Shown: positions 1 to 47,816 of the stretch, in pieces
Layout: every line of letters starts with the position of its first letter
Numbering within the stretch: position 1 is the stretch's first letter
Assembly: GCA_016763755.1 (NCBI GenBank)
Contig: JAESTD010000245.1
Span: 1-47,816, forward strand
Length of the DNA: 47,816 nt
Source: Mucilaginibacter sp.
GTDB lineage: Bacteria; Bacteroidota; Bacteroidia; Sphingobacteriales; Sphingobacteriaceae
Direction of reading: 5' to 3'
The notes under the pieces: generated by a model
What the model was told of the DNA's origin: nothing
What the model saw: only the letters and a program-made list of their open reading frames with translations
Databases searched by the model: none
Translations under genes and position numbers: made by a program

Positions 1-426
1 ATGAACATATTCGTTGGAAGCCTTCCGTACTCTTTACAGGAAGCAGATTTACAAGAGCTTTTTGAAGCTTATGGTGAAGTAACCACCGCAAAAATTATTA
101 TTGACAGAGAGTCTGGAAGAAGCAAAGGCTTTGGATTTGTTGAAATGTCAGACGATGAAGCAGCTCAGAAAGCAATCGCCGGCTTAAACGGATCACAAGT
201 TGCTGGTCGTTCTATCGCAGTTTCGCAAGCAGAGAACAAAAAACCTGCTGGTGGCGGCGGTTTTGGTGGCGGTAACCGCGGTGGTGGTTACGGCGGCGGC
301 GGTAATCGTGGCGGCGGTGGCTACAACGGCGGTGGTAACCGTGGTGGTGGTTACGGTGGTGGCGAGCGCAGAGGCGGCGGTGGCTATTCAAAAGATAACG
401 GCAGAAGCGACGATCGCTGGTCATAA
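1..426 (+). CDS. Glycine-rich RRM RNA-binding protein
   Basis: A 141-residue protein with one RNA recognition motif followed by a glycine-rich tail. RNP2 (IFVGSL, residues 3-8) and RNP1 (KGFGFVEM, 42-49) are both intact, so single-stranded RNA binding is well supported. From about residue 82 the protein is almost only Gly with Arg, Asn and Tyr in RGG/GGY repeats, which in such proteins add unspecific RNA contacts. In Bacteroidota, proteins of this layout are thought to act as cytoplasmic RNA chaperones or post-transcriptional regulators; the specific targets cannot be read from sequence. The ATG is the first base of the window, so promoter and 5' UTR are not visible. A strong hairpin terminator follows within 10 bases. 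Confidence 0.93.
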   Translation: MNIFVGSLPYSLQEADLQELFEAYGEVTTAKIIIDRESGRSKGFGFVEMSDDEAAQKAIAGLNGSQVAGRSIAVSQAENKKPAGGGGFGGGNRGGGYGGGGNRGGGGYNGGGNRGGGYGGGERRGGGGYSKDNGRSDDRWS

Positions 427-435
427 TATTGTAAT

Positions 436-475
436 ATAGGGCATCGGGTTTTACGCTGATGCCCTATTTATTTGC
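436..475 (+). terminator. Intrinsic terminator after the RRM gene
   Basis: A perfect 10-bp stem (436-445 ATAGGGCATC with 458-467) and a 12-base loop, followed by a T-rich run, sit just after the stop codon of the RRM gene. Confidence 0.8.
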
Positions 476-596
476 ACGCTATTTAACGATGGCGTGATTT
501 TTTATGCACCAATTTTTGCGGTAATTAAATTAGAGCCTTTCGGGTTTGTTGAAGCAAACAAAGGGTGGTTGCGTTAGCCGCTTTAATAGTTTTTGT

Positions 597-604
597 TATT
601 TTTG
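597..604 (+). promoter_or_regulatory. Bacteroidota -7 box for frr
   Basis: TATTTTTG matches the Bacteroidota -7 consensus TAnnTTTG exactly and lies 21 bases before the frr ATG. A GTTG that could serve as a loose -33 element lies about 25 bases upstream. Together with the terminator at 436-475 this suggests frr is transcribed separately from the RRM gene. Confidence 0.5.
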
Positions 605-625
605 TCAAAAATCTAAAGAAATACG

Positions 626-1189
626 ATGAGCGAACTCGTTAAGAAACAAATAAATGATGCAAAAGCTTTGATGGAAAAAGCTATTGCCCATGCTGATAGC
701 GAATTAAACAAGATACGTGCAGGTAAAGCCAGCTCTGCAATGCTGGATGATGTTGTAGTTGATTACTATGGTTCGGCAACACCGCTTAGCCAGGTAGGTA
801 GCGTAAACACACCAGATGCACGTACCATAGTTGTACAGCCATGGGAAAAATCACTTTTGCCAGCTATCGAGAAAGCTATCAAAGAAGCTAACCTGGGTGT
901 TAACCCGCAAAACGATGGTGTGATCATTCGCATCAACGTACCACCGTTGACAGAAGAGCGCCGCCGCGACCTGGTTAAAAAAGCTAAAGGCGAGGCCGAG
1001 AACGGTAAAATTGCTATCCGCAACATCCGTAAAGATGCTAACGAGAAGATCAAAAAATCAAAAGCTGATGGCGTGTCCGAAGACGAGATCAAAGTCGGCG
1101 AGGCTGAAGTTCAGAAATTGACCGATGCTTACATCGTTAAAGTTGATCAGCTAACAGAAGCTAAAGAAAAAGATATCATGACTGTTTAA
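626..1189 (+). CDS. frr: Ribosome recycling factor
   Basis: A 187-residue protein that matches ribosome recycling factor along its whole length; the usual length is about 185. RRF works with EF-G to split the post-termination ribosome complex in the cytoplasm. The conserved core is visible: the helix with ELNKIRAGKASSAMLD (residues about 27-42), the YYGSATPLSQV segment of the beta domain, and the C-terminal helix region with RNIRKDANEKIKK. The ATG at 626 gives a canonical N-terminus. pyrH, its common upstream neighbour, is absent here; the gene has its own promoter-like box and is followed by a terminator. Confidence 0.97.
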   Translation: MSELVKKQINDAKALMEKAIAHADSELNKIRAGKASSAMLDDVVVDYYGSATPLSQVGSVNTPDARTIVVQPWEKSLLPAIEKAIKEANLGVNPQNDGVIIRINVPPLTEERRRDLVKKAKGEAENGKIAIRNIRKDANEKIKKSKADGVSEDEIKVGEAEVQKLTDAYIVKVDQLTEAKEKDIMTV

Positions 1190-1210
1190 TCTAAACGGTT
1201 ATTATAAAAA

Positions 1211-1246
1211 GAAGGGATGAGCTGCATAGTTTATCCCTTTTTTATT
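1211..1246 (+). terminator. Intrinsic terminator after frr
   Basis: The stem AAGGGAT (1212-1218) pairs with ATCCCTT (1233-1239) across a 14-base loop and is followed by TTTTTT. It starts about 20 bases after the frr stop codon. Confidence 0.7.
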
Positions 1247-1262
1247 GAGCGCAACTCAGGCA

Positions 1263-1324
1263 TGTCAGTCTGAGCCTGTCGAAGACTTTAAAGCGAAAGG
1301 TGGTTCGACAAGTTCACTATGACA
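1263..1324. repeat. Palindromic intergenic repeat, GTCAGTCTGAG type
   Basis: The arm at 1263-1286 (TGTCAGTCTGAGCCTGTCGA...) is an imperfect inverted copy of 1301-1324. The core TGTCGAA is perfect in both arms. It is a REP/MITE-like palindrome with no coding content. With the next repeat it fills most of the 341-base gap between frr and the MarR-GNAT gene. Confidence 0.65.
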
Positions 1325-1362
1325 AATCAATAAAAGGCGAAGAGCGGGACTCTTTCCCAGCG

Positions 1363-1447
1363 CGTTATTGCGAGGTACGAAGCAGTCTTTACATAGGCAG
1401 GTCGGCCCTCTATGGTTCGGAGATTGCTTCGTACCTCATAATGACGC
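1363..1447. repeat. Palindromic intergenic repeat, ATTGCGAGG family
   Basis: The arm GTTATTGCGAGGTACGAAGC (from about 1364) pairs with the inverted copy around 1419-1447, which reads GAGATTGCTTCGTACCTCAT. The 13-base core GAGGTACGAAGCA is perfect in both arms. The same head sequence, in variant form, recurs near 8418, 13218, 47534 and 47706. Confidence 0.75.
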
Positions 1448-1502
1448 AGGATTTTTCGCTAATTCCACTATAATTTGGACGTTTCATCAAATCTATTTAC
1501 AA

Positions 1503-1522
1503 TTGCGTAATTGATTACGTAA
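1503..1522 (+). promoter_or_regulatory. Probable MarR operator (inverted repeat)
   Basis: TTGCGTAAT (1503-1511), a 2-base spacer, and ATTACGTAA (1514-1522) form a 9-bp inverted repeat with one mismatch. It ends 8 bases before the ATG of the MarR-GNAT gene. The size, symmetry and position fit an autoregulatory site of a dimeric MarR-type winged-helix protein. Binding by the neighbouring gene product is inference. Confidence 0.55.
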
Positions 1523-1530
1523 TTAATATT

Positions 1531-2475
1531 ATGGAATTTTATAACAAAGTAGGCAAAATGGCTTTGGGAAGCCGTTTACGAAGATTAAGCGAAAAGCTAA
1601 GCGACCAAGCAAGTGAAGTTTACAGCCTTTATAACATAGAAATGAACCCGAAATGGTTTCCGGTATTTTATTCACTGGCAGAGGGAGAGAACAAATCTAT
1701 TATGCAGATAGCGCAGGAGATTGGGCATTCGCATCCATCGGTGAGTACTATCGCTAAGGAAATGATAAAAGGCGGGGTAGCTGAAGAGGTTAAAGGAACA
1801 GGAGACGCTCGTAAGAACTATATAGCCTTAACCGATAAGGGTATTGAGATCAACAAAAAAATCCAGTCGCAATATGCTGACGTAAATGCGGCGGTAGAAA
1901 GTGCCATGGCCGAGAGCCAGTATAACATCTGGAAAGCCATCGAAGAATGGGAGTTTCTGTTGGAGCAAAAGAGCTTGCTTAACCGAGTAAAAGACGAACG
2001 CAAAAAGCGCGAAAGCGCCGATGTGCAGATAGTAGATTACACTCCTGAGTACCAGCAAGCCTTCAGAGAATTGAATACAGAGTGGATCCAAACGTGGTTC
2101 AAGATGGAAGAGTCGGATTATAAAGCCTTAGATCATCCGCAGGAGTACATACTCGATAAAGGTGGCCATATATTGATTGCGCTTTACAAAAATGAACCGG
2201 TAGGTGCATGTGCGCTCATCAAAATGGATAACGATATGTTTGAGCTGGCTAAAATGGCTGTATCCCCAAAAACGAAAGGAATGGGTATAGGCTACCTGTT
2301 AGGGCAAGCCTGTATCGCCAAAGCAAACAGCCTGGGTGCCAAAAAGCTTTACCTCGAAAGTAATACCATTCTTAAACCCGCTATTAGCCTGTACCATAAA
2401 CTGGGTTTTAAGAAAATAACGGGGGTACCATCACCGTATGAGCGTTGTAATATTCAGATGGAGTTGGAATTGTGA
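1531..2475 (+). CDS. MarR-type regulator fused to GNAT acetyltransferase
   Basis: A 314-residue two-domain protein. Residues about 30-105 form a MarR-like winged helix (SIMQIAQEIGHSHPSVSTIA is the recognition HTH). Residues about 160-314 are a GNAT N-acetyltransferase with the acetyl-CoA loop KGMGIGYLLGQA (about 249-260) and the typical ending LYHKLGF. The fusion would couple DNA binding to acetyltransfer to a small molecule or protein whose identity is not evident. Such fusions are a recognised family in Bacteroidota. The inverted repeat 8 bases upstream suggests autoregulation. A terminator-like hairpin at 2577-2620 separates the gene from the ABC exporter downstream. Confidence 0.88.
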   Translation: MEFYNKVGKMALGSRLRRLSEKLSDQASEVYSLYNIEMNPKWFPVFYSLAEGENKSIMQIAQEIGHSHPSVSTIAKEMIKGGVAEEVKGTGDARKNYIALTDKGIEINKKIQSQYADVNAAVESAMAESQYNIWKAIEEWEFLLEQKSLLNRVKDERKKRESADVQIVDYTPEYQQAFRELNTEWIQTWFKMEESDYKALDHPQEYILDKGGHILIALYKNEPVGACALIKMDNDMFELAKMAVSPKTKGMGIGYLLGQACIAKANSLGAKKLYLESNTILKPAISLYHKLGFKKITGVPSPYERCNIQMELEL

Positions 2476-2492
2476 TCGTCAGTGCAGGGCTT

Positions 2493-2522
2493 GCCGTTGT
2501 TGGTGACAACACCAACAACGGC
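2493..2522. repeat. Perfect 13-bp hairpin
   Basis: GCCGTTGTTGGTG (2493-2505) pairs perfectly with CACCAACAACGGC (2510-2522) over a 4-base loop (ACAA). It lies just after the MarR-GNAT stop codon. No T-tract follows, so it is more likely a REP-like palindrome or mRNA 3' stabiliser than an intrinsic terminator. Confidence 0.65.
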
Positions 2523-2576
2523 TGATTAACAAAACGGTAGGTATTGAGCATCAACAAATAACCGCATTGTCATATT

Positions 2577-2620
2577 AAAGGGGATGGGCTACGCAGGCCA
2601 ATCCCTTTATTTATTTTTGC
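2577..2620 (+). terminator. Terminator-like hairpin overlapping the ABC gene promoter
   Basis: AAAGGG...GATGGGC pairs imperfectly with GGCCAATCCCTTT and is followed by TATTTATTTTTG. This can end the MarR-GNAT transcript. The T-rich tail also contains TATTTTTG (2612-2619), an exact -7 box match 12 bases before the ATG at 2632. This dual use argues against the more upstream ATG at 2584 as the start of the ABC gene. Confidence 0.5.
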
Positions 2621-2631
2621 TCTCGAGAAAA

Positions 2632-4386
2632 ATGAATATACTTATCAGTTACCTAAAAAAACATCGCTGGATAGTTGTCCTGGCGTTGTTTTTAGCAGCA
2701 ATGAACATTGGGTTCTCGCTGCTCGATCCATATATAACCGGTCATATTGTCGATAATGTTATCGAGAAACATGGAAATTTGCAGGAGAGCGAATATCTTA
2801 ACCGTGTGCTGATGTACGTAGGTTTGGCCATCGGCGTGGCCATGGTATCGCGTATAGCTAAAAACTTCCAGGATTATTTTACCAATATCATCACCCAGAA
2901 AGTTGGTGCCGAAATGTATGCCGATGGCCTGAAACATTCGCTGGAACTGCCCTATCAGGTATTTGAAGACCAGCGTAGCGGCGAAACTTTGGGCATTTTG
3001 CAAAAAGTACGTTTGGATTGCGAGAAATTTATCACCCAATTCATCAGCATTCTTTTCGTATCCATTATCGGGATGGTGTTTGTAATGGTGTATTCGGTAT
3101 CTATCAGCTACCAGGTATTACTGGTTTACTTCGCCGCAATTCCTATTATCTCGTTTGTGAGCATGGCCATGAGCCGCCGGATCAAACGCATCCAGAAAAA
3201 CATCGTTGCCGAAACTACCGCCTTAGCGGGTTCAACTACAGAATCATTAAGGAATATCGAACTCATCAAAAGTTTGGGATTAGCCAAGCAGGAAATTGCA
3301 CGCCTGAATACAACTACTTACAAGATATTAGATCTTGAGTTAAAGAAAGTAAAGTATGTGCGCAGCATGAGCTTTGTGCAGGGTACTACAGTTAACCTGG
3401 TGCGAAGCGCCATGGTGGTGGTTTTATTGATGCTGATTTTTAAAGGTAATATCTCAGCCGGTCAGTATTTTACTTTCCTTTTCTACTCGTTCTTCTTGTT
3501 TAACCCATTGCAGGAATTGGGTAACGTTATCCTGAGCTGGCGCGAAGCTGAGGTATCATTAGGTAATTTTAAAAAGATATTGAGCACACCTATTGATAAA
3601 AAGCCAGAAAAACCGGTGTTGTTGGAGAAAGTACACAAGCTTACTTTCGATGATGTAAGCTTTCAACATCTTACAGCTAACCGTAAGGCACTTACTCATA
3701 TTAGCTTTAAGGTAAACACCGGCGAAACCATCGCCTTTGTTGGGCCGTCGGGTTCAGGTAAAACCACACTGGTGAAGTTGCTGGTGGGGCTGTATCAACC
3801 CGGCGAAGGTGATGTGCTTTACAATGACACCCCGAGCAAAGAGATAGACCTTGACCAATTACGCGAAAAAATTGGTTTTGTAACGCAGGATACGCAGCTA
3901 TTCTCGGGTACCATTCGAGAGAACTTATTGTTTGTGCGTCCTGATGCCTCTGATGAGGAGTGCTTGATCGTATTGCAACGTGCAGCCTGCCAAACGCTGA
4001 TGGCCCGAGCCGATAAAGGCTTGGATACCGTAATTGGCGAAGGCGGCGTAAAAGTATCAGGTGGCGAAAAGCAACGCTTATCTATCGCCCGCGCCTTGCT
4101 GCGCAGGCCGGATATCCTGGTATTTGACGAAGCAACTTCATCGCTGGATTCGATAACCGAAGAAGAGATAACCGATACCATCCGCGATGTCTCTGTGTTG
4201 AATGACCATATTACTATCCTGATAGCACACCGTCTCTCAACCATTATGCATGCTGATTGCATCTACGTTTTAGAAAAAGGCAACATTATAGAAGCAGGCA
4301 AACACCACGATCTGTTAGACCAGAAGGGTCTTTACTACGCCATGTGGCGCCAGCAAATAGGCGAGAAGCATACGGTGGATGCATAG
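2632..4386 (+). CDS. ABC exporter half-transporter (membrane domain plus ATPase)
   Basis: A 584-residue type IV ABC exporter subunit in the inner membrane, probably working as a homodimer. Residues about 15-310 hold the six-helix membrane domain. The ATPase domain follows with Walker A GPSGSGKTT (371-379), signature SGGEKQR (from 476), Walker B ILVFDEAT (catalytic E500) and the H-loop histidine (H533). The substrate is unknown; family members export lipids, drugs or peptides. An in-frame ATG lies 48 bases upstream at 2584, but it sits inside a hairpin and upstream of a -7 box, so 2632 is preferred. The gene stands alone and is convergent with the anti-sigma gene. Confidence 0.93.
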   Translation: MNILISYLKKHRWIVVLALFLAAMNIGFSLLDPYITGHIVDNVIEKHGNLQESEYLNRVLMYVGLAIGVAMVSRIAKNFQDYFTNIITQKVGAEMYADGLKHSLELPYQVFEDQRSGETLGILQKVRLDCEKFITQFISILFVSIIGMVFVMVYSVSISYQVLLVYFAAIPIISFVSMAMSRRIKRIQKNIVAETTALAGSTTESLRNIELIKSLGLAKQEIARLNTTTYKILDLELKKVKYVRSMSFVQGTTVNLVRSAMVVVLLMLIFKGNISAGQYFTFLFYSFFLFNPLQELGNVILSWREAEVSLGNFKKILSTPIDKKPEKPVLLEKVHKLTFDDVSFQHLTANRKALTHISFKVNTGETIAFVGPSGSGKTTLVKLLVGLYQPGEGDVLYNDTPSKEIDLDQLREKIGFVTQDTQLFSGTIRENLLFVRPDASDEECLIVLQRAACQTLMARADKGLDTVIGEGGVKVSGGEKQRLSIARALLRRPDILVFDEATSSLDSITEEEITDTIRDVSVLNDHITILIAHRLSTIMHADCIYVLEKGNIIEAGKHHDLLDQKGLYYAMWRQQIGEKHTVDA

Positions 4387-4406
4387 ATAGCGTATCAACA
4401 CCCTTA

Positions 4407-4505
4407 TGTCATTTCGAGCGAGCGACAGCGAGGAGAAATCTTGTTATTTAAAAAAATTAAAACTTACAGAGTAACAAGATTTCTCACTATCGTTCGAAAT
4501 GACAT
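4407..4505. repeat. Long palindromic repeat between convergent genes
   Basis: The arm 4407-4447 (TGTCATTTCGAGCGAGCGAC...) and its inverted copy 4470-4505 (ending CGTTCGAAATGACA) flank an A-rich centre. The shared core AGAAATCTTGTTA is perfect. It fills the 133-base gap between the convergent ABC and anti-sigma genes and may act as a two-way terminator. It is related in layout to the other GTCATT-headed palindromes in this window. Confidence 0.75.
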
Positions 4506-4519
4506 TTTTTAGATTGCCG

Positions 4520-5836
4520 TTAATCTTCATGCGCGAATTTTACGGTTACCCTCACTACTTCCGGTTTCCTATTAAGATTGCCAAACCAGCGCGGCCCATT
4601 TTGAATAAGCGCTATTGCTTTTTTATCGGTACCTGCGCTTGAGGCTTTGGTTATTTTGATATCGCTGATATTCCCGTTTGCCTCAACCGTGAAGGTTAAC
4701 TCCACCGGGCCTGTTTTTTCGCCCTCTTCTGTAACTGCTTCCCTCTTCAGATAATCATTATAGGCGCTCCAGCCAATTATTGGAGCTGCTTTTGAGCCAT
4801 TCCGTTTGGCAACTTGTGTAACCACCACTTCGGCTAACGAAGCATTAGATTCATTGAGCATTACCTTTACGCTGTCACCGATTTTGGCGGGTAACACTTT
4901 TTTGTCGTAACCTAAGTAGTCATAAGCTATCTGGTCATCAGGTTTAACTTCGCGCAGCGTGAACCGGCCGTTGGCATCAGTAACTGTGCCGGCTGGCTTG
5001 CCAACAATCTTAACAGAAGCACCCGGTAAAGGCAAGCCCGAATTATCTAACACTTTCCCTGTTAAACCCGTAGGTAAATTGGCTGCCATAAGTGCCGCTG
5101 TTGAACTGGCCGATTGCCTATCTCTTTCTTTATAAGTTGCACCAACAGCTTTGCTATTTATTATTGTAACCGCCGATGGGTTTTTGTTTATGGCAATATG
5201 TTCGCCGCCCAATATGGTATCCTGGCGTTTGTTGGCCATGTAATTTGATTTGAAATCGTCGCTAACTGCCGGGCTCGGGTTGTTATATTCTGATTTGTCA
5301 GCTTCTGCCAACGCAGGGCGCGTTTCTTCGTTATTGTATCCTAAGTCCGATGAGTGCGAAGGTTTACTTACAGATGGCGTGTTGTAGGTATAGCCCTTTG
5401 ATTTTTTCATCCGCGGCGTAGCAAATGTCTCTTTTTCTGTTTCCGCTGAGGCAGAATCTGCTAACGGTGCAGGTGCTATAGTTAAAGGCGCAGCTTTAGC
5501 AGGTTCATTTATCGCAACTTGTCTCGACAGCCTGTTACTATCGTTACGCATAAAGAATAAGCCGGCCACAATAACAAAACCAACAACAGAGGCGGCAATG
5601 GCAATGGTAGTCCACGGCAACACGCGGCGAACTTTTGGTTCTACCCGTTGCTGCAGGCGTTTTTGCAAGGCGGCAAGATTATCCTGCTGACCGGCCGTAT
5701 TTGCATAGCCGTCCATTGCATCAGCCAGGAAAGGGTCGGCCTGTGCCTCACGCTCCAGTTGGTGCATGGCTTTGCTATCCAGCTCTCCTTTCAGGTAAGC
5801 CTGTATCTGCGATATATCGGCCCTTTTATCTTTCAC
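4520..5836 (-). CDS. Anti-sigma factor with CarboxypepD-reg-like and TonB C-terminal-like domains
   Basis: A 438-residue single-pass inner-membrane protein. The N-terminal 65 residues (YLKGELDSKAMHQLE...DPFLADAMDGY) resemble the sigma-binding segment of Bacteroidota anti-sigma factors. One membrane helix lies at about 72-96, followed by a low-complexity periplasmic linker. A carboxypeptidase-like regulatory domain (about 256-335, GKVLDNSGLPLPGASVKI) comes next, then EVVVT, then a TonB C-terminal-like fold (about 375-438, GPVELTFTVEANGNISDIKI). It starts with GTG and overlaps the sigma gene by 11 bases, indicating translational coupling. The likely role is to hold the ECF sigma factor until an envelope signal arrives. 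The signal is unknown. Confidence 0.8.
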   Translation of the reverse strand: MKDKRADISQIQAYLKGELDSKAMHQLEREAQADPFLADAMDGYANTAGQQDNLAALQKRLQQRVEPKVRRVLPWTTIAIAASVVGFVIVAGLFFMRNDSNRLSRQVAINEPAKAAPLTIAPAPLADSASAETEKETFATPRMKKSKGYTYNTPSVSKPSHSSDLGYNNEETRPALAEADKSEYNNPSPAVSDDFKSNYMANKRQDTILGGEHIAINKNPSAVTIINSKAVGATYKERDRQSASSTAALMAANLPTGLTGKVLDNSGLPLPGASVKIVGKPAGTVTDANGRFTLREVKPDDQIAYDYLGYDKKVLPAKIGDSVKVMLNESNASLAEVVVTQVAKRNGSKAAPIIGWSAYNDYLKREAVTEEGEKTGPVELTFTVEANGNISDIKITKASSAGTDKKAIALIQNGPRWFGNLNRKPEVVRVTVKFAHED

Positions 5837-6398
5837 TATTTTTCTCTAAACAGATCTTCAAATTGCGTTTACCGTTCTGTATATAACTTTTTACTTCGTT
5901 CATGCTAAAGCCGGTCTCGTCGGCAACCTCTTTATAACACTTTTCGTCCAGGTAAAATAACTTAACGCTTTGCTGTTGCGCGGGCGTTAGTTTTTCCAGG
6001 CAACGTTCAAGTGCCTGCATAGCTTGTTCCCGGTCTTCAGTATCAGGATGCAAAATTGGTGTAAATTCCATAAAGTCATCTATACCAACAGTCTCCATTT
6101 TTTTGCCCGCGCGCAATTGCATTAAACAATGGTTGCGACTAAGCACGTACAACCAGCTCCTGAACTGTTTTACCTCGTGCTGATGCACCTTTTGAGCCAA
6201 TTCTTCAAATATTGCCATCACGGCATCTTGCGATGCATCCTCATCTTTTAAGTATTTAAGCACCACCCCATAAACCAGAGGCATATAACGCTCATACAGT
6301 TTACCCAGCAACTTAAGGTCGCGGGTATCCCGATAGCTTTTAAGCAGCTGCTCGTCGTCGGTATATTCTGGTTTGTTGGGCCGGTTAAAAAACTTCAT
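5826..6398 (-). CDS. ECF-type RNA polymerase sigma factor
   Basis: A 190-residue sigma-70 family protein of ECF size, with region 2 (about 20-95, ERYMPLVYGVVLKYLKD through WLYVLSRNHCL) and region 4 (about 130-185, LTPAQQQSVKLFYLDEKCYK followed by an HTH ending MNEVKSYIQNGKRNL). Region 3 is absent, as expected. It would direct RNA polymerase to stress or envelope genes once freed by the anti-sigma factor encoded downstream with an 11-base overlap. An 87-base region separates it from the divergent VWA gene, a possible target. An imperfect -7 box (one mismatch) lies about 14 bases before the ATG. Confidence 0.92.
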   Translation of the reverse strand: MKFFNRPNKPEYTDDEQLLKSYRDTRDLKLLGKLYERYMPLVYGVVLKYLKDEDASQDAVMAIFEELAQKVHQHEVKQFRSWLYVLSRNHCLMQLRAGKKMETVGIDDFMEFTPILHPDTEDREQAMQALERCLEKLTPAQQQSVKLFYLDEKCYKEVADETGFSMNEVKSYIQNGKRNLKICLEKNSER

Positions 6399-6485
6399 TA
6401 AGACAGGTGATGCAAAATAATTTTTTTTAACGGCTTATGGAAATCGATTTACGGGTGCATCCTGTAATAAAAAACCAATGGAATT

Positions 6486-8399
6486 ATGAAAAAGTTAATG
6501 ATCATCCTAACCCTTTTTGTGGCGCTTGTAGGGTTTAAAACCGCCACCGCCACCCGTATTATTTCGGGCATAGTAATTTCTGCGGATGACGGAACAGCCT
6601 TGCCCGGAGTTTCTGTAAGTGTATATGGAACCAAGATAGGTACCCAAACCGACGGGAACGGTAAATATAAATTAAACGTACCCGACAACGCTAAGTCGCT
6701 AACATTCGCTTTTATTGGATATGAAACCCAAAAAGTTGCCATTGGCAGCAGTTGCGTCATCAAAGTAAAAATGGAGGCGTCGTCTAAAAGCTTAAATGAA
6801 GAGGTGGTTATGGGTTATTCTTCGCCGAAGCAGTATAATAATGTTAGCGCAAGTGTTGTAAGCTTAAACGGGAGGGTTGCCGGATTACAAACAACTGATA
6901 AATATTTCGGATACAATGCTCCTGCACCCATCGCCGATAACGAAAGCTACAAAGGCATCGCCGAAAATAAATTCACCAACTCGGTAAACGAACCACTTTC
7001 AACGTTTTCAGTTGATGTGGATGCAGCATCGTATAGTAACATTCGCCGTTTCATCAATAGCGGACAAATGCCGCCCGAAGATGCCGTACGCGTTGAGGAA
7101 ATGATCAACTATTTTAAATACGACCTTGCAGGGCCAAAAGATAACGAACCCGTTGCTATCCATACCGAACTTTCGTCAGCGCCATGGAACCCCAAACATC
7201 GGTTGTTGCGCATCGGCCTAAAAGCCAAAACTATCGCAACCGATAATCTGCCGCCATCAAACCTGGTATTTCTTATTGATGTATCAGGCTCCATGAGTGA
7301 TGCGAATAAACTGCCATTGGTGCAGTCATCTCTTAAAATGCTGGTTGACCAATTGCGCCCACAGGATAAAGTGGCTATGGTGGTTTATGCTGGTGCTGCG
7401 GGAGTGGTGTTGCCATCAACCGGTGGGGATAAGAAAGAAACCATCAAAAATGCGATAGATAACCTGCAGGCAGGCGGCTCAACAGCGGGCGGTGCTGGCA
7501 TAAAACTCGCTTATAAAATTGCTGCCGAAAACCTGATGAAGAAAGGTAATAACCGCATTATCCTGGCTACCGATGGCGACTTTAACGTGGGGGCATCAAG
7601 CGATGAGGATATGGAAAAACTGATTGAGAAGGAGCGCGAGAGCGGCATCTCATTATCAGTTCTCGGCTTTGGGATGGGCAATTACAAAGACAGTAAAATG
7701 GAAACCCTTGCTGACAAAGGCAATGGTAACTACGCTTATATAGATAATGCGACCGAAGCACATAAAACCCTGGTAAGCGAATTTGGCGGCACTCTATTTA
7801 CGGTTGCTAAGGATGTAAAACTACAAGTTGAGTTTAATCCCGGTAAAGTACAGGCATACCGCTTGTTAGGTTATGAAAACCGTGTGTTGGATAAAGAAGA
7901 TTTTAACGATGATAAAAAAGACGCCGGTGATATGGGCAGCGGCCACACGGTTACGGCTTTTTACGAGATCATCCCGGTGGGTGTAAAAGATAGCTTCGCG
8001 GCCAGTGTTGACCCGTTGAAATATCAGAAAACAAATACGGTTAAGGCCGATCTAAACCCCTCAGCAGAAATGATGACCATTAAATTCAGGTATAAAGAAC
8101 CAGCATCATCAGCCAGTAAACTGAGCCAGGCAGTGGTGTATGATAAACCGGTAGAGTTTAAACAAACCTCAACCGATTTTAAATTCGCATCGGCTGTTGC
8201 CGAGGTAGGCATGCTGCTGCACAACTCTAAATTCAAACAAAAAGCCAGCTTTGACCATGCTATCGCCACTGCCCGTGAGGGTAAGGGAACAGATAACGAA
8301 GGTTACCGCGCTGAGTTTATTCGCTTGGCAGAAAGTGCAAAGTCATTAAGCAAGTCCGGCGCGATTGCTAAAGTTGGGGATGGAGAAGAAGAAGAATAG
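6486..8399 (+). CDS. Secreted VWA-domain protein with CarboxypepD-reg-like N-terminus
   Basis: A 637-residue exported protein. A signal peptide (about 1-22) is followed by a carboxypeptidase-like regulatory domain (about 24-100, SGIVISADDGTALPGVSVSV). A short SusC-like stretch (EEVVMGYSS...NGRVAGLQ) comes next. Then a VWA-associated N-terminal domain (FSVDVDAASYSNIRR) leads into a von Willebrand A domain with an intact metal site (DVSGS at 265-269 and D363 in ATDGD). The C-terminal 170 residues match the extension found in YfbK-type VWA proteins. The VWA fold suggests metal-dependent protein binding at the envelope; no catalytic role is evident. It is divergent from the ECF sigma gene and may belong to its regulon. 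Confidence 0.85.
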   Translation: MKKLMIILTLFVALVGFKTATATRIISGIVISADDGTALPGVSVSVYGTKIGTQTDGNGKYKLNVPDNAKSLTFAFIGYETQKVAIGSSCVIKVKMEASSKSLNEEVVMGYSSPKQYNNVSASVVSLNGRVAGLQTTDKYFGYNAPAPIADNESYKGIAENKFTNSVNEPLSTFSVDVDAASYSNIRRFINSGQMPPEDAVRVEEMINYFKYDLAGPKDNEPVAIHTELSSAPWNPKHRLLRIGLKAKTIATDNLPPSNLVFLIDVSGSMSDANKLPLVQSSLKMLVDQLRPQDKVAMVVYAGAAGVVLPSTGGDKKETIKNAIDNLQAGGSTAGGAGIKLAYKIAAENLMKKGNNRIILATDGDFNVGASSDEDMEKLIEKERESGISLSVLGFGMGNYKDSKMETLADKGNGNYAYIDNATEAHKTLVSEFGGTLFTVAKDVKLQVEFNPGKVQAYRLLGYENRVLDKEDFNDDKKDAGDMGSGHTVTAFYEIIPVGVKDSFAASVDPLKYQKTNTVKADLNPSAEMMTIKFRYKEPASSASKLSQAVVYDKPVEFKQTSTDFKFASAVAEVGMLLHNSKFKQKASFDHAIATAREGKGTDNEGYRAEFIRLAESAKSLSKSGAIAKVGDGEEEE

Positions 8400-8417
8400 T
8401 TGAAACATCCAATCCCG

Positions 8418-8508
8418 TCTTTGCGAGGAACGAAGCAATCTCCTGAAGTGAGTTATAAAATATAATTATACTTTAAGAGATTGCTTTGCCTTGCTATCGT
8501 TATTCAGA
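8418..8508. repeat. Palindromic intergenic repeat, TTGCGAGG family
   Basis: GTCTTTGCGAGGAACGAAGC (from 8418) and the partly matching inverted segment ending near 8508 (GAGATTGCTTTGCCTTGCTA) flank an A/T-rich centre. Its head resembles those of the repeats at 1363, 13218, 47534 and 47706. It lies between the convergent VWA and receiver genes. Confidence 0.65.
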
Positions 8509-8539
8509 TCTGCGCATTTTTCTCTCAAGAATCAGATGT

Positions 8540-8986
8540 TTACTGTTTCTGGTACCTGCTTAGCTTTTCGTGCAAGGTAGCAGGGTCAAACGGTTTCAGG
8601 ATATAATCATTCATACCGGCGGTTTCAATTTGGCCCATTTGGTTGCTCAGCATTGAGGCCGTAAGCGCTATTATCGGCAAATTGTGGAAATAAGTATCAG
8701 TTTTTGCACGGATAACGCCGGTTGCCTCAAGGCCACCCATTATCGGCATGTGGATGTCCATCAATACCACATCGAAGTTCTTATGTTCTTCCAATTTATC
8801 GATAGCCTCTTGCCCGTTCTCGGCAAAATCAGCATTGGCGCCCCATTTTTTTAGTACTTTATTGATCAGCAACCGGTTAATCTGGTTATCGTCAACTACC
8901 AAAACATTTATATTCAAATTTGTATCCACCTTGTTTATATTATTTGCCTTCTGCTCAACCACCTTGTTAAAGGTAATGTGAACCAA
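8540..8986 (-). CDS. Receiver domain, probably the detached C-terminus of the hybrid kinase
   Basis: A 148-residue reading frame holding one complete CheY-like receiver domain: acidic pair DD (32-33), phospho-acceptor D77 in VVLMDIHMP, the T/S site in IIALTAS and the lysine in YILKPFD. There is no output domain. Its first possible start is a TTG inside the upstream kinase gene, and the two frames overlap by 52 bases with a -1 shift. Adding one T to the TTT at 8969-8971 (minus strand) would fuse both into a typical hybrid kinase of about 1043 residues. It is therefore probably not an independent response regulator, although re-initiation cannot be excluded. Confidence 0.8.
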   Translation of the reverse strand: MVHITFNKVVEQKANNINKVDTNLNINVLVVDDNQINRLLINKVLKKWGANADFAENGQEAIDKLEEHKNFDVVLMDIHMPIMGGLEATGVIRAKTDTYFHNLPIIALTASMLSNQMGQIETAGMNDYILKPFDPATLHEKLSRYQKQ

Positions 8987-11670
8987 AAGGTTGAGCCTTC
9001 GCCAACCACACTATCAACATTGATGCGTGAGTCATGCAGCTCTATCAAACGTTTGCTTATCGCCAGCCCTAACCCCGTACCGCCATATTTGCGGGTGGTA
9101 TCCATTTCGGCCTGTTTAAAGGATTCGAATATGGTGCCCTGTTTGTCCTTAGCTATACCTATACCGGTATCTGCCACACCAAACCTTATACGGACAGTAT
9201 CTTCACTTTGTTCGATAACTTTTAAATCTATACTAACGCCACCCTCACTGGTAAACTTAACAGAGTTACTTACCAGGTTCAGTAAGATCTGAACAAGGCG
9301 CGCCCTGTCGCCGATTATTTTTTCAGGAACAGCATCTTCAATAGTGCAGGTAAGCGATATGCCTTTTTCCTGGGCTTTGTAACGCATAGACCCTACGATG
9401 CTTTGCACCATCTCGCGCAAATCTACTTTTGCTCTTTCAAGCTCAATATTGCCGGTTTCTATCTTGGTGAAATCCAGCACATCGTTTATCAGGGTCATCA
9501 GGTTCTCGGCAGAGAACTTTAATACTTCAAGGTTTTCTTTCTGCGATTCGTGCGGATTATCTTCCATCAGCAGGTGCGACATGCCAATCACCGCGTTTAA
9601 TGGTGTGCGAATCTCGTGGCTCATCACCCCCATAAACATATCTTTGGCGCGGCTCAACTGCAGTGCTTCTTCTTTGGCAGCTATCAGTTCAAGCTCGGCT
9701 TTCTTTTTGGCCGTAATATCAATAATGGTTTCGATATACCGTTCTACTTTGCCGTCATCGTCCATAATAACGGAGTTGATGACCGAGATCCAAAGCTGCT
9801 CGCCATCCTTGCGGTAAATCAAAAGGTCTACCTCGAAAGATTGCTTTTGCGCTGATAGTTCGCGTACTTTTTCGATGATTGCTATATCTGTCAATTCGCC
9901 TTTCAACGAGTCGCCAAGGTGTTTACCTCTAACATCGGCAAGGCTGTAGCCGGTAATTTTCTCAAACGCGCTGTTTACCCATTCCACATGGCCGTCGGCA
10001 TTGTTGATGATCACCCCACTGTTGGTTTTGCTGGCCACCAGGGAAAGCATTTTTAATTGCTCGTCGATTTTTTTACGTTCGGTTATATCAACCATCACGC
10101 CTATCTGGCGCTCAACATTTCCGTCTTCGTTAAACAACGGGCTGTTTGAAATATATACCCAGGCTGTAGAGCCATCTTTGCGGTATATTTTTATCTCTAT
10201 CTCGTATGATTGGTTGGCCTTAACCGCTTCAACTGCTTTGTGGAATACCTCAAGGTTAGTATCCTCGCCGATCAACAAAGTGCCAACTGTTTGGTCTTTA
10301 AGTTCGGCTAACTTGTAGCCGATAATATTTTCAAGTGCCTCGTTCATCCACATGATGCGACCGGCCGCATCACGAATAAAAATACCGCTTGGAGACTTAC
10401 GGGCAGCAAATGACAGGATCTCTACATTTTGTTCGGCCTGCTTGCGTTTGGTTATATCAATTACAATACGGATGTATTTTTCTATCGAACCATCCTCGGC
10501 ATAAACAGGCGAGTTGTTCACCAATATCCACAAAGGCATGCCGTATTTGCTTACCATTGATAGCTCAACTTCGTAGGATACATTTTTGCGACGGGCCTCG
10601 GTTAACTGGCGTTCGGTATCGGCATCTATGGGTTTACCTTGAATAACGGCACCAAGAAATTTGCCTTCAACATCTTTTAAAGTATAGCCGGTAATGTTTT
10701 CAAACGCTTCGTTCGTCCACATCACTTCATCATTGGCATTGCTGATTACTACACCGTTCTTGATCTTGCTTGCAACCAGCGAAAGCTGGCGGGTATCCTC
10801 TATTAGTTTCTGTTGAAAAGTAGTATCCCTGCCGCTTGCATACCATTTGCCGCCACGGTTTATGGCACTCCAGCTAATGTGTTTAACATCACCGTTAAGG
10901 GCTACGGTTTGAGTTTCCAGTTCAAAAGGTCTTTGCGTACGCAGGGCCTCTTCAATCAGTGGCACATATTTTTCGCGGTTGCGGCCAACCACAAACTCCC
11001 AAAGCGATTTGCCGATGGCCTGTTGTGTTGTGTAACCTAAAATATCGGTAACGGAGCTATTAATGTATTCTATCTCCGAACCTTCACCGGCAATAAAATG
11101 AATATCTGCCGAGCTGTTAAACAAAGTGGAATATTGCTTATGCATTTCCAGGCTTTGCTCCAGTTCTTTCTTCTGTTTGCGTAATAAAAGATGCGACATC
11201 ACCTCGCTGGCCAGTGTGCGCAATGCATCACGTTGCTCGGCGGTAAGTTTGCGCGGAACGGTATCAACCACACAAAGCGAGCCCAGGCGATAACCGTCAG
11301 GATCTACCAGTGGTGCTCCGGCATAAAAGCGGACGCCGCCATCGGTATCAACAAAAGGATTTGTTTTCAGAACCTCGTCCTCGAGGGTATCGGGCACTTC
11401 AAAAATATCGTCGCCTAAAATGGTGTAGTTACAAAATGAATGGGCGCGATCGGTTCCGTCTATCTCAATTCCAAATTTGGATTTGAACCATTGTTTATCC
11501 TCATTCAGGAGGGTGATGAGGGCCACGGGCGCCTGGCATATATAGGATGCCAGGCGTGTAATGGCGTCAAATTCTTTTTCGGGAAGAGTATCTAAAACAT
11601 CGTAAGAATTTAAAGCGGCGATGCGTCGCTCTTCAAGTTCTGTTGGATATTTTAAACCCTCTTTATTCAT
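8935..11670 (-). CDS. Multi-PAS hybrid sensor histidine kinase, apparently frameshifted before its receiver domain
   Basis: A 911-residue soluble kinase. A GAF domain (about 20-165) is followed by four PAS/PAC units (about 175-300, 300-420, 420-545 and 545-670; repeated ...GYTL/SLADV motifs and DITxRK/DITAKK ends). HisKA has the phospho-acceptor H685 in MSHEIRTPLNAVIG. HATPase shows the N box (LLNLVSNSVKF), G1 (DTGIGIA) and G2 (GGTGLGLAIS). No membrane helix is seen, so it should sense a cytoplasmic cue such as redox state or a small ligand. The last 11 residues (after FTLP) look out of frame; the continuation FNKVVEQKANN lies in the -1 frame. Only 8 bases separate it from glyA upstream, so the two are probably co-transcribed. 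Confidence 0.88.
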   Translation of the reverse strand: MNKEGLKYPTELEERRIAALNSYDVLDTLPEKEFDAITRLASYICQAPVALITLLNEDKQWFKSKFGIEIDGTDRAHSFCNYTILGDDIFEVPDTLEDEVLKTNPFVDTDGGVRFYAGAPLVDPDGYRLGSLCVVDTVPRKLTAEQRDALRTLASEVMSHLLLRKQKKELEQSLEMHKQYSTLFNSSADIHFIAGEGSEIEYINSSVTDILGYTTQQAIGKSLWEFVVGRNREKYVPLIEEALRTQRPFELETQTVALNGDVKHISWSAINRGGKWYASGRDTTFQQKLIEDTRQLSLVASKIKNGVVISNANDEVMWTNEAFENITGYTLKDVEGKFLGAVIQGKPIDADTERQLTEARRKNVSYEVELSMVSKYGMPLWILVNNSPVYAEDGSIEKYIRIVIDITKRKQAEQNVEILSFAARKSPSGIFIRDAAGRIMWMNEALENIIGYKLAELKDQTVGTLLIGEDTNLEVFHKAVEAVKANQSYEIEIKIYRKDGSTAWVYISNSPLFNEDGNVERQIGVMVDITERKKIDEQLKMLSLVASKTNSGVIINNADGHVEWVNSAFEKITGYSLADVRGKHLGDSLKGELTDIAIIEKVRELSAQKQSFEVDLLIYRKDGEQLWISVINSVIMDDDGKVERYIETIIDITAKKKAELELIAAKEEALQLSRAKDMFMGVMSHEIRTPLNAVIGMSHLLMEDNPHESQKENLEVLKFSAENLMTLINDVLDFTKIETGNIELERAKVDLREMVQSIVGSMRYKAQEKGISLTCTIEDAVPEKIIGDRARLVQILLNLVSNSVKFTSEGGVSIDLKVIEQSEDTVRIRFGVADTGIGIAKDKQGTIFESFKQAEMDTTRKYGGTGLGLAISKRLIELHDSRINVDSVVGEGSTFWFTLPLTRWLSRRQII

Positions 11671-11678
11671 TCTCTACT

Positions 11679-12956
11679 TTATTCTTCCCTATATAACGGA
11701 AAATCTTCCATTAATTTATGAACTCTCTTACGGATTTTTTTGATAGAGGTTTCATTTTCAGGGTCAACAATCACAGCATCAATCAGTTCAACAATCGTTT
11801 CCATGTGTTTTTCTTTGAGTCCGCGAGTGGTAATTGCAGCCGTACCCAAACGGATCCCAGAGGTTACGAATGGCGATTTATCATCAAAAGGCACCATGTT
11901 TTTGTTGGCAGTAATATCGGCACTTACCAATGCTTTTTCAGCAGCTTTACCGGTGATGTTTTTGTTGCGCAGGTCGATAAGCATCAGGTGATTATCCGTA
12001 CCGCCAGAGATGATCTCATAACCACGGTCAACCAATGCTTTTGCCATAGCTGCACCATTCAGTTTTACCTGGGTAATGTATTTCATGTAGCTATCAGACA
12101 AAGCCTCTCCAAAGGCAATCGCCTTAGCAGCAATGATATGCTCTAAAGGGCCACCTTGTGTGCCAGGAAAAACAGCCATATCTAACAAAGCCGACATCAT
12201 TTTAACTTCGCCTTTTGGTGTTTTTAAGCCCCATGGGTTCTCAAAATCTTTACCCATCATAATTAAACCACCACGCGGGCCGCGAAGGGTTTTGTGGGTA
12301 GTTGTAGTAACAATATGGCAATGCGGAAGTGGATCGGTTAATAAACCGCGGGCAATTAAACCCGCCGGGTGCGAAATATCTGCCAATACCAAAGCGCCAA
12401 TCTTATCAGCAACAGCGCGGATGAAAGCATAATCCCAATCGCGCGAGTAAGCCGAGGCTCCACAGATGATCAGTTTTGGTTTTTGTTCAAGCGCAACGCG
12501 CTCTAATTGTGCATAATCAATAAGTCCGGTTTCTTTTACAACACCATAAAAGTGCGGCTCATATAATTTACCTGAAAAGTTCACCGGCGAGCCATGTGTT
12601 AAGTGGCCACCATGAGAAAGATCAAATCCTAATATTTTATCGCCCGGGTTAAGTACCGCCAGCAAAACAGCTGCATTAGCCTGTGCCCCAGAGTGCGGTT
12701 GCACGTTAGCCCATTCGGCATTAAAAAGTTGCTTTGCACGCTCAATGGCGATGGTCTCGATCTCATCAACTACCTCGCAACCACCATAATAGCGTTTGCC
12801 CGGTAAACCTTCGGCATACTTGTTGGTAGCTACAGAACCTGCAGCTTCCATTACCTGGCGACTAACAAAGTTCTCTGACGCGATAAGCTCAATGCCCTCT
12901 TCCTGGCGCTGCTGCTCTTCTTCTAACAGCTTGAATATTAATTTGTCTCTTTTCAT
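11679..12956 (-). CDS. glyA: Serine hydroxymethyltransferase
   Basis: A 425-residue PLP enzyme of standard length that interconverts serine plus tetrahydrofolate with glycine plus 5,10-methylene-tetrahydrofolate, the main cytoplasmic one-carbon source. The PLP lysine is K222 in [14 protein letters not shown]. Other family marks are [14 protein letters not shown], the [15 protein letters not shown] loop and [10 protein letters not shown]. The ATG at 12956 gives a normal N-terminus. The hybrid kinase follows after only 8 bases, an unusual partner. No glycine or folate riboswitch was recognised upstream. Confidence 0.97.
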
Positions 12957-13019
12957 TATTGTGTTTTGAAAACGCGGCTAATTTAGGCAATAGATATGAA
13001 ATGTTGGGGGTGTTATTGA

Positions 13020-13125
13020 AATCTCTACCCGGCGGATAGGATTTTATGGGCGTTGCCTAACGGCCGGGCTATCCGTTCATACAACTGCAGGCCTTAGGTA
13101 TCCACTTCTATCCCTAACGTATTTG
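13020..13125. repeat. Repeat-like intergenic segment upstream of glyA
   Basis: This stretch contains a GC-rich imperfect inverted pair (CCCGGCGGATAGG at 13028-13040 against GGGCTATCCGTT at 13066-13077), followed by a run ending TATCCCTAACG. There is no reading frame of note. It resembles a dispersed noncoding repeat in style. With the element at 13218 it accounts for most of the 341-base gap between glyA and scpA; the rest shows nothing recognisable. Confidence 0.35.
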
Positions 13126-13217
13126 TCTTGAACCGTGATTGAACAGATAATGGATTAATATGAAAATGTCTCAATAAAGGGATACTTCTAACCCTTTTAA
13201 TTATGATTCAAAATATA

Positions 13218-13273
13218 TGTCATTGCGAGCGATAGCGTGGCAATTTTACAAGACAAGCATGCGGCAATGACGT
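13218..13273. repeat. Short palindromic repeat, GTCATTGCGAGCG family
   Basis: GTCATTGCGAGCGATAGCG (from 13218) is followed by TGGCAA and a shortened inverted end GCGGCAATGACGT (to about 13273). It is an apparently truncated member of the GTCATTGCGAG family, downstream of scpA. Confidence 0.6.
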
Positions 13274-13297
13274 AATTTTCCTTTTGACTTTCTACTT

Positions 13298-14053
13298 TTA
13301 ACTTTTGACTTCCCCCTTTGGTTCTATCCAAAAATTATTAAAGCCCAGGCCTATGGTTATCTCAATAGCTTCCTGCTGCAGCATTTCCAGCACGGCTAAA
13401 AAATTGTAGATGAAATGCACCTTGTTTTCGCTATTGCCGGCGATATTTTTAAAATCCATTTTTTTGTTAATGCTGAGCAGATGTTTGATGGCTTCCTTTT
13501 GCTTCTCGATAGTGTAAGGATATTGAACTACTGTGTGATGCACTTCTTGTGTGCGCGAGTTGTAGTTGCGCATCATGCGGTTATAAACCATCATCAGTTT
13601 ATAAAGATTCAGTTCGGAGAGTTCTTCGCCGGGCACGGTAACTTTTTCAACCTGTTCCAGGTCGGTTTTGATGTTGCCACGTTTTTCCTGTTTAAAACGC
13701 TCATCTTCGAAAGGGCGGAGGTCATCGCACAAAACTTTAAATTTCTTGTATTCTATCAGCTTGCGGATCAACCCCTCTTTGGTATCCATTTCGTTTTCCT
13801 CTTCGCCGGTATTGTGGCGTGGCAAAAGCATCTTGGCTTTGATGCGCATAAGGGTGGCTGCCACAAAAATGAACTCGCTGGCAAGCTCCATATTAAGCAC
13901 CGTCATCTGGTGAATATAGCTCAGGAAATCGTCGGTTATGCGGGCAATGGGGATGTCGTGTATGTCCAGTTCATCACGCTCGATAAAGAACAGCAGCAGG
14001 TCAAAAGGGCCTTCAAACTGTGGTAATTTTATCGCAAACGCATCATCGGTCAT
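13298..14053 (-). CDS. scpA: Segregation and condensation protein A (kleisin)
   Basis: A 251-residue kleisin subunit of the bacterial SMC condensin complex, which compacts and helps segregate the chromosome. The N-terminus carries the family hallmark FEGPFDLLLFFIERDELDIH (residues 14-33), which contacts the SMC neck. A central ScpB-binding region and a C-terminal winged helix (about 185-251) follow. The length is normal. scpB is not next to it, as is common in Bacteroidota. An exact -7 box lies only 4 bases before the ATG, so the mRNA may be leaderless. Divergent from dxs. Confidence 0.93.
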   Translation of the reverse strand: MTDDAFAIKLPQFEGPFDLLLFFIERDELDIHDIPIARITDDFLSYIHQMTVLNMELASEFIFVAATLMRIKAKMLLPRHNTGEEENEMDTKEGLIRKLIEYKKFKVLCDDLRPFEDERFKQEKRGNIKTDLEQVEKVTVPGEELSELNLYKLMMVYNRMMRNYNSRTQEVHHTVVQYPYTIEKQKEAIKHLLSINKKMDFKNIAGNSENKVHFIYNFLAVLEMLQQEAIEITIGLGFNNFWIEPKGEVKS

Positions 14054-14057
14054 GTGT

Positions 14058-14065
14058 CAAAAATA
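14058..14065 (-). promoter_or_regulatory. -7 box of scpA, probably leaderless
   Basis: The minus strand reads TATTTTTG, an exact TAnnTTTG match, ending 4 bases before the scpA start codon. If used, transcription would begin at or next to the ATG. Confidence 0.4.
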
Positions 14066-14181
14066 CAGGTATTTGGGGTAAAAAATTATTAATTATAAAA
14101 ATCAAAACAATATTTATCACTAATATATTTCAATTAAATTAGCTTACTTTGCAAGTTGTATTTACAGTCACTATAATTTAA

Positions 14182-16113
14182 ATGCAGGTACCCGCCGGTG
14201 AACTTTTAAGTCAAATAAACTTTCCCACTGATCTTAAACAACTAAAAGAAGACCAGCTTGAACAAGTTTGTAACGAACTGCGTCAATACATTATTGATGT
14301 AGTATCCGTAAATGGCGGCCATTTTGCCGCCAGCCTTGGCACTGTTGAACTTACAGTGGCACTCCAATATGTGCTTAACACTCCTTACGACCAGTTGGTG
14401 TGGGATGTAGGCCACCAGGCTTATGGCCATAAAATATTAACCGGCCGCCGCGATGACTTTCATACTAACCGCGTATACAAAGGCATCAGCGGTTTCCCTA
14501 AACGCAGCGAAAGTGTTTTTGATACTTTTGGTGTAGGGCACTCGTCTACCTCAATATCTGCCGCGTTGGGTATGGCTGTGGCATCACAATACAAAGGTGA
14601 AACCGACCGCCAGCACGTAGCCGTCATAGGTGATGGTGCCATGACCGCAGGTTTAGCCTTTGAGGCCCTGAACCACGCCGGTATCGAGAACTCAAACCTT
14701 TTGGTGATCCTTAACGACAATAAGATGTCGATTGACCCTAACGTGGGCGCATTAAAGGAATACCTTACTGATATTACTACATCAAAGCCGTATAACCGTT
14801 TCCGTGATGATATAGCCACCGTGCTTTCCAAAATATCATCAATGGGTCCGGATGCTTTTAAAATAGCTAAGAAGATAGAAAAAAGCGTTAAGGGTACCCT
14901 GCTTAAACGCAGCAACTTTTTTGAGGCGCTTAAATTCCGCTACTTTGGCCCTGTTGATGGGCACGATGTAAAACATCTGGTGAAATTGCTGCGCGATCTG
15001 CGCGACATCCCCGGCCCTAAATTGCTGCACTGCATTACCACAAAAGGTAAAGGCTATGCACTGGCCGAGAAAGACCAGACCAAATGGCATGCCCCGGGCT
15101 TGTTTGACAAGATTACCGGCGAAATAAAAAAGACTAAATACGATAAGCCGCAACCGCCTAAATATCAGGATGTGTTTGGCCATACCATTATAGAACTGGC
15201 CGAGGCTAACCCTAAAATTATGGGGATTACGCCGGCTATGCCATCGGGCTGTTCATTAAACCTGATGATGAAGGCCATGCCTAACCGTGCGTTCGACGTA
15301 GGTATCGCCGAGCAGCATGCGGTTACTTTTAGTGCCGGTTTAGCTACGCAGGGCTTGGTGCCATTCTGTAACATCTACTCCAGCTTTATGCAAAGGGCGT
15401 ATGACCAGGTGATACATGATGTAGCCATCCAAAAGCTGAACGTAATCATGTGCCTTGACCGTGCCGGTTTCGCCGGTGCCGATGGCGCTACCCACCATGG
15501 TGCTTATGATCTGGCCTATATGCGTTGCATCCCTAACCTAACGGTATCTGCCCCGATGAATGAAGAGGAGCTACGCAACCTGATGTATACTGCCCAGCAG
15601 GATAACATGGGCCCGTTTGTGATACGTTACCCGCGTGGCAACGGGGTGATGGTTGACTGGCAACGCCCGATGAAGGCTATCCCGGTGGGCAAAGGCCGCA
15701 AAATTTGCGATGGCGAGGAAGTAGCTATCCTGAGTATCGGTGCTATTGGTAACGAAGTGGTTAAAGCTACCGAGCACCTGCATACCGAAGGCTATTTCCC
15801 TGCCCATTACGATATCCGTTTTGTAAAACCGTTGGATGAGGCTTTACTGCATGAGGTGTTCCAGAAATACACGCACGTAGTTACTGTTGAGGATGGTTGC
15901 CTTGAAGGCGGCATGGGATCAGCCGTATTAGAGTTTATGGCAGATAACAATTATCAATCGCATGTAGTACGTTTGGGTATCCCGGATGAATTCATTGAAC
16001 ACGGAGACCAACCCGAACTTTGGGCCGAGTGTGGTTACGATGCCGCATCAATTGCCACCCGCGTAAAGGAGTTAGGCATTAAACGAGAAACACATCAAAC
16101 GATAGCATCGTAA
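14182..16113 (+). CDS. dxs: 1-deoxy-D-xylulose-5-phosphate synthase
   Basis: A 643-residue thiamine-diphosphate enzyme that joins pyruvate and glyceraldehyde 3-phosphate, the first step of the MEP isoprenoid pathway. Visible motifs are VWDVGHQAYGHKILTGR near the active site, the ThDP/Mg motif GDGAMTAG (from G150) through NDNKMSI, the transketolase-type pyrimidine domain (DVGIAEQHAVTFSAG, with the catalytic Glu) and DRAGFAGADGATHHG. The C-terminal domain is complete and the length is typical. It stands alone between a divergent scpA and a convergent peptidase, with a shared strong terminator after it. Confidence 0.97.
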   Translation: MQVPAGELLSQINFPTDLKQLKEDQLEQVCNELRQYIIDVVSVNGGHFAASLGTVELTVALQYVLNTPYDQLVWDVGHQAYGHKILTGRRDDFHTNRVYKGISGFPKRSESVFDTFGVGHSSTSISAALGMAVASQYKGETDRQHVAVIGDGAMTAGLAFEALNHAGIENSNLLVILNDNKMSIDPNVGALKEYLTDITTSKPYNRFRDDIATVLSKISSMGPDAFKIAKKIEKSVKGTLLKRSNFFEALKFRYFGPVDGHDVKHLVKLLRDLRDIPGPKLLHCITTKGKGYALAEKDQTKWHAPGLFDKITGEIKKTKYDKPQPPKYQDVFGHTIIELAEANPKIMGITPAMPSGCSLNLMMKAMPNRAFDVGIAEQHAVTFSAGLATQGLVPFCNIYSSFMQRAYDQVIHDVAIQKLNVIMCLDRAGFAGADGATHHGAYDLAYMRCIPNLTVSAPMNEEELRNLMYTAQQDNMGPFVIRYPRGNGVMVDWQRPMKAIPVGKGRKICDGEEVAILSIGAIGNEVVKATEHLHTEGYFPAHYDIRFVKPLDEALLHEVFQKYTHVVTVEDGCLEGGMGSAVLEFMADNNYQSHVVRLGIPDEFIEHGDQPELWAECGYDAASIATRVKELGIKRETHQTIAS

Positions 16114-16130
16114 GGTGATGTTGATATTTG

Positions 16131-16161
16131 AAAAGAGCGATGAGTGATCATCGCTCTTTTT
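16131..16161. terminator. Bidirectional terminator between dxs and the M28 peptidase gene
   Basis: A perfect 13-bp stem (AAAAGAGCGATGA with TCATCGCTCTTTT) with a 4-base loop is flanked by A and T runs on both sides, so it can serve both convergent genes. Confidence 0.85.
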
Positions 16162-16167
16162 GTTTAA

Positions 16168-17733
16168 TTAATTCCTTGCAGGCTGTGCCTTAGGCAACTC
16201 TTTACGCGGGATCATCTCTTTACGTTCTGATGTATTGTAAACAAACGATGCTACAATGGTAGCGGCCTGTTTCAAATCGTCTTCGCTCAGGCGGTCGTAG
16301 GTATCCTGGTTGCTGTGGTGGGTACGGGTGCCGTAGTCCATGCTATCCTGGATGAACTGGAAGCCCGGGAGACCAACGGCATCAAACGAAAGGTGATCGG
16401 TACCGCCGGTGTTGCCAACGGTTACTGTGCCCGCGCCAAGGTCTTTGAATGGATTTAACCAGGTTTGGAATATGGGGCCGGCAGCGCTGTCGCCCTGCAG
16501 ATAAATACCGCGAATCTTACCTGTACCGTTATCAAGGTTGTAGTAAGCATCCAATTTGGCCTGTTCGGGTTTTAATTCCATAGTCGCGGGATTGCCAAAG
16601 TGGGCAGCCACATAGCCACGTGAGCCGAACAAACCTTGCTCTTCTGAACTCCACAAAGCAATACGGATGGTACGCTTTGGCTTAAAACCGATGGTCTTAA
16701 GGATACGCATTGCTTCCAGCATTACCGCGCTGCCTGCTGCGTTATCGGTTGCGCCGGTTGCACCATGCCATGAGTCAAGGTGACCACCTATCGTCACTAC
16801 CTGGTCTTTCAGTTTTTTATCCGTGCCTGGTATTTCGGCAACAACATTGTAGCCTTGCAGGTCATCGGTAATAAATTGGGTTTTGATATCGGCTTCCATT
16901 TCAACTTTCTGACCGGCTTTAACCAAACGCAAAATTCGTAAGAAATCTTCCCCGCTTGTTTCCAGTTCAGGTGCTACCGCTTTAGCGGTATCGGCAAATG
17001 ATGCACCGTTGGTGGTAAATGTAGTGCCATCGGTGCCGCGGCCTTGCGCCAGTATCAAACCAACTTTTTCATCAACCAGAAACTTACTCATTGCGGCACG
17101 CATTACCATCGCCTTTCTACGTGCAGCCATTTGCGGCGAATTTGGATCAAACGCACGACGCTCGCCGGCAGGCTGTGGTGTTGCTGCAGCCATTTGCGCT
17201 AATTGTTCATCAGTGTAACGCGCCAGATCCGGTTTGTCAGAACGTTTTAAGGTGTTTTTAGTATCGAAGATCACTATTTTACCGGCCAGTTTGCCTTTAT
17301 ATTTATCCAGTTCGGCAACAGAATCAGCTTTTAACAGCACTACTTCGCTTTTGATGGGGCCGTTGGTGCCGGGTGTCCATGCTTTAGGGATAGCGATGAT
17401 GGCGTGGTAATAAGGTACGGTGATGGCGGCGTAGTTTTTTTGCACTTCCCAGCCTTTACCAAATTTGCCCCAGGGCTCTAATTTAGCGTTAGCCATACCC
17501 CATGTTTTAAGTTGGTTTACTGCCCAGGCCTGTGCGCGTTTCAATCCCGGCGAGTTGGCCAAACGCGGGCCTGAAACATCAGTAAGGTAGAATGCGGTTT
17601 CCATCACCTTTGAGTGGTTTAAGCCTTCCTCGCGGATCTTAGCCACAGCGGCTTGGTCAACCGTTTCTTGTGCAAGGGCGCTACCAGCCAGGCCGGTAAC
17701 TGCCAAAGCAGTGTAAAGGAGTTTTAATTTCAT
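16168..17733 (-). CDS. Secreted M28-family zinc peptidase with PA-like insert
   Basis: A 521-residue exported metallopeptidase. A signal peptide (about 1-21, ending SALA) is followed by an N-terminal region, a PA-like insert (about 125-265), then the M28 catalytic domain. The di-zinc ligands are visible: H and D in GGHLDSWHGATGATDNAAG, the E-E pair in WSSEEQGLFG, D in YNLDNGTG and H in GTDHLSFD. The family includes aminopeptidases and carboxypeptidases acting on peptides outside the inner membrane; the exact specificity is not predictable. An exact -7 box lies 26 bases upstream. It is a single gene, convergent with dxs. Confidence 0.9.
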   Translation of the reverse strand: MKLKLLYTALAVTGLAGSALAQETVDQAAVAKIREEGLNHSKVMETAFYLTDVSGPRLANSPGLKRAQAWAVNQLKTWGMANAKLEPWGKFGKGWEVQKNYAAITVPYYHAIIAIPKAWTPGTNGPIKSEVVLLKADSVAELDKYKGKLAGKIVIFDTKNTLKRSDKPDLARYTDEQLAQMAAATPQPAGERRAFDPNSPQMAARRKAMVMRAAMSKFLVDEKVGLILAQGRGTDGTTFTTNGASFADTAKAVAPELETSGEDFLRILRLVKAGQKVEMEADIKTQFITDDLQGYNVVAEIPGTDKKLKDQVVTIGGHLDSWHGATGATDNAAGSAVMLEAMRILKTIGFKPKRTIRIALWSSEEQGLFGSRGYVAAHFGNPATMELKPEQAKLDAYYNLDNGTGKIRGIYLQGDSAAGPIFQTWLNPFKDLGAGTVTVGNTGGTDHLSFDAVGLPGFQFIQDSMDYGTRTHHSNQDTYDRLSEDDLKQAATIVASFVYNTSERKEMIPRKELPKAQPARN

Positions 17734-17759
17734 AATGCGTCAGTTAAAGTTGTAGGTAG

Positions 17760-17767
17760 CAAACTTA
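17760..17767 (-). promoter_or_regulatory. -7 box of the M28 peptidase gene
   Basis: The minus strand reads TAAGTTTG, an exact TAnnTTTG match ending 26 bases before the ATG at 17733. A TTTG that could act as a -33 element is only 14 bases upstream, shorter than usual. Confidence 0.45.
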
Positions 17768-17840
17768 ACGGATTGCATTTGCAAAATGCGGCATTATAAC
17801 CAACAAAGTTGTTACGATTGTTATAGGAAGAAAGGGATGC

Positions 17841-18536
17841 CTAATTGATCAGCAGCTTATAACCCCTGCCGTGTACGTTAATGATCTCAACCGCAGGGTC
17901 ATCCCTCAGATATTTGCGGATCTTGCTCAAGAAAACATCCATGCTACGGCCATTAAAGTAGTTGTCATCATGCCAAATGTTTAATAAGGCCTCTTCGCGG
18001 GTAAGTACCTCATTACGTTTAAGGCATAGCAAGCGCAGTAGTTCTGCCTCTTTGGTAGATAGCTTTTGAAGCGTCTCTCCACGGGTTATCAATTGAGATG
18101 TATAATCGAAATTGTAGCTCCCTAAAGTGAATTGACTTGGCGTATCGTCCACGTTTTTCTTCTCGGCGTTTTCGGCGCGTTTAAGCAGGGCATTTATGCG
18201 CAGCAGCAATTCCTCAATGCGGAAAGGTTTGGTAATGTAATCATCGCCGCCGAGGTTAAAGGCCTGGGTTTTATCCTCTATCATGGCTTTGGCCGTAGCA
18301 AATATTATCGGGATATTGGCATTTACCTTGCGGATATCTTTTCCCAGCGTAAACCCATCTTTCTTGGGCATCATTACATCCAGTATAACCAGGTCGTAAG
18401 GGTTTTTGGTAAACGCACGCAAACCTTCTTCGCCGTCTTTACACAAAGTGACTTCAAATTTGCCTTTTAGCTGCAGGTAGTCCTGCAACAATAGCCCAAG
18501 GTTCGGATCGTCCTCAACGAGTAATATTTTTTTCAT
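17841..18536 (-). CDS. OmpR/PhoB-type response regulator
   Basis: A 231-residue transcription factor. The receiver domain (1-120) has E8-D9-D10, phospho-acceptor D53 in LVILDVMMP, and the lysine in YITKPF. The DNA-binding winged helix (about 135-231) ends RKYLRDDPAVEIINVHGRGY. It is the partner of the kinase encoded 90 bases upstream on the same strand. The gap between them holds an inverted repeat, so the ratio of the two products may be tuned by mRNA structure. Target genes are unknown; the T9SS-tail protein divergent from the kinase is a candidate. Confidence 0.93.
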   Translation of the reverse strand: MKKILLVEDDPNLGLLLQDYLQLKGKFEVTLCKDGEEGLRAFTKNPYDLVILDVMMPKKDGFTLGKDIRKVNANIPIIFATAKAMIEDKTQAFNLGGDDYITKPFRIEELLLRINALLKRAENAEKKNVDDTPSQFTLGSYNFDYTSQLITRGETLQKLSTKEAELLRLLCLKRNEVLTREEALLNIWHDDNYFNGRSMDVFLSKIRKYLRDDPAVEIINVHGRGYKLLIN

Positions 18537-18542
18537 GTGTTT

Positions 18543-18616
18543 AGTCAGTAAGCCTGGAAGTCGGTAAAACCGTAAGTCTGCAAGTTAAACTTCCCGACTT
18601 ATCGGACTTGCGGACT
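18543..18616. repeat. Inverted repeat inside the kinase-regulator operon
   Basis: AGTCAGTAAGCCTGGAAGTC (18543 on) pairs imperfectly with the segment ending at 18616 (CCGACTTATCGGACTTGCGG). The AAGTC/GACTT-rich wording is typical of dispersed noncoding repeats. It sits between two co-directional genes rather than at an operon end. Confidence 0.55.
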
Positions 18617-18626
18617 CATAAACTTG

Positions 18627-20435
18627 TTACACCGCGGCAAATTTTAATTCAAATTCCGAGCCTTTTTCTTTTTCAGACCTTACGCTTATTACGCCCTCAA
18701 GCCTTTTAACAATGGTGTTAACGTAGCTTAAACCAAGGCCAAAGCCTTTAACATCGTGCAGGTTGCCGGTTGGTATGCGATAAAATTGCTCAAATATCTT
18801 AGATTGCTGATCTCGGCTCATTCCAATACCTTTATCGGCAACCTTTATCACCAACTCATTATTTTTATTGTAGGTGCTGATCGTTATCTCCGGTACATCT
18901 TTGCTGTATTTAACCGCGTTATCTATCAGATTATACAACACATTGCTCAAATGCAGTTCATCGGCCATAATTACCGCGTTCTCTGCATCAAGATTAAGAT
19001 TGGTAATGGCGTTACACTTTTGCAGTTTAAGCGCCATACTATCAAGCACAATACTGATAACCTCGTTAACATCAACAGGTTTTTTTTCCAGTTTAAAGTC
19101 GTTCTTCTCAATTCGGGCAATATTTAATACCCGCTCAATATGGCTTCCCAGGCGAACATTCTCTTCGTAGATCACATTTGCCAGGCGCGATACCCGCGCT
19201 CTGTCTTGCGCAATCTCATCATCCTTTATAGCCTCGCTGGCTATCATAATGGTTGATACCGGTGTCTTAAACTCATGGGTCATGTTGTTGATGAAGTCTA
19301 TCTTCATCTCCGATATTTTCTTCTGTTTAATTATCGAGAAAATGGTATAGCCAAAGCAGAAAACCAATACAATTAATAACCCGGCGGTAGTGCCCATACT
19401 GGCCTTCATATTGCCCAGTATCAATGAATCTTTTTGCGGAAAATAAACGCGGATCTTACCCGGGTCGGTCAGCAATTCGCTGTTAAATATTGTCTTCTGA
19501 TAGGTATTAGCTGGGATAAACTCGGGTTTGGCCCCGCTTATATCCATCGCTTTAGAAAATAGTAAAGAGTCCTTATTAGCCATTGCTACCTCGTAACTAA
19601 ATGGCAGGAAAATACCGCGGTTATGCAACTCAAAGCGTAGTAACGAATCTATCCAAAAAACGTTAAGGCGTTTGTAAAGGGGCTCGTCAGATTTTTTGTA
19701 CTCTTCAGCAATATTTTCAATTACGTTGGCTGTTTTGCCTTTATGCGGCATGTTAGCCAATGAGTCGGCCTCCAGCATCTTTTTAACCGTGGTTAGTTGA
19801 CGCTCTTTCTGTAAACGCTGCTGCTCGCGTACCCAAAGCGGGTTGATCTGAGGAGCGGCTACCAGTTGTTTTCCAAACTGCGGGTCGATGTAGGTAGCGT
19901 AAAGGGTATCGTACTTATGCAGTTTCTTTTTAGACGGTTTGGGCCCTTTTACTATCTCGGGGATAAAGCGGCCGTGTACATCGCCATATTCATCAGTATA
20001 TTCTTCAATACGGATACGCAGGTTTACCGAGCCTTGCTGCATAAGGGCGTTTATCTCGTCGTCCTGCTTTTTATGGAGTATCATCCGGCGAAGGCTGTCG
20101 CGCAGCATTGCCAGTTTATGCTGGCGCTTGCTTTGCTTTTTCAAACTGGTTAGCGAATCCTGGGGAGAGATCTTTTGCCCATTGATACTTATGTCATTGC
20201 GTTTCTCAAGGTTACTTACCGCAAACGAGCGCTGTGTTTTGGCATTGATAAAGTTGATCGCGTCCTGTTTTGATACTTTGCTTACTACGCTGTTCAAAGC
20301 TTCGTTAACAGATTGGTTAAACAACTCCGACTGCATTTGGTATGATTGGCGCAAAAAATACAATTGCATAGCCACTACACCCACCAGTGCAAAACCCATT
20401 AACCCTATAATAAGCGCTATGCTTTTCTTTTTCAT
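18627..20435 (-). CDS. Transmembrane sensor histidine kinase
   Basis: A 602-residue inner-membrane kinase. TM1 (about 5-28) and TM2 (about 347-368) bracket a large, highly charged periplasmic region of some 315 residues with no recognised sensor fold. The cytoplasmic part has HisKA with H387 in NNMTHEFKTPVSTI and HATPase with N box (NVLYNLIDNAVKYS), G1 (VADKGIGMS) and G2 (GFGLGLSYV). It should phosphorylate the response regulator encoded downstream. The sensed signal is unknown. An exact -7 box lies 7 bases before the ATG. The 132-base upstream region is shared with a divergent secreted protein. Confidence 0.92.
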   Translation of the reverse strand: MKKKSIALIIGLMGFALVGVVAMQLYFLRQSYQMQSELFNQSVNEALNSVVSKVSKQDAINFINAKTQRSFAVSNLEKRNDISINGQKISPQDSLTSLKKQSKRQHKLAMLRDSLRRMILHKKQDDEINALMQQGSVNLRIRIEEYTDEYGDVHGRFIPEIVKGPKPSKKKLHKYDTLYATYIDPQFGKQLVAAPQINPLWVREQQRLQKERQLTTVKKMLEADSLANMPHKGKTANVIENIAEEYKKSDEPLYKRLNVFWIDSLLRFELHNRGIFLPFSYEVAMANKDSLLFSKAMDISGAKPEFIPANTYQKTIFNSELLTDPGKIRVYFPQKDSLILGNMKASMGTTAGLLIVLVFCFGYTIFSIIKQKKISEMKIDFINNMTHEFKTPVSTIMIASEAIKDDEIAQDRARVSRLANVIYEENVRLGSHIERVLNIARIEKNDFKLEKKPVDVNEVISIVLDSMALKLQKCNAITNLNLDAENAVIMADELHLSNVLYNLIDNAVKYSKDVPEITISTYNKNNELVIKVADKGIGMSRDQQSKIFEQFYRIPTGNLHDVKGFGLGLSYVNTIVKRLEGVISVRSEKEKGSEFELKFAAV

Positions 20436-20442
20436 GCAGAAA

Positions 20443-20450
20443 CAAAAATA
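20443..20450 (-). promoter_or_regulatory. -7 box of the sensor kinase gene, near-leaderless
   Basis: The minus strand reads TATTTTTG, an exact TAnnTTTG match ending 7 bases before the kinase ATG at 20435. A transcript from here would have almost no 5' UTR. Confidence 0.4.
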
Positions 20451-20536
20451 TCTGATTTTGCGCGCTGTAAAATCCTTTTAACAAATTTTAACAAATGAAT
20501 AGCGCGCTTTTAACAGGTTGATTTGTAACAGTTTTA

Positions 20537-20544
20537 TAAATTTG
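20537..20544 (+). promoter_or_regulatory. -7 box of the T9SS-tail protein gene
   Basis: TAAATTTG is an exact TAnnTTTG match 23 bases before the ATG at 20568. A TTG lies 16 bases upstream as a weak -33 candidate. It faces away from the kinase promoter, forming a divergent control region. Confidence 0.5.
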
Positions 20545-20567
20545 TTTCTCTAACCCGTAAGCACAAC

Positions 20568-21413
20568 ATGAAAAAGATATATAAACCCGGCTTTGAGTTC
20601 ATCTTTTCGATAAGCCTTATCGCCATACTTGGTTTGCCACCATTGGTGCTGGCACAAAGCCAAAAAAACATTGAAATTAAAATAGTTAACGGCGATACAA
20701 CCATCAATGGTAAAGATATCAAGAAATTATCTGCCGCCGAACGCAAGGATGCACTTACCGCAATGGAAGATGCGCCTGTACCTCCGCCACCGCCACCTGC
20801 GCCGGGCAATAATGCCACTATTATACTTAAGCAGGATAAAAACGGCAAAAATGTAACTATCGAAAAGCAGATAACCATTGATAATAATGGCAACGAATTA
20901 GCCAGCGGTGACGGCACGCAAAAACGCACGCGTTTAAAACGCATCAAAACAGATAGTGCCTTTACCTATCGCTTTGACAACGACCTGCCATCGATGGACG
21001 TGCGTATTAATCGCTTCACAGGCCCGGGCCATAAAGCAAGCAGCAAAAACAGCCAGTCGTTCAATTACACTAATACAGATGGAGATGGCATTAGTACCAA
21101 TGTAAGTTATAGCGTTAGCGACGCCCCTGCAGATAAATTGAAAGCCCTGAGCGGTACCGATAAAGCAACTTTAGAAATCAGTGATTTAAACCTGAATTAC
21201 GAGTTTAGCTCCGCTAAAACCATCCTTTCGTTGAACCTGCCCGCGGGTGCAAAAGAAATTAAACTAACCGCAAGCAATGGTACAACAGTGTGGGCTGATA
21301 AAGCAGCAGGCGCAAGTTTTACTAAAAAATTCGCATTACCTATAAATGGAGTATACTACCTGCAGGTTAAACAAGGCAGTAAAGTTGCTTTGAAGAGGAT
21401 AACTAAAGAGTAG
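20568..21413 (+). CDS. Exported protein with probable T9SS C-terminal sorting domain
   Basis: A 281-residue protein of unknown function. It has a signal peptide (about 1-31, ending VLA). A repetitive region includes a proline run (PPPPPPAPG, about 72-80), and no known enzymatic domain is seen. The last 65 residues (from about ILSLNLPAGAKEIKL to GVYYLQVKQGSKVALKRITK) have the beta-strand pattern and G-x-Y-x-L-x-V...K-I ending of type A T9SS sorting domains. That would make it cargo for the machinery of which SprA, also in this window, is the outer-membrane pore. It is divergent from the kinase/regulator pair, so control by that system is plausible but unproven. Confidence 0.75.
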   Translation: MKKIYKPGFEFIFSISLIAILGLPPLVLAQSQKNIEIKIVNGDTTINGKDIKKLSAAERKDALTAMEDAPVPPPPPPAPGNNATIILKQDKNGKNVTIEKQITIDNNGNELASGDGTQKRTRLKRIKTDSAFTYRFDNDLPSMDVRINRFTGPGHKASSKNSQSFNYTNTDGDGISTNVSYSVSDAPADKLKALSGTDKATLEISDLNLNYEFSSAKTILSLNLPAGAKEIKLTASNGTTVWADKAAGASFTKKFALPINGVYYLQVKQGSKVALKRITKE

Positions 21414-21418
21414 TTTAG

Positions 21419-21612
21419 TTTGCAGTCCTCAGTGGGCAGTTTGGAGCGCTTAGAGAGTTTTCTGCTGGCAGGCAAATCATTGCCGTTGGCTTCAGCCAAT
21501 GGGTAACAAACAGCGCATAAACGGCTTTAGCCCAAACTGAACTCTTTAATTTAGGCTAAAGCCAAGAAGATTTCTGCATATTCCGTCGGCTAAAGCCGAC
21601 GGCAATGATCGA
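21419..21612. repeat. Composite of nested palindromic repeats
   Basis: Three layers are visible. TCATTGCCGTTGGCTTCAGC (from 21478) pairs with the inverted copy ending near 21608 (CGGCTAAAGCCGACGGCAAT). An inner pair is ACGGCTTTAGCC (from 21521) and GGCTAAAGCC (from 21554). An outer GTTTGCAGTCCTCAGTGGGC (from 21419) has a partner near 21689-21717. Together with the terminator at 21631 this fills the whole 301-base gap. Confidence 0.7.
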
Positions 21613-21630
21613 TATAAATTTGAGTCAATT

Positions 21631-21666
21631 AAAAAAGCCTTTCTGGAAATTCAGAAAGGCTTTTTT
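21631..21666. terminator. Strong bidirectional intrinsic terminator
   Basis: AAAAAAGCCTTTCTG (21631-21645) pairs perfectly with CAGAAAGGCTTTTTT (21652-21666) across a 6-base loop, giving a 15-bp stem usable in both directions between the convergent T9SS-tail and DUF3127 genes. Confidence 0.9.
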
Positions 21667-21714
21667 AATATTCTTATCGAGCCTGCTAACTGCAAACTCA
21701 AAACTGCCTACTCA

Positions 21715-22077
21715 CTAAAACGGCAGATCGTCATCATCAGGTGCCGAGCTGATATCAGCAGGGGCTGCATACTCTGGTGAAGTAGCACTGCCTGCGCCGC
21801 CAAGTACGTTAACTCTCCATAACTGTAACGAGTTGAAATATGATTTTTTGCCGGCTTTGTCTGTCCACGGGCGACCTTTCAGGTTAAAAAACACTTCAAC
21901 ATCATCACCAACTTTAACAGCATCTAACAGGGCGCAACGGTCTTGTATAGCCTCAAACTTTAAATACTCAGGATATTGTGGGTTCTCGATATACTCGAGG
22001 ATCAATTCTCTCTTCTTTAATGACTCGGTAACCTGTTGGGTTGCCGATACTTCGTGTACCTTGCCTTTAACTTCCAT
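21715..22077 (-). CDS. DUF3127 protein with an SSB-like acidic tip
   Basis: A 120-residue protein of the DUF3127 family. Residues 1-92 alternate beta strands in an OB-fold-like pattern (GKVHEVSATQQV, RELILEY, VGDDVEVFFNLKGRPW, SYFNSLQLWRV). A flexible linker follows, and the protein ends DDDDLPF. That ending closely matches the C-terminal tip of bacterial single-stranded DNA-binding protein (DDDIPF type), which docks repair and replication partners. An SSB-like or nucleic-acid-binding role is inferred from this; direct evidence is lacking. It is divergent from the THUMP methyltransferase gene with 84 bases between. Confidence 0.82.
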   Translation of the reverse strand: MEVKGKVHEVSATQQVTESLKKRELILEYIENPQYPEYLKFEAIQDRCALLDAVKVGDDVEVFFNLKGRPWTDKAGKKSYFNSLQLWRVNVLGGAGSATSPEYAAPADISSAPDDDDLPF

Positions 22078-22161
22078 AATTTCAGAAAATGATTAAAATG
22101 TAAAGTTAGTAACCTCAAATTAAATAGCCGCGTATTTAATTCATAAATTCGCAAAATAATT

Positions 22162-23337
22162 ATGCAAGTTTTCCACACCGAAAGTAAGATCATCATCACC
22201 TGTAATAAGCGCCTATCGCCCTATTTACAGCAAGAAGTTGAAGCGCTTGGTTACAAGCCAACCCGTGTTTTCTCTACAGGCGTAGAGTTACAGGGAACTA
22301 TTAATGATACCATCCCTCTAAACCTTAACCTGCGTTGTGCAAGTCAGGTTTTATATCTTTTAAAAAGCTTTGACGCAGCTGATCCGCAAGAGCTTTATAA
22401 TGAGCTGATAAAGATTGAATGGGAAGAACTGATTGATTTTACCGGCTATTTTTCGGTAACCTCAAACGTTAATAACAAGCATATCACCACCCCGCTGTTT
22501 GCCAACGTAAAGGTAAAAGATGCCATTGTTGACCGTATAAAAGATAAAAAAGGCATTCGCCCCAACAGCGGTGCCGATGTAAATAAAGCAGTTGTGCACC
22601 TGTACTGGCAGGATGATAAAGCCGATGTTTTCCTGGATACATCGGGAGAAACCCTTGCCAAACACAGCTACCGCAAAATACCGGGCAAGGCACCAATGCT
22701 TGAGGCGCTTGCAGCATCAACTATTGTTGCTACTAACTGGGATCGGAATAGTCATTTCATTAACCCCATGTGTGGCTCGGGCACTTTGGCCATCGAGGCA
22801 GCATTGCTGGCCACTGACAAGCACCCCGGCCTGTTCCGTATGAACTATGGCTTTATGCATATTATGGGATATGATGAGCAGGTATTTTTTACGGAGCGCC
22901 GCAAACTAAAAGACAAAGCGAAGAAAGATATCGGCTTCAAAATTATAGCTACAGATATTTCTCAGGATGCCGTTGATATAGCACGCCGAAATGCCAATAC
23001 AGCCGGTGTAGAACATTTAATTGATTTTGACGTTTGTGACTTTGAACTTACCGATGTGCCCGAAGGTGGTGGCGTGGTGATGTTTAACCCGGAGTATGGC
23101 GAACGTTTAGGTACGCATACCAAGTTAGAGATCACCTACAAACGCATTGGCGATTTCCTAAAAAAGAAATGTCTTAACTATCGCGGTTATGTTTTTACAG
23201 GCAACCCTGATCTGGCTAAGAAAATAGGTTTAAAGGCCGCCCGTAAAATTGAGTTTTACAATGGTAAACTGGATTGCCGCCTGTTTGAGTACGAATTATA
23301 CGAAGGCACTAAACGCCAACCAAAAGACGAAGATTAA
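22162..23337 (+). CDS. THUMP-domain rRNA methyltransferase (RlmL N-domain/YpsC type)
   Basis: A 391-residue SAM-dependent RNA methyltransferase. The N-terminal part with THUMP domain (about 45-155) binds RNA. The Rossmann methyltransferase domain (about 165-380) has the SAM loop NPMCGSGTLAIEAAL and the catalytic NPxYG-like motif NPEYG. Family members make N2-methylguanosine in 23S rRNA (G2445 in the E. coli RlmKL protein). The length fits the stand-alone form. The catalytic motif reads NPEYG rather than the more usual NPPYG. The next gene starts with no gap after its stop codon, so they are co-transcribed. Confidence 0.9.
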   Translation: MQVFHTESKIIITCNKRLSPYLQQEVEALGYKPTRVFSTGVELQGTINDTIPLNLNLRCASQVLYLLKSFDAADPQELYNELIKIEWEELIDFTGYFSVTSNVNNKHITTPLFANVKVKDAIVDRIKDKKGIRPNSGADVNKAVVHLYWQDDKADVFLDTSGETLAKHSYRKIPGKAPMLEALAASTIVATNWDRNSHFINPMCGSGTLAIEAALLATDKHPGLFRMNYGFMHIMGYDEQVFFTERRKLKDKAKKDIGFKIIATDISQDAVDIARRNANTAGVEHLIDFDVCDFELTDVPEGGGVVMFNPEYGERLGTHTKLEITYKRIGDFLKKKCLNYRGYVFTGNPDLAKKIGLKAARKIEFYNGKLDCRLFEYELYEGTKRQPKDED

Positions 23338-23829
23338 ATGAAGAAATTACTTGTTATAGCATTTTTACTAAGCTCATTTTACGCTCAGGCCCAAAAAGAG
23401 CTGGCCTTCCCATTCCAGGGTGGTGCACCTGTGATGACCCGCTTTTTTAAGGATAGCTTAAGCGTTAGTCAGGATATCATCGCCAAAAAAGCAAGCGGGG
23501 TAGCAGTATTAAAATTTACTGCGGATGTTAACGGTGTGGTACAAAAAATAGTTATCTACTATGCGGATGATTATTTGATCACCTTACCTGCCATTGATGC
23601 GTTAAAGAAATCGACCAAGAAGTGGATCATCCCTGATAAAGAGAAATTCCATGATTTTATTATTCCTTTTTCTATCAGTTACAATACACCTGCAAGCGGT
23701 GTGGCCGAGGTGCAAAAGGCCGCATACGAGTTCTACAAACGCCGCAAACCCATTGTAGCCCGCGACCAAATACCTTTGAACGATGCCACCCTGCTGCCAA
23801 CGGTAAGTGTTAGCTACGATTTGAAATAA
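23338..23829 (+). CDS. Exported TonB C-terminal-like protein
   Basis: A 163-residue protein with a short signal peptide (about 1-18, ending YAQA). Residues about 45-120 (GVAVLKFTADVNGVVQKIVI then LPAIDALKKSTKKWIIP) have the pattern of TonB C-terminal-like domains found in stand-alone Bacteroidota periplasmic proteins. It lacks the N-terminal membrane anchor and proline spacer of a true energy transducer, so energy coupling is unlikely; peptidoglycan or protein binding is possible. Its ATG directly abuts the stop of the methyltransferase gene. The exact function is unknown. Confidence 0.7.
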   Translation: MKKLLVIAFLLSSFYAQAQKELAFPFQGGAPVMTRFFKDSLSVSQDIIAKKASGVAVLKFTADVNGVVQKIVIYYADDYLITLPAIDALKKSTKKWIIPDKEKFHDFIIPFSISYNTPASGVAEVQKAAYEFYKRRKPIVARDQIPLNDATLLPTVSVSYDLK

Positions 23830-23838
23830 TAAACAAGT

Positions 23839-23887
23839 TCCCTCCCCACGGGATGGGTGCGCCGGCCAAAGCGATGGCAGGGAGGGA
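23839..23887. repeat. Short GC-rich palindromic repeat
   Basis: TCCCTCCCC (from 23839) and GGGAGGGA (ending 23887) form the ends of an imperfect palindrome. An in-frame ATG at 23857 lies inside it. The following peptidase gene more likely starts at 23911, after the repeat. Confidence 0.5.
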
Positions 23888-23910
23888 TAATTTTATACAA
23901 GACCGATCAA

Positions 23911-24687
23911 ATGCTCTACATAGCCATCATCATTGCCGTAATTATCAGCTTCACGTTGTTCCAACGCAGACGCAAGCGCGACTTAACTCAGGTTATTCTT
24001 ACTGATAAACAGAAAGCGCTTTTAACTGAGCACATAGACTATTACAATAATCTCCCCTCTGATGATAAAGCCTACTTTATTGATAAGATAGAGCTGTTTC
24101 TGGATGCAGTACGCATTGAAGGCGTAGGGCTTGATGTAAATGATACCGACCGCCTGATGGTGGCTTCGAGTGCGGTGATCCCCATTTTTAAATTTAAGGA
24201 CTGGACATATCGCAACGTAACCAACGTACTCCTCTATCCCGATACTTTCGATAAAGATTACCAATTTGAGGGCGGTGATGAGCGCAACATTATGGGTATG
24301 GTGGGCAGCGGTTACATGAACGGGCAGATGATCCTATCGCGCGCTGCACTACAAAAAGGTTTCTCTAAAAATAATGGCAAACAAAATACAGGCATTCACG
24401 AGTTTGTGCACTTGTTGGATAAATCCGACGGCGCTACCGATGGCATACCTGAAGGTTTTCTTCCGCATGAATATATTAAACCCTGGGTGCAGATGATGCA
24501 CCAGGAGATCAGCAAGATCCAATCCGGTCATTCAGATATCGATCCCTACGCAGCAACAAACGAAGCCGAATTTTTTGCGGTAGTATCCGAGTATTTCTTT
24601 GAAAAGCCAGACCAACTACAGGCCAAACATCCGGAGCTTTATGAATTGCTAAGCAAAACTTTCGGACAAGATCCGGCGGGGCAATAG
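23911..24687 (+). CDS. MtfA-like (M90) zinc metallopeptidase, membrane-anchored
   Basis: A 258-residue peptidase. An N-terminal membrane helix (about 2-17) is followed by the soluble M90 domain with zinc motif HEFVH (163-167) in GIHEFVHLLDKSDG and the downstream glutamate region TNEAEFFAVVSEYFF. E. coli MtfA is a soluble aminopeptidase linked to glucose PTS control through Mlc; the anchored form here is common in Bacteroidota, and its role is unclear. The start at 23911 is preferred because the upstream ATG (23857) lies in a palindromic repeat and would put a charged extension before the membrane helix. It is convergent with comF, only 26 bases apart. Confidence 0.87.
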   Translation: MLYIAIIIAVIISFTLFQRRRKRDLTQVILTDKQKALLTEHIDYYNNLPSDDKAYFIDKIELFLDAVRIEGVGLDVNDTDRLMVASSAVIPIFKFKDWTYRNVTNVLLYPDTFDKDYQFEGGDERNIMGMVGSGYMNGQMILSRAALQKGFSKNNGKQNTGIHEFVHLLDKSDGATDGIPEGFLPHEYIKPWVQMMHQEISKIQSGHSDIDPYAATNEAEFFAVVSEYFFEKPDQLQAKHPELYELLSKTFGQDPAGQ

Positions 24688-24713
24688 TTACATCTGCAAC
24701 TCTTTTCCAGTCC

Positions 24714-25412
24714 CTACTCTGCATACGCAATCGTAGCAATACTCAACCTTAGTCCCGGCACTTTTAAAAGTTCCATCCCGCAGGCTTCAAGAGTAGAGCC
24801 AGTGGTGATGATATCATCAACCAATAAAATATGTTTGCCAACAAGTTTTTGAGGAGATGCAACCTCGAAAACATCCTTCATATTCTCAAACCTTGCAAAG
24901 CGCGATTTATGCGTTTGAGTTTTGGTAGCCACTTTTCTGATAAGATTATCTATCTCGCAATTACAATCCAAAACACTGGCAATACCCTCGGCAAAGTGAG
25001 CGCTTTGGTTGTAACCACGTTCTTTTAAACGCTTTTTGTGGAGAGGTACGGGTATTACATAGTCTACGGTAGCGAAGGTGCCATTCTGTTTCAATTGCGC
25101 ACCGGCTATTTCGCCTAATACATTGCCAATACGAGGCATACTGCTATACTTTAAATGATGCACCAGGTTTTGCACTTTGCCACCTTTGTTGAAATAATAA
25201 AGGGCATAGGCGGCTTCGATGTTCAGCTTACCCCAAAATTGTTGGGCTACAATATTATCAGGCAGTTGGTGGAAATTAGTGAACGGAAGATTATACCGGC
25301 AATCGGTACAGATAATGTCTTCGCCGGCAACAAGGCCCGCATCACAAGCCGCACACAATTGCGGAAATATCAAGGAAATAAAATCAGGTAAGTAGGTACG
25401 CAGCAATTGCAT
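24714..25412 (-). CDS. ComF-family phosphoribosyltransferase-like protein
   Basis: A 232-residue protein. A four-cysteine zinc site (C20, C23, C35, C38) precedes a phosphoribosyltransferase fold with the PRPP loop ILLVDDIITTGSTL near the C-terminus. ComF proteins assist DNA uptake or processing in competent bacteria; in Bacteroidota the gene is widely kept without proof of competence. The NQS motif region KERGYNQSAHFAEG is also typical. It lies 98 bases downstream of rlmN on the same strand, and may be co-transcribed with it. Confidence 0.9.
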   Translation of the reverse strand: MQLLRTYLPDFISLIFPQLCAACDAGLVAGEDIICTDCRYNLPFTNFHQLPDNIVAQQFWGKLNIEAAYALYYFNKGGKVQNLVHHLKYSSMPRIGNVLGEIAGAQLKQNGTFATVDYVIPVPLHKKRLKERGYNQSAHFAEGIASVLDCNCEIDNLIRKVATKTQTHKSRFARFENMKDVFEVASPQKLVGKHILLVDDIITTGSTLEACGMELLKVPGLRLSIATIAYAE

Positions 25413-25510
25413 GCGTTAAGATAGGGAATTTGAAATAGAAAAATAACTTGTGAATCCACGTTGTAATTTTTCCTCGCTCTCACTCGTCCGAATGACAATT
25501 TGGGTAAAAA

Positions 25511-26590
25511 TTATTGAGCAGTTATCGCCTCTTTATCTTTTTCCCTCTCGTTTATAGCAAGCTGCCCGCATGCAGCATCTATATCCTTGCCACGGCTGCG
25601 ACGGATATTCACATTGATGTTCTGTTTACGCAGGTAATCTGCAAAGGCCTCGATACGGTCTTCGCCGGCATTAATGAAATTGGCAAATGAAATAGGGTTG
25701 TATTCAATGATATTTACCTTGCAGGGCAGGTGTTTGCAAAAACGAGCCAGTTCTTCGGCATCTTTTAAGGTATCGTTAAAGCCATCAAACACTATGTACT
25801 CGTAAGTAACCGGGTTTTTTGTTTTGGCAAAATAGTATTTCAAAGCATCAGCTAAAGCCTTAAGCGTATTTTGCTCGTTTATAGGCATTATGGTATTACG
25901 CTTCTCGTCGTTAGCAGCGTGTAAGGAAAGGGCCAGGTTAAATTTAACCTTGTCGTCGCCCAGTTTACGGATCATTTTGGCAATGCCTGCGGTTGATACG
26001 GTGATACGCTTGGCGGCCATATTTAAACCATCTTCGGCAGTAATGTGCTCTATCGATTTTAATACATTGGCATAATTAAGCAAAGGTTCGCCCATACCCA
26101 TGTAAACAATATTGGATAACGGGATGCCGTAATTTTCCCGGGCTTGTTTATCAATTAAAACAACCTGGTCATAAATTTCGTCAGGGTTAAGGTTGCGTTT
26201 ACGCTCCATGTAGCCGGTTGCGCAAAATTTACAGGTAAGGCTGCAACCAACTTGTGATGAAACGCAGGCCGTCATGCGCTCGGTAGTAGGGATTAAAACA
26301 CCCTCAATTAGATGAGCATCATGCAATATAAAAGAATTTTTTATAGTTTTATCAGCACTAATCTGTGAAGAATTTATTCCAACCTTGTTTATTGCGAATT
26401 TTTCATCAAGTTTGGTGCGGAGTTCTTTTGAAATGTTGCTCATTTCATCAAAAGATAAAGACGATTTTTTCCATAGCCATTCATACACTTGTTTGGCCCT
26501 GAAAGCTTTTTCGTCTATGGCTGTAAAGTGCTGTTGCAGAGCTTCAAGCGAGAGGCTGCGGATGTCTATTTTATCTTTTTTGTTGTTCAC
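25511..26590 (-). CDS. rlmN: Dual-specificity RNA methyltransferase RlmN
   Basis: A 359-residue radical SAM enzyme that makes 2-methyladenosine at A2503 of 23S rRNA and A37 of some tRNAs. The 4Fe-4S motif C116-x3-C120-x2-C123 is in VGCSLTCKFCATGYM. The conserved cysteine in TACVSS (C109) and the catalytic C-terminal cysteine in DIDAACGQL are present. The start codon is GTG at 26590. An exact -7 box ends 4 bases before it, so the transcript may be leaderless. Divergent from the amidohydrolase gene. Confidence 0.96.
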   Translation of the reverse strand: MNNKKDKIDIRSLSLEALQQHFTAIDEKAFRAKQVYEWLWKKSSLSFDEMSNISKELRTKLDEKFAINKVGINSSQISADKTIKNSFILHDAHLIEGVLIPTTERMTACVSSQVGCSLTCKFCATGYMERKRNLNPDEIYDQVVLIDKQARENYGIPLSNIVYMGMGEPLLNYANVLKSIEHITAEDGLNMAAKRITVSTAGIAKMIRKLGDDKVKFNLALSLHAANDEKRNTIMPINEQNTLKALADALKYYFAKTKNPVTYEYIVFDGFNDTLKDAEELARFCKHLPCKVNIIEYNPISFANFINAGEDRIEAFADYLRKQNINVNIRRSRGKDIDAACGQLAINEREKDKEAITAQ

Positions 26591-26594
26591 GTTG

Positions 26595-26602
26595 CAAAAG
26601 TA
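26595..26602 (-). promoter_or_regulatory. -7 box of rlmN, probably leaderless
   Basis: The minus strand reads TACTTTTG, an exact TAnnTTTG match ending 4 bases before the GTG start of rlmN. Confidence 0.4.
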
Positions 26603-26678
26603 CTTAAACTTAAAAAATCTGTTCTCAATTTAAAGTCATTCTTTTTTCAGATTAAAAACAATAGCTAAAAGTTAATTG

Positions 26679-26686
26679 TATTTTTG
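26679..26686 (+). promoter_or_regulatory. -7 box of the amidohydrolase gene
   Basis: TATTTTTG is an exact TAnnTTTG match 48 bases before the ATG at 26735. No clear -33 element is visible. Confidence 0.4.
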
Positions 26687-26734
26687 ATTAAGGTAATGGT
26701 TTTAAAGGGACAATGCTGATGCCAAGTTATATTA

Positions 26735-27904
26735 ATGAAAAGTTTTAAAGCCGATTACGTTTTCCCTGTTTGTGCCGATCCGATTAAAAATGGGATTGTT
26801 ACTGTGGATGATTATGGGAAAGTCATCTCAGTTACCGAAGAAAATGCCCAACCCGCGGGCGCAGCCGTCGAAACCTTAAACGGCATCATTGTTCCGGGCT
26901 TCATTAATACACATTGCCATACCGAACTTTCGCATCTCAAAAATAAGATAGAACCGGGCACTGGCCTTATCTCTTTTATTAAAGAAATAATGACGCTGCG
27001 CGCATCAGACCCGGCAGCTATTGAAGCTGCGTCACAAGCTGCCGACCAGGAAATGTATGATAACGGTATTGTTGCCGTGGGCGATATTTCTAACACGCCC
27101 GGCACCGTTGCCATGAAAGCCGGCAGTAAATTACACTACCACACTTTTATTGAAATACTCGGTTTTGTGCCAGATCGTGCTGAAGAGGTTTTTAATGCAG
27201 CTCTTGCAACTGCCGAAGAATTTAAGCCGCAACCGGTATCGGTAACGGCTCATGCTCCGTACACAGTATCAAAAGAGTTATTTAAACTTATCAAAAGATA
27301 TAGCGATACTAACGATAACTTACTGAGTATCCATAATCAGGAGTGCGAAGATGAAAATAAATTCTATCGTTATAAACTGGGCGGCTTTATAGACCTGTAT
27401 AAACATTTAAACATTAATATAGATTTTTTTAAACCGCAGGCCCGCAACTCTTTACAAAGTGTTATTCCGCTGCTTACCAACAAGCAGAAGATATTGATGG
27501 TGCATAACACCTGCACTAATCTCAAAGACATTTACTTTATCAAACGTTTTGATAGGAACATAAACTGGTGTTTTTGCCCTAATGCCAACCTATACATTGA
27601 GAAGCGACTGCCAAAGGTTGAGCTTTTTGTTAACCAGGATCTTAACATTACCCTTGGTACCGACAGCCTTGCCTCAAATACCAAACTGTGTATTTTAAGC
27701 GAGATGCGCACGCTACAGCAGCATTTTCCATCACTAAGTTTGGAGACGCTTTTACAATGGGGAACCATAAACGGGGCGGAGTTTTTAGGTGTTGATGATA
27801 CCAAAGGCACTATTGAGATCGGCAAAACTCCAGGTTTAAACCTGCTTACCGGCCTTGATGGATTTAAACTAGCCGACGACACACAAGTGAAAAGACTTAT
27901 CTGA
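26735..27904 (+). CDS. Amidohydrolase-superfamily deaminase-like protein
   Basis: A 389-residue cytoplasmic metal-dependent hydrolase of the ATZ/TRZ-SsnA type. The metal site is intact: HxH in FINTHCHTELSH, the histidine of VTAHAPYTVS, a histidine in LLSIHNQECED, and the aspartate in LGTDSLASN. Relatives deaminate guanine, adenosine derivatives, S-adenosylhomocysteine or aminofutalosine; nothing here picks one substrate, and no menaquinone genes are nearby. An inverted repeat separates it from the acylphosphatase gene. Confidence 0.85.
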   Translation: MKSFKADYVFPVCADPIKNGIVTVDDYGKVISVTEENAQPAGAAVETLNGIIVPGFINTHCHTELSHLKNKIEPGTGLISFIKEIMTLRASDPAAIEAASQAADQEMYDNGIVAVGDISNTPGTVAMKAGSKLHYHTFIEILGFVPDRAEEVFNAALATAEEFKPQPVSVTAHAPYTVSKELFKLIKRYSDTNDNLLSIHNQECEDENKFYRYKLGGFIDLYKHLNINIDFFKPQARNSLQSVIPLLTNKQKILMVHNTCTNLKDIYFIKRFDRNINWCFCPNANLYIEKRLPKVELFVNQDLNITLGTDSLASNTKLCILSEMRTLQQHFPSLSLETLLQWGTINGAEFLGVDDTKGTIEIGKTPGLNLLTGLDGFKLADDTQVKRLI

Positions 27905-28003
27905 TTTGAAAATTAGTTGATTTGAAGATTTGAAGATGGGTTGAAATTTCGTTGCTTTGACAGCATCATTTTCAAATCTTCAAATTACCAAATCTTCAAA
28001 TCA
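27903..28003. repeat. Inverted repeat of GATTTGAAGA units
   Basis: GATTTGAAGATTTGAAGATG (from 27919) is matched by inverted copies at 27964-27985 and 27989-28002 (CAAATCTTCAAATC). The whole 104-base gap between the amidohydrolase and acylphosphatase genes consists of this element. Confidence 0.65.
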
Positions 28004-28008
28004 AGATA

Positions 28009-28281
28009 ATGAAACATCTGGATATTACCGTTAAAGGCAAAGTGCAGGGCGTGTTCTACCGCAAATCAACCAAAGCAGTTGCAGATCAGTTGGGCGTTCG
28101 TGGCTTTGTACGTAACGAGGCCAACGGCGATGTTTTTATAGCCGCCGAAGCTGATGATACCACGCTTGAAATGTTTTTGGATTGGTGCAACGAGGGCCCT
28201 GAGGATGCCGGCGTAACCGCTGTTGATACCCATGAAGGCGAATTGAAAAACTATCGTAATTTTGAGGTAGTTAAAAAGTAA
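28009..28281 (+). CDS. Acylphosphatase
   Basis: A 90-residue enzyme that hydrolyses carboxyl-phosphate bonds such as acetyl or 1,3-bisphosphoglycerate phosphate. The phosphate loop GKVQGVFYRKS has the catalytic arginine R18, and the catalytic asparagine is N36 in RGFVRNEANGDV. Length and fold are typical. It is probably the first gene of a run with the flippase, whose TTG start is 24 bases after its stop codon. Confidence 0.95.
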   Translation: MKHLDITVKGKVQGVFYRKSTKAVADQLGVRGFVRNEANGDVFIAAEADDTTLEMFLDWCNEGPEDAGVTAVDTHEGELKNYRNFEVVKK

Positions 28282-28305
28282 TTATAACCCACACACCATT
28301 CAGAT

Positions 28306-29790
28306 TTGTCAACCGCTAAAAAATTCGCCGGGCAAACGGCTATATACGGTACTACTACCGTTGTACAGCGTTTACTTAGTTCGATATTAACACCGCTATA
28401 TACCCGCGCTTACGACCCTAAGGTTTATAGCGTATTCAGCACTCTCTACAGCTACGCGGCCGTACTGCAGGCCTTATTGGCTTTTGGTATGGAAACCACC
28501 TTTTTCCGCTACCTAAACAAATACCCCGAACAAAAAAGGCAGGTATATAATAACAGCTTCTGGGTGGTTTTTTTGGTAACAATATTCTTTCTGCTGTTTG
28601 CTGTTCCGTTTATACATACCATTGCGGGTTTTATAAAAATAGGCGAGGGCACTTCGCAGGCGGAGTTTGAGCGCTACATCAGGTACTTTTTGGGGATATT
28701 GGTTTTAGATGCCTGGTGTGCTATCCCATTCGCCAAGCTAAGGGCAGATGGCAAGCCATTTAAATATGGGGTTGTTAAACTGGTGAACATATTTGTGATG
28801 GTAGGCCTTAACCTGATATTTATATGGGTGCTGCCTTACATCATTAAACACGATATGGCAGGTGCCGAATGGATAAAGACCTGGTTTGTTAAGGGCTGGG
28901 TAGGCTATGTGTTTATATCAAACCTTGTAGCCAGCGTAATGACACTTTTATTGTTACTGCCCGAGTTACTTAAACTGCAGCTGAGTTTTGATAAAGCCAT
29001 GTTTAAAAACATGTTTGCCTATAGCTGGCCGGTTATGGTGGCAGGTTTATCATACATTGTTAATGAAAATTTCGACAAGATCCTGCTGGGCAAACTCCTG
29101 CCTGCAAATATTAGCGAGCAGGAAGTGGGTATCTATTCTGCTTGTGCGCGTATCTCAGTTTTTCTGAGTTTGTTTAATCAGGCTTTCAGGATGGGCGCCG
29201 AGCCATTTTTCTTTAGTCATGCAAAGAATAAGAATGCCGGCTACACCTATGCCCGCATTATGGATTATTTTGTAATAACCATGTGCCTGATGTTTGTGGG
29301 TGTGGTAGCCAATATTCAAATACTCAAACACTATGTAAATAACCCGGCCTACTGGGTGGGTTTGGGCGTAGTGCCGCCATTGTTATTAGGTTACGTTAGC
29401 CTGGGCATATACACCAACCTTTCTATATGGTATAAACTGTCAGACCAAACACGGTACGGGCTTTATATATCGGGCATTGGCGCAGTACTCACCATTGTAC
29501 TCAATGTTATTTTTATCCCTATCTACAGTTATATGGCATCGGCCTGGATCTCGTTGGCAGCTTATGCCAGCATGATGGTGATGTCGTATATCTGGGGGCA
29601 AAAGAATTATCCTATCCCATATAATCTTAAAAAGAACGTTGCCTATATCATAATATCAATTGTATTGGTCTATCTGTCGTTCAGCGTGTTCCATCGCAAT
29701 ATATTTATAGGTAACGGGTTATTGTTATTATTTGGCTTAGGTGCTTTGTATGCCGAGCGTGATCAATTAAGAGCTATATTGAAGCGATAA
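28306..29790 (+). CDS. Wzx-like polysaccharide/lipid flippase (MOP superfamily)
   Basis: A 494-residue polytopic inner-membrane protein with about 12-14 hydrophobic helices. The N-terminal FAGQTAIYGTTTVVQRLLSS and the Arg/Tyr-rich first loops (LTPLYTRAYDP) match oligosaccharide flippases and related Bacteroidota MOP proteins. It would move lipid-linked glycans across the inner membrane; the substrate is unknown because no glycosyltransferases are nearby. The start is TTG at 28306; no ATG is available at the N-terminus without losing the first helix. The TPR gene follows after 9 bases. Confidence 0.87.
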   Translation: MSTAKKFAGQTAIYGTTTVVQRLLSSILTPLYTRAYDPKVYSVFSTLYSYAAVLQALLAFGMETTFFRYLNKYPEQKRQVYNNSFWVVFLVTIFFLLFAVPFIHTIAGFIKIGEGTSQAEFERYIRYFLGILVLDAWCAIPFAKLRADGKPFKYGVVKLVNIFVMVGLNLIFIWVLPYIIKHDMAGAEWIKTWFVKGWVGYVFISNLVASVMTLLLLLPELLKLQLSFDKAMFKNMFAYSWPVMVAGLSYIVNENFDKILLGKLLPANISEQEVGIYSACARISVFLSLFNQAFRMGAEPFFFSHAKNKNAGYTYARIMDYFVITMCLMFVGVVANIQILKHYVNNPAYWVGLGVVPPLLLGYVSLGIYTNLSIWYKLSDQTRYGLYISGIGAVLTIVLNVIFIPIYSYMASAWISLAAYASMMVMSYIWGQKNYPIPYNLKKNVAYIIISIVLVYLSFSVFHRNIFIGNGLLLLFGLGALYAERDQLRAILKR

Positions 29791-29799
29791 AGCAAAGAG

Positions 29800-31536
29800 A
29801 TGAAGTTTAGCGCATTATTATTATTATTAATAGCATCGTTTAGCAACGTTTGCCTTGCCCAAAAAAATAAGGAAGGCAGTCGTGATAGTACCATTGCTGC
29901 CCGCCCAATGACGCAAACCGATAGCAGTATAGTTAAACAGTTATTCTTCTCGGCCTTGCGCGAAAAAACCATCGATAATAAAAGACAGGCCGCAGAACTG
30001 TTTGGCCGGGTTTTACAAATAGACCCAACCAATGATGCCAGCATGTTTGAACTGGCCAACCTGGAGCAATCGCAAAACAACCTGCCCGCGGCGCAAAATT
30101 TGCTGGAGCGCGCGGTAACCATTAACCAGGATAACGAATGGTATTGGCTGGCGCTGGCCGGCATCTATGAGAAAAACAACGAACTGGCTAAACTGGAAAA
30201 TGTTTTAACTGCGCTGATTCGCCTCAAGCCCGATAAGACTGAATATTACTACGATAAAGCGAATGCCTTTTATCTGGAGAAAAAATATAACGAAGCATTA
30301 AAGCTTTATGATAAAATAGAGGAACTATCGGGCCAGAGCGATGAATTGGCGCTTAGCCGCCAAAAAGTTTATTTAAGGCAAGGTGACGTAAAAAAGGCGG
30401 CATCGGCATTAGATGAGTTGATAAAGGCCAATCCTACGCAAGTTAGGTATTATTTGGCGCAGGCTGAGATCTATAGTTCAAACAATCAGCCGGATAAAGC
30501 CGTAGCGATATTGCAAAAGGCCAAAGGGATCGATCCGAACAACGGTACAGTGCATTTGGCGCTTGCCGATATTTATCGCGAACAAAATAAACCCGAAGCC
30601 AGCTATGACGAGTTAGAGATAGCCTTTGCAAATCCGGACGTAGATATCGATCAAAAACTGCGTATCATTTTAGGTTATGTGCCTAAATTCCCTGAGCCTA
30701 ATGCACAAGCCAGTGCCTTACAACTGAGCAAGGTTTTGGTATCCGCCCATCCGGCAAATGTTAAAGCGTATGCTATATACGGCGATATGCTGCTGCAAAG
30801 TAACAAAGTAAAAGAAGCCAGGGAAGCTTACCAAAAGGCTGTTGGTTTAGATGGAAAAGCATATAATATTCAGGAACAATTAGTGCGTATAGAGCTTGGG
30901 CAAAACGACTTTGATGCGGCCATTAAAGATGGCGAAAATTCGCTGGCAATGTTCCCTAACCAGGCATGGATGAATTATATGGTTGGGGTGGCCTGGCATC
31001 AAAAAAAGAACTATACCAAGGCCATTGGCTATTTAAAGAGCGCTACGTTGTTCGAGGCGCAGGATAAAAATCTGCTTGCTCAGAGCTATTCGGCTTTGGG
31101 CGATGCATATCATTCAACCAATGATAACAAAGGCTCGGATGCTGCTTACGAAAAGGCCATTGATATAGATCCTAATAATGCATACACGCTGAACAATTAT
31201 GCCTACTATTTGTCGTTAAGGAACGAGCAATTGGATAAGGCGGCGCAAATGTCAAAACACAGCACCGACCTTATACCTAACACGGCGTCGTTTGAAGATA
31301 CTTATGCCTGGATCTTGTTTAAACAAAAAAACTATGCCGGGGCTAAACTATGGATAGAGAAATCTATCCAACACGATAAAGGCGCCAGTGCCACTAAAGC
31401 AGAGCATTACGGCGATATTTTATTTTTTACAGGTGATGTGAACGGCGCAGTTCAGCAGTGGACAAAAGCGAAACAGCTTGGCGCAACATCACCGGTATTA
31501 CAACGCAAGATAAATGAGAAGAAATATTCTGAATAG
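29800..31536 (+). CDS. Exported tetratricopeptide-repeat protein
   Basis: A 578-residue protein with a signal peptide (about 1-20, ending VCLA) and TPR units over nearly its whole length (for example ALKLYDKIEELSGQ, AAYEKAIDIDPNNAYTLNNY). TPR arrays scaffold protein complexes; this one should lie in the periplasm or at the outer membrane. No enzymatic domain is seen. Its last 23 bases overlap the start of the DUF4292 lipoprotein gene, indicating tight coupling. The order flippase, TPR, DUF4292, EnvC-like suggests a shared envelope-assembly job. Confidence 0.88.
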   Translation: MKFSALLLLLIASFSNVCLAQKNKEGSRDSTIAARPMTQTDSSIVKQLFFSALREKTIDNKRQAAELFGRVLQIDPTNDASMFELANLEQSQNNLPAAQNLLERAVTINQDNEWYWLALAGIYEKNNELAKLENVLTALIRLKPDKTEYYYDKANAFYLEKKYNEALKLYDKIEELSGQSDELALSRQKVYLRQGDVKKAASALDELIKANPTQVRYYLAQAEIYSSNNQPDKAVAILQKAKGIDPNNGTVHLALADIYREQNKPEASYDELEIAFANPDVDIDQKLRIILGYVPKFPEPNAQASALQLSKVLVSAHPANVKAYAIYGDMLLQSNKVKEAREAYQKAVGLDGKAYNIQEQLVRIELGQNDFDAAIKDGENSLAMFPNQAWMNYMVGVAWHQKKNYTKAIGYLKSATLFEAQDKNLLAQSYSALGDAYHSTNDNKGSDAAYEKAIDIDPNNAYTLNNYAYYLSLRNEQLDKAAQMSKHSTDLIPNTASFEDTYAWILFKQKNYAGAKLWIEKSIQHDKGASATKAEHYGDILFFTGDVNGAVQQWTKAKQLGATSPVLQRKINEKKYSE

Positions 31537-32311
31537 TGTAGCCGTCATCTGCTGTGTAGTAGTGCTGGCCGCATGTAAATCAAAAAAGTTAACGCAAGTA
31601 AATCGCCCTACCACTGCTGATTCTGCCGCGGCAGCAAAAGCCAGTACCGTACGCCAGAAACTGGCAGCTATCCGCTCCAGTCAGGTAACGTTCAATACTT
31701 TTTCAGGCAAGGCTAAAACCAAGCTGGATATCAATGGCAACAGCAATGATGTAACACTTAATATCCGCATCAACCGCGATCAGAAGATCTGGATCTCCAT
31801 CACCGGTTTTGCCGGTATAGAGGGTGCACGCGCGCAAATAACGCCTGACAGTATTCAGGTGATCAACCGCTTACAAAGCCTCTATCTCAAAAAACCTTTC
31901 AGCTATATACAGCAGTTTGCAGGCCGACAAGTTAACTTTAAAACGGTGCAGGCACTATTGGTAGGTAACGCCATTCCCGAGACCTTGAATGAGCAGGCTG
32001 ATATCACCGCTGATGGTAACAATACTGTTATCAATGGTGCTTTACAGGATGTGGTTTACAAACTTTTGTTAGGTGCCGATTTAAAGGTAACCCAAACAAA
32101 CCTTTCAAACCACATGGCCGGTCAAACTATGCAGGTGGCTAATAATGTGTTTATAAAAGAAAATAACCGTGTTATCCCGTCGCAGATAGATATCAGTTCT
32201 ACAGCTGGCGATAAGCGGATAAAGGCTAACCTGCGCTACGCTACGGTTGAGTTTGATAAGCCGCTCGAATATCCGTTTAGTATCCCAAAAAGTTACGAAC
32301 CTGCTAATTAA
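31514..32311 (+). CDS. DUF4292 lipoprotein
   Basis: A 265-residue lipoprotein. The signal ends in the lipobox LAAC with acylated C21. The mature part, rich in beta strands (SGKAKTKLDINGNSNDVTL, IWISITGFAGIEGARAQI), matches the DUF4292 family, whose fold resembles LolA/LolB-like lipid or lipoprotein carriers; the functional parallel is inference. The ATG overlaps the TPR gene by 23 bases in another frame. The EnvC-like gene starts 16 bases after its stop codon. Confidence 0.88.
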   Translation: MRRNILNSVAVICCVVVLAACKSKKLTQVNRPTTADSAAAAKASTVRQKLAAIRSSQVTFNTFSGKAKTKLDINGNSNDVTLNIRINRDQKIWISITGFAGIEGARAQITPDSIQVINRLQSLYLKKPFSYIQQFAGRQVNFKTVQALLVGNAIPETLNEQADITADGNNTVINGALQDVVYKLLLGADLKVTQTNLSNHMAGQTMQVANNVFIKENNRVIPSQIDISSTAGDKRIKANLRYATVEFDKPLEYPFSIPKSYEPAN

Positions 32312-32327
32312 ATTATATTTTTGGTGG

Positions 32328-33635
32328 ATGAAATTTTTTAGAGCTGTATTTTTTCTGATGTGCGTGCTTGGCGTTACCCAGGTTTTCGCGCAAAGCAGCG
32401 CCGAACTTAAACGCAGGCGCGAGAAGCTAAATGATGAATTGGAACAGCTTAACCGCGAGTACGACGAGACCAAGAACAACAAAAAAGTATCGTTAAAACA
32501 GCTTAATATACTAAAGGCGCAAATAAACCTGCGCGAAGAGAAGATTTCAAACATCAACTCAGAGGTAAGAAACCTGGATAACCAAATCTCGCAGAGCAAT
32601 AATAACGTACGTAGTTTACAGGGGCAGTTAGATCAGCTTAAAAAGGAGTATGCCGGGATGGTGCTTTTTGCTTATCGCAATCAAAGTGCTTACAATAAAC
32701 TGATGTTTATTTTTGCGGCTAAAGATTTTAACCAAGCTTATCGCAGATTAAAATACCTGCAGCAGTTTGGTACATACCGGGAGCGCCAGGCAGGCTATAT
32801 TCAAGGTACACAACGCGATCTGCACGTGAAGATAAACGAGCTTGACCGCGACAAGAAGGAAAAGAATAACTTGCTGGCCAGCCAGGAGAAGGAGAAGGAT
32901 GAGTTAGGTAAAGCAAAAAATACGCAGGTAAAGGTTATCAGCGATATATCTAAACAGCAGGGCGAAATTAAGCAACAGCAAAGAGATGTACGTAAACGGA
33001 TAGCACAAACGTCAAGGGCCATTAATGCAGCAATTGCCCGAGAGATCGAGATTGCTCGCCGCGAAGCTGAAGAGAAAGCAAGGCAGGCGGCTGCGGCTGC
33101 AGCTGCTGCGGCTGCAAAAGCAAGAGCAGAGAACAGAGAACCTGCTGCTGCGCCAACCAAGCCTGCAATTACTAAAGCCTCAACCAATAGCCAGGTGCTT
33201 AACGCTACGCCCGAGGCAGCAAGGTTATCTAACGACTTTTTAGGTAACCGCGGCCGTTTACCATGGCCGGTTGCGAATGGCCAGCTTTTACACGGCTTTG
33301 GCATATATACCGATGCCGATGGCATCCGCAACGAAAGTAATGGTTATGAGATCCGTACAAGTGCCAATGCACCTGTTAGAGCGGTATTTGAAGGTGAGGT
33401 GAGGAGCGTTATCGATGTGGCCGGCGCATACCTTATAGTGATAAAACATGGTGAGTATTTTACAGCCTACTCTAACCTTAGGTCGGTATCAGTTAGTGTG
33501 GGGCAAAAGGTATCAACCAAGCAAACCATTGGCACTGCGGCAACTGATCCATCAACCGGCGATCCTACAGTTTCATTTACCCTAACTAAAGGTAAAGAGG
33601 CGCAGAACCCTAAATCGTGGCTGGCTGATAATTAG
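32328..33635 (+). CDS. EnvC-like murein hydrolase activator with degenerate LytM domain
   Basis: A 435-residue exported protein. A signal peptide (about 1-22) is followed by long coiled coils (about 23-110 and 145-270), an Ala/Lys-rich linker and a C-terminal LytM (M23) domain (about 310-435). The zinc-binding residues are replaced: the HxGxD site reads SNGYE (337-341) and the HxH site reads VSF (S416). It should therefore not cut peptidoglycan itself but, like E. coli EnvC, activate an amidase. The ATG at 32328 is chosen because it directly precedes the signal peptide; a longer frame reaches back into the DUF4292 gene. Confidence 0.87.
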   Translation: MKFFRAVFFLMCVLGVTQVFAQSSAELKRRREKLNDELEQLNREYDETKNNKKVSLKQLNILKAQINLREEKISNINSEVRNLDNQISQSNNNVRSLQGQLDQLKKEYAGMVLFAYRNQSAYNKLMFIFAAKDFNQAYRRLKYLQQFGTYRERQAGYIQGTQRDLHVKINELDRDKKEKNNLLASQEKEKDELGKAKNTQVKVISDISKQQGEIKQQQRDVRKRIAQTSRAINAAIAREIEIARREAEEKARQAAAAAAAAAAKARAENREPAAAPTKPAITKASTNSQVLNATPEAARLSNDFLGNRGRLPWPVANGQLLHGFGIYTDADGIRNESNGYEIRTSANAPVRAVFEGEVRSVIDVAGAYLIVIKHGEYFTAYSNLRSVSVSVGQKVSTKQTIGTAATDPSTGDPTVSFTLTKGKEAQNPKSWLADN

Positions 33636-33670
33636 TTTTAAATTACAGCGTTAAGCTTGTACTACTATTG

Positions 33671-33678
33671 TATATTTG
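33671..33678 (+). promoter_or_regulatory. -7 box of the tatA pair
   Basis: TATATTTG is an exact TAnnTTTG match 19 bases before the ATG at 33698. A TTG lies 11 bases upstream, too close for a standard -33 element. Confidence 0.5.
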
Positions 33679-33697
33679 TAAACTTTAATTATAGAAA

Positions 33698-34168
33698 ATG
33701 TTAAGTTTGGTCCCTTTGTTTTTGAATATAGGTACGCCGGAAATGATTTTGATATTGTTTGTGGCCCTGATGCTTTTTGGTGGTAACAAACTGCCTGAGC
33801 TTGCCCGTGGGTTGGGGAAAGGTATCCGTGAGTTTAAAGATGCATCTGAAGATGTTAAACGCGAGATAAACAACCAGATCAATAATTACGAGGATAAAAA
33901 ACCTGCAACTAAAGTTGAGGAGAAAGCGGTAGAAGAAGAAAATAATACTGCAGCTAACTACAAGCCATACGAGCCTGTAGAAGGTGCTGTTTCGGCTTAT
34001 ACCGGTCATTCTGCTACTGATGCTATCGAGGAATCAACACCTGCTGCTGTTGCTACTTTTGAGAACGAAACAGAAATCAAACCTGTTGAAGAAACACAAC
34101 CGGCAAGCACTATTAGTTTGACCAAACCTGAAGAACCAGTTGCAGAAAAGAAAACTACTGAAGGATAA
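33698..34168 (+). CDS. TatA/B-family twin-arginine translocase protein with long acidic tail
   Basis: A 156-residue protein. An N-terminal membrane helix (about 12-30) follows the TPEM motif, with the hinge FGGNKLPELARGLGKGIREFK and an amphipathic helix typical of TatA/TatB. From about residue 65 it carries an unusually long Glu/Thr/Ala-rich tail. The hinge sequence is closer to TatA than to classic TatB. Tat exports folded proteins across the inner membrane. A second, shorter TatA gene follows 35 bases later; no tatC lies nearby. Confidence 0.88.
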   Translation: MLSLVPLFLNIGTPEMILILFVALMLFGGNKLPELARGLGKGIREFKDASEDVKREINNQINNYEDKKPATKVEEKAVEEENNTAANYKPYEPVEGAVSAYTGHSATDAIEESTPAAVATFENETEIKPVEETQPASTISLTKPEEPVAEKKTTEG

Positions 34169-34203
34169 CACTGATAAAATATTAATTAATTAAACTTAAA
34201 ATC

Positions 34204-34389
34204 ATGGGTGGATTAGGCGCACCAGAAATCATTCTGATCATTATTGCAATTTTGATCTTGTTCGGCGGAAAAAAAATACCTGAACTTATGCGAGGCTTAG
34301 GTAAAGGCGTTAAAGAATTTAAAGACGCGCAAAACGGCGATAGCTCAACTACAAACACAACCGGCACAGAAGATAAACCAAAAGTTTAA
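34204..34389 (+). CDS. tatA: TatA-family twin-arginine translocase protein
   Basis: A 61-residue protein of usual short TatA length. The membrane helix (about 4-20, with [19 protein letters not shown]) leads into the hinge and the amphipathic helix [19 protein letters not shown]. It oligomerises to form the Tat pore in the inner membrane. Its membrane and hinge region closely resembles the preceding gene, pointing to tandem duplication with division of labour. A strong terminator follows. Confidence 0.93.
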
Positions 34390-34433
34390 TCCTTTCTCCC
34401 TGCCGATATTAAGGTAAGTAAAATTGCCCGCAT

Positions 34434-34479
34434 AACTTATCTGTTGAAAAATTTAGCTTTCAACAGATAAGTTTTTTTA
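34434..34479 (+). terminator. Strong intrinsic terminator after tatA
   Basis: AACTTATCTGTTGAAA (34434-34449) pairs perfectly with 34458-34473 and is followed by seven T. It ends 11 bases before the gatA start, separating gatA from the tat genes. Confidence 0.9.
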
Positions 34480-34489
34480 TTTTAGGCCC

Positions 34490-35917
34490 ATGGCTAAGAA
34501 CTATCACTCTTATAGTGACATTAAGAGCGGGTTGATAAGTGGGGAAGTTTCTGTTGAGCAACTGGTTAAAGACTACCTTCAGCAAATAAATGCAAATACC
34601 CATTTAAATGTATTTAACGAGGTTTTCGGTGATGAAGCGCTTGCAAACGCGCGTGCACTCGATACTCGATTACAAAACAACGAACCGGTTGGTAAGCTTG
34701 CCGGTATGGTTATCGGTATTAAGGATAATATCTGCTACAAAGGCCATAAGGTTACTGCTTCTTCAAAAATTCTGGAGAATTTCACCTCCATATATTCCTC
34801 TACCATAGTTGAGCGTATGCTTGCCGAGGATGCTATTATCATCGGCCGCTGCAATTGCGACGAATTTGCAATGGGGGCCGCTAACGAGAACTCGTACTTT
34901 GGCCCGGTAAAAAACTTTGCAGATGAAACGCGGGTAGGCGGTGGTTCGTCAGGCGGTTCGGCTGTGGCTGTGCAGGCCGGTATGTGCCATGCAGCCATTG
35001 GCACGGATACTGGTGGCTCGGTTAGGCAGCCGGCTTCATTTTGTGGGGTAGTTGGTTTAAAACCTACTTACGGCCGTATCTCAAGGCACGGCATTATTAG
35101 TTATGCATCATCGTTTGACCAGGTTGGGCCGATAACCCGGTCTGTAGAAGATGCTGCTTTGTTGTTTGAAGTAATGGCAGGTCCGGATGAGTATGATACT
35201 ACCCTGGCCCATGAACCGGTGCCGCAGGCAGCCGGATTAAAAAAAGAGACCGGCAAAAAACGTATTGCCTATTTGCAGGAAGCTATATCAAGCCCGGGTG
35301 TTGATGCAGACGTAAAAGCTACGCTTACTGCCTACATTGATAAACTGCGTGCCGACGGACATACCGTAAAACCTATCTCGTTTGAGTTGCCGGATTACCT
35401 GGTGCCTACCTATTATATTTTGGCCATGGCCGAAGCTTCATCAAACCTTGCACGTTATGATGGCGTGCATTATGGTTACCGCAGCCCTAATGCTACTGAT
35501 TTGGTAACAACCTATAAAAAATCACGATCAGAAGGTTTTGGTAAAGAAGTTAAGCGCCGTATTATGCTGGGTACATTTGTGCTGAGTGCGGGGTATTATG
35601 ATGCCTATTATGCCAAGGCCCAGAAAGTTCGCCGGTTGATACAGGATAAAACGAATGAAGTTTTAGATGAGTTCGATTTTATACTTACCCCAACAGCGCC
35701 CGAGCCTGCTTTTGCCTTAGGGTTAAAAGAAAAAGATCCTGTGGTTACTTATCTTTATGACATATTTACGGTGCAGGCTTCCCTGGCTGGCATGCCTGCA
35801 ATTTCTTTGCCTGCAGGCAATAACAGCAAAGGTTTACCGTTAGGCTTACAATTACTTACCAAAAAGTTTGCCGAGAAGGAATTGTTAAATTTCTCAGAAT
35901 ATTTCTTAGAGCTATAA
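34490..35917 (+). CDS. gatA: Aspartyl/glutamyl-tRNA amidotransferase subunit A
   Basis: A 475-residue amidase subunit of GatCAB, which turns Glu-tRNA(Gln) or Asp-tRNA(Asn) into the amidated form. The Ser-cis-Ser-Lys triad is visible: K78 in IGIKDNI, S153 in GGGSSGGSA, and the nucleophile S177 in DTGGSVRQPA, matching the numbering known for S. aureus GatA within one residue. The C-terminus is complete. gatB and gatC are not adjacent, a common split arrangement in Bacteroidota. The gene starts directly after the tat terminator; an imperfect -7 box (TATTTTAG) ends 4 bases before the ATG. Confidence 0.95.
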   Translation: MAKNYHSYSDIKSGLISGEVSVEQLVKDYLQQINANTHLNVFNEVFGDEALANARALDTRLQNNEPVGKLAGMVIGIKDNICYKGHKVTASSKILENFTSIYSSTIVERMLAEDAIIIGRCNCDEFAMGAANENSYFGPVKNFADETRVGGGSSGGSAVAVQAGMCHAAIGTDTGGSVRQPASFCGVVGLKPTYGRISRHGIISYASSFDQVGPITRSVEDAALLFEVMAGPDEYDTTLAHEPVPQAAGLKKETGKKRIAYLQEAISSPGVDADVKATLTAYIDKLRADGHTVKPISFELPDYLVPTYYILAMAEASSNLARYDGVHYGYRSPNATDLVTTYKKSRSEGFGKEVKRRIMLGTFVLSAGYYDAYYAKAQKVRRLIQDKTNEVLDEFDFILTPTAPEPAFALGLKEKDPVVTYLYDIFTVQASLAGMPAISLPAGNNSKGLPLGLQLLTKKFAEKELLNFSEYFLEL

Positions 35918-35975
35918 GGGATTAATATATTAGTAAAATAATTCTCGAGCGGCTTTTTGAGGGTTACCCTTAAAT

Positions 35976-37235
35976 ATGAAGAAACTGTTTACTTTTTTTG
36001 CCTGCGTTTTATTTGCGCACGCAGTTAAAGCTGATACTGACTTAGGCCTTGCCTTCTCCGCTGCAGCAACGTTGCAGCAGGATACCAACGTAACCGCTCC
36101 CGAGTTACAAGCCCCTGTGTCTATTTACAATAACGTAATTTTTAAGCGCCGCCTGGATTCTATCCAGAAAGAGGTACCGCTTGATTATAATGGGTATGTA
36201 CAGGCATATATTGATCTATACAGCCGCCGCAAAGATGATATGGGACGGATGATCGGCCTATCTCGATACTACTTCCCTATTTACGAGAAAGCATTTGCCG
36301 AAGCCGGTATCCCGGATGAGATCAAATACCTGTCGATAGTTGAATCAGCGCTAAACCCTAATGCAATTTCTAAGGTAGGCGCGGCGGGCCCGTGGCAGTT
36401 CATGTCAGAAACGGCTAAGATGTACGGACTGACTATGACCGAGTATATAGATGATCGCCGCGACCCCATAGAGGCCAGCAACGCTGCAGCTGCTTACCTT
36501 AAAGATGCCAATATGCAATTTGGCGACTGGCTGCTGGCCATTGCATCATACAATTGCGGTAAAAGCAATGTAGAGCATGCATTAGAGCGCACCGGCGCGC
36601 ATGATTACTGGTCTATCCGTGATCAGCTGCCTGTCGAAACGCGTGGCTATGTACCGGCCTTCATCGCCATAAATTATGTAATGAAATATCACAAGTATCA
36701 TTACATCACCCCACAAACTGCCGGCCTCGCCATAGTTACCGATACCGTAATGGTTAGCAAGTTTGTATCGCTTAGCCGTATTGCCCAGGCGTTGGGCATG
36801 CCACTGAAAGATCTGAGCACGCTTAATCCATCATACCGTCAGCAAATCGTAAATGGATCGGCGGCTAATCTGCGTAAAATTGTTGTTCCTAAAATGGATA
36901 AGCAGCAAAACGATATAGTGCATACCGCAGTAAACGACGTTACCGCACCAGTACGCCCGTTAAGGCCTATGCAATATGTTTCAATTGCGCCGCCACCACC
37001 ACCTGTAATGCCGGCCGGGCCATCGCCTGGGCGTGGGGTTCAGCAAGTGGCAATTGTTAATGGGGCACCGGTTGCACCTGCCACCCATATCACTAAAAAG
37101 GGCGAGACCTTGTCAACTATCGCTTCTTTGTATGGGGTTAAAGTTGAGCAGGTAATGCAGTGGAACAAGCAGTTAGGCAATAACGTTAATTTGCCGCTTT
37201 TGCCGGGTTTAACGGTGCATATCGGCAACGGTTAG
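35976..37235 (+). CDS. MltD-like lytic transglycosylase with LysM domains
   Basis: A 419-residue exported peptidoglycan lyase. A signal peptide (about 1-19) precedes the SLT domain (about 95-240) with catalytic E123 in YLSIVESALNPNAIS, followed by GAAGPWQFM and SYNCGKSNV. One diverged LysM-like unit (about 262-305) and one clear LysM (about 370-417, ITKKGETLSTIASLYGVKVE) bind glycan. A Pro-rich linker (PPPPPVMPAGPSPGRG) lies between them. It cleaves glycan strands to 1,6-anhydro ends in the periplasm. It lies 58 bases after gatA and may be read through from it. Confidence 0.92.
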   Translation: MKKLFTFFACVLFAHAVKADTDLGLAFSAAATLQQDTNVTAPELQAPVSIYNNVIFKRRLDSIQKEVPLDYNGYVQAYIDLYSRRKDDMGRMIGLSRYYFPIYEKAFAEAGIPDEIKYLSIVESALNPNAISKVGAAGPWQFMSETAKMYGLTMTEYIDDRRDPIEASNAAAAYLKDANMQFGDWLLAIASYNCGKSNVEHALERTGAHDYWSIRDQLPVETRGYVPAFIAINYVMKYHKYHYITPQTAGLAIVTDTVMVSKFVSLSRIAQALGMPLKDLSTLNPSYRQQIVNGSAANLRKIVVPKMDKQQNDIVHTAVNDVTAPVRPLRPMQYVSIAPPPPPVMPAGPSPGRGVQQVAIVNGAPVAPATHITKKGETLSTIASLYGVKVEQVMQWNKQLGNNVNLPLLPGLTVHIGNG

Positions 37236-37316
37236 CGTTTGTTTAACTGCTGCATATTAAATTTAAAAGAGTTTTAACCTAAGCCTTTTTGTTGGCGCTT
37301 TCAGAAAAAGTAATCG

Positions 37317-37324
37317 TAATTTTG
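37317..37324 (+). promoter_or_regulatory. -7 box of maeB
   Basis: TAATTTTG is an exact TAnnTTTG match 24 bases before the ATG at 37349. A TTTG (37288-37291) and a TTG (37292-37294) lie 25 and 22 bases upstream as -33 candidates. It lies downstream of the alternative TTG start at 37289, which supports the later start. Confidence 0.55.
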
Positions 37325-37348
37325 GAGGCTTCAACAAAAGAAAAACCA

Positions 37349-39646
37349 ATGAACAAACCAAATCGTAAGCAGGATGCCCTTAACTACCATGCTAAAGGCC
37401 GACCCGGTAAAATACAGGTAGTTCCTACAAAGCCTACAAACTCGCAACGCGACCTTACTTTGGCGTACTCGCCGGGCGTTGCCGAACCCTGCCGTGAAAT
37501 TGCAAATAACGTTGATGATGTTTATAAATATACCGCAAAAGGTAACCTTGTAGCCGTTATCAGTAACGGTACTGCGGTACTTGGCCTGGGTAATATTGGC
37601 CCCGAAGCCAGCAAGCCCGTAAAGGAAGGTAAAGGCCTTTTGTTTAAAATATATGCCGATATTGATGTGTTTGGCCTCGAGGTGAACGCCAAATCGGTTG
37701 ATGATTTTGTGAACATTGTTAAAGCGCTTGAGCCAACCTTTGGCGGCGTAAACCTCGAAGATATTTCCGCTCCAACTTGTTTTGAGATAGAGCGCAGGTT
37801 AAAAGCCGAGATGAATATCCCGGTAATGCACGATGACCAGCACGGTACCGCCATTATCTCAGGCGCTGCCCTGATGAACGCCTGCGAGATACAGGGTAAA
37901 AAACTGGAGAAAATAAAACTGGTAGTTAACGGCGCTGGTGCTGCTGCGGTATCATGTACCAAAATGTACCTGTCACTGGGTGTTAAAAAAGAGAACCTGG
38001 TGATGTTTGACATCAACGGTTTGATAACTCCTGACCGTACCGACCTTGACGATATTCGACTGGAATTTGCAACCAATCGTAAAGATATTACCACCCTTGC
38101 CGATGCCATGAAAGGCGCTGACGTTTTCATCGGCCTGTCAGCAGGTAACGTGGTAAAACCAGAGATGCTGGTAAGCATGGCAAAAAATCCGGTGGTATTT
38201 GCGATGGCCAATCCTGAACCTGAAATAAGCTACGACCTGGCTACTGCCGCCCGTAAAGACATTATTATGGCAACAGGCCGTTCTGATTATCCTAACCAGG
38301 TAAACAACGTATTGGGTTTTCCATACATTTTCCGTGGGGCATTGGATGTACGTGCTACTGCAATTAACGAGGAAATGAAGATTGCTGCGGTTAAAGCTAT
38401 CGCCGAGATGGCAAAAAAACCGGTGCCCGAGGCAGTAAACTTAGCTTACAACATCACCAACCTCAAATTTGGCAAGGATTATATCATCCCTAAGCCGATG
38501 GATCAGCGTTTAATCACTGAGGTATCATCTGCGGTGGCTAAAGCGGCAATAGAATCTGGTGTGGCGCGCAAGGTGATAACCGATTGGGATGCATATAATG
38601 AAGAGTTGATATCGCGACTGGGGAGCAACAATAAGCTGCTGCGCGATATGACCAATCAGGCCAAGCAAGACCCTAAACGGGTGGTTTTTGCAGAAGCCGA
38701 TAACTATAAGATATTACGTGCTGCGCAGATAGTAAAAGAGGAAAAGATCGCTACACCAATATTATTAGGTAACGAAGCCCGCATCCGCGAGATCATGCGC
38801 GAAACGGAACTTGACCTCGGCGATGTAGAGATCATCGATACCAAAAAGCAAACACCGCGTTCTGAAGAATATACGCAGTTCCTGTTCAACAAACGCCAGC
38901 GCCGCGGGGTAACCCCGTTTGAGGCCAAGAAAATGATCACCGATCGTAACTATTATGGTGCATGTATGGTGGAGTTTGGTGAAGCCGATGCATTAATTTC
39001 GGGCTTAACAAAGAACTACGCATCAACCGTTAAGCCGGCGCTGCAGATCATCGGTATAGAAGAAGGAATAAGTAAAGTGGCGGGCATGTATTTGATGATC
39101 ACATCAAAAGGGCCTTTCTTTTTTGGCGATACCACGGTTAATATTAACCCGACTGCGCAGGAACTGGTTGATATTACCGTATTGATAGAAAAATCAGTAG
39201 CGCAGCTAAATATCAAGCCACGCGTGGCCATCTTGTCGTATTCAAACTTTGGTTCAAACGATGGCGAATTGCCTGAGAAAACACGCGAGGCGGTTAAAAT
39301 TTTGCATGAGAAATATCCGCACATGATCGTTGATGGGGAAATGCAGGCCAACTTTGCCCTTAATCCGGCTTTGCTTGAAGATAATTTTCCTTTCTCAACA
39401 CTTAACGGAAAACCGGCAAATACTCTTATCTTTCCTACGCTGGAATCGGGTAACATTGCTTACAAGCTAATGCAGGAAATCGGCGGCGCCGAGGCTGTTG
39501 GCCCAATCTTGTTAGGTTTAAAAAAGCCGGTACACGTATTACAGTTAGGTAGTTCGGTGCGCGAGATAGTGAATATGGTTACTATAGCTGTTATTGACGC
39601 ACAGATAAAATGTGCTGTCAGTAAGGCTAATACAAAAAAGAAATAA
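37349..39646 (+). CDS. maeB: NADP-type malic enzyme with phosphotransacetylase-like domain
   Basis: A 765-residue two-domain protein. The malic enzyme part (about 1-430) oxidatively decarboxylates malate to pyruvate, with LAYSPGVAEPC, the catalytic and metal region MHDDQHGTAI, and the nucleotide-binding NGAGAAAVSC. The C-terminal part (about 440-765) resembles phosphotransacetylase and in MaeB proteins serves acetyl-CoA regulation rather than catalysis. A longer frame begins at 37289 with TTG, but a promoter box at 37317 and the family N-terminus favour ATG 37349. ruvA follows after 11 bases. Confidence 0.95.
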   Translation: MNKPNRKQDALNYHAKGRPGKIQVVPTKPTNSQRDLTLAYSPGVAEPCREIANNVDDVYKYTAKGNLVAVISNGTAVLGLGNIGPEASKPVKEGKGLLFKIYADIDVFGLEVNAKSVDDFVNIVKALEPTFGGVNLEDISAPTCFEIERRLKAEMNIPVMHDDQHGTAIISGAALMNACEIQGKKLEKIKLVVNGAGAAAVSCTKMYLSLGVKKENLVMFDINGLITPDRTDLDDIRLEFATNRKDITTLADAMKGADVFIGLSAGNVVKPEMLVSMAKNPVVFAMANPEPEISYDLATAARKDIIMATGRSDYPNQVNNVLGFPYIFRGALDVRATAINEEMKIAAVKAIAEMAKKPVPEAVNLAYNITNLKFGKDYIIPKPMDQRLITEVSSAVAKAAIESGVARKVITDWDAYNEELISRLGSNNKLLRDMTNQAKQDPKRVVFAEADNYKILRAAQIVKEEKIATPILLGNEARIREIMRETELDLGDVEIIDTKKQTPRSEEYTQFLFNKRQRRGVTPFEAKKMITDRNYYGACMVEFGEADALISGLTKNYASTVKPALQIIGIEEGISKVAGMYLMITSKGPFFFGDTTVNINPTAQELVDITVLIEKSVAQLNIKPRVAILSYSNFGSNDGELPEKTREAVKILHEKYPHMIVDGEMQANFALNPALLEDNFPFSTLNGKPANTLIFPTLESGNIAYKLMQEIGGAEAVGPILLGLKKPVHVLQLGSSVREIVNMVTIAVIDAQIKCAVSKANTKKK

Positions 39647-39657
39647 TCTGAAAAAAC

Positions 39658-40244
39658 ATGTACGACTATATTGATGGTAAATTGGCCTTTAAAAGCGCTG
39701 CTTATGTGGTAATTGATGCCGGAGGCGTTGGTTATCAGATCAATATATCGTTAAATACCTATTCGTTGCTTGGCGATAGGGAGCGTTGTAAGCTATACAC
39801 ATGGCTGCACGTGAAAGAAGATGCCCATACACTTTATGGTTTTGCCGATGCAGGAGAGCGAAAGCTTTTCCTGCATCTTGTATCCATATCAGGCATTGGG
39901 CCAAACACAGCAAGGATGATGCTCTCATCCATTACTCCGGCCGAGATACAAACGGCTATTGTGCAGGGCAATGTTGCGCTTATAAAAAGCATTAAGGGCA
40001 TAGGCCCAAAGTCAGCCCAACGTATTATATTAGAGTTACAGGATAACTGAAAAAAGAAGGTCCGGATAGTTTAATTGCAAGCCCGGTGGGGGTAAAAACG
40101 GTAAAAGAAGAGGCATTATCTGCCCTTGTTATGCTTGGTTTTGTACGCAACGTTGCAGAGAAAGTTCTGGATCAGGAGATAAGCAAAAATGCAGGGGAAT
40201 TAACTGTAGAGCAGCTTATCAAATACGCGCTTAAGAACTTATAA
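39658..40244 (+). pseudogene. ruvA: Holliday junction branch-migration protein RuvA, frameshifted
   Basis: The first 130 residues (to the TGA at 40048) are domains I and II of RuvA: the N-terminal OB fold (YIDGKLAFKSAAYVVIDAGG) and the helix-hairpin-helix pairs (SGIGPNTARMML, KGIGPKSAQRIILELQD). The reading frame then breaks, but the next frame continues exactly as domain III (KKEGPDSLIASPVG, EEALSALVMLGF, ending YALKNL at 40244), the part that contacts RuvB. Adding one A to the AA after GAT near 40045 restores a 195-residue protein of normal length. Either a recent one-base deletion or a sequencing error explains this. As written, the product could bind junctions but not drive RuvB. Confidence 0.88.
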
Positions 40245-40265
40245 TTACCGATTTAAGACACGAAC

Positions 40266-43200
40266 TTGGTTAAAATTTTTACTACTAAGCTTTTTGTAGT
40301 TATACTTCTTGTATCTGCTTTAAGCGGGGTAGGAAAGCTATATGCGCAGCAAACGCAGCAGCCAACATCAGTTCCAAACCAACAACCAAGCCAGTATCCG
40401 GCCCAGCAAGGGCAGCAACAATATCCAACGCAACAAGGCCAGCAGTTTCCAAACAGGCAGCAGCAATATCCTAATCAGCAAAACGCCAACCAATCGCAGC
40501 AACAACCTGTTAACCAGCAGGCCCGGCCCGGCCAAACACCTGTGCAGGCACAGCCCCAACAGGAAGGCTCGCCAACACAACAAGCTCGTGCTGATACCGG
40601 TTTCAAGCCCGGCCCTATACAACTTCGCGAAGCGACATCAAAAAGAGAGCGCTCTGGTTTATTTTTTAAAGACCCACCCGGTTTGGTACGAACGGTGGAG
40701 TATGATCCTGCCACCAACCGCTATATTCTTTATGAACGTTTAGGCAGCCTTAATTATCGGCCACCTCAGTATTTAACTTTTACCGAATATTTACTATTAC
40801 AGCAACGCAGCGTAAAGCGCGAGTATTTTCAACAGCTGTCAGACAATTACGCGTTTGATTCGGCGCAGCCTGGTTTTATCCCGCAAATACGTGTTCGCAG
40901 CAAAACCTTTGAGCAGATATTTGGCAGCTCGGCCATCAATATACGCCCACAGGGTTCGGCAGAAGTGATATTGGCCGGGCAGATCAGCAAGAACCAGAAC
41001 CCGCTGTTTAATACCCGCCAGCGTAATCAGTTCAATTTTAATTTTGACCAGCGCATTCAGCTAAATGTTACCGGCGATATCGGTGATAAGCTAAAGATCA
41101 CCACCAACTATAATACCCAGGCGCAGTTTCAGTTTGAGAACCAGATAAAACTGGATTACACCGGCCATCCCGATGAGATCATTCAAAAAATTGAGGCCGG
41201 TACCGTGAGCATGCCGCTGAACACTACGCTGATAACCGGCAGTCAGGCATTGTTCGGTGTTAAAACCAAGCTGAAATTTGGCCGTTTGGATGTAACCAGT
41301 ATTTTTTCGCAACAGCGTTCGCAGTCAAAAAATATTACGATCACCAATGGCTCGCAGCAAGGTAATATCTCCATCACTGCTGCAGATTACGAAGCTAATA
41401 AACACTACTTCCTGTCGCAGTATTTTAGAAATAACTACAACCGTGCGCTGGCTAATATCCCGATCATCAGTTCAAACATCACCATTACAAAAATTGAGGT
41501 TTGGACAACCAATCGTACCAGCGTAACTACCGATTCGCGCGATATATTGGCTTTCATTGACCTGGGTGAGAACAAGCCCTATAACCCTCAATTTACAGGC
41601 GCAGGGTTTAGCGGTTACCCGGCAGGTTTCCAGGGGCCGGGCTTCCCGCAGCAGTCAAATAACTTGTTAACCAGTCTGCCAGCCGGCGCGCGTAATACCA
41701 ACTCAAATGATGTTGCCAACTATTTCAGGGCCACGGGTGCTACTGATAACTATGCCAAGCTAACCTATGCCCGTAAGCTAAAGGATAACGAGTTTACCCT
41801 GCATCCGCAATTGGGTTATATCTCGCTGAATTATCCGCTAAACAACGACGAGGTTTTGGCCGTAGCTTACCAATATACTGTAAACGGCGTGCAGTACCAG
41901 GTAGGTGAGTTTAGCAGCGACAGGGCAGTGAACACTGCTACCCCGCAGGTGCTTTACACCAAGCTCCTTAAAAACGAATTGCTTAAAACCAGCCTGCCAA
42001 CCTGGGATCTGATGATGAAAAACATCTACTCGTTAGGAGCAAGCCAGATTAGCCCTACTAATTTTAAGCTTAATGTTTCTCGCCTGGATGATAAATCGGG
42101 CATAGAGAAAAGCATAATGGACGAGGGCACTAACACCAAAAGTAAGCGCTGGCTGCAGATAACCGGGTTGGATAACCTTAACCAGCAGAACGATAAAAGC
42201 CCCGATGGTTTCTTCGACTTTTTGGAAGGCATTACTATTGATTCGCAGAACGGGCGCATCATGTTCCCAACCATTGAGCCTTTTGGCAGCGACCTTGCTA
42301 AACAATTTACCGTTGCGGAAGCTGACCTGAACTCGAGGTATGTTTACCAGCCCTTGTACGACTCAACAAAGACCATCGCGCAGCAGCTATTCCCAAAATT
42401 GAACCGGTATGTTATCAAGGGAACATATACGGGCCAAAACGGATCAGAATACCAATTAAATGCAGTGAATGTTCCGCAAGGTTCTGTAGTGGTAACAGCA
42501 GGTAATTTGAAATTACAGGAAGGTACAGATTATACCATCGATTACAGCTCGGGCCGTTTGCGGATGCTGAACCAGGCATTGTTACAATCGGGCCAGCCTA
42601 TCAATATCAAATTGGAGAACAACGAGCTTTTTGGTGTGCAGCAAAAATCGTTATGGGGTACACGGCTTGATTATCACGTAAACCCTAAACTTGCATTGGG
42701 GGCAACTATGATGCACCTCACCGAGCAGCCCCTAAATCAAAACGAAATTGTAGGGCAGGAATCTATTTCCAACACTATCTGGGGATTTGATGCCAATTAC
42801 AGTTCCGAATCGAGGTTCCTTACAAAGCTGGTTGATAAGATCCCGTTCATTCATACCAAAGCACCATCAACCATTAATTTTAGCGGCGAGTTTGCCCAGT
42901 TAAAGCCGGGCAGCCCAAGCGCGCTTAACTTTGCCGGCTCAAAAAACGGTACATCATACCTGGACGATTTTGAGAACAGCCGTACCGTTATTGATATTAA
43001 AGGCGCGTTGAACTGGCAGCTCTCGGGCACACCGCAAATGTTCCCCGAGTCGAATACGTTTGATGACCTGAGTTATGGCTTTAACCGTGCAAGGTTAGCC
43101 TACTACAACATAGACCCTATATTTTACACCAATTCGGGCAATATCCCGGTATCGCGAAATGATCTTTCTAATCACTACGTAAGGCAGGTTCTTGAGCAGG

Positions 43201-46200
43201 AAGTTTTTCCATATAAGCAATCCACAACCGGGCAGCCGCTTAGTTTGGCTACGCTGAACATGGCGTTTTACCCTACTGTTCGTGGTCCATACAACTACAC
43301 CACTACCGGTATCAATACTGATGGTACTTTGCAAAATCCGCGCAGCCGCTGGGGTGGTATGTTCCGCAAGCTGGAAACCAACGACTTTGAATCGCTTAAC
43401 GTAGGCTACATTGAGTTCTGGATGATGGATCCGTTTATTTACAAACCAAACTCAGTAGGTGGCGATCTGTATTTTAACCTTGGTAGTGTATCTGAAGATA
43501 TTTTGAAAGACGGCCGCAAAAGTTTAGAAAACGCTCTGCCGGTTGATGGTACCACAGCCGATAAAGTGGACGAAACCAACTGGGGCCGCGTATCAAAACT
43601 ACAGCCTGTTGTAAACGCATTTGACAACGATCCTAATAACCGCCGACTGCAGGATATTGGTTTGGATGGTTTGAACGATGCCGACGAGAAGACCAAGTTT
43701 GCGCCTATGCTGCAGCAAACGCAAGGGCTGTTAAACCCGCAAGCTGCTGCATCGTTAAGCGCCGACCCTTCATCAGATAACTACCAATACTACCAGGGTG
43801 CAGCACTTGACCAGGCACGCGCGGGTATCTTGGAACGCTATAGCCGTTACAACGGTACAGAGGGTAACTCTAAAACAGCAGAGCAATCGCAAGCCGAATT
43901 GGGTATCCAGACCTCGGCATCAACTTCGTTGCCGGACGGTGAGGATATTAACCGCGATAATAACATGAGTCAGGCCGATGAGTATTATCAGTATCGCGTA
44001 TCTATTCGTCCGCAAGATCTGGTGATCGGTCAAAACTACATCAACGATAAGATTACAGCTAATGTAAAGCTGCCAAACGGAACTACGCAGGCAGTTACCT
44101 GGTACCAGTTCCGTGTGCCGATTACTGATTATAGCAGCAAGGTGGGTAACATCCAGGATTTTAAGGCCATCCGTTTTATGCGGATGTTTATGACCAACTT
44201 TGCGGATACTGCAGTGCTGCGTTTTGCAACCCTGCAATTAGCCAGCAGCGAATGGCGTACATTTAATGCTGAAAATAACCCCATCAACGTTATTGCCGAT
44301 CCTGCCATCACCAATCCGGTGAATGACGGCTCGGTACTGGATGTGCAAGCCGTTAACATTGAGGAGAATGGTAATCGCACACCAATACCTTATGTGGTAC
44401 CACCGGGCATTAACCGCCAGCGTAATTATAACAACCTGCAAACCGATACCAAGCTAAACGAGCAATCGCTATCGCTGAACGTAACCAACTTGCGCGATGG
44501 TTACTCGAGGGCTGCCTTCCGTACTTTTTATAACGACCTGCGATCATATAAACGCGTGCAGATGTTTATCCACGCCGAGGGTGATCAGTTGAAAAATAAC
44601 GACCTGAATGCCTTTGTACGTTTTGGGGTGGATTATCAGGATAACTATTACGAGTACGAGCTACCGCTGGCCATTACCCAGCCGGGCACCCGCGAACCGG
44701 GCGCAATATGGCCATCGGTGAACGAGTTGAATTTAGAGTTATCGATCCTGACAGATGCAAAACTGGCCCGTAACAATGCCAAGCTTAACGGGCAGCCCTG
44801 GCCGTTTACCGTGCCGTTTGTTTATACCGATGGCGCCAATAAAGTAACCATAAAAGGCCAGCCCGATCTGAGCCGTTTGCGTACCATTATGCTGGGTGTG
44901 CGCAATCCATTTAAGGCCAACAGCCTAAGCGCCGATGACGGATTAAATAAAACAGGTACAGTTTGGTTTGATGAATTACGTCTTACCGACTTTGATCAGC
45001 GGGGCGGTTGGGCAGCTACCGCAAGGGTAGATGCGACACTGGCAGATTTTGCCAACATTACAGTATCCGGCAGTAAAAGTACCATAGGCTTTGGTACGCT
45101 GGATTCGCGGGTGAGCGACCGCAACCGTAGCGACAACCAGATCATCGACGCATCAGCAAGTGTGGAGTTGGGTAAATTCTTCCCGGAGAAAAGCGGTATC
45201 CGGATCCCGGCTTATGTGAACATATCCACCCAAAAAAGTACGCCGCAGTATGACCCCGGCATGCCCGATGTGGAACTAAAGAAATCGTTAGCGGCAGCAC
45301 CAACCAACCAAGCACGCGACTCGATTAAAAACGTATCCGAAGATTTTACCGTGCGTAAAAGCATCAACTTTACAAACGTGCATAAAGAGCGTACCGACCC
45401 ATCTGCAACAACACACGTGTGGGATGTTGAAAACTTTGCAGCTACATACGCCTACACTGAATATCGCCACCACGATTTTATTGTGGAGAATGATATGGCA
45501 AAAACCTATCGCGTGGCGCTAAACTATAATTACACTAACGAGCCTAAGTTTATTACACCGTTCGCCAAGATCATCAAAAGTAATCTGTTGGCGTTGGCGC
45601 GGGATTTTAATTTCAGTATCCTGCCATCAAGGTTAAATTTCAGCATTAATTTCGACAGGTTCTATTCTGAAAACACCCTGCGCAATAACGACCCTAACAA
45701 CTATATCCCTATCCCAACATCGTTTAACAAAAACTTCAACATTACCCGCGTTTATGGCATCGGCTGGAATTTATCCAAATCATTGTCGCTGGATATTGAC
45801 GCGACCAATCTATCCGTTGTTGACGAACCAATGGGGCGCATAACCGGTTTAAAACGCGATACCCTTTGGGACAACCTGATGCGTCTTGGTCGTACCATTA
45901 ACTACAACCACACCATAAACATCAACTATACTACGCCTATAAATAAAGTACCCGGGCTGGAGTGGACGGCTTTAACAGCGCGTTACAGTACTAACTTTAA
46001 CTGGCAATCGCAACCTACGTTTGCTATTAATAACCCAACCTATGATGTGGGTAACAGTATCCAGAATGCTCGTACCATTCAATTAAATCCTAACCTCAAC
46101 TTTGCTAATTTTTACAATAAGTTCCGTGGATTAAGAAAAGGCAATGATGAGAAAGGCGGAGCTGCCAAGATTTTCCTCGGCCTGTTAACCAGTATTAAAA

Positions 46201-47522
46201 ACATCAGCGGAACTTATACCCGTACCGAAGGAACCTTCCTGCCGGGCTATTTGCCGAAATCGAATTTCTTTGGGCAGGATCTTACTTATGATGCTCCAGG
46301 TTTGGGCTTTTTGTTGGGCTCGCAAACGGATATAAGGGCGAGGGCGATCGCCAATGGCTGGATAACCACAGATACGCTGCAAAACCAATTATTTGTAAAA
46401 TCATTTAATGAGGATATCCAATTGCGCAGTATCATTGAACCACTGCCCGATCTGCGGATTGAGCTGAGAGCTTTCCGCACACAGGATAAGAATTACCAAA
46501 CCCAGTTCAAATACCTTGAATCCAGCGGACAGATTGAAAATTTAAGCCCTGTAACATCGGGTACTTATAGTGTGTCGTTCCTATCGATAGGAACTGCTTT
46601 CTCAAAAGGCGGTGATTTAACCCGAAACTCCGAAGCTTTCCAGAAATTCCTGGATAACCGTACGGTGATCTCGCAACGTTTGGGTCTTCAAAATCCAAAT
46701 TCGGCAGGTACGGCCGACGGTTATGCCGACGGCTATGGGCCAAACGCCCAGAATGTATTAGTACCAGCCTTCCTGGCGGCGTACACGGGTAAGGATGCAG
46801 GTTCGGTAAACTTAACGCAGTTTCCTAAAATACCTATTCCTAACTGGGATATTAAATATAGCGGTTTAGCGCGCCTTCCATTATTCAGCGATCTGTTTGA
46901 TTCGTTTGATCTGCGGCACGTTTACCGTTCATCATACAACGTAAGCGCCTACACCACGCTGCTGCAGTACCAGGAAGTTGCAGGCCACAGCACCACGCGT
47001 GATGCCAACCTGGACTTTTTGCCGCTATATCAATTCTCGCAGGTGAGCATCCTTGAGTCCTTCTTGCCTTTGCTGGGTGCCGATATTCGTTTTAAGAACA
47101 GTATGACTGCCAATGTTGAGTTTAGCAAGAACCGCTTCCTTAACCTGAGTATGCTGAACAGTCAGCTTACCCAACAGGACGAGAATATTGTGGTACTGGG
47201 CTTCGGTTATCGCCCTAAAAATTTCAGGATGCCATGGGGTTTATTTGGCACAGGCAACCGCGATAACAACGACGTCAACTTTAAGCTGGACGTAGCCATC
47301 CGCGATAAAAAACTGGTGATGTACCGCGCCGATGTTCCCGGCGCCGAGGTATCATCAGGTGCCGAGAACATCACCCTACGCCCGTCGATAGATTATGTGA
47401 TCAATCAGCGCTTTAATCTCAATTTGTTTTACGACAGCAACATTACTAAGCCATACACCTCGCAGGCGTTTACCACGGCGTTTACCAACTTTGGCATTAA
47501 TTTGAAGTTGTTGTTGCAATAG
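40266..47522 (+). CDS. sprA: T9SS outer-membrane translocon protein SprA
   Basis: A 2418-residue outer-membrane protein matching SprA (Sov), the giant beta-barrel pore of type IX secretion. A signal peptide (about 1-27, ending LYA) is followed by a Gln/Pro/Asn-rich stretch (about 28-110), then the conserved SprA body with a very long run of beta strands and a C-terminal strand ending FGINLKLLLQ. The size fits the family. The start is TTG at 40266: a stop codon (40254) closes the frame upstream, and later starts would lose the signal peptide. The ruvA-sprA order is conserved in Bacteroidota. The last 13 codons occur again downstream in a diverged copy. Confidence 0.95.
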   Translation: MVKIFTTKLFVVILLVSALSGVGKLYAQQTQQPTSVPNQQPSQYPAQQGQQQYPTQQGQQFPNRQQQYPNQQNANQSQQQPVNQQARPGQTPVQAQPQQEGSPTQQARADTGFKPGPIQLREATSKRERSGLFFKDPPGLVRTVEYDPATNRYILYERLGSLNYRPPQYLTFTEYLLLQQRSVKREYFQQLSDNYAFDSAQPGFIPQIRVRSKTFEQIFGSSAINIRPQGSAEVILAGQISKNQNPLFNTRQRNQFNFNFDQRIQLNVTGDIGDKLKITTNYNTQAQFQFENQIKLDYTGHPDEIIQKIEAGTVSMPLNTTLITGSQALFGVKTKLKFGRLDVTSIFSQQRSQSKNITITNGSQQGNISITAADYEANKHYFLSQYFRNNYNRALANIPIISSNITITKIEVWTTNRTSVTTDSRDILAFIDLGENKPYNPQFTGAGFSGYPAGFQGPGFPQQSNNLLTSLPAGARNTNSNDVANYFRATGATDNYAKLTYARKLKDNEFTLHPQLGYISLNYPLNNDEVLAVAYQYTVNGVQYQVGEFSSDRAVNTATPQVLYTKLLKNELLKTSLPTWDLMMKNIYSLGASQISPTNFKLNVSRLDDKSGIEKSIMDEGTNTKSKRWLQITGLDNLNQQNDKSPDGFFDFLEGITIDSQNGRIMFPTIEPFGSDLAKQFTVAEADLNSRYVYQPLYDSTKTIAQQLFPKLNRYVIKGTYTGQNGSEYQLNAVNVPQGSVVVTAGNLKLQEGTDYTIDYSSGRLRMLNQALLQSGQPINIKLENNELFGVQQKSLWGTRLDYHVNPKLALGATMMHLTEQPLNQNEIVGQESISNTIWGFDANYSSESRFLTKLVDKIPFIHTKAPSTINFSGEFAQLKPGSPSALNFAGSKNGTSYLDDFENSRTVIDIKGALNWQLSGTPQMFPESNTFDDLSYGFNRARLAYYNIDPIFYTNSGNIPVSRNDLSNHYVRQVLEQEVFPYKQSTTGQPLSLATLNMAFYPTVRGPYNYTTTGINTDGTLQNPRSRWGGMFRKLETNDFESLNVGYIEFWMMDPFIYKPNSVGGDLYFNLGSVSEDILKDGRKSLENALPVDGTTADKVDETNWGRVSKLQPVVNAFDNDPNNRRLQDIGLDGLNDADEKTKFAPMLQQTQGLLNPQAAASLSADPSSDNYQYYQGAALDQARAGILERYSRYNGTEGNSKTAEQSQAELGIQTSASTSLPDGEDINRDNNMSQADEYYQYRVSIRPQDLVIGQNYINDKITANVKLPNGTTQAVTWYQFRVPITDYSSKVGNIQDFKAIRFMRMFMTNFADTAVLRFATLQLASSEWRTFNAENNPINVIADPAITNPVNDGSVLDVQAVNIEENGNRTPIPYVVPPGINRQRNYNNLQTDTKLNEQSLSLNVTNLRDGYSRAAFRTFYNDLRSYKRVQMFIHAEGDQLKNNDLNAFVRFGVDYQDNYYEYELPLAITQPGTREPGAIWPSVNELNLELSILTDAKLARNNAKLNGQPWPFTVPFVYTDGANKVTIKGQPDLSRLRTIMLGVRNPFKANSLSADDGLNKTGTVWFDELRLTDFDQRGGWAATARVDATLADFANITVSGSKSTIGFGTLDSRVSDRNRSDNQIIDASASVELGKFFPEKSGIRIPAYVNISTQKSTPQYDPGMPDVELKKSLAAAPTNQARDSIKNVSEDFTVRKSINFTNVHKERTDPSATTHVWDVENFAATYAYTEYRHHDFIVENDMAKTYRVALNYNYTNEPKFITPFAKIIKSNLLALARDFNFSILPSRLNFSINFDRFYSENTLRNNDPNNYIPIPTSFNKNFNITRVYGIGWNLSKSLSLDIDATNLSVVDEPMGRITGLKRDTLWDNLMRLGRTINYNHTININYTTPINKVPGLEWTALTARYSTNFNWQSQPTFAINNPTYDVGNSIQNARTIQLNPNLNFANFYNKFRGLRKGNDEKGGAAKIFLGLLTSIKNISGTYTRTEGTFLPGYLPKSNFFGQDLTYDAPGLGFLLGSQTDIRARAIANGWITTDTLQNQLFVKSFNEDIQLRSIIEPLPDLRIELRAFRTQDKNYQTQFKYLESSGQIENLSPVTSGTYSVSFLSIGTAFSKGGDLTRNSEAFQKFLDNRTVISQRLGLQNPNSAGTADGYADGYGPNAQNVLVPAFLAAYTGKDAGSVNLTQFPKIPIPNWDIKYSGLARLPLFSDLFDSFDLRHVYRSSYNVSAYTTLLQYQEVAGHSTTRDANLDFLPLYQFSQVSILESFLPLLGADIRFKNSMTANVEFSKNRFLNLSMLNSQLTQQDENIVVLGFGYRPKNFRMPWGLFGTGNRDNNDVNFKLDVAIRDKKLVMYRADVPGAEVSSGAENITLRPSIDYVINQRFNLNLFYDSNITKPYTSQAFTTAFTNFGINLKLLLQ

Positions 47523-47533
47523 ACCACTTACCC

Positions 47534-47644
47534 GTCATTGCGAGGAGAGGCCTCACCTAAATCCTCTCCAAAGGAGAGGACTTTAAAAGAAATATTAGAA
47601 CCCTCTCCTTTGGAGAGGGCAGGGTGAGGCTAATCAGGCTTTCA
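47534..47644. repeat. MITE-like palindromic element, copy A
   Basis: A 111-bp noncoding element. It contains two perfect 8-bp-stem hairpins, TCCTCTCC-AAA-GGAGAGGA (47562-47580) and CCCTCTCC-TTT-GGAGAGGG (47601-47619). These are themselves inverted copies of each other inside a larger inverted repeat (GCCTCACC...GGTGAGGC). Its head GTCATTGCGAGG is shared with other intergenic palindromes in this window. It differs from copy B at only two positions. Confidence 0.85.
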
Positions 47645-47682
47645 TCAATTTTGGTATTAACTTGAAGTTGTTGTTGCAGTAA
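47641..47682 (+). pseudogene. Second, diverged copy of the sprA 3' end
   Basis: Forty-two bases encode FINFGINLKLLLQ and a stop, against FTNFGINLKLLLQ and a stop at the true sprA end (47481-47522). 35 of 42 bases agree. Six of the seven differences are at third codon positions and all seven are transitions. There is no start codon, so it cannot be expressed on its own. It is best read as the remnant of another sprA allele left at a recombination junction. Confidence 0.75.
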
Positions 47683-47705
47683 AGTACGGGGTTTTTGTAA
47701 ACTAT

Positions 47706-47816
47706 GTCATTGCGGGGAGAGGCCTCTCCTAAATCCTCTCCAAAGGAGAGGACTTTAAAAGAAATATTAGAACCCTCTCCTTTGGAGAGGGCAGGGTGAG
47801 GCTAATCAGGCTTTCA
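47706..47816. repeat. MITE-like palindromic element, copy B
   Basis: This is a second 111-bp copy, 172 bases downstream of copy A and identical at 109 of 111 positions. The window ends exactly where the copy ends, so whether a further sprA-tail copy follows cannot be seen. The 294 bases after sprA hold only the two copies, the sprA-tail remnant and short spacers. Confidence 0.85.

Follow-up and report, generated by a model that had tools for sequence, protein, structure and literature searches.

We identified a tandem cluster of REPIN-like hairpin elements directly downstream of sprA in a Mucilaginibacter sp., which, with a probability of roughly two in three, captured the last ~45 bases of the gene while it multiplied. 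The analysed stretch of DNA (the window; 47,816 nucleotides) is contig C180 of a 4.97-Mb assembly with 349 contigs and a completeness of ~87.5%. It terminates inside the array and represents the left part of a larger one. We observed the order of the parts in the window (Table 1), a predicted hairpin in the element, the same type of unit at two other genes of the genus and, in the genome G146, elements that are more uniform than the tails between them.

Table 1. Parts of the sprA locus in the window, with the basis of each assignment
Feature	Position	Strand	Basis or remark
sprA, 2418 aa, live gene	40266..47522	+	PF14349 SprA_N, E 4e-182; ORF
Tail 1, live sprA 3' end, ..AFTNFGINLKLLLQ, stop TAG	47477..47522	+	Repeat search and alignment
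Spacer s1 with the left fragment of another repeat, REP-A (CGTCATTGCGAGGA...)	47523..47549	+	Alignment
Element E1, REPIN-like hairpin GCCTCACC...GGTGAGGC	47550..47630	+	Fold z -6.9; genome copies compared
Tail 2, dead repeat of the sprA 3' end with one altered residue and stop TAA	47637..47682	+	Repeat search
Spacer s2 and REP-A left fragment	47683..47721	+	First ~23 bases unlike s1 and s3
Element E2, as E1 except for one broken hairpin pair (47727)	47722..47802	+	Fold z -5.3
Junction and start of a third tail	47803..47816	+	Continues on contig C41

SprA is an outer-membrane component of type IX secretion. By its sprA, M. conchicola is the nearest named relative of the strain (93% identity in the C-terminal 499 residues, 94% in the C-terminal 299), and the genome of the window contains a single match to the gene. 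No ORF of at least 100 aa lies 3' of sprA within the window. The tail copies probably do nothing for SprA, because the live tail has its conserved C-terminus complete. A ruvA-like ORF (window positions 39658-40266, 130 aa) is located directly 5' of sprA; it stops early and the remaining RuvA-like sequence is found in another frame, which is a frameshift, either real or due to an assembly error.

The last 42 bases of sprA (47481-47522) recur at 47641-47682 with seven differences, all of them transitions and six at third codon positions, and the encoded peptides differ in one residue (FTNFGINLKLLLQ and FINFGINLKLLLQ). The 111-bp elements (47534-47644 and 47706-47816) differ at only two of 111 positions (47543 and 47555). 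Alignment confirmed all of these figures, on which the original prediction had been built, and an independent repeat search recovered both families (45 bp and 111 bp). As first delimited, the 111-bp element extends 8 bases into the following tail; from tail to tail the distance in the window is 160 bases. The elements are significantly less diverged than the tails (2/111 versus 7/42 differences, p 0.0018). Across 26 element loci of the same genome, the direct repeat flanking the element reached z 16.4 at sprA and at most 2.9 at the others, so the repeated tail at sprA is not a chance match.

The array continues on contig C41 (5021 bp, minus strand), the first 94 bases of which are identical to the last 94 of the window (94/94). 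Since this overlap contains the T specific for E2, C41 continues E2 and not E1. It is followed by tail 3, spacer s3, an unbroken REP-A and a convergent gene without Pfam match. Tail 3 carries a 1-base deletion that results in a frameshift and a premature stop, and the spacer behind it is again of the s1 type. Over 2296 bp, C41 matches (86.5%) the M. conchicola sequence that follows sprA and is therefore very likely the true right neighbour. In M. conchicola, sprA and a gene also present on C41, which we take from its sequence to be miaB-like, are ~2.4 kb apart; by our count, the sprA stop and the gene after it are separated by 459 bases here versus 474 in M. conchicola. Extension past position 47816, as the original prediction had suggested, thus yields a third, frameshifted tail and the next gene of the M. 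conchicola order. The most likely order of the locus is sprA-tail1-s1-E1-tail2-s2-E2-tail3-s3-REP-A-next gene, read directly within the window and, for its last step, from the exact 94-base overlap and synteny. The contig break may conceal further units. Among 41 contig ends only the window and C41 overlap, so that no typical assembler word length can be read from them. A REP-like insert, 19 residues long and in frame (LSPTLSEGEG...), is present in the miaB-like gene itself (L031, positions 1338-2855, minus strand) and absent in M. conchicola; in three further relatives the length at this site differs again.

The fragmented state of the assembly (349 contigs, 87% complete), a window that ends inside a repeat and a contig break at the exact point where tails 2 and 3 first differ could all point to a chimera, in which the sprA tails of co-occurring strains were joined via the repeated element. 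However, phase is kept, as the base specific for E1 goes with tail 2 and that for E2 with tail 3, and sprA has one match only in the genome. The common E-tail junction TAATCAGGCTTTCA would have to be present in the reads, and the same architecture occurs in a genome assembled as a single contig (G146). We consider such an assembly artefact very improbable.

For both E1 and E2 a single long hairpin is the predicted fold, and none of 200 shuffled sequences was equally stable. Judged by these folding predictions, E is REPIN-like, with inverted palindromic units that would form one long hairpin. The element is dispersed, with at least 57 blast matches to the 336-bp query in its own genome, a number in which palindromic copies are counted on both strands and 40 of 107 candidates were scored. 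Its core is GCCTCACC...GGTGAGGC, several copies are nested inside REP-A (CGTCATTGCGAGG...), and, by eye, the copies are most variable in the loop. In the genus, 128 of 149 genomes match a query that holds both the E end and tail 2, and a part of these matches are therefore sprA tails only. In a genus-wide search for the E-tail junction with six candidates scored per genome, the own genome alone matched across the junction among the matches listed. At least two tandem copies with flanking DNA in the unit, the hallmark of tandem REPIN clusters, are present at sprA and elsewhere. The termini of E (GCCTCACC/GGTGAGGC) are neither a GTAG nor a CGTC tag; only the adjoining REP-A begins with CGTC. The genome (87% complete) has one match to Y1_Tnp (C7:30094-30438), and the E matches listed on that contig, at ~12.1 and 18.9 kb, are not beside it. 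Rfam families were rejected as an assignment for E, since the matches were weak, mostly to miRNA hairpins, and all below the cut-offs.

About 80-230 bases past the sprA stop, M. conchicola (L063) retains just the left half of an E-like element, followed by a different hairpin repeat (GTCATTCTGAGCGTAGCGAAGAATC). Between sprA and the convergent gene, Mucilaginibacter sp. L294 carries a transposase gene of the Y1/RAYT type (PF01797; L069:4578-5159), and in M. rigui (L070) the DNA downstream of sprA starts with similar sequence. The 3' side of sprA looks like a landing place for repeat-linked DNA.

The architecture of the sprA array, a gene 3' end, a spacer and an E-type repeat end in tandem, is found at two other genes in the genus. 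Three pattern searches of 149 genomes for exact 10-base element ends on the same strand, with gaps of 46-105, 107-166 and 168-227 bases, revealed 15 clusters. Four of them, at sprA and in the genomes G146, G129 and G133, have a gene 3' end as part of the unit and represent three genes; in ten the gene end is absent from the repeat and ORF listings, and one (L222) was outside the comparison. For five of the ten tail-free clusters ORFs of at least 80 codons were listed, and the other five have either no repeats or repeats made up of element sequence alone. At L185 (G118:C38), L184 (G079:C30) and L189 (G060), elements or halves of them are arrayed in tandem, and no gene end is seen in the unit.

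In G146, whose genome is one 5.3-Mb contig, a gene without Pfam match is followed by an array with a 92-bp period repeated 6.5 times (L178:1463-2059). Its tail, PGIIKIV and a stop codon, is present seven times and alternates with six exact copies of the right half of E. Five tails are identical to the live one (itself counted), two have diverged, and the last leads into other downstream DNA without E. Over six units all 30 element columns are invariant, whereas 18 of the 60 columns from tail and spacer vary (Fisher p 0.0004). Ten of these 30 element bases were also demanded by the pattern searches, and without them the contrast is 0/20 with p 0.004; the array had first been found by blast, before these searches. 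The original prediction assumed that tails copied by local tandem duplication could not exceed the elements in divergence. This premise fails because of the G146 array in its single-contig genome. Elements that are identical next to diverged tails can therefore arise without proven allele replacement, and this contrast comes from one array, which may or may not include allele exchange. In the diverged G146 tail two of five changes are at third positions, without coding bias, so the sprA and G146 loci differ in that respect. At the third gene, hisG, the tail MPIEKIIL with its stop codon is doubled together with the element in two species, ahead of the following gene (G129 and G133; the gene name derives from a Pfam run on the G129 protein only). 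The dead hisG tail has the genome-specific third-position base of the live copy, CCT or CCG (L186:1436-1596 and L187:1436-1596), and this common base suggests conversion or separate duplication.

The probability of about 0.007 first given for six or more of seven changes at third positions is arithmetically right (0.0069 under a share of 1/3). It presupposes, however, two copies that are both unconstrained. Since one copy is a live gene, the expected share is 0.466 and not 1/3. With the corrected expectation, the bias persists between tails 1 and 2 (6/7, p = 0.043) and between tails 1 and 3 (8/9, p = 0.012), and is not significant between tails 2 and 3 (3/5, p = 0.44). In a clock comparison with 21 of 35 named relatives, a fixed tree and 42 sites picked after the fact, a history as a coding and then dead copy is favoured over one as a dead copy since the split by 3.0 log units for tail 2 (-412.78 versus -415.79) and by 4.3 for tail 3 (-418.15 versus -422.41). 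The view that the remnant tails diverged while coding is thus weakly upheld: the comparisons with the live tail and the clock lend it modest support, and the comparison of the remnants with each other does not. Coding-like divergence would follow from recycling of tails within the array or from exchange with another strain.

Such an exchange would have brought in an sprA 3' region whose own downstream remnant tail crossed with the live tail of the resident, so that the resident's tail 2 and s2 were retired downstream, and E would have been homogenised later. Besides the coding-like divergence of both remnants, this would fit the four third-position states that tails 2 and 3 have in common with M. 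conchicola and that are absent in tail 1, the spacer s2 that differs from s1 and s3, and the position of the only second-position change of tail 2 in codon 2, close to the junction. However, the last 4.2 kb of the gene bear no obvious corresponding mark. In blocks of 60 codons the third-position divergence between the sprA genes of the strain and M. conchicola is 0.27-0.48, and the last three blocks (0.32, 0.32 and 0.29) are slightly below the six preceding ones (0.42-0.48); by eye, the scan for a breakpoint that the original prediction had proposed shows no upward step toward the 3' end in this part. Nor can tail 2 be placed off its own branch: the best branch (M. aquariorum, L071) reaches a lnL of -408.63 versus -410.76 for the own one, a difference of 2.1 log units, and from 42 bases its lineage is not assignable. 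A second tail after sprA was not found in 64 downstream regions of relatives (35 of them named, many species twice, and both 44 more distant loci and the matches beyond the first 30 loci of one search left out), where the best score was 26/42 and the mean 23.0, as in shuffled DNA (n=320, mean 22.9, maximum 28). Since there is neither an upward step nor a second tail in relatives, the last 4.2 kb of sprA show no positive sign of replacement, and uneven divergence is also present in the G146 array. We regard an allele replacement, of which the array had been taken as the footprint, as a possible though unlikely explanation of the array. A wider version is more doubtful still. According to this, REPIN-type hairpins past stop codons in Mucilaginibacter might be landing points for inter-strain recombination, at which gene 3' ends are exchanged repeatedly and retired ends are kept downstream as fossil alleles. 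If true, sprA would show two retirements.

For the tandem cluster that captured the sprA end, we propose that an element E a few bases past the stop codon was the starting arrangement. Replication slippage or template switching at the hairpin would duplicate the tail, spacer and E as one unit, and unequal recombination would alter the copy number. Repeated gene conversion among the E copies could keep these alike while the dead tails drift. A second sprA allele contributing to tail 2 and the odd spacer s2 is allowed by this scheme and not required. Against a plain duplication are the third-position bias of the remnants, which is above the expectation for dead copies in the comparisons with tail 1 and with the clock, and s2, which local duplication leaves unexplained.

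Tail 1 with s1 and tail 3 with s3 have 62 identities over 78 alignment columns, whereas s2 differs, and E lies between them. An insertion of E that duplicated an unusually long target site (~70 bp, spanning tail and spacer of sprA), and then a further round, would leave such a pattern. Elsewhere in the genome, a diverged E copy (L147, G000:C7, positions 324-402) has an exact 13-base direct repeat on both sides (z 2.8), perhaps a target-site duplication or chance. However, of the 25 other E loci tested in this genome, not one has a duplication of the length seen at sprA, and an array of six or seven copies requires some process that alters copy number in any case, which makes this origin extremely unlikely. 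The test covered 26 loci in 37 rows, from the best 30 loci and 16 further stretches, and dropped matches with less than 60 columns or less than 60 bases of flank. The idea that E generally duplicates long targets was thus rejected (0/25), and the capture of a tail by E is rare.

Similar arrangements have been found in other systems. Downstream of E. coli tyrT, 178-bp repeats carry the tRNA 3' end, and as at sprA tandem repeats past a gene each contain a copy of the gene's 3' end; tyrT, in contrast, is a tRNA gene. We know of no REPIN in the tyrT repeat unit, and our literature search found no paper on these repeats. Integrative elements may also restore a gene 3' end (attL/attR type), so that the element has a live gene end on one side and a dead one on the other. 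Unlike these, the tail-to-tail units at sprA (160-172 bp) are too short for a recombinase gene, and no ORF of at least 100 aa that could be such a gene is seen between the tail copies in the window. Closest are the tandem REPIN clusters of P. fluorescens SBW25, in which near-identical elements are repeated "including the flanking sequences" (Bertels and Rainey 2011, PMC3116915). These REPINs and E are alike as inverted palindrome pairs that form one hairpin and are in tandem with their flanks. In the sprA array, however, the upstream gene contributes its 3' end, stop codon included, to the repeated flank; the host is a Mucilaginibacter, and beside the array no transposase gene is seen. Tandem REPIN clusters with flanking DNA, the same kind of cluster as at sprA, were also reported in 2013 (PMC3733652); duplicated gene tails are not described in the covered parts of that report, and its GTAG or CGTC tags are replaced here by the E ends, with CGTC at the start of REP-A only. 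The capture of a gene end by a tandem repeat is a small, mostly known kind of rearrangement, and a search of the open-access literature found no paper on captured gene ends.

Arrays of tails and elements are fossils of the effect that REPIN-type hairpins have on their neighbourhood, and they suggest that such elements may duplicate conserved gene ends without breaking genes. In one array the flanks drift and the element part remains uniform. Such arrays also caution against taking uneven divergence within them as horizontal transfer.
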